Source: a virus
Direction: 5' to 3' (one strand)
Virus record (IMG/VR): IMGVR_UViG_3300044949_001148
Span: 1-36,545 of that record
DNA: 36,545 nucleotides
A model generated the notes under the pieces. It was given only the letters and a program-made list of their open reading frames with translations. It ran no database searches and was not told where the DNA came from. Below, piece by piece: positions 1-36,545 of the stretch (the first letter of the stretch is position 1; the number at the start of each line of letters is the position of its first letter). Position numbers and translations under genes: made by a program.

Positions 1-1425
1 AACTTCTACAAAGTCTCCATCCAATATATTATTATTGTCATATGTCTCTATAATATAGTCTTGAATTCCTTCTTTAACAAAATTTTTAATTTCACATGAT
101 ACTGGAACATTTACTATCCAATTATTTGCCAGTATATCATTGAGTCTTTTATATCCAAGAGTATTCATAGAAACCATATCATTTCTATAACAATACCGCC
201 CAGCCCCTACTAAATTGGTTTGAGATAGTACTCCAGTAATTCTAAACTTAATTAATTCATTATTATTGGAGTATCCATAAGCAAAGTCATTAATTGAAAC
301 AATACTTCCGGCGTTAAAATCTTCAGTGATTCCGCTGCAACCTGTGAATTGAGTAGTAGTTTTTCCTGTATATGTAACTATAACTTCTCCAGCTAATCCA
401 GGTAAAGAAAGTTCTCCTGAATTTGGAAAACCTAATGTTGAATCTACTAAAATATAATTTTGATCTTTTTTTAAATTTTCTAAAACTTTTGTTCTTGAAT
501 GAATAGAAAAATTTCCAAAGATACTTCCATTGTAACTAATATTTTTTTCATAGTCATATACTAAATTTAAATTATAATAAATTTTATTTTCTCTTATTAT
601 TTTTTTTAGATCGGTAACAGAACCAAAAGCAGTATTGGAGTAATCTGACTGATCTTGGAATATTGTCTTATTTACTAATTCCTCAATATTTCCTTCTAAT
701 GGCTCTACCACCAAATAACTTCTTACTCTATAATTATTACTAGATGGCTCTATTAGAAATTTACTTGGCTTTATTAAATTTACGTCTGAACCAAATAGTA
801 ATTTAAATAAAATTTTAAAAGATTCTTCCGTTCCCTTTGATGAATAAAAATCCTTTGATTGTTTTAGGGCTAAATTTTTATTAATACCTTCAAATAATTC
901 TCTGTCTTCAAATCCTGGAAAAAATTGTACTTTTGTTTTTTTATAGAATTCGGACAAGAATAAAAAACTTAGGTTTTCTACTATCGATCCTTCTGAATGA
1001 GAATCCGCATTTGTGGAAGAAAATTTAAGTTCATCATTATTTCCATTATCATAAGAAAATGAACCACTAAATCCCCTGACACATTCTTCAAATGATGTAT
1101 CTGTTTTTCTTTTATAGAGAATTATTTCATCATTTATCTTTATTAGGCCATAACTTTTTGGAAATCCGCTTGTATTATCTACAGAAATAGATTTCCCATT
1201 GTATTGAATATCTTTTAATAAAACAGTTTCTGTTACATAATTTGAATTATTATCTACTTTAACATAATGATCTATGTTATGAAGAATGTCTAAGCATCCT
1301 CCAACATTATCCATTGATCTGTAATATTCTTTTAGAAAACTAGTAACTAGAGGAAAATCTTCTTTTACAAATGTTGGTACTTGCGCTTCAACTATAGAAC
1401 TTATTTTAATTCTTGTATTTTCCAT
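1..1425 (-). CDS. Virion structural protein, probably baseplate-associated (C-terminus outside window)
   Basis: The frame is open from an ATG at 1425 to the window edge: 475 codons, no stop, so the C-terminus is missing. It starts 3 bases after the gp6 stop, so it is the next gene of the baseplate operon 25-6-this. The N-terminus (MENTRIKISSIVEAQVPTF) and a later segment rich in aromatic residues around FLFLSEFYKKTKVQFFPGFE resemble the large structural protein that follows gene 6 in cyanophages. Role as a baseplate wedge or tail-associated component is inferred from position. I cannot say whether it is a true T4 gp7 equivalent. No signal peptide or membrane segment is seen. Confidence 0.75.
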   Translation of the reverse strand, partial: MENTRIKISSIVEAQVPTFVKEDFPLVTSFLKEYYRSMDNVGGCLDILHNIDHYVKVDNNSNYVTETVLLKDIQYNGKSISVDNTSGFPKSYGLIKINDEIILYKRKTDTSFEECVRGFSGSFSYDNGNNDELKFSSTNADSHSEGSIVENLSFLFLSEFYKKTKVQFFPGFEDRELFEGINKNLALKQSKDFYSSKGTEESFKILFKLLFGSDVNLIKPSKFLIEPSSNNYRVRSYLVVEPLEGNIEELVNKTIFQDQSDYSNTAFGSVTDLKKIIRENKIYYNLNLVYDYEKNISYNGSIFGNFSIHSRTKVLENLKKDQNYILVDSTLGFPNSGELSLPGLAGEVIVTYTGKTTTQFTGCSGITEDFNAGSIVSINDFAYGYSNNNELIKFRITGVLSQTNLVGAGRYCYRNDMVSMNTLGYKRLNDILANNWIVNVPVSCEIKNFVKEGIQDYIIETYDNNNILDGDFVEV

Positions 1426-1428
1426 TTA

Positions 1429-3327
1429 TTAATTTATTACTAATTTTCCGTTTTGGTAACTTGAAGAAGGTATAAACAAAGATCCAGAAGAGTCTGATCC
1501 AGATTCTATAATATCAGGTATCATACTAATATCAACTTTATCATTATCTATTTTTAAGTATAAATCTTGAAGCCCTATAATATCATTAGACTCTGGAATA
1601 GCCGAAATTTGTAATATAGGAACTCCTCCACTAATTTTTAAACTTTCTTGAATATTTATTGGATATAACATTATTTCACCTTTAATATAATCAATATAAC
1701 CAATATCATCATTAATTATATTATAATCCATATCAGAGTATAAGTTGAACAAAATCATTCTACCTTCTCTGGAATCATTAGGAATGTCTGACAAATAGAC
1801 ATAATCATTGTATAAGCTTGATTTGAATCCAGTAGATTTTATATTGAATCCGGACAGATCTTTTATGTGTATTCTATTTCCAAAGCATATTTCATACTCT
1901 GCGTTTCTACCAATTCCAACCTTAAGGTCTCTTCTCATTCGTACTTTTGTAATATTTGAAGTTACTGCTTCATGAGAATCGTCAATTATTTTCTGATATT
2001 TACTATACTTAAAACGAGAACCATATTTATTAATTTCTGTCGATTTTGAATATGTTCTTACATTATTTTCAATCAATGTTTTTACGGCATCACTACTTAC
2101 TGCCTTATTAGAATCATAGTATACTTGGGATTCTGGTTCAATATAAAGATATTTGATATCAATTATTTCCGGTATAATTCCCGCAACACTATATTTGCTT
2201 AGAGAAGTCTTTATATTTTGTTTAATCGCATCTGGAACAAAATTACCATAGAATGGCTTTATTCCAACAAAAACTTTACCAAACTGTGGAGGATTTAAAC
2301 TTTCACCTCCAAATGAAGTTACTGATTCTGCTTCGGGATATATTTGAGGTATGATGGCCTCATAATCAGCTGCAGTTACTGCTCTATTTTGAGATGAATA
2401 AAATTTTGGAGCAAAGTTTTTAATCGAAGAAACTGATTCAATTTCCGAACCACCTTGTGATGGTTCATTTGTTGTTAATAAAGAAACTCCAGTACTAATT
2501 ACTTCTCCTCTATCATCAATAAGTCTACCAGAAAATTTAAATGTACCAAATCCATTTCCAGATTCTCCATTTGTTATGATATATGAGGCTTCAATAAAAT
2601 TTTTATCTTCTAATTTTTTTCCAAAATAACCATCCCCAAATATCAATTCATATTGCTGATCTTCAATTTCTTGAATATAAAATGCTTTTGATTGCGAATC
2701 TACATTTAGTATATTAGATGCTCTAAAATAAGAAGTAGCTACAGTACTGGTTTGATTACTTCTTACCAATACTCTAATTGAAGATGAATCAATATTTGGA
2801 TTTTCGAGTATGTATCTTTGATTTTTATTTGTAGAAGATACAATAAAATTGGTTGTTACATAATCTCCTTCAAGTATTTCGACATTTTCAAAAATAGCAA
2901 TTCCATTTACAACTGGAACTGTAATATCAGATACAATGGAAAAAATATAATTATTAGATGCGAATACGTTTGATGTTGCTACAACACCTTTTTTCAATGT
3001 CACCGATAATGCGTTTCTTGATGATACATCTACAAAGAAACTGACTTTGGCTTTAGCTGCTGATCTCGATCTTGGAACATAACCAATATTTCTGGCGAGT
3101 GCTACAACATTTTCTCTCAGTGTTGCACTGTCTATAAAAACCTCATTGCTAATCATATTAGCATTGTATGAGGAAATATACGTGTTATATGCTAATATAT
3201 CAATTAAAACGGATAAGTTTGAACCTTCAAAATCATAATCAGTAAAATCTGAATTTGATCTGAAGTAATCCTTAATCGTTTGTTTTATTTGATCGAAATC
3301 TAAATTCGTAAAGTTAGTAAGAGACAT
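1429..3327 (-). CDS. 6: Baseplate wedge protein gp6
   Basis: A 632-residue protein matching the T4 gp6 / phage baseplate J-like family in length and content. The N-terminus (MSLTNFTNLDFDQIKQTIKD) and the early block GSNLSVLIDILAYNTYISS are characteristic of gp6. In T4, gp6 dimers link the six wedges into the baseplate ring and drive the hexagon-to-star change on infection. Its ATG overlaps the gene 25 stop (TAATG), the order 25-6 seen in cyanophages, which implies translational coupling. It was probably transcribed late with gene 25 from the AATAAATA box at about 3754. Confidence 0.92.
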   Translation of the reverse strand: MSLTNFTNLDFDQIKQTIKDYFRSNSDFTDYDFEGSNLSVLIDILAYNTYISSYNANMISNEVFIDSATLRENVVALARNIGYVPRSRSAAKAKVSFFVDVSSRNALSVTLKKGVVATSNVFASNNYIFSIVSDITVPVVNGIAIFENVEILEGDYVTTNFIVSSTNKNQRYILENPNIDSSSIRVLVRSNQTSTVATSYFRASNILNVDSQSKAFYIQEIEDQQYELIFGDGYFGKKLEDKNFIEASYIITNGESGNGFGTFKFSGRLIDDRGEVISTGVSLLTTNEPSQGGSEIESVSSIKNFAPKFYSSQNRAVTAADYEAIIPQIYPEAESVTSFGGESLNPPQFGKVFVGIKPFYGNFVPDAIKQNIKTSLSKYSVAGIIPEIIDIKYLYIEPESQVYYDSNKAVSSDAVKTLIENNVRTYSKSTEINKYGSRFKYSKYQKIIDDSHEAVTSNITKVRMRRDLKVGIGRNAEYEICFGNRIHIKDLSGFNIKSTGFKSSLYNDYVYLSDIPNDSREGRMILFNLYSDMDYNIINDDIGYIDYIKGEIMLYPINIQESLKISGGVPILQISAIPESNDIIGLQDLYLKIDNDKVDISMIPDIIESGSDSSGSLFIPSSSYQNGKLVIN

Positions 3328-3728
3328 TATCGTGCCGATTGTAGTGCGAATGACAATTGTTGAGGAGATGCGTCAATTCCTACAATATTGTATATAACGA
3401 GAACATTAAATTCATTATCATCAAAATTTGGAGAGACTGTAACTTCAATCAATCTTACTCTTGGCTCATAATTTGTAATTGTATTTTCAATCTCTTCTTT
3501 TAATATTGACGCATTAATATCGTCAATATTTTCAAAAATACTTCTCCTTATATTAGATCCTAAGAATGGATTGAAAAATCTTTCTCCAGGAAAAGTATAG
3601 ACCAAATTGCGAATAGAGCGAGCAATAGCAGTCTCATTTTTTATAGTGATTAAGTCATAGTTAATCGGATTCACTTGCATTGACATGCTAATATCTTTAA
3701 AACTTTTACTGACTCGCTCTAAAGGCAT
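3327..3728 (-). CDS. 25: Baseplate wedge protein gp25
   Basis: A 133-residue protein of the gp25/lysozyme-like baseplate family (T4 gp25, COG3628-type). The family signature is visible as TFPGERFFNPFLGSNIRRS at about residues 45-63, followed by a basic-acidic amphipathic region and EPRVRLIEVTV. In contractile tails this small protein sits at the sheath-baseplate junction and starts sheath assembly. The size is normal (T4 gp25 is 132 residues). The stop overlaps the start of gene 6. The ATG at 3728 lies about 25 bases downstream of a late-promoter-like AATAAATA on the minus strand. Confidence 0.93.
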   Translation of the reverse strand: MPLERVSKSFKDISMSMQVNPINYDLITIKNETAIARSIRNLVYTFPGERFFNPFLGSNIRRSIFENIDDINASILKEEIENTITNYEPRVRLIEVTVSPNFDDNEFNVLVIYNIVGIDASPQQLSFALQSAR

Positions 3729-3753
3729 TTAAAAAACTAAATTAATCTTATTT

Positions 3754-3761
3754 TATTTATT
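3754..3761 (-). promoter_or_regulatory. Late-promoter-like box AATAAATA upstream of gene 25
   Basis: Read on the minus strand the bases are AATAAATA, the -10-like box used by T4-type late transcription (consensus NATAAATA in cyanophages). It lies 25 bases upstream of the gp25 start, overlapping the end of the preceding gene. No -35 is expected for this class. Confidence 0.6.
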
Positions 3762-4002
3762 ATCCAAATATGGGTTCTGTACCGTATTCCCAGTCATCAT
3801 AGTCCTCATCATTACGTATTTTTGAGTGAATTTCATTTTGAGCATGAAAATCATGTTTTTTGGGTGTTAATTGGTCGTGATTAATTTCACGAAGCATGTT
3901 TTTCTTCTGTTTTTCTTCAAAACAACCATAGTCTGATGTCAAACTTGTGGTTCCCCACATTTGATACATGTACTCTTTGTCCCTATCGACAGATTTAGAC
4001 AT
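3760..4002 (-). CDS. Hypothetical acidic/charged small protein (80 aa)
   Basis: Not recognised. Eighty residues, starting MSKSVDRDKEYMYQMWGTTS and ending in an acidic, Trp/Tyr-containing tail (DDWEYGTEPIFG). No membrane segment. A small hairpin (CTGATT/AATCAG) precedes the ATG by a few bases, with AGGT in the Shine-Dalgarno position. It lies directly upstream of gene 25 in the transcription direction and may be transcribed late with it. The low complexity of the middle part (His/Lys/Asn-rich) gives no functional hint. Confidence 0.7.
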   Translation of the reverse strand: MSKSVDRDKEYMYQMWGTTSLTSDYGCFEEKQKKNMLREINHDQLTPKKHDFHAQNEIHSKIRNDEDYDDWEYGTEPIFG

Positions 4003-4056
4003 TTTTTTACCTGATTTACGACAAATCAGAACTTTTTACGGGGTTACTATCCCGTG

Positions 4057-4503
4057 TCAAACTAAATCGATGTCATCTTGTAAGATTTCTTTTAAGTAAT
4101 CCTTATTCCAGTATGAATAATAGTCTGTTTTTGCTAATTTTTCTCTAAATTTCCTTAATTTTTGCTTTGGTTGGGCTAAAATGAGGTTATATTTGCCATT
4201 ATTTGTCTGAATTCCATCAATATATGAGTCATAGTGCTTACAATCTTCAAAAAATTTCCACTCTGGGTACTTTTGATTATAAAAATCAACCCATTTTTCA
4301 ATATCTACGAGTGTTAGATCATCTTCAACCACAAAAATAACAACCTCATATCCTTCTATTGGTTTTATTTCTTCTGCTTTACATTCTATAATCTTAAAAA
4401 TTGATCTTAATGCATATGGACATATAGGTAAACCACTTAATTCCTTACGATTTTCCGAAACCTTCCCAATCCATTCTAGTATATGGGTCTCTATTTGGTT
4501 CAT
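4057..4503 (-). CDS. Hypothetical protein (148 aa)
   Basis: A soluble alpha/beta-looking protein of 148 residues that I cannot assign to a named family. Visible features are a hydrophobic beta strand (YEVVIFVVEDD) near residue 50, a Tyr/Trp-rich middle (WVDFYNQKYPEWKFFED) and a basic segment QPKQKLRKFREKLAK. The ATG is preceded by a TATAAG-containing stretch (GTCTTATAAGCCTTATAGG on the minus strand) that could serve as a -10. It is separated from the upstream gene by a good terminator at about 4551-4578, so it probably has its own promoter. Confidence 0.7.
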   Translation of the reverse strand: MNQIETHILEWIGKVSENRKELSGLPICPYALRSIFKIIECKAEEIKPIEGYEVVIFVVEDDLTLVDIEKWVDFYNQKYPEWKFFEDCKHYDSYIDGIQTNNGKYNLILAQPKQKLRKFREKLAKTDYYSYWNKDYLKEILQDDIDLV

Positions 4504-4550
4504 AAAGAGCTACGAACGCCTATAAGGCTTATAAGACTATTTACGCACAT

Positions 4551-4578
4551 AAAAAAAGCGCCCCTATAAGGAGCGCCG
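4551..4578 (-). terminator. Rho-independent terminator after the 47-aa gene
   Basis: On the minus strand GCGCTCC-TTATA-GGGGCGC forms a 7-bp stem followed by seven T residues. It closes the 4871-5641 / 4725-4865 / 4582-4725 gene group. Confidence 0.85.
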
Positions 4579-4581
4579 AGA

Positions 4582-4725
4582 TTATTTGCCCTGACCTCTG
4601 TACTTCTTACGAGCACCATTACGACTTGTCGCCGCATACTTGGTATGTTTTCCAGTACCCTGTCTGGTATTTTTTGGACGGGACTCCATAAATTGCGTTC
4701 CCATCAGTGATTTTTTAATGGCCAT
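4582..4725 (-). CDS. Small basic protein (47 aa)
   Basis: The 47 residues start MAIKKSLMGTQFMESRPKN and end RNGARKKYRGQGK, so the protein is strongly basic. A textbook ribosome-binding site, GGAGGAAACTT, precedes the ATG and lies inside the end of the upstream gene, whose TAA overlaps this ATG (TAATG). The strong site and coupling support it as a real gene despite its length. Possible nucleic-acid or ribosome binding is only suggested by charge. Similar short basic proteins occur in cyanophages. Confidence 0.8.
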   Translation of the reverse strand: MAIKKSLMGTQFMESRPKNTRQGTGKHTKYAATSRNGARKKYRGQGK

Positions 4726-4865
4726 TAAGTTTCCTCCAATTCAATTTCATTTGGGTCATATTCACCATCTTCATAGTATTGTTCTGCTAAGTCTTGTAGA
4801 ATGTCTACACATTCTTCATAAGTAAGATCTTGATAAATTTTTCTTCCTTTATAAAGAATATTCAT
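4725..4865 (-). CDS. Small acidic protein (46 aa)
   Basis: The 46 residues start MNILYKGRKIYQDLTYEECV and end in an acidic tail (DGEYDPNEIELEET). The frame fills the gap between two genes exactly, and its stop overlaps the start of the next gene by one base. The pattern (a short beta strand, then an amphipathic helix with Glu/Asp and Cys, then an acidic tail) is typical of small cyanophage proteins with no known role. Confidence 0.75.
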   Translation of the reverse strand: MNILYKGRKIYQDLTYEECVDILQDLAEQYYEDGEYDPNEIELEET

Positions 4866-4870
4866 GAAGT

Positions 4871-5641
4871 TTAGATTACTCTTGTTTTTTCATGTCCTAC
4901 CCGAATGCGAGGATCGCACCAGATCTCATAACCTTGATCCTTAGCATCCAAACAGAATGAAACATCTTCTCCACACATATCTTGTACTGCTCCGGATTCA
5001 AATACTTGCATCTTCGGAGCAAACCAAGGATATTCAAGATTCTCAAATACTCCATTCTTAATCATCACCCATCCAAATCCAGTATAATCAACTGTAAATG
5101 GTTTACGACGCTTTGAGATGCTTTCAATCGTTTCATGATTCATCACTCCACCATTTGAACGGAAATCATCTTCCTCTAACCAGTGAGCAACTGATGTAGT
5201 ACGACCATCTTCAGTACAATACCAACCAGCTGTGATTTCCTTCTCTTCTCCTTCAGCAGGTAGTGCTAAATCACACAACTGCCAAAACTTTTCAGTGTTG
5301 AATACAATATCATTATCAATCCATAATTGATAATCATAATTTAAACGACCGTCCCAAGGAATTTGCTTTGGTCCTCTAAGAACATTTGCTCCGAGAACCT
5401 TACAACGAGCAAAGTTTACCATGGATGAGTAATCTTGAGAAATTTGAATACTCATGTTGTTTTGTACAATATCAAAACATAATTGTACAAAACTCTTTAG
5501 AAATGTATAAGAACATCCTCTACCTGGTAGGCAGAATACAATGCTCTTACCTCTCATTCGTTCTTTAATCGCATCATAATCCCATTCTTGGGTTTCTGAG
5601 CTTGTTGGTGCTTTTGCTTTTACAGTAAATCCTTTTGCCAT
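4871..5641 (-). CDS. Glycosyltransferase-like protein (GT-A type)
   Basis: A 256-residue protein with features of nucleotide-sugar GT-A glycosyltransferases. An N-terminal strand-loop (KSIVFCLPGRGCSYTFLKSF) is followed by an acidic metal-binding style motif within YQLWIDNDIVFNTEKFW (DND, about residues 107-109). A C-terminal region (GEDVSFCLDAKDQGYEIWCD) resembles the ED-containing acceptor/catalytic end of GT2-like enzymes. A role in modifying virion, host surface or DNA is possible but not shown. It lies in the late region with an AATAAATA box about 36 bases upstream (5677-5684), so virion glycosylation is a reasonable inference. Confidence 0.7.
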   Translation of the reverse strand: MAKGFTVKAKAPTSSETQEWDYDAIKERMRGKSIVFCLPGRGCSYTFLKSFVQLCFDIVQNNMSIQISQDYSSMVNFARCKVLGANVLRGPKQIPWDGRLNYDYQLWIDNDIVFNTEKFWQLCDLALPAEGEEKEITAGWYCTEDGRTTSVAHWLEEDDFRSNGGVMNHETIESISKRRKPFTVDYTGFGWVMIKNGVFENLEYPWFAPKMQVFESGAVQDMCGEDVSFCLDAKDQGYEIWCDPRIRVGHEKTRVI

Positions 5642-5676
5642 AAGATTGAATAACCTTCAGTTCAATTCTAACGTCT

Positions 5677-5684
5677 TATTTATT
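5677..5684 (-). promoter_or_regulatory. Late-promoter-like box AATAAATA upstream of the glycosyltransferase-like gene
   Basis: The minus strand reads AATAAATAAG, 36 bases upstream of the ATG at 5641. It matches the T4-like late box and implies late expression of this gene and the two small genes after it. Confidence 0.55.
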
Positions 5685-5689
5685 TCTTG

Positions 5690-5887
5690 TCAATAAGAGG
5701 AATCTCTCATTGCTTCCTTTATACATGACAGTTCCTCATAACTCAAGTCCTCCGAAGAATACTCAGTTTTCATAATTCCTACCATGTTATTCAAGGTCTT
5801 CCATGTTGTTTCAAATTCTTCTTCCTTGATATTCGGAATAATACATTTTTCCTTCGCGTAAATGTGATAAACCTTTTCCATACGCAA
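5690..5887 (-). CDS. Hypothetical small protein (65 aa)
   Basis: Not recognised. The protein of 65 residues begins MRMEKVYHIYAKEKCIIPNI; a second ATG at residue 3 (MEKVYHIYAKE) is an equally likely start. The C-terminal half (LNNMVGIMKTEYSSEDLSYE) resembles the short YSxEDLSYEEL-type helical segment found in other small proteins here, for example 20697-20843 (ELTYEELVLLQE). Soluble, acidic, no motif. Confidence 0.65.
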   Translation of the reverse strand: MRMEKVYHIYAKEKCIIPNIKEEEFETTWKTLNNMVGIMKTEYSSEDLSYEELSCIKEAMRDSSY

Positions 5888-5946
5888 CCCCCTCAGACAA
5901 AAATTTTTCCGAAAATTTTTTTAATTACTCTTATTTTGTAACCGCA

Positions 5947-6141
5947 TTATATATGAGGATTATCATAATTCCGAGCGGAATTCCTAAGAGTCTTAAAAAG
6001 AATTTCGGATACCTTATTAGCCACCCTGCAAATACTACCTTCCAGAAACTCCAATATGGCTTTTTTCTTTGAGGGTATTTGAGTCTTCTCATGGTCACGG
6101 AAAATTTTTTTGGGTTTTATATTTAACTCGCTCTTTGTCAC
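5947..6141 (-). CDS. Hypothetical basic small protein (64 aa)
   Basis: Not recognised. The 64 residues begin MTKSELNIKPKKIFRDHEKT and are Lys/Arg-rich with one amphipathic helix (ILEFLEGSICRVANKVSEIL). The upstream region has no clear promoter. The length, an in-frame ATG and fit between neighbours make a gene plausible, but support is weaker than for the genes with promoter cassettes. Confidence 0.5.
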   Translation of the reverse strand: MTKSELNIKPKKIFRDHEKTQIPSKKKAILEFLEGSICRVANKVSEILFKTLRNSARNYDNPHI

Positions 6142-6218
6142 CTCTGTAGGTTAGGGATGTTTGGGTTCTTATATACGGGGGGCGGTATGGGTTTATATAA
6201 ACAATAACAAATAATCGT

Positions 6219-6264
6219 AATAACTGTCGATACGAATAACGAATAACTGTCGATACGAATAACG
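6219..6264. repeat. Perfect tandem duplication, 23 bp x 2
   Basis: Two identical 23-base copies lie head to tail (6219-6241 and 6242-6264); each contains CTGTCGATACGAATAAC. It sits in the 155-base gap between 6141 and 6296, next to the terminator of the 6296-6631 gene, at the left border of the GC-rich island. A TACGAAT core also appears near 6635, 16337 and 16393. Confidence 0.9.
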
Positions 6265-6267
6265 AAA

Positions 6268-6287
6268 GGGGAGGATTGTGCCTCCCC
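6268..6287 (-). terminator. Hairpin terminator after 6296-6631
   Basis: GGGGAGG and CCTCCCC arms (7 bp, 6-base loop) lie a few bases after the stop; the minus-strand tail is TTTCGTT, moderately T-rich. Confidence 0.7.
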
Positions 6288-6295
6288 GGTATACC

Positions 6296-6631
6296 TTACC
6301 AGCCGATTCTCACCCATTGATCACGCCGACACCAGTAAAGTGAGGTGCCACGATTATACGAATCCCACGAAACTGTAACCCAGACAGACTCTAGATCATC
6401 GTACTGTTGCTGTAGATTAAAGCCCATTTGTACGAATCCAAAATCACATTCCCAGCGCCACTCTTGCCAGGCCTGACAGAACCTAACTGTACGAACAGTT
6501 AGTGAAAACAATTCTTTCACGATTGCGACCGTGAAACAAAAGATAAACTCACAAATCTCCAGATAGATGTTGATCAAATCACGCATATCGGGGCGATAGG
6601 TGACAGTAGCGGGGCGGATTGCGATGGACAT
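6296..6631 (-). CDS. Hypothetical Trp-rich protein (111 aa)
   Basis: Not recognised. The 111 residues include one strongly hydrophobic stretch (ICEFIFCFTVAIVKELFSLT, about residues 26-45) that could be a membrane segment, then an aromatic, Trp-rich C-terminal half (CQAWQEWRWECDFGF, SLYWCRRDQWVRIGW). A terminator follows directly. It is the first gene at the left border of the island. It could be a small membrane-associated protein; no family is known to me. Confidence 0.6.
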   Translation of the reverse strand: MSIAIRPATVTYRPDMRDLINIYLEICEFIFCFTVAIVKELFSLTVRTVRFCQAWQEWRWECDFGFVQMGFNLQQQYDDLESVWVTVSWDSYNRGTSLYWCRRDQWVRIGW

Positions 6632-6695
6632 TGTTACGAATGCAGGGTGGGTTGTGGGGTAGTTTTATGTCTTGCCCCAGGACAGTTAGTTACGC

Positions 6696-7343
6696 TTACC
6701 AGCCGTATTTGGTGGCGCAAATAGGACCGATGCCCCTCTCAATCGACTGCGGATCGGTTAACTCACGACCGCAGCAGGAGCATTCTCCGCTCTCTTTACC
6801 GTAGCGAATCGCCACGGTGAGGGGGTCACTCGCCGCCTCATTCAGCACCGCCTTAACCTCATCGGAGAGGCGGGAATCGAGTCCCTGACGTGTAACCTTG
6901 CCCAGATATTTGGGCTTCATTCCATAATCGCCCATTTCAGTCTCGCTTTGAGATGTAACCCAAAGCGCTGAAATATCGCGGTTAGGTTTAACGTTGATCC
7001 CCGCGAATCGCAGGGTCAGGCGCTTGGCACCCTTAGCCCGAGCGGCCTCAAAGGCGCCGAACAGGGCCTCGAAAGGGCTAGGGCCTGCCACGGCCTCCGG
7101 AGCGGCCTGCCGGGGCTGCTGAGCGTCGCTGGCGAGCTTGTGAGCCCAGGCCAGCTGGCGCTCACTCAGGCGGTTCCGGGACCGGTAGAGGTCCTGAGCA
7201 AAGGTGGAGCGCATCCCGGCCAGCGCGGCTATCGCCTCAGCATCGCTTAGGTAGCTGACAAACGACACCAGCTCGCCCTTACGGGCGACTTGCATCTCGC
7301 GGCCCGAGATGGCCCGGTCAGCAGCAGCGGTAGTGGTGGGCAT
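6696..7343 (-). CDS. Putative zinc-binding protein with DUF6011-like CxCCGR...GIGPxC C-terminus
   Basis: A protein of 215 residues whose last 30 carry GECSCCGRELTDPQS followed by ERGIGPICATKYG. The two CxxC-like pairs in a short C-terminal knuckle resemble the DUF6011-type zinc ribbon often found in phage and plasmid proteins. The middle (PFEALFGAFEAARAKGAKRL, about residues 90-110) is helical and Ala-rich. I chose ATG 7343 (MPTTTAAADRA) rather than the upstream ATG at 7382, because the promoter cassette with a TATATT -10 at 7370-7375 lies between them. The gene is clearly GC-rich and unlike the flanking AT-rich phage genes. Nucleic-acid binding is a reasonable guess; the function is unknown. 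Confidence 0.8.
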   Translation of the reverse strand: MPTTTAAADRAISGREMQVARKGELVSFVSYLSDAEAIAALAGMRSTFAQDLYRSRNRLSERQLAWAHKLASDAQQPRQAAPEAVAGPSPFEALFGAFEAARAKGAKRLTLRFAGINVKPNRDISALWVTSQSETEMGDYGMKPKYLGKVTRQGLDSRLSDEVKAVLNEAASDPLTVAIRYGKESGECSCCGRELTDPQSIERGIGPICATKYGW

Positions 7344-7375
7344 CGGATCTTTCCGTTTGGGACTCCCCCAATATA
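7344..7375 (-). promoter_or_regulatory. Promoter/leader cassette (class A) for the zinc-protein gene
   Basis: The minus strand has TATATT, six bases, then GTCCCAA and an AAAGATCC-type ribosome site before the ATG. It is one of about 25 cassettes in the window with a -10 followed by a GTCAAC-like box. Confidence 0.6.
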
Positions 7376-7431
7376 GGGGCATCGGTGCCCTTACCGCGTT
7401 CGTATCAGCGGATCGTTACAAACGTTCACAC

Positions 7432-7520
7432 TATTATGGCTTGGCAGGGTGGATGGCGACCTTTTGCGTCAACAGGGCTACCCCGCCCCTCATCCGATTG
7501 TCTCCACATCCTACAGGCTA
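7432..7520 (+). repeat. Dispersed ~85-bp intergenic repeat (class B), copy 1, inverted orientation
   Basis: This copy carries TATGGCTTGGCAGGGTGG, a central GGGCTACCCCGCCCCTC and an end resembling the -10/GATCACAA side of the other copies. It is flipped relative to most copies. It fills the gap between the zinc-protein gene and the 75-aa gene. Confidence 0.7.
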
Positions 7521-7564
7521 GGAAGGGCCAGCTGTGGCTGGCTGGCCCGGATCGTTACAGTCCG

Positions 7565-7792
7565 TCACACTGCGCGACGGCGATCGATCCATGCACGGCG
7601 GCGGCGGATCTCATCGCCGTAGGTGTGGGCCTCGTCATCGTAGCGGCCTTCCGCGATCGGATTCCATCCGCGCATCGCCTCAGCAGCGGCGCGGGCGTCG
7701 CGGGCACTGTAGAACAGTTCTGCCATGGTCATGGTCTTTGCCTTTGCCTCCCAGCGGGAGAAATCGGCGGCGGTGGCGTGAGTGGCGGTCAT
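7565..7792 (-). CDS. Hypothetical helical protein (75 aa)
   Basis: Not recognised. The 75 residues begin MTATHATAADFSRWEAKAKT; the protein is Ala/Arg-rich and helical, with a basic C-terminus (EIRRRRAWIDRRRAV). ATG 7792 was chosen over upstream starts because the class A promoter cassette ends just before it (GTCAAC box, then AAGACACGCC). A long GGGCCAG/CTGGCCC hairpin lies about 20 bases past the stop. High GC, like its neighbours. Confidence 0.7.
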   Translation of the reverse strand: MTATHATAADFSRWEAKAKTMTMAELFYSARDARAAAEAMRGWNPIAEGRYDDEAHTYGDEIRRRRAWIDRRRAV

Positions 7793-7820
7793 GGCGTGTC
7801 TTGCGTTGACCCCCATAGAT
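7793..7820 (-). promoter_or_regulatory. Class A promoter cassette
   Basis: The minus strand reads ATCTAT-GGGG-GTCAAC-GCAAGACACGCC-ATG. The leader after GTCAAC is almost identical to that at 9798-9827 (CCAAGACACGCC). Confidence 0.6.
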
Positions 7821-7904
7821 TCCCACCGATCCGGGCAAAGCACAAGGCCCCTTGTGCCAGCGGTCAAACTGGCCCCGGCAGGGGCCTAGGTGGCCCGGCA
7901 GGGC

Positions 7905-7986
7905 CTATACTAGGATCACAACGGAGGCGAGGGGCGGGAACCCTGACGACGGCAAATAGGTAACCCACCCTGCCATGAAATAGTTG
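7905..7986 (+). repeat. Class B intergenic repeat, copy 2 (tandem with copy 3)
   Basis: The plus strand has TATACTAGGATCACAAC, a GGGCGGGAACCCTG core, and ends ACCCTGCCATGAAATAGTTG. It is followed by TGTCGATTTGTGAA and then a second copy, exactly as in the pair at 12330-12536. Confidence 0.8.
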
Positions 7987-8035
7987 TGTCGATTTGTGAA
8001 TTTTTGGCGGATCGCTCGCGGTTGGCCCCATGGCG

Positions 8036-8119
8036 TGCTAGACTGTATGCATAAGGAAAGAGGGAGCGCAGGGGCGCGATGATACAAAACTGGACACTCA
8101 CCCTGCCATAAAATAATTG
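8036..8119 (+). repeat. Class B intergenic repeat, copy 3
   Basis: The plus strand has GTGCTAGACTGTATGC, then GAAAGAGGGAGCG and the conserved end ACTCACCCTGCCATAAAATA. It is preceded by GGCCCCATGGC, also present before copies 7 and 8. Confidence 0.8.
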
Positions 8120-8152
8120 ATTTGAATGTGCCACTTTTTTATGTGTCTTTGT

Positions 8153-8179
8153 AACAATAAGAATCTTAACAATAAGAAT
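8153..8179. repeat. Short direct repeat AACAATAAGAAT
   Basis: A 12-base unit at 8153-8164 and again at 8168-8179, in the AT-rich stretch between class B copy 3 and the terminator of the next gene. Confidence 0.8.
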
Positions 8180-8195
8180 TGTGAAAATATAAAGA

Positions 8196-8218
8196 ATGGG
8201 GAGAAAGATCCTCCCCAT
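8196..8218 (-). terminator. Hairpin terminator after 8232-8558
   Basis: ATGGGGAG and CTCCCCAT arms around an AAAGATC loop, with AT-rich sequence downstream on the minus strand (TCTTTATATTTTC). Confidence 0.8.
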
Positions 8219-8231
8219 TTGTGTTACAAAC

Positions 8232-8558
8232 TCATGAGCAATATCTGCCTACAATAACTGTTCCATCGTAGTTGTAACGTATAAGAACTCCTGAGAAGTA
8301 GGAGTCTGAGGAGTACCCATTCCAATTGATGTTCACTGCAGAGTTTTTATCGACAAAGGGTGAGTCAGAATCAACTCGCATAAAGTCACCTACAGAATAC
8401 CAATCACCTTTATATTTGAAAAACTCCATCGCATCAAACTCATCCTCAGTTAGGTAGTTAAACTGAGCCTTCAGTTCCTGTTTCAAACTACCCCACAGAT
8501 ACATCCCCATTACACACTCGCGGGGAACGCTGTTGGTCTTGATGGTGAGATCAGCCAT
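8232..8558 (-). CDS. Hypothetical protein (108 aa)
   Basis: Not recognised. The 108 residues begin MADLTIKTNSVPRECVMGMY. A middle helix with acidic residues (NYLTEDEFDAMEFFKYKGDW) is followed by a beta-rich C-terminus (SGVLIRYNYDGTVIVGRYCS). The start at 8558 is the first in-frame ATG after the unusual upstream region, which carries two CGTAAAGTTC elements and a GCATGCACA inverted repeat. Composition is less GC-rich than the genes on either side. Confidence 0.7.
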   Translation of the reverse strand: MADLTIKTNSVPRECVMGMYLWGSLKQELKAQFNYLTEDEFDAMEFFKYKGDWYSVGDFMRVDSDSPFVDKNSAVNINWNGYSSDSYFSGVLIRYNYDGTVIVGRYCS

Positions 8559-8591
8559 GGCACGAATTGAGAGGAGTTTGGTTAACATTAC

Positions 8592-8632
8592 GCATGCACA
8601 TAAGCGGGAGAACTTTACGCCTGTGTGCATGC
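8592..8632. repeat. Inverted repeat GCATGCACA...TGTGCATGC
   Basis: Perfect 9-base arms (8592-8600 and 8624-8632) around a 23-base loop containing GAACTTTACG. A second GAACTTTACG follows at about 8637. It lies upstream of the 108-aa gene and could be an operator or a cruciform. Confidence 0.75.
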
Positions 8633-8648
8633 TGGCGAACTTTACGAT

Positions 8649-8667
8649 GGGGGAGAATACCTCCCCC
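8649..8667 (-). terminator. GC-rich hairpin after 8679-8939
   Basis: GGGGG/CCCCC arms, extended by flanking pairs, around AGAATACCT; it lies 12 bases after the stop. The tail is not T-rich. Confidence 0.65.
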
Positions 8668-8678
8668 AACTCTACGCA

Positions 8679-8939
8679 TCAGCAGGAGATCTGCAGGATT
8701 TCACGATCAACGTATTGATCGAGTTCCTTTGCCAGCTCGGCAAGAATAGGATCGAACTGGTCGATCTCATCGTAACCCTCCCGCTTCTCAAAGCTCAGGT
8801 AACCGAGTGCATCCCAGACCTCCTGAGTTGTCCAGCTGCCGGTCTCGCTCCACATCGAGACGTCCAAGGCATCGCAGTAGGCCTTCAGGTAGGCCAGGGC
8901 CTCGGTGAAGATCTTGCTGGTGTTGGTGGTGGTAGCCAT
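8679..8939 (-). CDS. Hypothetical acidic protein (86 aa)
   Basis: Not recognised. The 86 residues begin MATTTNTSKIFTEALAYLKA and are mostly helical and acidic, ending AKELDQYVDREILQISC. The start is fixed by the promoter cassette directly upstream (CATACT -10, GTCAAC box, GGGAGGCCCA ribosome site). A GC hairpin ends it. It looks like a single-gene transcription unit. Confidence 0.75.
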   Translation of the reverse strand: MATTTNTSKIFTEALAYLKAYCDALDVSMWSETGSWTTQEVWDALGYLSFEKREGYDEIDQFDPILAELAKELDQYVDREILQISC

Positions 8940-8969
8940 TGGGCCTCCCGTGTTGACTCCTATAGTATG
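8940..8969 (-). promoter_or_regulatory. Class A promoter cassette
   Basis: The minus strand has CATACT-ATAGGA-GTCAAC-ACGGGAGGCCCA-ATG; the leader is nearly identical to that at 12210-12239. Confidence 0.7.
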
Positions 8970-9025
8970 GCCCATGGAGGGTACCTATGGGCCAATCAGT
9001 GTGCGGAGATTTGACTGGCACACCC

Positions 9026-9108
9026 TTTTATGACTTGGCAGGGTAGGTTTCGACCTTTTTCGTCATCAAGGCTACCCCGCCTCTCGTTCCGTTGTGATCC
9101 TAGTATAA
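9026..9108 (+). repeat. Class B intergenic repeat, copy 4, inverted orientation
   Basis: The plus strand starts TTTTATGACTTGGCAGGGTAGG and ends in GTTGTGATCCTAGTATA, which on the minus strand is TATACTAGGATCACAAC, identical to the start of copy 2. Together with copy 1 it is the only one in this orientation. Confidence 0.75.
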
Positions 9109-9115
9109 AGGGAAA

Positions 9116-9133
9116 GGGACCCCGTAGGGTCCC
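9116..9133 (-). terminator. Hairpin terminator GGGACCC/GGGTCCC
   Basis: GGGACCC-CGTA-GGGTCCC stem just after the 9141-9332 stop. The same stem-loop recurs at 11157-11174 and in variant form at 11966-11983 and 9571-9590. Confidence 0.75.
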
Positions 9134-9140
9134 GGTGTGG

Positions 9141-9332
9141 TCAGTTCCAGGATTGGCTATCCTGGCGATAGTCTGTGTGGAGTCCGGCCAGCTCAGCGGC
9201 ACAGAAGCCGTCGATGCCTGCCGCGGCCATTGCCGCGCTCCTGTGGCTGTTCAGCTGGGGCCTGCCGGGCTTGGTGCTGACCCAGATCTGCTGGCGGGTC
9301 TTGAGATCGGTGGCGATGTTGTAGAGTGCCAT
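9141..9332 (-). CDS. Hypothetical small protein (63 aa)
   Basis: Not recognised. The 63 residues begin MALYNIATDLKTRQQIWVST; the C-terminal half is Ala-rich (SAAMAAAGIDGFCAAELAGL). The start is set by a clean promoter cassette with TATACT at 9357-9362 and an AGAGGAG ribosome site. The gene is flanked by its own terminator and by class B copy 4. Confidence 0.75.
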   Translation of the reverse strand: MALYNIATDLKTRQQIWVSTKPGRPQLNSHRSAAMAAAGIDGFCAAELAGLHTDYRQDSQSWN

Positions 9333-9362
9333 GGCTCCTCTGTGGTTGACTTGTTCAGTATA
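9333..9362 (-). promoter_or_regulatory. Class A promoter cassette
   Basis: TATACT-GAACAA-GTCAAC-CACAGAGGAGCC-ATG on the minus strand: perfect -10, perfect box and good Shine-Dalgarno. The upstream gene's GC hairpin sits where a -35 would be. Confidence 0.8.
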
Positions 9363-9364
9363 AA

Positions 9365-9381
9365 GGGGGGAAGGTCCCCCC
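9365..9381 (-). terminator. GC hairpin after 9390-9530
   Basis: GGGGGG/CCCCCC arms around AAGGT, directly followed on the minus strand by the TTTATACT of the next promoter, so terminator and promoter abut. Confidence 0.65.
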
Positions 9382-9389
9382 TGAGGATC

Positions 9390-9530
9390 TCAGTGGTCAG
9401 TGCTGAGGGTGTCACAACCTGCCCAGCTCAGCAGGAGATCCAGGGTCTCATCATCGAGGTCGATCATGCCTCGCGTGTCCAGCTCCTCTACCTGGGCATC
9501 GGTTAGGAAAGGAGCATGAAGGGTGGTCAT
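9390..9530 (-). CDS. Hypothetical acidic small protein (46 aa)
   Basis: The 46 residues begin MTTLHAPFLTDAQVEELDTR and are strongly acidic. One helix contains LDDETLDLLLSWAGCDTLST. It is short, but it fits exactly between a promoter cassette (TATACT at 9556-9561) and a GC hairpin, which supports a real gene. Function unknown. Confidence 0.7.
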   Translation of the reverse strand: MTTLHAPFLTDAQVEELDTRGMIDLDDETLDLLLSWAGCDTLSTDH

Positions 9531-9561
9531 GGCGTCCGGTGCGGTTGACTCTTAAAGTATA
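9531..9561 (-). promoter_or_regulatory. Class A promoter cassette
   Basis: TATACT-TTAAGA-GTCAAC-CGCACCGGACGCC-ATG on the minus strand. Confidence 0.8.
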
Positions 9562-9570
9562 AAGGGTAAG

Positions 9571-9590
9571 AGGGACCCTTGAAGGTCCCT
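9571..9590 (-). terminator. Hairpin terminator AGGGACC/GGTCCCT
   Basis: AGGGACC and GGTCCCT arms around CTTGAA, about 20 bases past the stop of 9612-9797 and immediately before the next promoter. Confidence 0.75.
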
Positions 9591-9611
9591 CGTGTGAAGC
9601 TTAGCCGATTG

Positions 9612-9797
9612 TCACAGGCAGCCTTGCTCATTCAGGATGCCATAGGCAACCTCAAACCCGGTAGAAGTGGGATAGATTCCCAGATACAGACGGCCCAGAG
9701 AGAAGCCTAGAAACTCATCTCCCACATTCTTGATGGCTCGGGTGTCAATGCCTGCGTAGAAGGCTTCCTGGATGGCGGTAGGGGTTTGAAGGCGCAT
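9612..9797 (-). CDS. Hypothetical small protein (61 aa)
   Basis: Not recognised. The 61 residues begin MRLQTPTAIQEAFYAGIDTR and look alpha/beta, with a Gly-rich centre (GDEFLGFSLGRLYLGIYPTS). A TATACT cassette lies directly upstream and a hairpin follows. It may be a small regulator or inhibitor of the early phage type, but nothing in the sequence proves it. Confidence 0.75.
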   Translation of the reverse strand: MRLQTPTAIQEAFYAGIDTRAIKNVGDEFLGFSLGRLYLGIYPTSTGFEVAYGILNEQGCL

Positions 9798-9827
9798 GGC
9801 GTGTCTTGGGTTGACTTGATCAGTATA
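9798..9827 (-). promoter_or_regulatory. Class A promoter cassette
   Basis: TATACT-GATCAA-GTCAAC-CCAAGACACGCC-ATG on the minus strand; this is close to the consensus of the family. Confidence 0.8.
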
Positions 9828-9832
9828 GGGTC

Positions 9833-10000
9833 TTAGCGGCGGATCTCAGCCGCTATGGTGTCCAGTAGGTCAGCTGTCACATGCCTCACCGGTCGGATTG
9901 GCTCCCACAAAAGCCACAGGAGCAAACCAGCAGCGGCAACCTTAATCATGCTCCTGCGGTGGTAGTGTGGGCTTCTGGGCTTGGTTAGTGCGCTAATCAT
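9833..10000 (-). CDS. Small membrane protein (55 aa)
   Basis: The 55 residues begin MISALTKPRSPHYHRRSMIK, a basic N-terminus, followed by a hydrophobic segment (VAAAGLLLWLLWEPI, about residues 21-35) and a soluble tail. By the positive-inside rule the N-terminus would be cytoplasmic. The ATG overlaps the stop of the 43-aa gene (ATGA), so the two are translated together from the cassette at 10129. Role unknown; a membrane-acting small phage protein is plausible. Confidence 0.65.
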   Translation of the reverse strand: MISALTKPRSPHYHRRSMIKVAAAGLLLWLLWEPIRPVRHVTADLLDTIAAEIRR

Positions 10001-10128
10001 GCGAATTTAGCAGGGGAACCACAGGAACGGTAGAAAGCGATCATTCTCTCAGCTTCCTCTCGCGTGTTAAATGTCTGAAACCTCCACTCACAGTTGTTGT
10101 AAGGAACCTGGAACGTGATGGTGAACAT
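9997..10128 (-). CDS. Hypothetical small protein (43 aa)
   Basis: The 43 residues begin MFTITFQVPYNNCEWRFQTF. A beta strand pair is followed by a helix (NTREEAERMIAFYRSCG), the layout of many small one-domain proteins in this region. The start at 10128 follows a TATACT cassette. An upstream ATG at 10200 would begin inside the terminator of the next gene and was rejected. Confidence 0.7.
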   Translation of the reverse strand: MFTITFQVPYNNCEWRFQTFNTREEAERMIAFYRSCGSPAKFA

Positions 10129-10161
10129 TTGGTGCCCTTTGAGGTTGACTTGCTCAGTATA
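10129..10161 (-). promoter_or_regulatory. Class A promoter cassette
   Basis: TATACT-GAGCAA-GTCAAC-CTCAAAGGGCACCAA-ATG on the minus strand, preceded by TCTA (extended TATATACT). Confidence 0.8.
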
Positions 10162-10171
10162 TAGAACTAGG

Positions 10172-10191
10172 AGGGGGCATTGCTGCCCCCT
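10172..10191 (-). terminator. Hairpin terminator AGGGGGCA/TGCCCCCT
   Basis: Perfect 8-bp stem with TTGC loop, about 20 bases past the stop of 10212-10664. Confidence 0.8.
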
Positions 10192-10211
10192 GTGTGTCAC
10201 TTGTCAGGCTG

Positions 10212-10664
10212 TCACTTCCAAAGGCCTTCAGCGATCAGACGGTTGACAAGAACCTGAGCCAGTTTGCCACAATGGGGGCAAGCCTTGGCATATTTGATCT
10301 CTGAGCGCAGGGAATACTTCTCAGGATTGCGGAAACCGCCAAACTTGTAGCGATAAACTGCACTCACAGTCTTAAGAAGTTGGCGCTTTTCGAGATCGTC
10401 TTCCACCAGCTTATAGGCAGGAATGAAGAAGCGGTAGTCCTTAATCAGGCGGCAACGGTTAAGGCGATCCACAATGTATTTGGCACCTTTGCCACCAAAA
10501 TAGGGAGTAAGTTCCACCATCAGAAATGCACTAAATGGTGCCAACTCATCGGTGGTGCTAACAGTAACCTGCTGAGTCTTCAGCTCCTCCACAGCATCAA
10601 ACAGGGTTTTGATGCTAGTCTCCAGGGTAGAGAGTGCGGTGGTGATGGTTTGGAGGTCCTGCAT
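10212..10664 (-). CDS. Hypothetical protein with N-terminal coiled coil and CxxC pair (150 aa)
   Basis: The 150 residues have three parts. An N-terminal amphipathic helix (TTALSTLETSIKTLFDAVEE, about residues 7-26) may be a coiled coil. A basic central domain (YIVDRLNRCRLIKDYRFFIP) could bind nucleic acid. A C-terminal ACPHCGK motif could hold a metal, although only one CxxC is visible. The leader carries a CGGG/CCCG hairpin between the CATACT -10 (10720-10725) and the ATG, similar to the leader of the ArdA-like gene. Family unknown to me. Confidence 0.7.
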   Translation of the reverse strand: MQDLQTITTALSTLETSIKTLFDAVEELKTQQVTVSTTDELAPFSAFLMVELTPYFGGKGAKYIVDRLNRCRLIKDYRFFIPAYKLVEDDLEKRQLLKTVSAVYRYKFGGFRNPEKYSLRSEIKYAKACPHCGKLAQVLVNRLIAEGLWK

Positions 10665-10725
10665 CTTTAAGATGGGGGGTTTAGTTTGCTCGGCGGGTTG
10701 TGTCCCGTCCGATGTGCTTAGTATG
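10665..10725 (-). promoter_or_regulatory. Promoter with hairpin leader
   Basis: CATACT at 10720-10725 with a TGG just before it, then a leader holding ACGGGACACAACCCG, a small hairpin. The 13404-13453 leader has the analogous GCGGGACAGGAACCCGC. Confidence 0.55.
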
Positions 10726-10805
10726 CCACCAGTGAACCCAGCAGATCAAGCGGGGTTGTGCCACTTGCCAAACCGGTTCAACTGGCCACAGCCGGACCCA
10801 ACAGC

Positions 10806-10889
10806 TGCTAGAATAAGGGCACAAGGGAAGGAGGGCTGAGGTAGGCCTGCTGATGAAATAGTCGTCACCTCTCCTGCCATGAAATAAGT
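10806..10889 (+). repeat. Class B intergenic repeat, copy 5
   Basis: The plus strand has TGCTAGAATAAGGGCACAAG, GAGGTAGGCCTG and the conserved end CTCCTGCCATGAAATAAG. It is preceded by GCCGGACCCAACAGC, shared with copy 6. Confidence 0.8.
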
Positions 10890-10903
10890 GTTAAGAGTTG
10901 AAA

Positions 10904-10926
10904 CAAAAAAGCCCCCAAGCGGGGGC
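10904..10926 (-). terminator. Rho-independent terminator after 10938-11129
   Basis: GCCCCC-AAGC-GGGGGC stem followed on the minus strand by TTTTTTG. Class B copy 5 starts about 15 bases further on. Confidence 0.9.
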
Positions 10927-10937
10927 GGTGTGCTAGA

Positions 10938-11129
10938 TTAGATGGTTGCTTCAGGCAGGGGAGGCAGCGGCTCCAGGCACTCGCTAAGGGTCTCGCTAGG
11001 GTGGCAGATCTGTGCATGTGAGCGGAGCGCCTTAGCATCTCTGATCGTGGCATACAGGGGCAGACCAAGGGTAACAGCGGCAGCCAGAGCCATCAGGAAG
11101 GCGCCAGAGAGACGGTTAAGGGTGTTCAT
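10938..11129 (-). CDS. Small membrane-anchored or exported protein (63 aa)
   Basis: The 63 residues begin MNTLNRLSGAFLMALAAAVT. A basic start and a hydrophobic segment (about residues 8-28, with ALAAAVTLGLPLYA) form a signal anchor or signal peptide. The rest has two Cys (HAQICHP and LSECLEP), which could form a disulfide if exported to the periplasm. A short promoter cassette (ATATCT at 11143-11148) precedes it and a strong terminator ends it. Function unknown. Confidence 0.7.
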   Translation of the reverse strand: MNTLNRLSGAFLMALAAAVTLGLPLYATIRDAKALRSHAQICHPSETLSECLEPLPPLPEATI

Positions 11130-11149
11130 GGTGTGACAGGCTAGATATG
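11130..11149 (-). promoter_or_regulatory. Short class A-like promoter
   Basis: ATATCT-AGCCT-GTCACACC-ATG on the minus strand; the shortest leader in the series and without an obvious Shine-Dalgarno. Confidence 0.5.
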
Positions 11150-11156
11150 GGTGGAA

Positions 11157-11174
11157 GGGACCCCGTAGGGTCCC
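11157..11174 (-). terminator. Hairpin terminator GGGACCC/GGGTCCC
   Basis: Same stem-loop as 9116-9133 (GGGACCCCGTAGGGTCCC), placed just after the 11183-11428 stop. Confidence 0.75.
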
Positions 11175-11182
11175 TGAGAGGC

Positions 11183-11428
11183 TCAGAAGGCCACCAGCTG
11201 ATCCAGCTCCCACTGATCAACCTCGGCCACCTCAGCGGCACTGCTGGCGTTCGCGGCCAGCCACTTGTTGATGTGCTTGGATGTGGTGATGCTGTAGAAC
11301 TTTTCGGTTCGCATCCAGCCGCGGCCAGGCACAAGGGCAGCCACAGGCGTCTGATAGCTAAACAGAACCTCAGTGCCATCTGCCAGGCTGACCTGAGTGC
11401 TGGTGATGGTGATTTGCGTGAGCTTCAT
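11183..11428 (-). CDS. Hypothetical protein (81 aa)
   Basis: The 81 residues begin MKLTQITITSTQVSLADGTE. Two or three beta strands precede a helical, Ala-rich C-terminus (INKWLAANASSAAEVAEVDQ) ending LDQLVAF. The segment YSITTSKHINKWL is a plausible strand-helix unit, but I know no family. It is transcribed from TATCTT at 11455-11460 with a GTCGTC box in place of GTCAAC. Confidence 0.75.
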   Translation of the reverse strand: MKLTQITITSTQVSLADGTEVLFSYQTPVAALVPGRGWMRTEKFYSITTSKHINKWLAANASSAAEVAEVDQWELDQLVAF

Positions 11429-11460
11429 GGGAGCGATCCCCTGACGACTCCCTTAAGATA
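11429..11460 (-). promoter_or_regulatory. Class A promoter cassette, GTCGTC subtype
   Basis: TATCTT-AAGGGA-GTCGTC-AGGGGATCGCTCCC-ATG. The first part is nearly identical to 13969-13999 (TACCTT-AAGGGA-GTCGTC-AGGGGA). Confidence 0.65.
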
Positions 11461-11489
11461 GACCGGATGCTAGCAAAGGTCAAGGGGCT

Positions 11490-11512
11490 TGTGCCAGAAA
11501 AAAAGTGGCACA
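11490..11512. repeat. Hairpin TGTGCCA...TGGCACA
   Basis: Perfect 7-base arms around GAAAAAAAG. It is the clearest member of a CTTGTGCCAG family seen in many gaps (near 7851, 12274, 13483, 13746, 36158). It lies between the promoter at 11455 and class B copy 6. Confidence 0.8.
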
Positions 11513-11537
11513 CTGACCCACAATCGGACCCAGAACC

Positions 11538-11622
11538 TGCTAGAATAAGATCACAAGGGAAGAGGGAGCGGGGGCACCGCGAGGATACAAAACAAGACAC
11601 CTACCCTGCCATAAAATAATTG
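11538..11622 (+). repeat. Class B intergenic repeat, copy 6
   Basis: TGCTAGAATAAGATCACAAG, then GAAGAGGGAGCGGGGGC, ending CTACCCTGCCATAAAATAAT. The upstream CGGACCCAGAACC resembles copy 5. Confidence 0.8.
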
Positions 11623-11636
11623 TTAAATTATAATAC

Positions 11637-11662
11637 AAAAAAGGGTTAGTATAACTAACCCC
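11637..11662 (-). terminator. Rho-independent terminator after 11672-11923
   Basis: GGGGTTAG/CTAACCC arms around TTATA, followed on the minus strand by a T-rich tail (TTTTTTGTATT). Confidence 0.85.
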
Positions 11663-11671
11663 TTGAAATTA

Positions 11672-11923
11672 TCAGTAGTTTAGCACCTCCTCGGCATCAG
11701 ATTCGGCTGCTGATTCTGTCCGGAAAGGTCCATAAAAGTCAGAATCGGGCATACAGCCGGGGGAACATACAGCCCAGTAGTATCCTGGAGTGTAGATAGA
11801 ATCGCCCTTAGATTCACTCAAACCTTCCCACTGATTGCGTTCTTCGCAGTCAGATTCTGACAGGAAGGTGATCCAAACCGGTGTGCTAGTGTCGCTGTCG
11901 GTGTGGTTGATCGTGGTTTGCAT
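11672..11923 (-). CDS. Hypothetical Ser/Asp/Glu-rich protein (83 aa)
   Basis: The 83 residues begin MQTTINHTDSDTSTPVWITF. The protein is very acidic and Ser-rich, with four Cys (SDCEERN, AVCSPGCMPD and neighbours) and ends SAAESDAEEVLNY. Strong negative charge is a common trait of phage DNA-mimic or inhibitor proteins, but this is only a guess from composition. Its own promoter (TACACT) and a strong terminator make it a single-gene unit. Confidence 0.75.
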   Translation of the reverse strand: MQTTINHTDSDTSTPVWITFLSESDCEERNQWEGLSESKGDSIYTPGYYWAVCSPGCMPDSDFYGPFRTESAAESDAEEVLNY

Positions 11924-11954
11924 CGGTGGCTCCGTTGCGGACTTCCTAAGTGTA
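11924..11954 (-). promoter_or_regulatory. Class A promoter cassette
   Basis: TACACT-TAGGAA-GTCCGC-AACGGAGCCACCG-ATG; the box is diverged, the Shine-Dalgarno GGAG is good. Confidence 0.6.
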
Positions 11955-11965
11955 CCAGGTAGGGA

Positions 11966-11983
11966 GGGACCCAGTAGGGTCCC
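11966..11983 (-). terminator. Hairpin terminator GGGACCC/GGGTCCC
   Basis: GGGACCC-AGTA-GGGTCCC, just past the stop of 11997-12209 and directly before the next TACACT promoter. Confidence 0.7.
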
Positions 11984-11996
11984 AGTGTGCGATTTC

Positions 11997-12209
11997 TCAG
12001 CTGTCCCGCAGCCAGGCCCGGATCCGGTCGTACTGGCCCATCAGCTCGGCCCGGATCATGCGGCAGGCCTCAAGGTCCAGGTCGTCGCGTTCTCCCTTGA
12101 GCACAGCGGCTTCCAGGCCGCTCCAGTGCCGCCAGCTGTCGAACAGCGCCGAAGCCATCTGGCTGGCCTCGTAGCGGCTCAGGGTCAGGGTCATGGTCTC
12201 GTTAGCCAT
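11997..12209 (-). CDS. Hypothetical helical protein (70 aa)
   Basis: The 70 residues begin MANETMTLTLSRYEASQMAS. It is almost all helix, mixed charge, with DSWRHWSGLEAAVLKGERDD at about 24-43 and MGQYDRIRAWLRDS at the end. The start follows a GATTCT/GTCAAAC cassette with a GGAGGCCCA ribosome site. High GC content is shared with 7565-7792 and 8679-8939. Confidence 0.75.
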   Translation of the reverse strand: MANETMTLTLSRYEASQMASALFDSWRHWSGLEAAVLKGERDDLDLEACRMIRAELMGQYDRIRAWLRDS

Positions 12210-12239
12210 TGGGCCTCCGTGTTTGACCCCTATAGAATC
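12210..12239 (-). promoter_or_regulatory. Class A promoter cassette
   Basis: GATTCT-ATAGGG-GTCAAA-CACGGAGGCCCA-ATG; the leader is nearly identical to the one at 8940-8969. Confidence 0.65.
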
Positions 12240-12329
12240 CCATAGATCGCGGCGGAGCACAAGGGGGCCTTGTGCCAGTGGCCAAACTGGTTTAATTTGC
12301 CCCACAACAGCCCCATCTGGCCCATGGCA

Positions 12330-12415
12330 TGGTAGACTATATGCACAACCGAGAGAGGGCTGAGGTAGGCCTGAAGAAGAAAAGGATCGACACTTCTCCT
12401 GCCATGAAATAGTTG
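12330..12415 (+). repeat. Class B intergenic repeat, copy 7 (tandem with copy 8)
   Basis: GGTAGACTATATGCACAACC, GAGGTAGGCCTGAAGAAG, ending CTCCTGCCATGAAATAGTTG, followed by TGTCGATTTGTGAA as after copy 2. Confidence 0.8.
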
Positions 12416-12454
12416 TGTCGATTTGTGAACACAGCCCCATCTGGCCCCATGATC

Positions 12455-12536
12455 TGCTAGACTATGATCACAAGCGAAGGAGGGGCGGGAACCCTGAAGA
12501 CAAAAAATAGGACACTCACCCTGCCATAAAATAATG
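12455..12536 (+). repeat. Class B intergenic repeat, copy 8
   Basis: TGCTAGACTATGATCACAAG, GGGGCGGGAACCCTGAAGAC, ending CACCCTGCCATAAAATAAT. The core is the same as in copy 2. Confidence 0.8.
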
Positions 12537-12544
12537 AGTTTTTA

Positions 12545-12580
12545 TAAAGAATTAAATTGTAATTCTTATTTAATTCTTTA
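12545..12580. repeat. AT-rich 13-bp inverted repeat
   Basis: TAAAGAATTAAAT (12545-12557) and ATTTAATTCTTTA (12568-12580) are perfect arms around 10 bases. It lies in the AT-rich gap between class B copy 8 and the KTSC gene's terminator and could form a cruciform. Confidence 0.85.
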
Positions 12581-12606
12581 CATTTAGCTAAGTATAAAGA
12601 ATAAAA

Positions 12607-12637
12607 CAGGGAATTGCGTTTGATTTACAATTCCCTG
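12607..12637 (-). terminator. Hairpin terminator after 12648-12857
   Basis: CAGGGAATTG and CAATTCCCTG arms form a 10-bp stem; the minus-strand tail is TTTTATTCTTT. Confidence 0.9.
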
Positions 12638-12647
12638 CTGGCTAATC

Positions 12648-12857
12648 TCAGACCAGTTGGAGTAGATTAGCGCGGAGTGCTCGGTTCACAAATTGACCCA
12701 CACTTTCGCCCTCTTCGATAACATCGTTGAGGTCATTCTGCCAGGCCTCAGTATCAGCAACCTTGTAGGTATAAGGCTTGCCAGATACAAACTCGATGGT
12801 AACTTGATCGCCTTTCAGTTCGCTGATGCTGTTGATTGCAGTGCTGTTGAAGTTCAT
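12648..12857 (-). CDS. KTSC-domain-like protein 1 (69 aa)
   Basis: The 69 residues begin MNFNSTAINSISELKGDQVT. The layout of strands with a YxYKV segment (GKPYTYKVADTEAWQNDL) then GESVGQFVNRAL matches the KTSC-like family of small proteins. A second copy with the same plan is at 15287-15505 (SYDYSV, GKSVGRFVNQRI). In both, the conserved parts are Y.Y.V and G.SVG.FVN. KTSC domains are often found next to nucleic-acid enzymes; the role here is unknown. A strong terminator follows. Confidence 0.75.
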   Translation of the reverse strand: MNFNSTAINSISELKGDQVTIEFVSGKPYTYKVADTEAWQNDLNDVIEEGESVGQFVNRALRANLLQLV

Positions 12858-12917
12858 AATCCTGATAAAGTGTTGAAGTTGGGTAACTTTAGGGCAAACC
12901 CATTCCCATAGTGTCAG

Positions 12918-13403
12918 TTAGAACTGACAGTAGAACACATAACCGTCCTGAATGTCATAACTATCACGAAGATTCTCCCAAGTACCTTCCCAATCAATCA
13001 CGACATGCGGGGGAACATCACGCATAGGGTAGCATTCCTCTGTAATGTATTGTGCAAACTCCGCACCATCTGTGAACTCTCCTTGATACGATTCCTCGAA
13101 GTGTTCAATACACTCCACGCCATAAAGGTCGATGAAGGTATAGATGGCGTCATGCGAGTGACCTTCACGCATAAGGCGCAATACGTCCTCATTCTCCTCA
13201 TCATTCTCACTAACTGACTCCACGACGGTGTTAATCTTACCTTGAACAGTCAGCAACTCAGTGTAAAAATCAGTGAATTGCAGACGTTCTGTGCCATCAT
13301 CACGAGTGGAAACATAACCACAGGCCCGCACGATCTCACTGGCGGTGTTGCCAGCCTCGCGCATTTCGGTGACCTTAATGAGCAGTTCCTGACCTTTGAG
13401 CAT
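12918..13403 (-). CDS. ArdA-like putative anti-restriction protein with cyAbrB-like N-terminus
   Basis: The 161 residues appear to be a two-part protein. Residues 1-55 (KGQELLIKVTEMR, IVRACGYVSTRDDG, LQFTDFYTELLTVQGK) resemble the N-terminal part of cyanobacterial cyAbrB proteins. Residues 70-161 are acidic and carry ArdA-type signatures: FEESYQGEFTDGAEFAQYI, a TEE, then PPHVVIDWEGTWENL and a terminal DGYVF. ArdA proteins mimic bent DNA and block type I restriction enzymes. The length matches ArdA (about 165), but the N-terminal ArdA domain seems replaced. Start ATG 13403; TACACT promoter with hairpin leader upstream. Activity is inference. Confidence 0.7.
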   Translation of the reverse strand: MLKGQELLIKVTEMREAGNTASEIVRACGYVSTRDDGTERLQFTDFYTELLTVQGKINTVVESVSENDEENEDVLRLMREGHSHDAIYTFIDLYGVECIEHFEESYQGEFTDGAEFAQYITEECYPMRDVPPHVVIDWEGTWENLRDSYDIQDGYVFYCQF

Positions 13404-13453
13404 GGTGCCTCTTGGGGGTGGTGCGGGTTCCTGTCCCGCTTGATCTAAGTGTA
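13404..13453 (-). promoter_or_regulatory. Promoter with hairpin leader for the ArdA-like gene
   Basis: TGCTACACT extended -10 (TACACT at 13448-13453), then GCGGG-ACAGGAA-CCCGC hairpin, a GGGGGTGG stretch on the complement, and AGAGGC before the ATG. Confidence 0.65.
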
Positions 13454-13496
13454 GCAGATGGGGGGTGGGGGTGGTGAGCCCCCTTGTGCCAGTTGC

Positions 13497-13688
13497 TCAG
13501 CCGTCTGACTCGGCAGGATCGCCTAGCAGTTCGGGATAGTATTCGTTACACTCAGTGAGCAATTCTTCATCCGAATACTTATCATAACCCTCATCCAGGT
13601 AATCATAACATAGTTGGGTCATTGTTTTAAGGTCCATACTATCCAGCATCTGCTGAATGAGAGCATCTTGGAGTTCAGAACGGTTCAT
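13497..13688 (-). CDS. Hypothetical acidic protein (63 aa)
   Basis: The 63 residues begin MNRSELQDALIQQMLDSMDL and are very acidic: DYLDEGYDKYSDEELLTECN and then NEYYPELLGDPAESDG. It is helical with no membrane segment. The TGCCATACT -10 about 25 bases upstream supports the ATG at 13688. Like 17730-17936 it may belong to the small acidic early proteins common in cyanophages. Confidence 0.75.
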   Translation of the reverse strand: MNRSELQDALIQQMLDSMDLKTMTQLCYDYLDEGYDKYSDEELLTECNEYYPELLGDPAESDG

Positions 13689-13717
13689 GATAGTATGTCG
13701 TGGACAAAGGTAGTATG
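13689..13717 (-). promoter_or_regulatory. Promoter with extended -10
   Basis: TGCCATACT (CATACT at 13712-13717) with TTGTGT 17 bases upstream on the minus strand as a possible -35. The downstream box is not well kept. Confidence 0.55.
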
Positions 13718-13758
13718 GCAGGGATCTCATGAGAACACAAGATCCCTTGTGCCAGTTG

Positions 13759-13968
13759 TCAGAATGTCATCGAGATGGCATCCTCCGGGAAGCGCTGAAG
13801 GGTAGACACCACAAGGGCATCAGAGACGGGCTTGCGGGCCACGGGAAGGCCTTGCTGCCAGCCGGTGGCTACCCAACCCATAGGACCCTTTTCGAAGGTC
13901 ACATCCTGGCCCTGAATGAGGATCCGGGCTGCCTTCTCGGCGATGATAGAAGCGGTGGAGCTGGGCAT
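13759..13968 (-). CDS. Hypothetical small protein (69 aa)
   Basis: The 69 residues begin MPSSTASIIAEKAARILIQG. A helix precedes a Gly/Trp segment (KGPMGWVATGWQQGLPVARK) and then a strand-helix end. ATG 13968 follows a TACCTT/GTCGTC cassette and a GGGGACAA ribosome site. A CTTGTGCCAG hairpin element lies just past the stop. Family unknown. Confidence 0.75.
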   Translation of the reverse strand: MPSSTASIIAEKAARILIQGQDVTFEKGPMGWVATGWQQGLPVARKPVSDALVVSTLQRFPEDAISMTF

Positions 13969-13999
13969 CGGGTTGTCCCCTGACGACTCCCTTAAGGTA
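13969..13999 (-). promoter_or_regulatory. Class A promoter cassette, GTCGTC subtype
   Basis: TACCTT-AAGGGA-GTCGTC-AGGGGACAACCCG-ATG on the minus strand; sister of 11429-11460. Confidence 0.65.
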
Positions 14000-14079
14000 C
14001 TGCCTGAAAGCCTCATAGGTCAATAGGCCGCGGCCAGTCCTAGAACTGTCCATCAGGTGGCCTAGTGGTCCCTCCAATG

Positions 14080-14165
14080 CCTTACAATTAGGTCACAAGC
14101 GAAGGAGGGCCGGGGTAGGCCTGAGGAAGAAAAAGATCGACACTTCCCCTGTCATAAAATAATTG
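14080..14165 (+). repeat. Class B intergenic repeat, copy 9
   Basis: TTACAATTAGGTCACAAGCG, GGGGTAGGCCTGAGGAAG, GATCGACACTTCCCCTGTCA, ending TAAAATAATTG. It is very like copy 7 in the second half. Confidence 0.8.
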
Positions 14166-14178
14166 TTAATTTTTAATA

Positions 14179-14207
14179 CAAAAAGAGATTAGATCTTCTA
14201 ATCTCTT
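14179..14207 (-). terminator. Rho-independent terminator after 14219-14398
   Basis: AAGAGATTAGA and TCTAATCTCTT arms around an AGA/TCT turn, then TTTTTGTATT on the minus strand. Confidence 0.9.
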
Positions 14208-14218
14208 ATGAAAAACTC

Positions 14219-14398
14219 TTAGAATCTAATGATCGGATGATCTATGTCAAGCACTTGACATTCATCTGTAGCAAATACAAGTTCTACCTGCAGTTGGTAG
14301 TATTCATCCGTGCCAGTATCATAAACTGCCACATCAGAGCTCAACTGCTCCTCAGTAAGATTCTGAAGTTGAGTGAGAAGATCCTTGTAAGTCATCAT
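14219..14398 (-). CDS. Conserved small cyanophage-type protein (59 aa)
   Basis: The protein starts at a double ATG (14398 or 14395) with MTYKDLLTQLQNLTEEQLSS and has the pattern DVAVYDTGTDEYYQL followed by VLDIDHPIIRF. This short helix, strand and DxxHPxI ending recurs in small cyanophage and cyanobacterial proteins of unknown role. A strong terminator follows within a few bases. It is AT-richer than the island's GC-rich genes, so it may be an older phage gene within the island. Confidence 0.8.
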   Translation of the reverse strand: MMTYKDLLTQLQNLTEEQLSSDVAVYDTGTDEYYQLQVELVFATDECQVLDIDHPIIRF

Positions 14399-14406
14399 GA
14401 TAAAAT

Positions 14407-14589
14407 TCAGGCGTAGATGGGAGAAACAGTGAGACGTTGATAATCAGTGCCCCTCAGTTCGAAAAGCATAGCATCAACAACCCGGTCCATTTGCTTGAGA
14501 ATGGCATTGTGTGTTTTGCACTTTCTCATTTTGACTTCCTTAACCGTTGTGGTTCCATCCTTCCAATCAATCTCAACCGAATAGATCAT
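14407..14589 (-). CDS. Hypothetical small protein (60 aa)
   Basis: The 60 residues begin MIYSVEIDWKDGTTTVKEVK. A beta hairpin precedes a helix rich in Arg/Lys (MRKCKTHNAILKQMDRVVDA). The ATG at 14589 is preceded by a promoter-like TACATT (14620-14625). It is 8 bases upstream of the double ATG of the 59-aa gene and is probably co-transcribed with it. Family unknown. Confidence 0.7.
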   Translation of the reverse strand: MIYSVEIDWKDGTTTVKEVKMRKCKTHNAILKQMDRVVDAMLFELRGTDYQRLTVSPIYA

Positions 14590-14625
14590 GGTGGGAAAGT
14601 GCCTCTCGGGTACGCATATAATGTA
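14590..14625 (-). promoter_or_regulatory. Weak promoter candidate
   Basis: TACATT at 14620-14625 overlaps a TATATG alternative -10; the leader lacks the GTCAAC box. Confidence 0.4.
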
Positions 14626-14704
14626 GCGCGAGAAGTCCACGCACACGCCCATGGCGGAGCAGTTCACGCACTGGCACAAGACCTCGCCAGACCCCACCAG
14701 AAGG

Positions 14705-14788
14705 CGCTACAATAAGGTCAAACAGAGAGAGGGGTGGGGTAACCCCGTTGACGCAATAATTCGTCACTTCCCCTGCCATAAAATAAGA
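14705..14788 (+). repeat. Class B intergenic repeat, copy 10
   Basis: GCGCTACAATAAGGTCAAAC, GGGGTGGGGTAACCCCGTTG, ending CCCCTGCCATAAAATAAG. The centre is a GGGGTAACCCC palindrome. Confidence 0.8.
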
Positions 14789-14801
14789 ACTATTAAGAAA
14801 T

Positions 14802-14830
14802 AAAAAAAGATTCATGAGAAATCATGAATC
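14802..14830 (-). terminator. Rho-independent terminator before 14876-15043's 3' side
   Basis: GATTCATGA/TCATGAATC arms around a four-base loop, followed on the minus strand by a seven-T run. It lies about 45 bases after the stop of 14876-15043. Confidence 0.85.
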
Positions 14831-14875
14831 CTTATGTTCACTTTATTAAAATTAAAACAATGACCAAATATGAAT

Positions 14876-15043
14876 TCACACCATAGGCACTACATCCACA
14901 TAAGAGTTTGGATACTTTTCAGAAAACATGTCACAAGCACAATCTGCCGAATCTTCAGTATAATAGGTTCCCAGTACTTGCTGGTTTCCTTCATCATCAA
15001 AGCGAATGACCTTGTAATTCATAGCAAGAATTGATTTGGACAT
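14876..15043 (-). CDS. Hypothetical small protein (55 aa)
   Basis: The 55 residues begin MSKSILAMNYKVIRFDDEGN and run through GTYYTEDSADCACDMFSEKY to VDVVPMV. The strand, turn, strand, helix layout suggests a small single-domain protein. M8 (MNYKVIRFDDEG) is a possible alternative start. The 15044-15093 gap upstream has a TCATGAATTCATGA palindrome. Confidence 0.75.
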   Translation of the reverse strand: MSKSILAMNYKVIRFDDEGNQQVLGTYYTEDSADCACDMFSEKYPNSYVDVVPMV

Positions 15044-15093
15044 TTATATAATCTCATGAATTCATGAGACTGTCAAGAGACCTTATGCCAGTT

Positions 15094-15222
15094 TCAGAAC
15101 TGGATCTCTTCCATGGTAGGCTCTGGACTCTCATCACCCTCCATAATAGTATCAAGGATCTGGAGAATCTCATCTCCTGTGTTACCCTTACGAAGCATTG
15201 AAATCAGAAGATCTTTAGACAT
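15094..15222 (-). CDS. Conserved small cyanophage-type protein (42 aa)
   Basis: The 42 residues begin MSKDLLISMLRKGNTGDEIL, followed by LDTIMEGDESP. The pattern of a short basic helix, Gly turn and QILDT helix recurs in small cyanophage proteins. The stop overlaps a CCAGTTTCAGAACTGG hairpin, the same 3'-end palindrome style seen elsewhere in the window. Function unknown. Confidence 0.75.
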   Translation of the reverse strand: MSKDLLISMLRKGNTGDEILQILDTIMEGDESPEPTMEEIQF

Positions 15223-15286
15223 GATTACGAATGAGAAAAGTTTACGAAATGGCGCACAGGATTCCCATGCGCCAGAAGTTTACGAA

Positions 15287-15505
15287 TCAGGCAGCGATGA
15301 CACTCAGGGTATCATCTTTGATGCGCTGGTTCACAAACCGACCAACACTTTTACCTTCAGTGATTACATCAGTCAGCGAAGTCACGAAGTTGGTGACATC
15401 ATTGACACTGTAATCATAAGAACGACCACCATTAAAGGTAATCGTCACGATGTTATCATTGAGATCAATGTTCTCAATGGCAGAAGAAGTGAAAGCAGGA
15501 AACAT
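15287..15505 (-). CDS. KTSC-domain-like protein 2 (72 aa)
   Basis: The 72 residues begin MFPAFTSSAIENIDLNDNIV and carry GGRSYDYSVNDV then GKSVGRFVNQRI, the same plan as 12648-12857 (GKPYTYKV, GESVGQFVNRAL). The two are paralogues within one island, with only moderate identity, so the duplication is not recent or each was acquired alone. ATG 15505 is supported by an AAGGAG ribosome site. Confidence 0.75.
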   Translation of the reverse strand: MFPAFTSSAIENIDLNDNIVTITFNGGRSYDYSVNDVTNFVTSLTDVITEGKSVGRFVNQRIKDDTLSVIAA

Positions 15506-15643
15506 GATAAGATAACTCCTTGTTCAGTGAATGCCGGTGGTGTTCCCTCCGACTCACATATAATGCCACAGTTCTCCGGACTACGCAACCCCTTATGGAC
15601 GCTTAGAGAACTGGCACGTGCATGGCGAGAAGTCCACGAACCT

Positions 15644-15729
15644 GTGCTATCTTATAAGAAATCAGAGGAGGTGCGGGGTAGCACTGTTGACGACAAAGAT
15701 CGTAATGTTTCCTGCCATAAGATACTTAA
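15644..15729 (+). repeat. Class B intergenic repeat, copy 11 (most diverged)
   Basis: GTGCTATCTTATAAGAAATC, GTGCGGGGTAGCACTG, ending TTCCTGCCATAAGATACTT. The conserved end is altered (TAAGATA for TAAAATA). Confidence 0.7.
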
Positions 15730-15744
15730 GTATAAGAATAAAAA

Positions 15745-15764
15745 AAGGACTTCTAAGAGTCCTT
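15745..15764 (-). terminator. Rho-independent terminator after 15772-15936
   Basis: AAGGACTC/GAGTCCTT-type stem with imperfect centre, followed on the minus strand by TTTTTATTC. Confidence 0.8.
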
Positions 15765-15771
15765 ATAAGAA

Positions 15772-15936
15772 TTACCAATCAATGTCAAAGTCTTCAACAT
15801 AGGCTTCTACCTTTTCATTAGGCTCTAGTTTGAATAGTTTATCAAAATCAATCTGACGTGGATCAAAATCTGACATAACTTCCATATCTAAAGTAATGCG
15901 AACACGGCGCTTCTGTGCTAGTTGATAGGAAACCAT
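15772..15936 (-). CDS. Conserved small protein (54 aa)
   Basis: The 54 residues begin MVSYQLAQKRRVRITLDMEV and contain MSDFDPRQIDFDKLFKLEPN and EKVEAYVEDFDIDW. The RITLDMEVMSDFDPRQID segment is a recurrent small cyanophage protein type. It is the last gene before the repeat/DnaA-box region, with no gene from here to 16578. Function unknown. Confidence 0.75.
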   Translation of the reverse strand: MVSYQLAQKRRVRITLDMEVMSDFDPRQIDFDKLFKLEPNEKVEAYVEDFDIDW

Positions 15937-16078
15937 AAGAACTTTGAAGTAACTGGATACAGTATAAGACCTAAGGCTCCCCCCGTCAAGAGGGTGAGAG
16001 TATTTATGAGGATCTCTTATGGTTTGCGAGATCTTATGTAGATTTTTTAATCTCGGGGATTTTGGGATTCCGGGGGGC

Positions 16079-16107
16079 TTGACATTTTTGAGGCCTTATG
16101 GTATAAT
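16079..16107 (+). promoter_or_regulatory. Perfect sigma70 promoter on the plus strand
   Basis: TTGACA at 16079-16084, 17-base spacer, TATAAT at 16102-16107. It is the only strong promoter pointing rightwards in a window where every gene is on the minus strand, and it reads straight into the TTATAA repeat array. The first bases after -35, TTTTT, also follow TTGACA at 27006. Confidence 0.85.
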
Positions 16108-16136
16108 GCGGGCTAAGACCACAAGACCCTGAGGGC

Positions 16137-16330
16137 TTTATAAGGTATTATAAAGGTATTATAAGAGGTTTATAAGGTTTATAAGGTTTATAAGGTATTA
16201 TAAGAGGTTTATAAGGTATTATAAGAGGTTTATAAGGTATTATAAGAGGTTTATAAGGTATTATAAGAGGTTTATAAGGTTTATAAGGTTTATAAAAGTA
16301 TTATAAGAGGTTTATAAAGGTATTATAAGA
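16137..16330 (+). repeat. Tandem array of about 19 TTATAA-centred units
   Basis: Units alternate between TTTATAAGG (9 bases) and TATTATAAGAGG (12 bases), giving a higher-order unit of 21 bases in the middle; a few units vary (TATTATAAAGG, TTTATAAAAG). Degenerate copies continue to about 16370. The array has no gene on either strand. Confidence 0.95.
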
Positions 16331-16422
16331 GACATTACGAATAGAATATAAGACATTATAAGAGATTTTATATCGTTTTTACAGAGAAGACTACGAATAC
16401 AAATATAAACAATTATAACAAG

Positions 16423-16431
16423 TTTTCCACA
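16423..16431 (+). promoter_or_regulatory. DnaA-box-like TTTTCCACA, box 1
   Basis: An exact match to the TTTTCCACA form of the DnaA box used in cyanobacteria, followed by GATTATAAGG. Confidence 0.6.
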
Positions 16432-16464
16432 GATTATAAGGGTTTTAACACATAAAACAATAGG

Positions 16465-16486
16465 TTTTCCACAACCTTGTGGAAAA
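16465..16486. promoter_or_regulatory. DnaA-box-like boxes 2 and 3, convergent pair
   Basis: TTTTCCACA (16465-16473) and TGTGGAAAA (16478-16486) face each other around ACCT, forming a 22-base inverted repeat. Confidence 0.65.
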
Positions 16487-16538
16487 GATACAACACGCAA
16501 CTATATTTTTTAATACATTTTTAATTGTTTTTTAACAT

Positions 16539-16568
16539 AAAAAAACCTTCAGTATTACCTGAAAGTCT
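16539..16568 (-). terminator. Rho-independent terminator after 16578-16802
   Basis: TTCAGG/CCTTCAG-type stem followed by an uninterrupted T run on the minus strand (seven T). Confidence 0.8.
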
Positions 16569-16577
16569 TATAAAAAC

Positions 16578-16802
16578 TCAGTTCTTATAATAATAACCAA
16601 GTGTCTTCATAACATCAATCAACTGATTATGAACCTTCTCTACTTCTTCCCTTTCATCATCATCCATAGATTCATAATCAACAAAATCAAGTTCTTCTAC
16701 ATTAACAGTACCGTCCTGATACTGAGGAGCATAATACAATTCACCTTCCGTATCAATGGAATAAGCGCAACCATGATTTTCGGGAATGAGAAGAATGTTC
16801 AT
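16578..16802 (-). CDS. Hypothetical acidic protein (74 aa)
   Basis: The 74 residues begin MNILLIPENHGCAYSIDTEG. The middle and C-terminus are strongly acidic (VEELDFVDYESMDDDEREEV). ATG 16802 follows a TATATT-AAGAGA-GTTCAA cassette. The acidic surface would fit a DNA-mimic type inhibitor, but there is no specific evidence. Confidence 0.75.
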   Translation of the reverse strand: MNILLIPENHGCAYSIDTEGELYYAPQYQDGTVNVEELDFVDYESMDDDEREEVEKVHNQLIDVMKTLGYYYKN

Positions 16803-16833
16803 TTGGAAGAACTGTTTGAACTCTCTTAATATA
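16803..16833 (-). promoter_or_regulatory. Class A promoter cassette
   Basis: TATATT-AAGAGA-GTTCAA-ACAGTTCTTCCAA-ATG. The -10 to +1 part is the same as at 20257-20294. Confidence 0.65.
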
Positions 16834-17019
16834 CACGTTTTAGAGGGTGATGGTTGAATTGGTGGACGGTTTGCAAATTGACCTTTATGAGATGAGACTG
16901 GTATGGGGTATGAGACTAGATTGAGTCTGGTTGAGATCCCTTGCTATGACTAGGTTCTGTTTTAAGATTTTTTTGAATTTTCAGTTGTGAGTAGGACAGG
17001 ACGATCGGCCCGGATGAAA
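16834..17019. other. Gap with no recognised feature
   Basis: About 186 bases without a gene on either strand. There are no clear repeats, promoters or hairpins besides an AT-rich stretch (AAGATTTTTTTGAATTTTC) near 16965 that could end transcription of 17020-17646. Confidence 0.5.
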
Positions 17020-17646
17020 TCAATCATAATTTGGATCTATAACAGAACCCTGATGAGATGTTGGTCTTAATGGAGTTGCTTTATTTGCCTTTTGTTTGGG
17101 TGATAGATTCCTTGTAATACCGTGCTGATTACCTTGAGAATCAGGCTCACTTAAACCTTGTGTTTTAGTATTCAATCTTGCCCTACCAGCATTTGCTCCA
17201 CCTATTGGTTGAGATGTAATTTTGACTCCTGGCCTTGGAGAAGTAGAAGCAACATTTTGCTTGAATCTTGTCATTTGAAGAGCCGCCTTGGTTCTTTCGG
17301 CGGGGGTTAAATTAGGGCGATTTGCATCAGTGTTTTTTGTATTCTGAACAAAGTGATTTGGTCCAATACCAGTATAAGAAACCTCAAAAGGACTATTCTT
17401 TGCTCTGAATGTATAAACAGGATTTCCTTTCTTATCCTTAGAACTTTCTACATCATAATCATCAGTGGACGATGTATTAAACGGCTCGGCGAATCTTTTC
17501 GGTGATGTTCTTACCTTTTCAGTATCAATGTTTGGATTTGTTTTTGCCTTCTCTCGGGCCTTGGCCATTGGTGTTTTACCTGATCCTGGCAATGGTTTGA
17601 ATGGTGGATTCCAGGCATCACTTAAAAACTCTGAATAGCTTTTCAT
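17020..17646 (-). CDS. Low-complexity basic protein with MKSYSEF N-terminus (208 aa)
   Basis: The 208 residues begin MKSYSEFLSDAWNPPFKPLP and are otherwise rich in Pro, Ser, Thr, Asn, Lys and Gly: disordered-looking, basic, no hydrophobic core. The MKxxxEF start is shared by several T4-like cyanophage proteins suspected to be virion-associated. A virion or internal-head role is possible but inferred. It is the largest gene between the repeat array and the restriction-modification-like cluster. No class A cassette is visible, unlike its neighbours, so it may belong to a later transcript. Confidence 0.7.
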   Translation of the reverse strand: MKSYSEFLSDAWNPPFKPLPGSGKTPMAKAREKAKTNPNIDTEKVRTSPKRFAEPFNTSSTDDYDVESSKDKKGNPVYTFRAKNSPFEVSYTGIGPNHFVQNTKNTDANRPNLTPAERTKAALQMTRFKQNVASTSPRPGVKITSQPIGGANAGRARLNTKTQGLSEPDSQGNQHGITRNLSPKQKANKATPLRPTSHQGSVIDPNYD

Positions 17647-17689
17647 TTGAAATTGTTTTATTATTACTTATATACACACATAAAAAAAG

Positions 17690-17713
17690 AGAGGGTTTAT
17701 AATGACCCTCTCA
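17690..17713 (-). terminator. Rho-independent terminator after 17730-17936
   Basis: GAGAGGGT and ACCCTCTC arms around CATTATAA, followed on the minus strand by TTTTTTT. Confidence 0.9.
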
Positions 17714-17729
17714 CTCTTTGATTGAATTT

Positions 17730-17936
17730 TCAGTAATCGGCAATAACAAGATCACTCTGAATTACATGAAGATCCTCTCGCATTTGTTTGAAATTCTCTT
17801 CAGTGAAGAATGAGGGAATCTCCTCATCATTCTCATCATACATCTCAGAAATCCAATAATCAAAAATCATTTGATTATTCTCATACAACTCATCCAACGT
17901 TTCAATCATTGCGGAGCGAAGTTCGTAAGCAGTCAT
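17730..17936 (-). CDS. Hypothetical acidic protein (68 aa)
   Basis: The 68 residues begin MTAYELRSAMIETLDELYEN. All-helical, strongly acidic (YDENDEEIPSFFTEENFKQM). The start is the first ATG after the stop of 17979-18161. A strong terminator ends it. It resembles 13497-13688 in charge and size, but no alignment is claimed. Confidence 0.75.
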   Translation of the reverse strand: MTAYELRSAMIETLDELYENNQMIFDYWISEMYDENDEEIPSFFTEENFKQMREDLHVIQSDLVIADY

Positions 17937-17978
17937 GAGAAGTTCGGTTGATTGAGTGTGAACTGAAATCAGTCTAGA

Positions 17979-18161
17979 TCAGGATTCTGATTCTGGAGCA
18001 GGTGATGAGACAGTTTGAGAATTGACCTTTACGGAAACATTATAAGGGCTGCGGAAAAAACGCCGAAAGGCAGTAAACAAAATAATACCCGTTGAAAGTA
18101 CACCAACCAAACCAAGGAAGGTAATAGCATCGCCAGAGAATGTGTAAGTGTCAGGATTCAT
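17979..18161 (-). CDS. Small membrane protein (60 aa)
   Basis: The 60 residues begin MNPDTYTFSGDAITFLGLVG. One transmembrane segment (AITFLGLVGVLSTGIILFTA, about residues 12-31) is followed by a basic RRFFRSPYNVSVKV, so the C-terminus is likely inside. ATG 18161 is preferred over an upstream non-ATG start because it follows the stop of 18167-18316 directly. Function unknown. Confidence 0.7.
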   Translation of the reverse strand: MNPDTYTFSGDAITFLGLVGVLSTGIILFTAFRRFFRSPYNVSVKVNSQTVSSPAPESES

Positions 18162-18166
18162 GATGT

Positions 18167-18316
18167 TCAAATGTAGTAAGCAGTTTGTGGGCGGCCAGCA
18201 TTGGCACAATGGGAATTCAACCGATCAACCTCATTCTGAGCAATCTCCTCATCATGAGTTTCATACAACAAGATTGTCTCATTGTTGTCATCAACAGCAT
18301 AAATGTGAAAAGTCAT
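18167..18316 (-). CDS. Hypothetical small protein (49 aa)
   Basis: The 49 residues begin MTFHIYAVDDNNETILLYET. Strand, turn, strand, then helix (HDEEIAQNEVDRLNSHC). It is very short but occupies a promoter-gene-gene unit with TATACT (18339-18344) upstream and is translated just before 17979-18161. Confidence 0.75.
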   Translation of the reverse strand: MTFHIYAVDDNNETILLYETHDEEIAQNEVDRLNSHCANAGRPQTAYYI

Positions 18317-18344
18317 GAGAGTTGTTTGAACTGAAGGTAGTATA
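18317..18344 (-). promoter_or_regulatory. Class A promoter cassette
   Basis: TATACT-ACCTTCA-GTTCAA-ACAACTCTC-ATG on the minus strand. Confidence 0.7.
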
Positions 18345-18376
18345 GAGCAGATGGAAGATGGTTGTCCACCTGCTCT
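18344..18376 (-). terminator. Hairpin terminator after 18389-18670
   Basis: AGAGCAG and CTGCTCT arms (extended by GTGG/CCAC-type pairs) run directly into the TATACT of the next cassette on the minus strand. Confidence 0.75.
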
Positions 18377-18388
18377 GTGACAGTTAGA

Positions 18389-18670
18389 TCACTGTCCTAT
18401 GATCACAATTTGACTGCGACCTTTTTCGACTTTGATTGTGCCATTTTCATCGCAGTAAACAGTATAATCGCAGCCATAAACACTTTCATGAACAACAGTC
18501 CAATCATCTTCCGTTACCTTTACAATGACATAACCATAAATGTTTTCCGCTCCGAGAATGTTCTGACAATCCCGAAATGCACTTTCAAGACTCACAAAAA
18601 CATGAGAATCAGTAAAGAATTCATACTCATTCTCACCGAGAACAATGGCCTTGTAAAATGGAATGCTCAT
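18389..18670 (-). CDS. Hypothetical protein (93 aa)
   Basis: The 93 residues begin MSIPFYKAIVLGENEYEFFT. Beta-rich core (ENIYGYVIVKVTEDDWTVVH, GCDYTVYCDENGTIKVEKGR) ending in IVIIGQ. ATG 18670 is fixed by a cassette ending GGAAACCCGACC. Family unknown. Confidence 0.75.
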   Translation of the reverse strand: MSIPFYKAIVLGENEYEFFTDSHVFVSLESAFRDCQNILGAENIYGYVIVKVTEDDWTVVHESVYGCDYTVYCDENGTIKVEKGRSQIVIIGQ

Positions 18671-18701
18671 GGTCGGGTTTCCTGAGGACTTAAGTAGAAT
18701 A
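18671..18701 (-). promoter_or_regulatory. Class A promoter cassette, GTCCTC subtype
   Basis: TATTCT-ACTTAA-GTCCTC-AGGAAACCCGACC-ATG; the same subtype as 25476-25506. Confidence 0.65.
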
Positions 18702-18712
18702 CCAGAAAAGGC

Positions 18713-18730
18713 GGAGCCCCGTAGGGCTCC
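18713..18730 (-). terminator. Hairpin terminator GGAGCCC/GGGCTCC
   Basis: Stem just after the stop of 18743-19066 and directly before the next promoter; the tail is CGCC rather than T-rich. Confidence 0.7.
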
Positions 18731-18742
18731 TTGGGCCACTTG

Positions 18743-19066
18743 TCAGACTGTCACCGTCTGAGCAATGTGATAGGCTTCTTCAAAAGTGGAAACATTCTCC
18801 GCCACACAAGAATCAATCGATGGTTGAATCTTGTCGCCAGTGGACTTTCTAACCCATACATTAAATGAATCATAAGCAACACCAGCAAAATAGCAGTTGT
18901 GCTCATCACTCCATTCGGGCTTGTGACGAATCGCACGATGCTTGATTGTCACATTTGGATTGGCGCTCATTTCATATACATCAAAGGAACAATCCTTCAG
19001 ACGACGATAGCAATCCAGACCTTCAGACAGATCGTTGCCGGTTTCAAACAGTGTTTTGAGTGCCAT
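18743..19066 (-). CDS. Hypothetical protein (107 aa)
   Basis: The 107 residues begin MALKTLFETGNDLSEGLDCY. A helix with acidic residues leads into a beta-rich central part (GVAYDSFNVWVRKSTGDKIQ) and a helix (STFEEAYHIAQTVTV). Start chosen at ATG 19066 after the TATACT cassette. Upstream in-frame starts would run through the neighbouring terminator. Confidence 0.75.
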   Translation of the reverse strand: MALKTLFETGNDLSEGLDCYRRLKDCSFDVYEMSANPNVTIKHRAIRHKPEWSDEHNCYFAGVAYDSFNVWVRKSTGDKIQPSIDSCVAENVSTFEEAYHIAQTVTV

Positions 19067-19095
19067 TGGGCTTTTGTGTTGACTTTGTAAGTATA
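19067..19095 (-). promoter_or_regulatory. Class A promoter cassette
   Basis: TATACT-TACAAA-GTCAAC-ACAAAAGCCCA-ATG on the minus strand. Confidence 0.75.
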
Positions 19096-19192
19096 GGGCA
19101 AAGAAAGGCTCTCTGCGAGTCGGAGTGGGCGGTTCATCAACTGTCCATAATACCTTGACGACTTCTAAGCGAGGCAGGCAAAAATGAGACAT

Positions 19193-19218
19193 AAAAAGGG
19201 GACAGCATCTCTGCCCCT
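19193..19218 (-). terminator. Rho-independent terminator after 19221-19337
   Basis: AGGGGCAGA/TGTCCCCT stem with GATGC loop, then TTTTTA on the minus strand. Confidence 0.9.
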
Positions 19219-19220
19219 GG

Positions 19221-19337
19221 TCATTTGTTGATTTGAGTGTAGGAACGGTTAATGATAGTAACCCATTCGGTCGGGGGTGATAGTTTATCAGCAACTTTCA
19301 CCCAACGACCCTTAAACTTCACAAGTGTATATTTCAT
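19221..19337 (-). CDS. Very small protein (38 aa)
   Basis: The 38 residues begin MKYTLVKFKGRWVKVADKLS. Basic at the N-terminus, then TEWVTIINRSYTQINK. A strong terminator begins just after its stop, which supports a real transcript. Promoter not clear; it may be read from upstream genes (19417-19785). Confidence 0.6.
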   Translation of the reverse strand: MKYTLVKFKGRWVKVADKLSPPTEWVTIINRSYTQINK

Positions 19338-19416
19338 GATCAGTTATCGCTGAAGATGCGACAAGGACGGTAGGAAATGTTATCACGGAAAGTCAAAGTA
19401 GAAAGTTACATGACCG

Positions 19417-19572
19417 TCACTCCTCAAAGCAAAGAATGATTGGAGAATCATCTACCATTGCGAAAAATGTATCGCACAGTTGAAACTCATAATCAATAAT
19501 GAATTCATCATGTAGATAATCTACAGGAACTTCATATTCGGCGGCCAGTTGTTCCAGGTTAAAGTTGTTCAC
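19417..19572 (-). CDS. Hypothetical small protein, GTG start (51 aa)
   Basis: The frame begins with GTG at 19572 and reads NNFNLEQLAAEYEVPVDYLH, then FIIDYEFQLCDTFFAMVDDS. The AAAGGAGAAAATG-like upstream sequence on the plus strand does not apply; on the minus strand the ribosome site is TTTCATCGTGAAC without strong SD. The composition is acidic and helical. Moderate support because of the GTG start. Confidence 0.55.
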   Translation of the reverse strand: MNNFNLEQLAAEYEVPVDYLHDEFIIDYEFQLCDTFFAMVDDSPIILCFEE

Positions 19573-19596
19573 GATGAAAGGAGAAAATGAATGAAG

Positions 19597-19631
19597 AAAA
19601 AAAGAGGCTTTTTACCAGAACCAGCCTCTTT
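19597..19631 (-). terminator. Terminator overlapping the gene 19612-19785 stop codon
   Basis: AAAGAGGCTGG and the partner AGCCTCTTT form a long stem followed by TTTTTTT on the minus strand; the TAA at 19614-19612 lies inside the hairpin. Confidence 0.85.
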
Positions 19632-19785
19632 TACGAACCTCTTGTAGATTCCAAATGTCATTGTCATTGACATCATAGCGCTGAACAATTTGTTCTCGCG
19701 CTCCTTGCCATGTATTGGAGTCTACATAAACCCTCTGGCGGCCAGAGTTCTGGCTCAACCATACATCTGCCTGATACTGTGCCAT
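19612..19785 (-). CDS. Hypothetical small protein (57 aa)
   Basis: The 57 residues begin MAQYQADVWLSQNSGRQRVY. The strand-strand-helix pattern with VYVDSNTWQGAREQIVQRY then VNDNDIWNLQEVRKR is like small cyanophage proteins that start MAQYQ. The last codons (RGWFW and the stop) lie within the terminator stem, so the 3' end of the gene is also the terminator. It lies 12 bases downstream of 19798-20256 and is probably co-transcribed with it. Confidence 0.8.
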   Translation of the reverse strand: MAQYQADVWLSQNSGRQRVYVDSNTWQGAREQIVQRYDVNDNDIWNLQEVRKRGWFW

Positions 19786-19797
19786 GATTAAAAAGAA

Positions 19798-20256
19798 TTA
19801 GCGAGCATAAAGATAAGAACCGGCCCAATCTGCATTTTCAAACAACCATTCACGTTGCTCAATGATTCGCAGATCATAACGTACACCTTTGGCCGGTGAT
19901 TTATAGGTGGCAGACTTATACACTTCTCCCGTCTTTTTATCAATAAAGGCATGAACTGATTTGGATCCATGAGCATTCATAATGATTTTATGATACTTAC
20001 GACCACTCTCAAAAGTAAAGTCATAATCGCTATGACCATTCTTGAGATCAGTGATACATGCCTGATGATAATTCACAGAACATGTATCACCAGCATCGGC
20101 CTTGTAAATAGCATTCTCATGAGATTTAATGCTATAATCAATATAATTCTGACGAAGGGCATCACAGAGCATGAATGTCCACTTGGTCACATTCAGTTGA
20201 ATGGTGTTGCGAGCATCTTGCTCGGCAGCATATTGTGCGAAGGTGGTGGTTGTCAT
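19798..20256 (-). CDS. Conserved phage-type protein (152 aa)
   Basis: The 152 residues begin MTTTTFAQYAAEQDARNTIQ. The segment SVHAFIDKKTGEVYKSATYK followed by SPAKGVRYDLRIIEQREWLF is a recurrent element of phage proteins of unknown role. The protein has a His-rich middle (ENAIYKADAGDTCSVNYHQA). ATG 20256 is fixed by the TATATT cassette upstream. No enzyme motif is visible. Confidence 0.8.
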   Translation of the reverse strand: MTTTTFAQYAAEQDARNTIQLNVTKWTFMLCDALRQNYIDYSIKSHENAIYKADAGDTCSVNYHQACITDLKNGHSDYDFTFESGRKYHKIIMNAHGSKSVHAFIDKKTGEVYKSATYKSPAKGVRYDLRIIEQREWLFENADWAGSYLYAR

Positions 20257-20294
20257 GGCTTTGTGAAGTGCCTGTGTTTGACTCTCTTAATATA
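20257..20294 (-). promoter_or_regulatory. Class A promoter cassette with -35
   Basis: TATATT-AAGAGA-GTCAAA-CACAGGCACTTCACAAAGCC-ATG. A TTGACC lies 18 bases upstream of the -10, a usable -35. Confidence 0.7.
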
Positions 20295-20300
20295 CAGGAT

Positions 20301-20531
20301 TCAGAGAGCAGTGGTCAATTCAGTGGACAGTTTCAAAACTGGCTCATCAAATCGTTTTGCCCACAATTCATAACTTTTTTCCCGAACATTACGAAGAAGA
20401 TCAATCTGCTGATTTTCTCCTTCTGCTACATAACCAAGCACATTTTCGGCAGAATCCAATAGTTGAGTAAGAGCAATGTTAATCATCTCGTGCTCTTCAG
20501 AATTGATAGAAAGATTCAGGTTAGATTCAAT
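20301..20531 (-). CDS. Hypothetical helical protein (76 aa)
   Basis: A frame of acidic, helical composition: EMINIALTQLLDSAENVLGY then QQIDLLRNVREKSYELWAKR. Starts are uncertain: GTG at 20531 (VIESNLNLSINSEEH), which overlaps the previous stop by 5 bases, is preferred; GTG 20579 or ATG 20486 are alternatives. The stop is followed by a CTGTCC/GGACAG palindrome. Confidence 0.65.
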   Translation of the reverse strand: MESNLNLSINSEEHEMINIALTQLLDSAENVLGYVAEGENQQIDLLRNVREKSYELWAKRFDEPVLKLSTELTTAL

Positions 20532-20700
20532 CACGATCGGAAATGCTCCAGGTGGTAGTGCGAATTGGCTTAATTTCACCGCTCAGAATCTTCTTGCGGT
20601 TTTCATTTTCAATCTCAAGATGGTTTTGGTAATTCTTGAGTGCCATTTGAATGGCTGGATCATTCTTGGCAAAATCATTAAGAATAAACATGTCTTTCAT
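20527..20700 (-). CDS. Hypothetical small protein (57 aa)
   Basis: The 57 residues begin MKDMFILNDFAKNDPAIQMA, followed by a helix rich in Lys/Asn (LKNYQNHLEIENENRKKILS). ATG 20700 overlaps the previous stop (ATGA). One of a run of six small coupled genes (20301-21326) with stop/start overlaps. Confidence 0.75.
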   Translation of the reverse strand: MKDMFILNDFAKNDPAIQMALKNYQNHLEIENENRKKILSGEIKPIRTTTWSISDRD

Positions 20701-20843
20701 GATTCCATGATTTTTTGATGAAGTGAACTGAGAAGATTATAGTCCATCTCCATGAAAATTGAATGATCACTTAATGAAATCATAATTTCCTGAAGAAGAA
20801 CTAACTCCTCATAAGTCAGTTCATTGACAGAAACTGTTGTCAT
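20697..20843 (-). CDS. Hypothetical small protein (48 aa)
   Basis: The 48 residues begin MTTVSVNELTYEELVLLQEI and are one or two amphipathic helices. ATGA overlaps on both sides tie it to its neighbours. The LTYEELVLLQEIM segment resembles other small cyanophage YEEL proteins. Function unknown. Confidence 0.7.
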   Translation of the reverse strand: MTTVSVNELTYEELVLLQEIMISLSDHSIFMEMDYNLLSSLHQKIMES

Positions 20844-20992
20844 GGTTCAGTAATCCAAATGGCCCGATCAGTTCCCATTGTAAACTGATGATCCCATACG
20901 AAATGAGTTGCTTCTTGATTCGTCATATTAAGATTGTTAACAAAGAACTGAACTGCCTCAGAGAAGGTTACGAATCGGTGAGTTTTTTTCAT
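20840..20992 (-). CDS. Hypothetical small protein (50 aa)
   Basis: The 50 residues begin MKKTHRFVTFSEAVQFFVNN and end FTMGTDRAIWITEP. Helix plus strand pattern; Trp/Phe-rich. ATGA overlap with the next gene. Nothing more can be read from it. Confidence 0.7.
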   Translation of the reverse strand: MKKTHRFVTFSEAVQFFVNNLNMTNQEATHFVWDHQFTMGTDRAIWITEP

Positions 20993-21138
20993 TTTGCGTA
21001 ACGACAATTAGGATGAGATTTCGGTAGTTCGGCACATACTTTATTGTATGCTTCGAACATTTTTCGATCACGCTTAATCAACATGCTATTATACAAGAGA
21101 ATAGCAATAATAAGAAAGAACCAATAAGGAGTTCTCAT
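20989..21138 (-). CDS. Small membrane-anchored protein (49 aa)
   Basis: The 49 residues begin MRTPYWFFLIIAILLYNSML with a hydrophobic segment (YWFFLIIAILLYNSML) followed by basic KRDRK, so N-out/C-in is likely. The soluble tail has two Cys (NKVCAELPKSHPNCRYAK). It belongs to the coupled small-gene run, overlapping by ATGA on each side. Confidence 0.7.
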   Translation of the reverse strand: MRTPYWFFLIIAILLYNSMLIKRDRKMFEAYNKVCAELPKSHPNCRYAK

Positions 21139-21326
21139 AGTGTTTGAAACTCTTGTGCTTCTTTTATATCAGAGTCATAGTATTTGCGGAAGATTGAGTT
21201 GATGATAGGATACCACTCAGAATTACCTGAGGGATACCCACATTCTTCCACTTTACGCAAAAAATGAAGAATGCAAGTTTCTTCATCTTTGGTGAAGTTG
21301 ACTCGGTTGAGAGTGTAACCTGTCAT
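21135..21326 (-). CDS. Hypothetical small protein (63 aa)
   Basis: The 63 residues begin MTGYTLNRVNFTKDEETCIL. Helical, acidic, with HFLRKVEECGYPSGNSEWYP. Start at ATG 21326 after a TATTCT/GTCAAA cassette. It is the first gene of the coupled run 21326 to 20301, so the cassette likely drives all six. Confidence 0.75.
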   Translation of the reverse strand: MTGYTLNRVNFTKDEETCILHFLRKVEECGYPSGNSEWYPIINSIFRKYYDSDIKEAQEFQTL

Positions 21327-21357
21327 GGCGGTGAATTGCTTTGACTCTTTAAGAATA
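21327..21357 (-). promoter_or_regulatory. Class A promoter cassette
   Basis: TATTCT-TAAAGA-GTCAAA-GCAATTCACCGCC-ATG. Confidence 0.7.
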
Positions 21358-21396
21358 CACGAAATTCGGAAGAAGTTCACGAACAGTGGACAGTTC

Positions 21397-21681
21397 CTAA
21401 ACTGTCATGGTCTTTCGGCGAATACGCTTCACTTCATCTTCAATCATTTCATTCACTTGAGAATAAATGTAATCATTACATCCAATTTCAATCAATACAT
21501 CATCAGTATCATCAGGATTTAGGTGCTTCTCTACATTTAGATCAGGAAATCCCTCCTCATCATTCTCATAATAGAATACATCATCTTTTGTAAAGATGAA
21601 AGCAGCACAAGGAGCACTTTCTCCCTGTTGAGCAATCAGTTTATCAATTTGATAACGGAGAGTTGCGAGAGAACGGTACAT
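21397..21681 (-). CDS. Hypothetical acidic protein (94 aa)
   Basis: The 94 residues begin MYRSLATLRYQIDKLIAQQG. Middle: CAAFIFTKDDVFYYENDEEG, C-terminus basic (EDEVKRIRRKTMTV). Acidic centre and basic tail. The stop lies inside an ACAGTTTAGGAACTGT palindrome, as with other genes in this region. TATACT cassette upstream at 21736. Confidence 0.8.
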   Translation of the reverse strand: MYRSLATLRYQIDKLIAQQGESAPCAAFIFTKDDVFYYENDEEGFPDLNVEKHLNPDDTDDVLIEIGCNDYIYSQVNEMIEDEVKRIRRKTMTV

Positions 21682-21741
21682 GATCAGTTGTTAGAAACGG
21701 TGGTGAAAATGGAGATCCGTTTGCTTGACGAGTCAAGTATA
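21682..21741 (-). promoter_or_regulatory. Class A promoter cassette with long leader
   Basis: TATACT (21736-21741)-TGACTC-GTCAAG, then about 50 bases of leader to the ATG at 21681, the longest of the series. Confidence 0.6.
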
Positions 21742-21831
21742 AACGGCCGGAGTGGCACCTAGAAGGCCCTCTGTGCCACTTCTAAGGCTGTCACATGAAC
21801 AATCTATTCAAAAGACTGTTAAAAGTTGTAC

Positions 21832-22275
21832 TCACCAATCAATTTTACAAAAGGACCATTTTGGTTGATCTTCACCGATATCTTCATAAGTATAAAGATA
21901 TTCGCACCCATAATCTTTAGCATAATCAAACATTTCTTTTTCAGAATTGAAATGCTTTGGATCCACATCGCTATCTCCACGCTCAGAATGATAAAGTGGC
22001 TGAGGATTACGATCATTTTTTGACATAATCATACCCTGATCATCCACAATATATTCGCCCTTTTCATCCCGAAGAGTTGGACCGCTAGTCCAGGTATTAC
22101 GAGTCTTGATGGATGACATATTGCCGCCATCAATCAACTCAATGACCTTTTGACGATCCTGATAATCTTCTTTCAGAACTTTGCCAGTGAACTCAGGATA
22201 ACCATCCCAGTGGCAATAAACGCCACTGAAGGTATCATCAGAGTGCTTGATGGAGATGAAGGAACGAGTGGCCAT
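21832..22275 (-). CDS. Conserved phage-type protein (147 aa)
   Basis: The 147 residues begin MATRSFISIKHSDDTFSGVY. A run CHWDGYPEFTGKVLKEDYQD near residues 21-40 and a C-terminal ending GCEYLYTYEDIGEDQPKWSF characterise a family of phage/plasmid proteins of unknown role. A TATATT promoter lies just upstream. The gene precedes the restriction-modification-like cluster on its downstream side. Confidence 0.8.
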   Translation of the reverse strand: MATRSFISIKHSDDTFSGVYCHWDGYPEFTGKVLKEDYQDRQKVIELIDGGNMSSIKTRNTWTSGPTLRDEKGEYIVDDQGMIMSKNDRNPQPLYHSERGDSDVDPKHFNSEKEMFDYAKDYGCEYLYTYEDIGEDQPKWSFCKIDW

Positions 22276-22307
22276 GAGGTGCGTTGGAATTCAACAATGT
22301 CAATATA
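22276..22307 (-). promoter_or_regulatory. Class A-like promoter cassette
   Basis: TATATT-GACATT-GTTGAA-TTCCAACGCACCTC-ATG on the minus strand. Confidence 0.55.
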
Positions 22308-22355
22308 CCAGGGATTCGGGACCAGATCACGAATAGTGTGCCAGTTAGTCAGGTG

Positions 22356-23249
22356 TCACATAAAATGATCATCTAGGGTAATTTCACGAGTATTTCCTTC
22401 TGTTTCAATTCGTTTCTTCGCAATATCGCAATAATGCTGACTCAAATCAATTCCAACAAATTCTCTATTTTCACGAATAGCAGCAACTCCAGTGGTGCCA
22501 CTGCCACAGAAGGGGTCAAGCACAATTGAATTTTCAGGAGAATAGATTTTAATCAAATAAGACATCAAATCCACTGGTTTGACTGTAGGATGATCATTAT
22601 CTGTTCCCTTTTCTTTACGTGTCGCACGAGGAGCATAAAAATACTTTTGATGCTCAGTTTGAACTTCACCAACAATATTAGAAGGATACCTACCATTAGG
22701 ATTGGCATCTACAGTTCCAAATTCTTTTCCACTTCCTGTTGTTTTGCCATCTTTTCCGAATGTGCGTCGTTTTGCACCTTGAGCAACCCAACCTTTTGGA
22801 GGTTTCTTATCCCATGGAACACGAGTGGTTTCTGTATCAATTAGACCGCAACCCCACTTCTCATGATTATTCTTAAGAGATCCTTCATAAGGTTTTTGAG
22901 CAACAACAATAGGTTCATGTGCTGGCTTAAGACGATTAAACTTTGGCATCTTAGTTGTTGTCATCCACATGATCTGATCCTTAATTACAAATCCAGCATC
23001 TTCAACATTTACCGCCATACGATGATAAAGTTCAGGAGAACAAAATGATAAACAAAATGCTCCTGGGCGAAGAACACGAATAACTTCTTTCCAAATGTCT
23101 ACACTCGGAACAGCATGATCCCACTCTTCACCAACAATATCCATGCCATATGGCGGATCAGTTATACAAGAATGAAAAAAATTCTCCCCATAAGAGGGGA
23201 GAATGGATTGGCAATCGCCAGTTAGAATATTGAAATTATTGGAGCACAT
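22356..23249 (-). CDS. DNA methyltransferase, beta-class (N6-adenine or N4-cytosine)
   Basis: The 297 residues carry motif IV DPPYGMD at 31-37, directly after the N-terminal ILTGDC, and the cofactor motif DPFCGSGTTG at about 245-254. This order (DPPY first, FxGxG last) marks the beta class of amino-methyltransferases, which transfer a methyl group from S-adenosylmethionine to the exocyclic N of adenine or cytosine. The target-recognition region between 100 and 200 contains the Lys-rich PHWDKKPPKGW-type segment. The ATG overlaps the end of the 419-aa gene by 14 bases, so the two are coupled. It probably protects phage DNA from restriction, including by the neighbouring nuclease. Specificity is unknown. 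Confidence 0.9.
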   Translation of the reverse strand: MCSNNFNILTGDCQSILPSYGENFFHSCITDPPYGMDIVGEEWDHAVPSVDIWKEVIRVLRPGAFCLSFCSPELYHRMAVNVEDAGFVIKDQIMWMTTTKMPKFNRLKPAHEPIVVAQKPYEGSLKNNHEKWGCGLIDTETTRVPWDKKPPKGWVAQGAKRRTFGKDGKTTGSGKEFGTVDANPNGRYPSNIVGEVQTEHQKYFYAPRATRKEKGTDNDHPTVKPVDLMSYLIKIYSPENSIVLDPFCGSGTTGVAAIRENREFVGIDLSQHYCDIAKKRIETEGNTREITLDDHFM

Positions 23250-24495
23250 TATAAGGTTCTATTCCGTTTGCTTGCGAAAGCCATTTTACATCAATTGGCT
23301 TAATTTGTCCATCACGGTAAGCATCAGCCACTTTACAACAATGAGTCAGATAAGTTTTACGATTACTTTCCATTTCTACGCGACGTGAACTGATATTTTC
23401 TTCAGTTGGTTGAACATCTACACCACTACCTTGTTCAAGAAAATAATAAGCTTTTATGTCAGCATCTTTATTTTTAAGTTGGTGCTCAAACATCCAGAAA
23501 AGTTTACGATAATGATCATATGGGCGACCCCATCCCATAACGAAATCATATTCACCCAGTTTCACTCCATATTTTTCAATTAGGGCTTTTTTTGCGCTCT
23601 TTTCGTCATAAGGTTCAATAGAAACTCTAATTCCCTCTTCTGCAAGAATTTCAGCAACAAAAACACGGCGATCTTTCTTGCGAGTTTCTTTATAATTTTT
23701 CAAAAGAACTTCATATACTGCTTCTTCAGTCTTTTCAATTTCACCGTATTTGAAACCAAGAAGAATCATATTCTTGACATCATTAGGCGTACAGTCATTT
23801 TTTTTCTCTTTAGATGGATTATTTGCCATAGTGCCGAATTGAAGCAGAGAGTACTCACTTTTACCCTCAATTAGAGCACAAGGGAAATGATTCCAAGGAA
23901 GTTCAAAACGATTGTTACCGTCACGAACAATATACTTATACACTTTCCCACAGTATTCAATCGGAGAGTCTAATTCAGAAATAGCGGGTTGATAGCAATG
24001 ATAATCATAGCCATCATTGATAATACTATCCCGAATATTATTTTGAGTACCCTTAAATAGTGCTTGACCGACACGAGTTTGACAAGGAATATCAAGTTCA
24101 CGCGCAATCGTGTGCGACATCACCTCATTTTTATCAGCAATCATCCACTTTTTGAAAGTGATACCAGGAGCAGATGTGGTTTTCGTTTTATCATTCCACA
24201 TGATAATACGACCATGACGCTCAAGCATTTCTAAAGAAAAAATATTATCATTATAATTAATATCTTCTGTGGGATTTAGATAATATGTTCCATTGTAGTC
24301 AACAAATGTCAAAAGTTTATCATCACGAAGTTCCTGAACATCTCTGAGAACTCCAGAGTTTGGAGCTTCTAAATTACTATAAATTGTGGAAGAAATATTA
24401 GAAAGATGCTCGTAGATTTCCTGAACATGGAACTCTACTTCTGGTCGGAAAGTTTCTTTCAAAATATCGAGAAGTTGTGATTTTGTGGGGCTCAT
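23236..24495 (-). CDS. Winged-helix/ParB-like protein of the restriction-modification-like cluster (419 aa)
   Basis: I do not recognise a named family. Residues 1-75 (HVQEIYEHLSNISSTIYS, GVLRDVQELRDDKLLTFVD) look like a winged-helix DNA-binding domain. Around 188-200 the segment YIVRDGNNRFELPW resembles the DGNHR motif of ParB/sulfiredoxin-like domains, which bind or hydrolyse nucleotides. C-terminal residues 250-419 are mixed helix/strand. It sits between the nuclease gene (35 bases upstream) and the methyltransferase (14-base overlap). A regulator, a specificity factor or a nuclease partner is possible; none is proven. Confidence 0.65.
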   Translation of the reverse strand: MSPTKSQLLDILKETFRPEVEFHVQEIYEHLSNISSTIYSNLEAPNSGVLRDVQELRDDKLLTFVDYNGTYYLNPTEDINYNDNIFSLEMLERHGRIIMWNDKTKTTSAPGITFKKWMIADKNEVMSHTIARELDIPCQTRVGQALFKGTQNNIRDSIINDGYDYHCYQPAISELDSPIEYCGKVYKYIVRDGNNRFELPWNHFPCALIEGKSEYSLLQFGTMANNPSKEKKNDCTPNDVKNMILLGFKYGEIEKTEEAVYEVLLKNYKETRKKDRRVFVAEILAEEGIRVSIEPYDEKSAKKALIEKYGVKLGEYDFVMGWGRPYDHYRKLFWMFEHQLKNKDADIKAYYFLEQGSGVDVQPTEENISSRRVEMESNRKTYLTHCCKVADAYRDGQIKPIDVKWLSQANGIEPYNVLQ

Positions 24496-24530
24496 GATTA
24501 AAAATTTGATGAATGGTTAATGAAAAGTTT

Positions 24531-25061
24531 TTAGTTCCAGGAGTAGTTAATAACGTTAGATTCGCACCGTTGCCGGTCGGAGTGTTTGAAATAATCCTTT
24601 TTACCCCGTCCTGTTTGAATATACATGTTCCTAACGTAGAAATCAAATCCACGAGGATCATTTTGCCATTCTTCATCCATTTGATATGTCCGAAGAACGG
24701 AATCCAGATCAGTTGTAAGATCTTTGTAAAGTTTGCGCTTTTCGGGCTTGACTACATCTTCGGCAAAGAAAATAGTAGTTTCATTGTACTTGGCACTGCT
24801 GAAAATATAAACTACTCCTTCCTTGGGAAGACCGCCATTAAAAGTTGGATAAACCTGTTTGCTGGACTTACATTCAATGTCAACATTTCGGTTAGGAAGA
24901 TTTACACGGAAGTCAGGTGATGCTTGAGAACCATTTGGCTGATATTCATATTGATATTCATATTTTTTAAGCAATTTCTCTACTTGTTGTTCATGAAGAG
25001 GATTGTCTTGGCTATTTGATTTGTAAGGAAGTGTGAGAACTTCTTGCCAAAATTGTTTCAT
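24531..25061 (-). CDS. PD-(D/E)XK restriction endonuclease-like protein
   Basis: The 176 residues contain a clean PD-(D/E)XK signature: SPD at 48-50, then DIECKSSK with D61, E63 and K65, followed by YPTFNGGLPKEGVVYIFSS. The ECKSxK...PTFNxxxPK combination resembles type II restriction enzymes. The C-terminal region DPRGFDFYVRNMYIQTGRG is rich in aromatics and basic residues. ATG 25061 is preferred over an upstream start because it follows a CTAACGT/ACGTTAG palindrome. With the adjacent methyltransferase it makes a restriction-modification pair. Order R first, M last is unusual and suggests another control of timing. Confidence 0.8.
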   Translation of the reverse strand: MKQFWQEVLTLPYKSNSQDNPLHEQQVEKLLKKYEYQYEYQPNGSQASPDFRVNLPNRNVDIECKSSKQVYPTFNGGLPKEGVVYIFSSAKYNETTIFFAEDVVKPEKRKLYKDLTTDLDSVLRTYQMDEEWQNDPRGFDFYVRNMYIQTGRGKKDYFKHSDRQRCESNVINYSWN

Positions 25062-25072
25062 ATGTTTTATCT

Positions 25073-25088
25073 CTAACGTAAACGTTAG
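25073..25088. promoter_or_regulatory. Palindrome CTAACGT-AA-ACGTTAG upstream of the nuclease gene
   Basis: Seven-base arms around AA, 12 bases before the ATG at 25061. It could be an operator for a controller protein, as in many type II restriction-modification systems, or act on RNA structure at the ribosome site. Confidence 0.6.
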
Positions 25089-25134
25089 TTGAAAGTACAA
25101 TGAGTGTCTTTTGGGCGCATCTCATTCCCATAAA

Positions 25135-25326
25135 TCACGAAGAAGTTCTTGAACGGGGAACTGGTGTTGCTACCATACCATTTTCATAGAAGTAATTAAC
25201 ACGAGCACGCCTAAGTTCTTGAAGCATTTCAAATTCTGCCTTTTGGTCAGATGTAAATTTGAAATCTTGATCCTTCCAAATTTTACGGAGATCATTGAGG
25301 CGATGAAGAATTTCGTGAAAGTACAT
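25135..25326 (-). CDS. Hypothetical small protein (63 aa)
   Basis: The 63 residues begin MYFHEILHRLNDLRKIWKDQ. Helical, with basic end (MVATPVPRSRTSS). ATG 25326 was chosen over a TTG six bases upstream. It follows the gene 25329-25475 by 2 bases and precedes the nuclease gene by about 70 bases. A small regulator of the cluster is possible but unsupported. Confidence 0.65.
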   Translation of the reverse strand: MYFHEILHRLNDLRKIWKDQDFKFTSDQKAEFEMLQELRRARVNYFYENGMVATPVPRSRTSS

Positions 25327-25328
25327 AA

Positions 25329-25475
25329 TCAATAATCGTAGGAAAGGTCAAAATTTGCGTCGCCCATCGATGAATCATCAAATTGAAGCTCATCTTCAAA
25401 AAGATCTTTCATCTCGGGAAGATCCCAGATTTCACCGGGAGAATCGACAATCTCTTGCCAATTTGGGTCAAACAT
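25329..25475 (-). CDS. Hypothetical acidic small protein (48 aa)
   Basis: The 48 residues begin MFDPNWQEIVDSPGEIWDLP and end DSSMGDANFDLSYDY, highly acidic. ATG 25475 follows a GTCCTC-type promoter cassette (TAAACT -10) with AAAGGAACCGACC. The first gene of the transcript that probably runs into the nuclease cluster. Confidence 0.65.
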   Translation of the reverse strand: MFDPNWQEIVDSPGEIWDLPEMKDLFEDELQFDDSSMGDANFDLSYDY

Positions 25476-25506
25476 GGTCGGTTCCTTTGAGGACATTTGT
25501 AGTTTA
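25476..25506 (-). promoter_or_regulatory. Class A promoter cassette, GTCCTC subtype
   Basis: TAAACT-ACAAAT-GTCCTC-AAAGGAACCGACC-ATG; possible promoter for the restriction-modification-like cluster. Confidence 0.6.
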
Positions 25507-25547
25507 GGGCATTGAGGAGAGGAGTCTAGTGAGCAGTGTGCCAGTTC

Positions 25548-25766
25548 TTAAATTGGCAGCACTGCCACTGATTTTCCTTTTTGAAGTTTGGCAACATAAG
25601 CACGAGCAGCCTTCTCGGTCTTGAAAAATTTCAATTGTTCATTATTGTAGATAAGCATAAGACCATTACCATGTTCAACGGCAGCATAGCCATCCTTTGT
25701 AATAAAAGGTTTTGGAAGAGGTTTTGAATCTAAAATGGTCGGATGAGTCGCAAAAGGATAGTGCAT
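25548..25766 (-). CDS. Hypothetical small basic protein (72 aa)
   Basis: The 72 residues begin MHYPFATHPTILDSKPLPKP and end with the Lys-rich KTEKAARAYVAKLQKGKSVA. Beta-rich, basic; ATG 25766 immediately follows the helicase stop region (25772). Its end overlaps a TGCCAGTTCTTAAATTGGCA palindrome that probably serves as terminator. Unknown. Confidence 0.7.
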   Translation of the reverse strand: MHYPFATHPTILDSKPLPKPFITKDGYAAVEHGNGLMLIYNNEQLKFFKTEKAARAYVAKLQKGKSVAVLPI

Positions 25767-25771
25767 TTTAA

Positions 25772-26956
25772 TTACTTTTCGATAACACAGTCTAGCATTT
25801 CACCCTTCTCAAATACAGTATCAACTACATTTTGAAGAGCCTTTTCAGTTGCGATACCAGTCTTAGAATATACTGGAACAACGCACAAGCCAAAAGTTTT
25901 CGATTCATTACCAGTCCTCAGCACACGCCCAATAGTTTGGGTCATTTCAATCACATCCATGTTGCGAAGGAACACAACAGCTTCAAGTTCGCTTACATTG
26001 ATACCTTCACTTAGAATTGAACGATGAAGACACACAAACTTCTTAGAAGGATCTTTACCCCAAGAATTGAGTGTATCAAAGAATACTTCTCGATTTACCT
26101 TCCTACCATCAATTACAGCACCTGTTTTGGAAGTGATGTAAAGATAGGAATAACCGCGACATTTTAGCTGAAGGCAAAAATTAGTATCGCTGATTAGATT
26201 TGTAAGTTGGCTGGTTGTTTTGGCGCAAACAAGAATCTTTTTACAGCCTGTTTCATCAATCGTACTCATCAAGTTCTCGTTATCAGACTCTGAAGTAATC
26301 TGTTTAGAGTCAATAACTTCAAACTTCTTGGATACAATTTTAGGAGCAACAATATATCCACCATCAACAAGTTCTGGGGCTGTTACCCTACAAATAATAT
26401 CACCATAAACTTCACGATCATTCATACCGGGTTTGGTAAGAGTTTGTGATGTTTTTCTTGTTGCCGTGAAGAAATAACAACGCTTTGCATTAAAGGAGAA
26501 GTGCTCTGTTGCGGGGAAGAAATTACGCTTTACGCTGTTATGAGCCTCATCAAAGTAAATTGTATCAACATCAATACCAGAATCAACAACTCGTTGAAGA
26601 GAATTGTACGTTGTGAAAATAAGTTGATGAGAATTAGTCTCTTTACATAGAATATCGTGCGCTTTGATGTGAGATGGTTTTGTCGTGTTATAGTGGCTGG
26701 TTTCTCCACTATGAACATGAATTACTTCAGCATTGATGATAAACTCCAAAAACTCAGAACAAAGTTGTTCCGCAAGCAAAATGCGAGGAGCAACAACAAC
26801 AATTGTCTGTGTGGTTTTAGTTTGAAACTCTCGTAGACAATCATAGATCATCTTGAGAGTTTTACCTCCACCAGTTGGAACAATAATTTGGCCTTTATCA
26901 TGCTGTTCCATAGCAGCAACGCCACGCTTTTGGGATGGACGAAGTTGGATGTTCAT
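25772..26956 (-). CDS. SF2 DNA/RNA helicase (DEAH-type)
   Basis: The 394 residues have superfamily 2 helicase motifs: Walker A PTGGGKT (27-33), Ia IVVVAPRILLAEQL (about 52-65), TYNSLQRV (about 116-123), DEAH (136-139), FTATR (III-like, about 155-160) and a VI-like MTQTIGRVLRTG near 330. The two RecA-like domains are complete, so it should unwind nucleic acids using ATP. T4-like phages use such enzymes in recombination-dependent replication and branch migration (UvsW). Its own perfect consensus promoter at 26978-27006 suggests strong early expression. It lies beside the nuclease cluster, but its role in it is uncertain. Confidence 0.85.
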   Translation of the reverse strand: MNIQLRPSQKRGVAAMEQHDKGQIIVPTGGGKTLKMIYDCLREFQTKTTQTIVVVAPRILLAEQLCSEFLEFIINAEVIHVHSGETSHYNTTKPSHIKAHDILCKETNSHQLIFTTYNSLQRVVDSGIDVDTIYFDEAHNSVKRNFFPATEHFSFNAKRCYFFTATRKTSQTLTKPGMNDREVYGDIICRVTAPELVDGGYIVAPKIVSKKFEVIDSKQITSESDNENLMSTIDETGCKKILVCAKTTSQLTNLISDTNFCLQLKCRGYSYLYITSKTGAVIDGRKVNREVFFDTLNSWGKDPSKKFVCLHRSILSEGINVSELEAVVFLRNMDVIEMTQTIGRVLRTGNESKTFGLCVVPVYSKTGIATEKALQNVVDTVFEKGEMLDCVIEK

Positions 26957-26977
26957 GATGAAAGAATCAATAGGTTA

Positions 26978-27006
26978 ATTATATTGGCGAATACTAAAAA
27001 TGTCAA
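26978..27006 (-). promoter_or_regulatory. Perfect consensus promoter for the helicase gene
   Basis: TTGACA (27006-27001), 17-base spacer, TATAAT (26983-26978) on the minus strand, 22 bases before the ATG. Confidence 0.9.
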
Positions 27007-27014
27007 TAGACTCA

Positions 27015-27034
27015 TGACACTTTAAAAAGTGTCA
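27015..27034 (-). terminator. Hairpin after 27040-27243
   Basis: TGACACTTT/AAAGTGTCA stem just past the stop; the tail is not T-rich, but the stem is perfect and it separates two genes. Confidence 0.6.
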
Positions 27035-27039
27035 CAAGC

Positions 27040-27243
27040 CTATGTCTCAGGATTTGTTAGTTCTTCAGATAGAGTTATTAAATCATTCACATCTAATACA
27101 GAGATCCCATTTTGAGTATTGTATTGTCTCACAATATTTGGAATTAATTTCAGGATCGATGAAACTAATTTCTCTTCAGTATCTGCTCCAGTATTTCTCT
27201 CTTCCCATATTTTCTCCATGAATAATTTTGATCGTTCACTCAT
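27040..27243 (-). CDS. Hypothetical small protein (67 aa)
   Basis: The 67 residues begin MSERSKLFMEKIWEERNTGA and are acidic and helical (EKLVSSILKLIPNIVRQYNT). The ATG overlaps the upstream stop. No family known. Confidence 0.7.
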   Translation of the reverse strand: MSERSKLFMEKIWEERNTGADTEEKLVSSILKLIPNIVRQYNTQNGISVLDVNDLITLSEELTNPET

Positions 27244-27473
27244 TACTTACTCTCCTTTACAATATACTCTACCTTTTCAGAATAGTCTACATCATTCCAA
27301 TGCCGTATGGCATTAGCAATAATAAAAAAGTTGGTAATTAGTATTTGAAGAGTGATCAAAGTTCTAATTACCGCTACTTTATCAGAAGTTTTATTACATT
27401 TTTTATGAGACTTTTCTCCAAGTGCTTTGGCCCAGTAATACCAAAACCCACGTTTAGTTTTCATTTCTTCCAT
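27243..27473 (-). CDS. Small membrane protein (76 aa)
   Basis: The 76 residues begin MEEMKTKRGFWYYWAKALGE. A basic N-terminal part is followed by a hydrophobic segment (TLITLQILITNFFIIANAI, about residues 39-57), so the N-terminus is likely inside. The FWYYWAKALGEK segment is shared by other small cyanophage proteins. It overlaps the next upstream gene by 20 bases. Confidence 0.7.
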   Translation of the reverse strand: MEEMKTKRGFWYYWAKALGEKSHKKCNKTSDKVAVIRTLITLQILITNFFIIANAIRHWNDVDYSEKVEYIVKESK

Positions 27474-28080
27474 GAATTGGACAATCAGAATTTACCCACT
27501 TTTTATCATCCGGCATTTCAGCATTATCCATAACCGGACAGGTACAGCCAGAAGCAAGAGCTTCATTAGATCCTGGAGTCAATCCATTCCAAGGCTTATG
27601 TTGTTTTTCCGCAGCATCACACATTGCTTCAAGTTCTTCATCTGTGTATTGGGACGATTGCTCAACTTTACGGTACAATGCCCAATAACGTTGCTCCCAA
27701 TTCTTTTTCTGAGATTTTTCTTCTTCAATTTGCTTCAGATAAAACTCACGTTCTTGTTCTATTTGATCCTCAAGAGCGGCAGGAAGATCTTCTGACATAG
27801 TAAGATCATATTCTTCCGCAACTTCACGCATTAGTTTCTCAGGATATCCTTCATTGAAGGCAAGAGAACATCCTGCTTGCATTACATTCTTTTCATCAAA
27901 ACCAACTGCCATCAAGAACTTCTTGAATAGTCCGGCATATTGATGATAACTCATATCAAGACTAGGTGTTTCAATCGTAATCTTCTCATCATCAAGAAGA
28001 TCAGGAAAACCACCGCCAGTATAATATGGAGGAATACCTTTGCTGAAATATTCAAATTTTACGTAGCCTTCAATTGCCAT
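27454..28080 (-). CDS. Hypothetical coiled-coil protein (208 aa)
   Basis: The 208 residues begin MAIEGYVKFEYFSKGIPPYY. An N-terminal domain with GGGFPDLLDDEK precedes a charged coiled coil (QIEQEREFYLKQIEEEKSQK, about residues 115-134) and a Cys-containing end (ASGCTCPVMDN ... NSDCPIHGRNEN), where four Cys/His could bind zinc. ATG 28080 was chosen over an upstream start because of the intervening strong terminator at 28133-28160. Function unknown. Confidence 0.75.
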   Translation of the reverse strand: MAIEGYVKFEYFSKGIPPYYTGGGFPDLLDDEKITIETPSLDMSYHQYAGLFKKFLMAVGFDEKNVMQAGCSLAFNEGYPEKLMREVAEEYDLTMSEDLPAALEDQIEQEREFYLKQIEEEKSQKKNWEQRYWALYRKVEQSSQYTDEELEAMCDAAEKQHKPWNGLTPGSNEALASGCTCPVMDNAEMPDDKKWVNSDCPIHGRNEN

Positions 28081-28132
28081 GATTAAATTCCAGAACAAAC
28101 ATAGATTAGCATTTAATAAAAAGGTGTGGGAC

Positions 28133-28160
28133 AAAAAATGGACAGTTTCATAACTGTCCA
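28133..28160 (-). terminator. Rho-independent terminator after 28165-28557
   Basis: TGGACAGTT and AACTGTCCA arms around ATGA, followed by TTTTTTG on the minus strand. Confidence 0.9.
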
Positions 28161-28164
28161 TCAG

Positions 28165-28557
28165 TTACCTACCAGTAATATCCTCATATTCTACAAGTTT
28201 ACCGTATTTGAAGTGTAATCGCAAGCGGGGCCAATCTTCCCAGGCTCCTTTCCATTGTTCTGGATAAATCTCAACATATTTTGTAATCATACATGGTTGA
28301 TATTTACCATGTACTCCAGTAGGAATCCATTCAAAGTTGAGAAATCCAGTTTCATTGTATCTTGGATCACCTTCCTCAATTTCTTCAAATGTGTGTGTAC
28401 CATTGTAACTTGGACACCACAATTGGCCAGAAGGATCTAACCAGTAATCAGTCAGTGTGCCACCAATACAGTCTTCAATGTCTTTAGTTTGACACACTAC
28501 ATTAGTAAATTGCTCACCTAAGTCATAGGATGAACGAAAATAGTCATACATGCCCAT
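28165..28557 (-). CDS. Conserved phage-type protein (130 aa)
   Basis: The 130 residues begin MGMYDYFRSSYDLGEQFTNV, a start shared by phage proteins of unknown role. Cys pair region CQTKDIEDCIG, aromatic middle (SGQLWCPSYNGTHTFEEIEE), then GVHGKYQPCMITKYVEIYPE. Beta-rich, soluble. Strong terminator follows. Confidence 0.8.
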   Translation of the reverse strand: MGMYDYFRSSYDLGEQFTNVVCQTKDIEDCIGGTLTDYWLDPSGQLWCPSYNGTHTFEEIEEGDPRYNETGFLNFEWIPTGVHGKYQPCMITKYVEIYPEQWKGAWEDWPRLRLHFKYGKLVEYEDITGR

Positions 28558-28562
28558 TCAAA

Positions 28563-28739
28563 TCACCTCTCACTATCTTTTAAAACTTCAATGTGTTTTT
28601 TCATTGAATTAAAAACTACAACTCTGGCAGACGATCTTTTAGGAGCTGCTGGAAGTCTTATTACAAGATATTCATCATCTATAAAATCAATGACACCAAA
28701 TAGGTTTTTGTACTTGACTTCCATCCCTTCAGAAAACAT
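28563..28739 (-). CDS. Hypothetical small protein (58 aa)
   Basis: The 58 residues begin MFSEGMEVKYKNLFGVIDFI, then RLPAAPKRSSARVVVFNSMK: a small beta barrel-like, possibly RNA/DNA-binding fold of the KOW/SH3 sort is conceivable. ATG 28739 overlaps the previous stop by 11 bases (coupling). Longer upstream start would run through the neighbouring gene. Confidence 0.7.
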   Translation of the reverse strand: MFSEGMEVKYKNLFGVIDFIDDEYLVIRLPAAPKRSSARVVVFNSMKKHIEVLKDSER

Positions 28740-28911
28740 TAGTAAGGTCCTCAAGAAAATACCACTTTTGACTTTCACAAGATTCGAGAACAAATTCTTG
28801 AAAAATTGAATTTGAATCATCAAATCTCTCTAGTTCAACAAGTTCATCCATTCTTGAACAATAGTAATCTTCAATGATCCCTATCATTATACTTCTGTTT
28901 TCTATTTCCAT
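28729..28911 (-). CDS. Hypothetical small acidic protein (60 aa)
   Basis: The 60 residues begin MEIENRSIMIGIIEDYYCSR and are acidic and helical (DELVELERFDDSNSIFQEFV). Two bases downstream of the preceding gene; overlaps the next by 11 bases. Unknown. Confidence 0.7.
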   Translation of the reverse strand: MEIENRSIMIGIIEDYYCSRMDELVELERFDDSNSIFQEFVLESCESQKWYFLEDLTNVF

Positions 28912-28913
28912 AC

Positions 28914-29075
28914 TTAGACATCATAGATTTTGTCTTGGCCCATATATTTTATTTGGTTTTGAAGTTGAATAATTTCCTTTTGCTGTTCAATAATTTTTTC
29001 TTGTAATTGGTTAATTCGGTCTTGATATTGCTGTTTTAGATCAAATTCAAGACGATTTAATTGAGTGCTAATCAT
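28914..29075 (-). CDS. Coiled-coil small protein (53 aa)
   Basis: The 53 residues are almost one long coiled coil (LKQQYQDRINQLQEKIIEQQ, about residues 13-32, then KEIIQLQNQIKYM). Start ATG 29075 overlaps the stop of 29072-29317 (ATGA). Such small coiled coils could act as oligomerisation or adaptor proteins. Confidence 0.75.
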   Translation of the reverse strand: MISTQLNRLEFDLKQQYQDRINQLQEKIIEQQKEIIQLQNQIKYMGQDKIYDV

Positions 29076-29317
29076 GTGGTAAAAGATTCAACAACAGAGG
29101 ATTCTACATTTTCAGCAAGAGCATATGTTCTTGCATTTAAAATGTTCTCTCTTAGATTACTATAGAACTTTTCATAAAAATTGCCATCATCTTCAGATGT
29201 AATGAGATCAAAACACTCATTATCATCCTTAGCGATTACATTCCAAAGACCGCCATATTCACTATGAGGAAAAGGCATGTAGTGATCGACAATGTATAAA
29301 AACTTAGTCTGGGCCAT
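29072..29317 (-). CDS. Hypothetical protein (81 aa)
   Basis: The 81 residues begin MAQTKFLYIVDHYMPFPHSE. Pattern FPHSEYGGLWNVIAKDDNEC then FYEKFYSNLRENILNARTYA. A consensus-like promoter (TTGACT-17-TATAGT) lies directly upstream, so it heads the run down to 28165. Unknown function; small cyanophage type. Confidence 0.75.
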   Translation of the reverse strand: MAQTKFLYIVDHYMPFPHSEYGGLWNVIAKDDNECFDLITSEDDGNFYEKFYSNLRENILNARTYALAENVESSVVESFTT

Positions 29318-29340
29318 TTAATTTTTTAAATTACTTTAAT

Positions 29341-29369
29341 ACTATACAAAAAAAAGAAAGAAAAGTCAA
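29341..29369 (-). promoter_or_regulatory. Sigma70-type promoter TTGACT-17-TATAGT
   Basis: TTGACT at 29369-29364, a 17-base T-rich spacer, TATAGT at 29346-29341, 24 bases before the ATG at 29317. Confidence 0.75.
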
Positions 29370-29387
29370 GTCTAATGTGACAATTTT

Positions 29388-29552
29388 TCAACCGCCCCTT
29401 TCACGCAGACTGCGCACAAAATACTCAGTAAACATTTCCATTTTTTCAGGGGATACTGAATGGGGATATTGATTGATAGCATTCTTGAGTGCTGCCATTT
29501 CTTGCCATTCAGCATCAGTGAGTTTCTTTTTGTTTCCTGAGGAAAGGGTCAT
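29388..29552 (-). CDS. Conserved small cyanophage-type protein (54 aa)
   Basis: The 54 residues begin MTLSSGNKKKLTDAEWQEMA and contain EKMEMFTEYFVRSLRERGG. The KKKLTDxEWxEM...TEYxVRSL pattern recurs in cyanophages. One strong amphipathic helix. Function unknown. Confidence 0.8.
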   Translation of the reverse strand: MTLSSGNKKKLTDAEWQEMAALKNAINQYPHSVSPEKMEMFTEYFVRSLRERGG

Positions 29553-29643
29553 AAATTGCTCCCGTGTTTATGAGCATATCCTAACATTATTTAAGCCAAA
29601 TGTAAGGTTTCTTAAGATTGTATTTATAGTGTTGTTACAAAAC

Positions 29644-29874
29644 TTAACTAAAGAAAGTTCCAAAAGAACCTTTATCATCACCAAAACCTTTCATTCTATC
29701 TTCTAATTTATCAATAAGTTGATCAGTCTTGATAAGACTATCAATCCTACAAATCATTTCAGAAATCTCACGACTTACAAAAGGCTTTTCTTGCCTTGCC
29801 GAATAAGCAAGTGCATTCCTAAGATTAGATTCTGCTTCTTTTAGACTTTGCTCTACACTTTCAGATAATGCCAT
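29644..29874 (-). CDS. Hypothetical helical protein (76 aa)
   Basis: The 76 residues begin MALSESVEQSLKEAESNLRN and are helical throughout with a predicted coiled-coil feel (EMICRIDSLIKTDQLIDKLE). ATG 29874 overlaps nothing but follows the upstream stop by 1 base; upstream starts would enter the neighbouring gene. Confidence 0.7.
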   Translation of the reverse strand: MALSESVEQSLKEAESNLRNALAYSARQEKPFVSREISEMICRIDSLIKTDQLIDKLEDRMKGFGDDKGSFGTFFS

Positions 29875-29875
29875 A

Positions 29876-30310
29876 TCAAAATGCCTTTCCAAGAATATCA
29901 CGAACTTCGGTGACTGAATCATAATTATATCCAACAACAGAGATAACAGCTTGATTGTCACGACACCAGACGATTGCTCTCATATTACCAATAGTTGCCC
30001 ATTGAGAATTGCTATCACTTGGAGACATATCACGAGCACCAAGTTCAAAAAACTTAGAACGAGCAGTATTTCGACAAGCAATGTTATTTTGAATCACTCG
30101 CACACCTAGAGACATTGAAGGCGGAACACTCTCACTTCCACTACTACCAAGAACACTAGACATAGCACCAAATGTAGCAGATTTTGGAGCAGGACTAGAG
30201 GCAAGCACTGGAGTTGGTTTTGGTGATGTAATCTCTTCGGCAAGAATAGGAGCACAAAGGGGAGTTACAGGGATTGCTACAGCAGCAGCAATAAGAAAAT
30301 TGTTAATCAT
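29876..30310 (-). CDS. Exported protein with signal peptide (144 aa)
   Basis: The 144 residues begin MINNFLIAAAVAIPVTPLCA, a clear signal peptide (short start, hydrophobic core, PLCAPILAEE around a probable cleavage site; the Cys could also be a lipobox-like site). Pro/Ser-rich linker (SPKPTPVLASSPAPKSATF), then a small domain with two Cys (NNIACRNTARSK, AIVWCRDNQAV). The exported domain may have a disulfide. A secreted phage protein acting in the host periplasm is implied; function unknown. Coupled to the next gene. Confidence 0.75.
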   Translation of the reverse strand: MINNFLIAAAVAIPVTPLCAPILAEEITSPKPTPVLASSPAPKSATFGAMSSVLGSSGSESVPPSMSLGVRVIQNNIACRNTARSKFFELGARDMSPSDSNSQWATIGNMRAIVWCRDNQAVISVVGYNYDSVTEVRDILGKAF

Positions 30311-30477
30311 TTTAATCGATCCTCGCATTTAGTATAAAATGTCCCATTTACATAACAGGACTTTCCAGGTTCATAGTACTTTATCACAGGCGGTTTGGAT
30401 GTGTCAACAACACAAACCACTCCTGTTCCATATATTAGGCCATTCAAACAAGTATTGATGAAATTAAACATCAGCAT
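30307..30477 (-). CDS. Small hydrophobic-N-terminus protein (56 aa)
   Basis: The 56 residues begin MLMFNFINTCLNGLIYGTGV: the first 25 residues are hydrophobic (a short signal anchor is possible), then DTSKPPVIKYYEPGKSCYVN and a basic end. Three Cys. It overlaps the gene before (30471) and the secreted protein after (30310). An alternative ATG at 30471 removes the overlap. Confidence 0.6.
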   Translation of the reverse strand: MLMFNFINTCLNGLIYGTGVVCVVDTSKPPVIKYYEPGKSCYVNGTFYTKCEDRLK

Positions 30478-31109
30478 TGATCTGATGTAAGTGATTCGGT
30501 AACCTTACGCAAAAGATATGAACCATCTACTTGGTACACCCATTCAATAGTATCACCTTCTTTTAGATTTGCTGCTCCTAACAGATCATCTGGGAAGCAT
30601 ACAAAATATTCACCACTTGCACCATCAGCTTCAACAGGAAGTTGCCATTTTACAACTTTATCTTTTTTAGCATCAAGTTCTGCCCGCTTATCATAATACT
30701 CTGCTTCACGCAGATTATATTCACGAAACTTTTGTTTTTCTTGATTTGATGCCACTTTCGCATTCAGTTCCTCTTCACTGTATTTGGAATGTTCTTCAGG
30801 ATAATAATTTTCTTCCCAGAAATTATTCCACGCTTTTTGACAATCGGGAGACTTATCATCTTTATCGCATACAAGACTTTCTTTTTTCTTAACATACTCA
30901 TCGTATGCTGGAATATGTCCCTTCCCATTGCCGTTCAGGAGAGCAAGGAGTTCATAACATCTTTCAGTATGATTTTTATAGCAATAATAGTTATCACTCA
31001 CTACATTTTTGATAACATCATAAATTTCTTGAGGAGATGCTTCACTGCTATTGATCGCATCTTCAATCCATTTTTCAAGATTTTCAAGAGAATACTTTTT
31101 ATAATCCAT
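30471..31109 (-). CDS. Protein with AbrB-like C-terminal domain (212 aa)
   Basis: The 212 residues begin MDYKKYSLENLEKWIEDAIN. The N-terminal two thirds are helical and charged (EEELNAKVASNQEKQKFREY), with a few Cys. The last 50 residues (VVKWQLPVEAD, YFVCFPDDLLGAANLKEGDT, then EWVYQVDGSYLL) fit the AbrB/MazE swapped-hairpin fold, with the LxEGDxIEW-type core. Such domains bind DNA as dimers, so this is likely a phage transcription regulator. Confidence 0.75.
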   Translation of the reverse strand: MDYKKYSLENLEKWIEDAINSSEASPQEIYDVIKNVVSDNYYCYKNHTERCYELLALLNGNGKGHIPAYDEYVKKKESLVCDKDDKSPDCQKAWNNFWEENYYPEEHSKYSEEELNAKVASNQEKQKFREYNLREAEYYDKRAELDAKKDKVVKWQLPVEADGASGEYFVCFPDDLLGAANLKEGDTIEWVYQVDGSYLLRKVTESLTSDQC

Positions 31110-31111
31110 AA

Positions 31112-31315
31112 TCAATCTTTTGGTTTTGGAGTAGAACAATCGTGACAATAATAAGAGAAACCATCACGGAAGTATTTTACCACTTGGAAGTGATGAACGT
31201 CAAGTGGTTTTGTTTCGCCACATTTATCACAGATTCTCGTCTTTTTTTGTCCGTTTTTGAATTCGTTTGATTTTTTTGAGTTTTGATTTAATATTTTTGT
31301 AAGAAAAGTAAACAT
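31112..31315 (-). CDS. Zinc-ribbon-like small protein (67 aa)
   Basis: The 67 residues contain CDKCGETKPLDVHHF and, 15 residues on, SYYCHDCSTPKP: two CxxC pairs, a zinc-ribbon layout as in small phage proteins. Basic N-terminal tail (LNQNSKKSNEFKNGQKKTR) could contact nucleic acid. ATG 31315 chosen over a TTG just upstream. Confidence 0.75.
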   Translation of the reverse strand: MFTFLTKILNQNSKKSNEFKNGQKKTRICDKCGETKPLDVHHFQVVKYFRDGFSYYCHDCSTPKPKD

Positions 31316-31397
31316 CAAGTTTTCCTCTTATTTTCAATGAAATAATAATACAGGTTTCTGTACAAAAAGAACCAATACTTTTTCAAAATTGTTAAAT

Positions 31398-31655
31398 TCA
31401 TACATTTTTTGTAAATGGTTCAATACTGAGAATATCTATACGGGCATCAACTGCTTCTATAGAATTTTGAAGCTCATAAAGGCAATTTGTTGTCTCTACA
31501 TTTTCTTCTTCAAGCCTTTCAATATTTTTTAGTGCTTCAGTATATTTTTCTTGAAGTTCAGAAACTAATTTTTCCAATTCAAGTATTCTATCTTCTAAAG
31601 ACTTTGAATTTACTAATCCCCATTTTTTACGAAGCCAGTGTGGGTCAGCATCCAT
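31398..31655 (-). CDS. Coiled-coil protein (85 aa)
   Basis: The 85 residues begin MDADPHWLRKKWGLVNSKSL and then form a long heptad coiled coil (LEDRILELEKLVSELQEKYT and RLEEENVETTNCLYELQNS). Small coiled-coil cyanophage type. ATG overlaps the preceding stop (TAATG). Confidence 0.75.
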   Translation of the reverse strand: MDADPHWLRKKWGLVNSKSLEDRILELEKLVSELQEKYTEALKNIERLEEENVETTNCLYELQNSIEAVDARIDILSIEPFTKNV

Positions 31656-31825
31656 TACAATAATCCTACAGATTTTAAATACCTACGATATGCCATAAAC
31701 CTCCCAAGTTTAGGTTGATCTTTAACACCTAGTTGATGACAAATTTCACAATAACATAACCACTCATACCAAGGAGTTGTTTCATCAAGTACATGATACG
31801 GATAGTCTACAGAAGTTCTTTCCAA
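31655..31825 (-). CDS. Conserved small cyanophage-type protein, TTG start (56 aa)
   Basis: With TTG 31825 as start the 56 residues read MERTSVDYPYHVLDETTPWY, then EWLCYCEICHQLGVKDQPKL and GRFMAYRRYLKSVGLL. The TPWYEWLC...RFxAYRRYL pattern recurs in small cyanophage proteins. No ATG is available before the upstream stop. The stop overlaps the next ATG (TAATG). Confidence 0.65.
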   Translation of the reverse strand: MERTSVDYPYHVLDETTPWYEWLCYCEICHQLGVKDQPKLGRFMAYRRYLKSVGLL

Positions 31826-31968
31826 AATTGATCACCTTTTTGAAGTGCTAGTGCTACTGTAGTGTGTTCTCTTGCTTGTCTATCAAGATCTTTTTCTTTA
31901 AAATAAAGATCAGATCTTTTTTGAGCACAAGCAAAAATATTAGCCCACATCTGTTGTTTTGGTGTCAT
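31807..31968 (-). CDS. Hypothetical small protein (53 aa)
   Basis: Reads MTPKQQMWANIFACAQKRSD from ATG 31968 and continues LYFKEKDLDRQAREHTTVAL. ATG 31980 or 31950 are alternative starts; all overlap the upstream gene (31940-32125). The end overlaps the TTG-start gene by 19 bases. Helical, mixed charge. Confidence 0.6.
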   Translation of the reverse strand: MTPKQQMWANIFACAQKRSDLYFKEKDLDRQAREHTTVALALQKGDQFWKELL

Positions 31969-32125
31969 TCTGAGTTTCATTATTTAAGTTAGGATGTGGG
32001 GCATAGAGTGGACCGGGATAATTACCGGCAAATTGTGTGAGATTTTTAACTGCCTCAACAACTTCAGGGGTTTCTTCCCATTCCCAACTGTTCCCATTTT
32101 TATCAATAAAAGTACGTAGTGTCAT
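31940..32125 (-). CDS. Hypothetical small protein (61 aa)
   Basis: The 61 residues begin MTLRTFIDKNGNSWEWEETP, with a beta/Trp-rich start and a Pro/Asn-rich tail (NYPGPLYAPHPNLNNETQND). It overlaps the previous gene by 4 bases (ATGA). Unknown. Confidence 0.7.
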   Translation of the reverse strand: MTLRTFIDKNGNSWEWEETPEVVEAVKNLTQFAGNYPGPLYAPHPNLNNETQNDTKTTDVG

Positions 32126-32340
32126 AGTTTTCCTCCAACAACTGAATCATAAGTCTTTTGATCTGCTTTGTCAAATTCATTTTCTTGTTTTGCTTTTAAG
32201 TACCAACGAGTAGCTGATATGCATTTTTCTTCAGTAAGAGAAGTGATAATTCCTTTACCATCCGGAGTGTAACTTGACCATGTTCCCCATTTTTTCTGCT
32301 CAATGTAAAAAGCATTATCAATTAATTGTTGTTCTGTCAT
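32122..32340 (-). CDS. Hypothetical small protein (72 aa)
   Basis: The 72 residues begin MTEQQLIDNAFYIEQKKWGT. Segment WSSYTPDGKGIITSLTEEKC then RWYLKAKQENEFDKADQKTY. ATGA overlap with both neighbours. Function unknown. Confidence 0.7.
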   Translation of the reverse strand: MTEQQLIDNAFYIEQKKWGTWSSYTPDGKGIITSLTEEKCISATRWYLKAKQENEFDKADQKTYDSVVGGKL

Positions 32341-32654
32341 TTCTTTCTTTTTGTAGTGCGAGAAGTGTTTCTAGTGGAATCCAAGCTGGGGGTTCTTGAT
32401 TTACTTGTACTTGAACTTCTTTTACTTTTCGGTTCAGACTCTTGTTCCACACTTCTCTTACGTTTTTTACTGGATTTAGTGGATTGTTCATCACGATAAT
32501 CAATCTTAACTATCTTCTTATCTAGTTTATGTCTTTCTAGATATTTGTCAATATGTTCCTGACACTGAAAATAACAAATTGTCGTATTTTTATTCTCTCC
32601 AAATTCAAGACGAATTGGAAATGTTTCATAAGGGAATAATTCACTTATATTCAT
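32337..32654 (-). CDS. Hypothetical protein with basic low-complexity tail (105 aa)
   Basis: The protein begins MNISELFPYETFPIRLEFGE (ATG 32654; ATG 32669 is possible). A folded first half (ICYFQCQEHIDKYLERHKLD) is followed from about residue 60 by a Lys/Arg/Ser-rich tail (SSKKRKRSVEQESEPKSKRS and TSRTTKRKK), reminiscent of unstructured nucleic-acid-binding tails. Its start lies inside the deaminase gene's last codons and its end overlaps the next gene (ATGA). Unknown. Confidence 0.7.
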   Translation of the reverse strand: MNISELFPYETFPIRLEFGENKNTTICYFQCQEHIDKYLERHKLDKKIVKIDYRDEQSTKSSKKRKRSVEQESEPKSKRSSSTSKSRTPSLDSTRNTSRTTKRKK

Positions 32655-33018
32655 ATAAAAATCCCTCATTAGTGCTGTAGTGAATATTTTTAACTCCAGC
32701 TTCTTGAAGAGCAAGAGAACATATTGGACAAGGTTTACTATTTCTTATTTTTCCTTGAGGATTTACTCTCGCAACTATGATAGTATCACATTCTTCTCTA
32801 CATTTTACTAAAGCTGCTATTTCTGCATGAAGATATATTTTTGGATCTAAACCCACCCTTTTAGCAAATCTAGCTTGTATTGGGTGAGACTTAGTTTCCA
32901 AATTAGTAGCAGACACAATGACTTTGTTTTTATTTACTAAAATAGCCCCCACCTTTTTCTTGGATGGTGATGATTTTGCGACATCCAAAACAGCATCATA
33001 AAGATTATCAGAAAGCAT
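32641..33018 (-). CDS. Cytidine/deoxycytidylate deaminase family protein
   Basis: The 125 residues have the two zinc-binding motifs of the family: HAE (64-66) and PCPIC (96-100). H64, C97 and C100 hold zinc and E66 is the proton shuttle. In T4-type phages a dCMP deaminase makes dUMP for dTTP synthesis, raising the thymidylate pool; the motif spacing suits that family, but cytidine or tRNA-type substrates are not excluded. At 125 residues it is shorter than T4 Cd (193). Its promoter is not evident in the 126-base gap upstream. Confidence 0.85.
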   Translation of the reverse strand: MLSDNLYDAVLDVAKSSPSKKKVGAILVNKNKVIVSATNLETKSHPIQARFAKRVGLDPKIYLHAEIAALVKCREECDTIIVARVNPQGKIRNSKPCPICSLALQEAGVKNIHYSTNEGFLYEYK

Positions 33019-33144
33019 TTTCTATCTATTGTTCAGTACAAATGATACGTTGTGATAAGCATTAGGTTCACGAATAATAACTTTTTAGATTCCAATGTCT
33101 CTAATTGATAGATGATGGTGTGAATAGGACAATATTTTAATTTG

Positions 33145-33480
33145 TTATTCATCGTCCCATGGTGCTTTTTTAGACATAATCTCCTTCAATCTTTCAACTA
33201 CTTTAGGGTCTGATGGTTGATTTAATCGCTCCACTAAAGCATCAAAATTTTCTTTTGGGAGGATGATCTTTTCTGGTGGATAAGAACCTTTACCCCAGAA
33301 CTCTTCAAAATGATAAACATATTCCATATGTTGCCAACCATGATTAAGAGAGTACCAAAATTCACTCCACACATGATAATCATCAAACCGAAATCCAGAG
33401 TGTGAGATTAACCGATACCACCACCAAAATGGCGTATATCTAATCGGTTTAAATCCGATTATCCGCTTATTCAAGACCAT
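33145..33480 (-). CDS. Hypothetical protein with DUF1778-like C-terminal half (111 aa)
   Basis: Aromatic N-terminal half (FWWWYRLISHSGFRFDDYHV, then SEFWYSLNHGWQHMEYVYHF) and a charged C-terminal half (KENFDALVERLNQPSDPKVV, then KEIMSKKAPWDDE). The latter resembles the LxxFxxLxxxLDxPPxxxxxLxxLL pattern of DUF1778-type antitoxins. The N-terminal aromatic part resembles two neighbours (33471-33698, 33882-34052). Overlaps the next gene by 10 bases. Confidence 0.7.
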   Translation of the reverse strand: MVLNKRIIGFKPIRYTPFWWWYRLISHSGFRFDDYHVWSEFWYSLNHGWQHMEYVYHFEEFWGKGSYPPEKIILPKENFDALVERLNQPSDPKVVERLKEIMSKKAPWDDE

Positions 33481-33698
33481 CTACCCAACCTCAATTTACG
33501 TTCTTGTGAAAGATAATGATTGTATGGGTCATCATAAGGAAAGATATATTCACACATCCACCCCCATGATAGTGCTTCCCAAAAGTCATCATAACAATAC
33601 TCAGGATACTTATAACAACTCATGATGTAACTGATGTTTTGAAAACCTTCCATAAACCATTCCCATTTTGTCATTTGCCAATATTCTTTTGGTGTCAT
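33471..33698 (-). CDS. Aromatic small protein (75 aa)
   Basis: The 75 residues begin MTPKEYWQMTKWEWFMEGFQ and contain YDDFWEALSWGWMCEYIFPY. Trp/Tyr-rich, soluble by composition. The FWxALxxGW core matches the SEFWYSLNHGW of 33145-33480 and FWDYLNY of 33882-34052, so the three look like tandem relatives. ATG 33698 is chosen over an upstream start within the next gene. Confidence 0.7.
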   Translation of the reverse strand: MTPKEYWQMTKWEWFMEGFQNISYIMSCYKYPEYCYDDFWEALSWGWMCEYIFPYDDPYNHYLSQERKLRLGRWS

Positions 33699-33702
33699 AA
33701 TG

Positions 33703-33900
33703 TTATCCGCAGTTAGGCATCCATAATGTAGATAGTTTGTTTTTCTTTGCCGTGATGTTGAAATGATCAATCTGACCATTCTTATGATAGATTCCGCACC
33801 AAAGAAACCCATCATCCATCATCTCAAAGTGTACCATATCAATATCCCTAACGACAATCTCATCAGGGTTCTTTTCATCGTTCATTTCTTCCATTTCCAT
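33703..33900 (-). CDS. Hypothetical small protein (65 aa)
   Basis: The 65 residues begin MEMEEMNDEKNPDEIVVRDI and contain DMVHFEMMDDGFLWCGIYHK. The HFEMMDDGxxWxGIYHK pattern recurs in small cyanophage proteins. ATG 33900 lies within the end of the preceding gene (overlap of 19 bases). Confidence 0.75.
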   Translation of the reverse strand: MEMEEMNDEKNPDEIVVRDIDMVHFEMMDDGFLWCGIYHKNGQIDHFNITAKKNKLSTLWMPNCG

Positions 33901-34052
33901 TCACTCTTGATGCTCCACTCTTTCCTAATGTAGGAATAGTTTAAATAATCCCAAAAAATACCTTGATAATCTTCAAAGTCCCATTCAGGGTCACGACCAT
34001 CATAAGTCATCAGTTGTTTCCACAACTCAAAACATATCTTAAATGCTTTCAT
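33882..34052 (-). CDS. Aromatic small protein (56 aa)
   Basis: The 56 residues begin MKAFKICFELWKQLMTYDGR and contain DPEWDFEDYQGIFWDYLNYS. Third member of the Trp/Tyr-rich group in this stretch. ATG overlaps the previous stop (ATGA) and the end overlaps the next gene. Confidence 0.7.
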   Translation of the reverse strand: MKAFKICFELWKQLMTYDGRDPEWDFEDYQGIFWDYLNYSYIRKEWSIKSEWKWKK

Positions 34053-34264
34053 TTTGCTTCCCAGAACTTACCATCAGGTCCACAAGAGTAATCAAGTGAT
34101 TCCCAACATTTAGCACGGAGCATATCACAGAACCTACTTTCGTTTCCAGTTACAAGATTTGTGGAAGTATTTGGAGAAGTGCAAGTATCGTGTCGGTGTC
34201 CAAATCCAAATAGATGACCCAACCAATCCTTACGATAATACTTACAATCTTTACAGAGTTTCAT
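34049..34264 (-). CDS. Cys-rich small protein (71 aa)
   Basis: The 71 residues begin MKLCKDCKYYRKDWLGHLFG and have further Cys in HDTCTSPNT, SRFCDML, AKCWESL and SCGPD: seven Cys, starting with CxxC. Metal binding is likely. Recurrent in phages. Overlaps its neighbours by 4 bases on each side. Confidence 0.75.
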   Translation of the reverse strand: MKLCKDCKYYRKDWLGHLFGFGHRHDTCTSPNTSTNLVTGNESRFCDMLRAKCWESLDYSCGPDGKFWEAK

Positions 34265-34527
34265 TGGTATGGGTTCTTAAGGTTATCAAGAATAGCAGAA
34301 AAGAATGCTACCCTATCACGATCGTATTCACAGTCTACATTATGAGAATTGCAAAAATCTATAATGTTTTTCTCTGTTGGAGTTGGAGAATAACAATCAC
34401 GGAACCTAGCATATGTAATATGTTCAACAAACTCTTTTCTCATAATCTCAAAGAGTTGGAAGAGTTCTTGTTGTGAAAGTTCTACTTCTCGGTCGGTTTT
34501 TGAGTGCCCTTGGAATTTGATGTTCAT
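34261..34527 (-). CDS. Hypothetical protein (88 aa)
   Basis: The 88 residues begin MNIKFQGHSKTDREVELSQQ. Helical with a central FVEHITYARFRDCYSPTPTE and C-terminal NIIDFCNSHNVDCEYDRDRV. Acidic, soluble. One base before the upstream gene's stop region; likely coupled. Confidence 0.7.
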   Translation of the reverse strand: MNIKFQGHSKTDREVELSQQELFQLFEIMRKEFVEHITYARFRDCYSPTPTEKNIIDFCNSHNVDCEYDRDRVAFFSAILDNLKNPYQ

Positions 34528-34528
34528 T

Positions 34529-34789
34529 TCAATTTACTCCGTAAAGTTCAAGAATCCTTTTGGCAACCACAATCGCAAGTTCTTTGTTGCCGATAGACAT
34601 ATATTCAGTGATTCCTCTGTGCTCACTATCGTGCTGTTTTCCTGTGGATTCTAGATAAACACCACCATTATCTACTTGAAGTTTTACGGTATGAGTCATA
34701 CCTTCTGCTTCATCAAAAAGTTCATAAACATCAGTGGTACTGTGAATAATATCAGTTCCAGGAACTACATTGTAAGGTTGAAAAGTCAT
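34529..34789 (-). CDS. Hypothetical protein (86 aa)
   Basis: The 86 residues begin MTFQPYNVVPGTDIIHSTTD. Segments AEGMTHTVKLQVDNGGVYLE and EYMSIGNKELAIVVAKRILE suggest a small alpha/beta domain. The gene is immediately followed by 34261-34527. Unknown. Confidence 0.7.
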   Translation of the reverse strand: MTFQPYNVVPGTDIIHSTTDVYELFDEAEGMTHTVKLQVDNGGVYLESTGKQHDSEHRGITEYMSIGNKELAIVVAKRILELYGVN

Positions 34790-34813
34790 TGTAATTGGGT
34801 GTTTATGGGTGAA

Positions 34814-35428
34814 TTATAGGGCATCTAAATCGGTTTTGGAGTGCCCTTGTGACGGTTGTTGAAGTGTCTTCACTCGTTCCAGATAATCTTTACCTTGTTG
34901 ATACAAACCTTCAATCAGTGCGTTAATGTCAGCAGTTTGGACTTCACTGAACTCGTGATTGAGATTCTCATACCTCAGCGCATCAAGCATACACTCTAAT
35001 GCCATTGCCTGTTGAAACTCTGGTGTGATAGGTGTGCCATGAGCAAGACCAGAGCATTCAGTATTGTAGAACATATTATATCGGTCAAGGATACGATGAT
35101 TTCTTACCATACTATTTTCCTCAGCAAACTTATCAGCATCAAATACTTGTGATTTGGCAAACTCTTCTTGAAACTTTTCAGTGTCCATTAGTTGTCCTAC
35201 CGTCATTTCTTTAAACCTCTGTTTGCCGTATTCTGTGAGTTCGTGTTTTTTGTTACGGAGTTCTTCTACTTCTTCTCGTGATAAGTTCAACCAAGGAGCA
35301 TCATCAGGAACTGGAAGATTATGAGCTTCTTGTTTTATTTTTTCAGTTTCATCTTTGATTCTCTGGGTTTCTTCCCTTATCTCTTTCGTGCGTCTCTCCA
35401 TTGGTTCTAACCAAGAATAATCAGTCAT
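34814..35428 (-). CDS. Coiled-coil protein (204 aa)
   Basis: The 204 residues begin MTDYSWLEPMERRTKEIREE. The first 40 residues are a Glu/Lys-rich coiled coil (TKEIREETQRIKDETEKIKQ), then a helical acidic body ending PSQGHSKTDLDAL. The ATG overlaps the previous stop (ATGACTGA). Sequence GHSKTD also appears at the start of the 88-aa protein. Function unknown. Confidence 0.75.
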   Translation of the reverse strand: MTDYSWLEPMERRTKEIREETQRIKDETEKIKQEAHNLPVPDDAPWLNLSREEVEELRNKKHELTEYGKQRFKEMTVGQLMDTEKFQEEFAKSQVFDADKFAEENSMVRNHRILDRYNMFYNTECSGLAHGTPITPEFQQAMALECMLDALRYENLNHEFSEVQTADINALIEGLYQQGKDYLERVKTLQQPSQGHSKTDLDAL

Positions 35429-35603
35429 AAGTTGTAAAAAGAAATACTTTAAGTGTTTGTCCATCGTCCTGAAGACTTACCTGAACATTAGAGCATTCAT
35501 ATCGGACAAGTTCTCTTTCATATCCATTAATCACTTCAACACGAGTCACATCTGGATAGTTCTTTAGAAAGTCTCCATTAGGCATTTGAATGTCTTCGGT
35601 CAT
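35421..35603 (-). CDS. Hypothetical small protein (60 aa)
   Basis: The 60 residues begin MTEDIQMPNGDFLKNYPDVT and continue with VEVINGYERELVRYECSNVQ: beta-rich. ATG 35603 is chosen because it follows the RlpA-like stop by 2 bases. Unknown. Confidence 0.7.
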   Translation of the reverse strand: MTEDIQMPNGDFLKNYPDVTRVEVINGYERELVRYECSNVQVSLQDDGQTLKVFLFTTYD

Positions 35604-35605
35604 TT

Positions 35606-35917
35606 TTATCCCACTACTCTCCAACATACAGTAGCATTTCCTCTGCGTGTGGAAGCGATGTGGGAAAAAGCAGCATAAGAAAGATCTAAATCGGCATGAG
35701 AATATGGTCCACGATCATTTACTCTTACAATTACTTGTTTCATATTATCTTGATTCGTTACCCTAATTTTTGTACCCATAGGAAGATAAGGATGAGCTGC
35801 AGTCCAACGATAAGCATCAAACCGTTCACCGTTGGCGGTTGTTTGTCCATGAAATCCGTCTCCAACTCCATAAAAAGTAGCAATTCCGCAAGTAAGTCCG
35901 GCAATTAGTTCAATCAT
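35606..35917 (-). CDS. RlpA-like double-psi beta-barrel protein (103 aa)
   Basis: The 103 residues carry the RlpA/septal lytic transglycosylase barrel signature: GIATFYGVGDGFHGQTTANG at the start, AAHPYLPMGTKIRVTNQDN, then VRVNDRGPYSHADLDLS. The Asp in NDRGPY and the His of AAHP are the usual catalytic region. A short hydrophobic N-terminus (MIELIAGLTCG) may act as signal. In a phage such a protein could trim peptidoglycan for entry or lysis. ATG 35917 overlaps the previous stop (ATGA). Confidence 0.85.
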   Translation of the reverse strand: MIELIAGLTCGIATFYGVGDGFHGQTTANGERFDAYRWTAAHPYLPMGTKIRVTNQDNMKQVIVRVNDRGPYSHADLDLSYAAFSHIASTRRGNATVCWRVVG

Positions 35918-36096
35918 CGTTCCCAAGCATAAGATTTCAGAAATTCATTATCTCTTTCAAGTGTTTCAATTTTATCATACAAATCATCAATAATTTCAAT
36001 CAAGGCATCATAATCAATCGTTGTAATTGTTCTACCATCCTCAATATCCTCATGGTAAGAATATTGGAGTTGTTGTTTCAGGTCTCGTGTGTCCAT
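35914..36096 (-). CDS. Small coiled-coil protein, paralogue of 36176-36331 (60 aa)
   Basis: The 60 residues begin MDTRDLKQQLQYSYHEDIED and contain ITTIDYDALIEIIDDLYDKI and ETLERDNEFL. The pattern YSYHEDIEDG..IDYDALIEII..L..KIETLERD matches YSYYADMEGG..IDYRSLIHII..LHNRIEKLERD of the next gene, so the two are tandem paralogues. The gene has its own perfect-type promoter at 36119-36147. Confidence 0.75.
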   Translation of the reverse strand: MDTRDLKQQLQYSYHEDIEDGRTITTIDYDALIEIIDDLYDKIETLERDNEFLKSYAWER

Positions 36097-36118
36097 TTAG
36101 TTAATTGCTTACGAATTC

Positions 36119-36147
36119 ATTATACAGCAAAGGACACTCGGTTTCAA
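36119..36147 (-). promoter_or_regulatory. Sigma70-type promoter TTGAAA-17-TATAAT
   Basis: TTGAAA (36147-36142), 17-base spacer, TATAAT (36124-36119) on the minus strand, with TGC just upstream of the -10 region, 23 bases before the ATG of 35914-36096. Confidence 0.85.
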
Positions 36148-36177
36148 GTGCCCTTGTGCCTATTTGGGAAGTGTCCT
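36131..36177 (-). terminator. Hairpin after 36176-36331
   Basis: AGGACACT and AGTGTCCT arms, beginning at the stop codon, with inner AAGTGCCCTTGTGCC structure. It overlaps the -35 of the downstream promoter, so terminator and promoter are interlocked. Confidence 0.6.
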
Positions 36178-36331
36178 ACCTTAAATCCCTCTCAAGTTTC
36201 TCAATCCTATTATGAAGTTCAGTGATAATGTGAATCAAAGAACGATAATCAATACTCTCAACATCATCTCCACCTTCCATATCAGCATAATATGAGTATA
36301 GGAGTTCTTTTGTAAAGTTTCGTTCAGTCAT
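36176..36331 (-). CDS. Small coiled-coil protein, paralogue of 35914-36096 (51 aa)
   Basis: The 51 residues begin MTERNFTKELLYSYYADMEG and end LHNRIEKLERDLR. Strong similarity to the preceding gene's N-terminal half. ATG overlaps the stop of 36328-36528 (ATGA). Role unknown. Confidence 0.7.
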   Translation of the reverse strand: MTERNFTKELLYSYYADMEGGDDVESIDYRSLIHIITELHNRIEKLERDLR

Positions 36332-36528
36332 CGTAAATCCCTCTCTAAAATATCAATACAATCTGCCCATCCACTGAAATAGTCAAAATCGTATTTGTTG
36401 GTGTCTTCTTTATGATAGTTTTTCAACCATTCCTTCACGACATTCACAATCTCATTTGCGATTACATCACCAGATTGAACGGCATCGTGAGTATAATACC
36501 ATTCCGTAAGTCGTTCGTGAAGTTTCAT
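36328..36528 (-). CDS. Hypothetical protein (66 aa)
   Basis: The 66 residues begin MKLHERLTEWYYTHDAVQSG and contain VIANEIVNVVKEWLKNYHKE, ending DCIDILERDLR. The C-terminal LERDLR is also the end of 36176-36331. ATG 36528 is near the right window edge and its promoter is outside the window. Confidence 0.7.
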   Translation of the reverse strand: MKLHERLTEWYYTHDAVQSGDVIANEIVNVVKEWLKNYHKEDTNKYDFDYFSGWADCIDILERDLR

Positions 36529-36545
36529 TTTTTATTCCTCAATTT

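Follow-up and report, generated by a model that had tools for sequence, protein, structure and literature searches.

A conserved non-coding element of T4-like cyanophages with a possible role as a transcription-activated replication origin

Kyanoviridae rank with the most common viruses that infect marine picocyanobacteria, and the part of the literature that was searched contained neither a replication origin for T4-like cyanophages nor an earlier description of the element analyzed here. The locus is a gene-free block of 641 bp (15937-16577) in the window, the whole 36,545-bp stretch of an IMG/VR virus record that was studied, and it raises the question of what a block carrying a promoter, repeats and DnaA-type boxes does in a phage genome. 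A sequence-only reading had suggested a replication origin. Judged by sequence comparison, the block is a diverged version of a non-coding element conserved among T4-like cyanophages, and replication origin is the best reading of that element, one that is probably correct. An element defined to 100-500 bp makes the origin question in the Kyanoviridae testable by standard methods, for instance in S-PM2, Syn1 or S-SM2.

Layout of the block

Genes for gp6 and gp25 were present in the window, indicating a T4-like cyanophage of the Kyanoviridae, the family to which its closest DNA relatives belong. The features of the block and its surroundings are as follows.

1429-3728, minus strand: gp6 (1429-3327) and gp25 (3327-3728), two baseplate genes that serve as synteny anchor, on the opposite strand and 12.3 kb from the element
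15772-15936, minus strand: left flanking gene, 54 aa, PHROG 12516, a family with no assigned function
15961-15989, minus strand: divergent sigma-70-type promoter TTGACG-17-TATACT, situated to drive the left gene
16079-16107, plus strand: sigma-70-type promoter TTGACA-17-TATAAT with TG ahead of the -10, antisense to the genes on both sides
16108-16128, plus strand: GC-rich spacer and start region GCGGGCTAAGACCACAAGACC, conserved, with GCACGCTAAGATAACAA as the relatives' version
16137-16330, plus strand: 19 TTATAA units in an array built mainly of AGGTTTATAAGGTATTATAAG (21 bp)
16423-16431, plus strand: DnaA-type box 1, TTTTCCACA
16465-16473, plus strand: DnaA-type box 2, left half of the palindrome TTTTCCACAACCTTGTGGAAAA
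16478-16486, minus strand: DnaA-type box 3, right half of the palindrome TTTTCCACAACCTTGTGGAAAA
16502-16546, plus strand: AT-rich tract, conserved, a candidate unwinding element
16542-16569, minus strand: predicted terminator-like hairpin, ending the minus-strand genes that come from the right
16578-16802, minus strand: right flanking gene, 74 aa, PHROG 4138, a family with no assigned function

The promoter, array and boxes described by the sequence-only reading were all found where it had placed them when the sequence was read directly and the units counted. The limits of the block are exact, running from the start of the left gene to the end of the right gene, both on the minus strand. No plus-strand ORF of at least 30 aa begins downstream of the plus promoter inside the block, which is therefore a divergent-promoter gap whose plus-strand transcript would carry no gene. 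The hairpin would screen the block from transcription of the minus-strand genes lying to the right; by eye, a similar hairpin was seen in S-SM2, and a gene like the left flanking one also borders the block in S-SM2 and S-SRM01. Database records are either empty at the element site or have small hypothetical proteins or tRNAs annotated there. In S-PM2 (AJ630128 19177-19333; 2978-3134 of our extract L006) tRNA-Asn and tRNA-Leu are annotated across the conserved boxes and AT tract, and these annotations look spurious.

Direct reading confirmed the perfect plus-strand promoter, with the -35 TTGACA at 16079-16084, a 17-base spacer and the -10 TATAAT at 16102-16107. It aligns with its counterparts in relatives; in some family members the -10 is a weak TAAGMC. 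A second perfect TTGACA-17-TATAAT lies on the minus strand at 27006-26978, directly upstream of a helicase-like gene (25772-26956), and because the window has two of them the promoter by itself is weak evidence. Perfect TTGACA-16/18-TATAAT is expected 0.025 times per window versus 2 observed. When the window was simulated 200 times with a first-order Markov model, TTTTCCACA occurred a mean of 0.8 times per simulated window and a triple within 70 bp arose in none. In the real sequence TTTTCCACA has exactly three copies in the whole 36,545-bp record, all of them in the block, and two form the palindrome at 16465-16486 as previously described. Together, promoter, array and boxes are strong evidence. 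As a separate observation made by eye, several relatives (L155, L156, L158, L160 and L161) have an extra inverted repeat just upstream of the plus-strand -35, for example GTGCCACTTTGAGGTCTGGCAC, the arms of which vary among phages and remain largely complementary.

The count of 19 array units stood, and the description of alternating 9- and 12-base forms proved only roughly right: between 16138 and 16328 the measured spacing of the TTATAA units is 9-11 bp (mean about 10.3), with a main period of 21 (10+11) and a spacing close to the helical repeat. On the plus strand the 194-nt array contains 42 G and 0 C. A large array is not a conserved part of the element. Relatives hold TTATAAGR one to five times at the same place, often within tandem repeats of their own with another unit, indicating that the array is a local expansion of this motif, and the exact unit of the window was absent from all other viral contigs searched. 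The G-over-C bias of the transcribed region is 0.69 in the window versus -0.29 to +0.23 in the others, and a C-free transcript was rejected as a family-wide trait, having been seen in the window only. Possibly the array favours a stable RNA-DNA hybrid.

Conservation and genomic position

When the block was used as a blastn query, weak matches to S-BM3, S-PM2 and S-SRM01 were obtained together with a chance match to a rat microvirus. The same kinds of parts were readable by eye at the sites matched in the three cyanophages, and a further search with the S-PM2 copy returned dozens of Kyanoviridae, after which 14 further relatives were added and all copies compared. They have in common TTGAC(A/T) followed after 17 bases by a -10, a start region near GCTAAGMYNACWA, an AT tract near TATnTTTTTTAATACATTT and a set of boxes, so that the parts of the element are a promoter with a conserved start region, optional TTATAAGR repeats, a box cassette and an AT-rich tract. 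The boxes precede the AT tract in the window, S-BM3, S-SM2 and S-SRM01 and follow it in S-PM2, Syn1, S-RIM32, S-CAM1, S-H38, S-H35 and DSL-LC02. The promoter is antisense to both neighbouring genes, with the exception of S-BM3, where two plus-strand ORFs lie just downstream. Matches of S-CREM1 near 18.1 kb of the window were found to have no relation to the block.

Leave-one-out profiles were built for S-PM2, Syn1, S-SM2, S-RSM4, P-TIM68, S-H38, S-CREM1, S-BM3 and the window, and the element was the top match in all nine, with E values from 8e-39 to 6e-4 (4e-14 for the window) and the runner-up site at least 1000 times weaker in each genome. Among 147 viral-contig loci picked either for a box palindrome only or for a box together with an AT tract, the promoter not being a criterion, the profile matched 113, and 91 of these matches include the promoter. 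ORFs flanking the 91 loci lie opposite to the promoter rather than on its strand in 72 versus 14 cases on the left and 67 versus 13 on the right, counts that rest on mechanically called ORFs and are noisy. The converse search, with a promoter-only pattern that ignored the boxes, returned 12 viral loci, four of them near-identical, and downstream of these were TTATAAGR repeats, an AT-rich tract and, in most, a box palindrome that could be recognised. Absence of the block from close relatives would have spoken against the earlier proposal; it was present in all Kyanoviridae examined, and conservation of the element is close to certain.

The gp25-gp6 gene pair was located in 18/18 complete cyanophages, and in every one the element lies upstream of gp25 on the opposite strand, at a distance of 2.4-10.5 kb compared with 12.3 kb in the window. 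Between 6400 and 14000 the window has a G+C content of 50-64%, versus about 38% elsewhere; parts of it show similarity to S-SRM01, to cyanophage S-2L and to Pbunavirus-type Pseudomonas phages, and at 12918-13403 there is a match to an anti-restriction family. This region is likely inserted cargo that separates the element from gp25, or else the product of a mixed assembly. Elsewhere in the window, at 22356-24495 on the minus strand, the gene for a Type II-like DNA methyltransferase and a 419-aa gene with no assigned family overlap, possibly as a restriction-modification pair.

The core of the AT-rich tract, TATATTTTTTAATACATTT (16502-16520), is identical in S-PM2. With 0-2 mismatches it was found at the element in 5/9 sequences, and a single 2-mismatch match lay elsewhere (in S-RSM4). 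The 50-bp stretch of lowest stability in the element is among the weakest 0.02-2.8% of each genome, duplex stability being very low in S-SM2, P-TIM68 and S-BM3 and moderately low in Syn1, S-RSM4 and S-CREM1. Cumulative GC skew, which had been put forward as a check over the whole genome, reaches no extreme at this site in any of 8 complete genomes; it is a weak test here because replication of these phages is recombination-driven and their gene order one-sided.

A strong, conserved promoter and start region followed by no ORF would also suit a gene for a regulatory non-coding RNA that works through its repeats, either antisense to the neighbouring genes or on other targets, and antisense transcription has been reported in T4-like cyanophages (PMC10976474, discussion). 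RNAalifold nevertheless gave 0 consensus pairs, no Rfam family reached its gathering score in 117 kb and the transcribed repeats turn over among relatives. The boxes of Syn1, S-CAM1 and S-H38, moreover, are direct repeats only and hence form no RNA hairpin; on this ground, and for want of a consensus pair, the box palindrome was rejected as an RNA hairpin. A non-coding RNA gene accordingly appears improbable.

The box cassette and its candidate partners

Most cyanobacteria have TTTTCCACA as their DnaA box (PMC4674748), in agreement with its earlier description as the cyanobacterial form. The palindrome TTTTCCACAACCTTGTGGAAAA is kept in S-BM3 and S-PM2, and in those complete genomes that have clusters of at least two TTTTCCACA these lie solely at or beside the element. 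In S-PM2, Syn1, S-CAM1, S-H38, S-RIM32 and DSL-LC02 the boxes recur at a 12-bp period, from which the window differs. When the pair TTTTCCACAnntTTTTCCACA, which several phages carry, was searched for in bacterial genomes, 8/10 cyanobacterial loci examined adjoin dnaN (6) or dnaA (2); of the other two, one lies beside a transposase gene. Second TTTTCCACA palindromes were observed 0.2-1 kb from the element, beyond the main profile match, in S-RIM32 (61859-61880), P-TIM68 (58194-58216) and S-CREM1 (88401-88432).

A cluster of DnaA boxes next to the AT-rich tract is present in the window and in most relatives examined but not in S-RSM4, S-H9-1, S-WAM2, S-CAM4, S-MbCM7 and S-SRM01. Five of these (S-RSM4, S-H9-1, S-WAM2, S-MbCM7 and S-SRM01) have TTGATTCTCA/TTATTGAGAA-type palindromes in place of DnaA boxes, the S-CAM4 element has neither, and GATACGAATTCGTATC-like palindromes were seen by eye in contigs L369, L371 and L379. 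TTGATTCTCAATA is likewise a palindrome and a candidate site for a protein partner. Box type differs even between phages sharing a host strain, as in S-PM2 and S-MbCM7 on WH7803 and S-H38 and S-H9-1 on MW02, indicating that the box cassette is exchangeable. Host DnaA is thus no universal requirement, several relatives having a different palindromic box at the same site, and from the sequences it would be one among several cassette partners, if there is any partner at all. As no phage-encoded DnaA DNA-binding domain was found in 18 cyanophage genomes, any DnaA acting here must be the host's. The gp59 helicase loader, checked as a correlate of box type, was detected in 9/18, some of the others being perhaps too diverged; a PF21530 search gave no match anywhere, controls included.

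Clustered consensus boxes in phages with no DnaA gene of their own would be expected if the element were a trap that titrates host DnaA and so stops replication of the host chromosome. There are just 2-5 boxes at a single site, the promoter and AT tract are conserved although a trap could do without them, and relatives on the same host strains have different boxes (the WH7803 and MW02 pairs above), which makes this very improbable.

The exchange of different palindromes also resembles that of operators, and DnaA can work as a transcription factor in bacteria. The element could on these grounds be a control region for transcription only, with divergent early promoters and with boxes serving as operators through which DnaA or another regulator tunes the antisense promoter and the leftward early genes. 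Strong back-to-back sigma-70 promoters are indeed present in the window and in S-H35, S-SM2, S-BM3, S-CAM1, ACG-2014g and S-H38. However, the strong divergent promoter is missing from some of the relatives compared, the boxes lie downstream of the plus promoter with none at the minus promoter, and the conserved AT tract and fixed site near gp25-gp6 would be left unexplained. We regard a control region as unlikely, though less so than the non-coding RNA or the trap, and all three account for fewer of the parts than an origin does.

The origin reading and known origins

Taken as a whole, the sequence comparisons suggest that the block is likely to be a replication origin of the transcription-activated T4 type, to which host DnaA would be recruited in many lineages. 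What upholds the earlier proposal of an origin is the syntenic block of promoter, boxes and AT tract in all Kyanoviridae examined, the matching site of T4 oriE and the oriC-like box spacing of several relatives; not borne out were a skew extreme at the site, the large array as the conserved part and a universal need for host DnaA. More tentatively, the whole family may share a modular origin in which promoter and AT tract are constant and the initiator cassette, whether host DnaA boxes or sites for other proteins, is exchangeable, a possibility to which we give rather less than even weight.

In such an origin, host RNA polymerase would early in infection transcribe from 16079 across the C-free array towards the boxes and AT tract, and the array RNA would be likely to remain paired with its template. 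Host DnaA on the boxes would help to open the AT-rich DNA, or keep it open, and may stall the polymerase. The RNA end could then prime the first leading strand before the phage helicase-primase takes over. Where relatives have other palindromes, the role of DnaA would fall to another DNA-binding protein. If true, a T4-like phage using host DnaA would couple its replication to the initiation system of the host, T4-style RNA-primed initiation would be joined with the host's own initiator, and the swappable cassette would constitute a natural experiment in initiator change.

The annotation of T4 places oriE 1.7 kb upstream of gp6 and gives it the minus direction, with a primer RNA antisense to gene 5. 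The cyanophage element likewise lies upstream of gp6 with a promoter antisense to the baseplate genes, an arrangement found in 18/18 cyanophages and the window. Direct repeats and an early promoter are described for T4 oriE (PMC3016281), and the cyanophage element similarly combines a presumably early host-type promoter with evenly spaced direct repeats. The repeats found at oriE, however, are 24-nt coding repeats in gene 5, within which this origin sits, whereas the cyanophage element is a separate non-coding block, and DnaA boxes or a free-standing AT tract are not described for oriE. The likeness of the two sites is one of place and orientation. T4 has at least five origins, so the common position is suggestive and not proof; the oriE-like site could be coincidence, to which our own estimate assigns a small but appreciable chance.

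For T4 oriF and oriG a promoter and an AT-rich unwinding element suffice, and an RNA-DNA hybrid at the latter primes replication (PMC3016281). These R-loop origins of about 100 bp share with the cyanophage element the order of promoter then AT-rich tract, the plus promoter of the latter reading into its tract within about 100-500 bp. They differ in having MotA-dependent middle promoters, where the cyanophage element has a host-type promoter with consensus -35 and -10 and a box cassette. With cyanobacterial oriC the element has in common the TTTTCCACA boxes and, in several phages, the 12-bp-period pair that also adjoins dnaN or dnaA there. Unlike oriC, the phage element has fewer boxes and no nearby dnaA or dnaN, a strong promoter reads into its boxes, and in many phage relatives those boxes are swapped for other palindromes.
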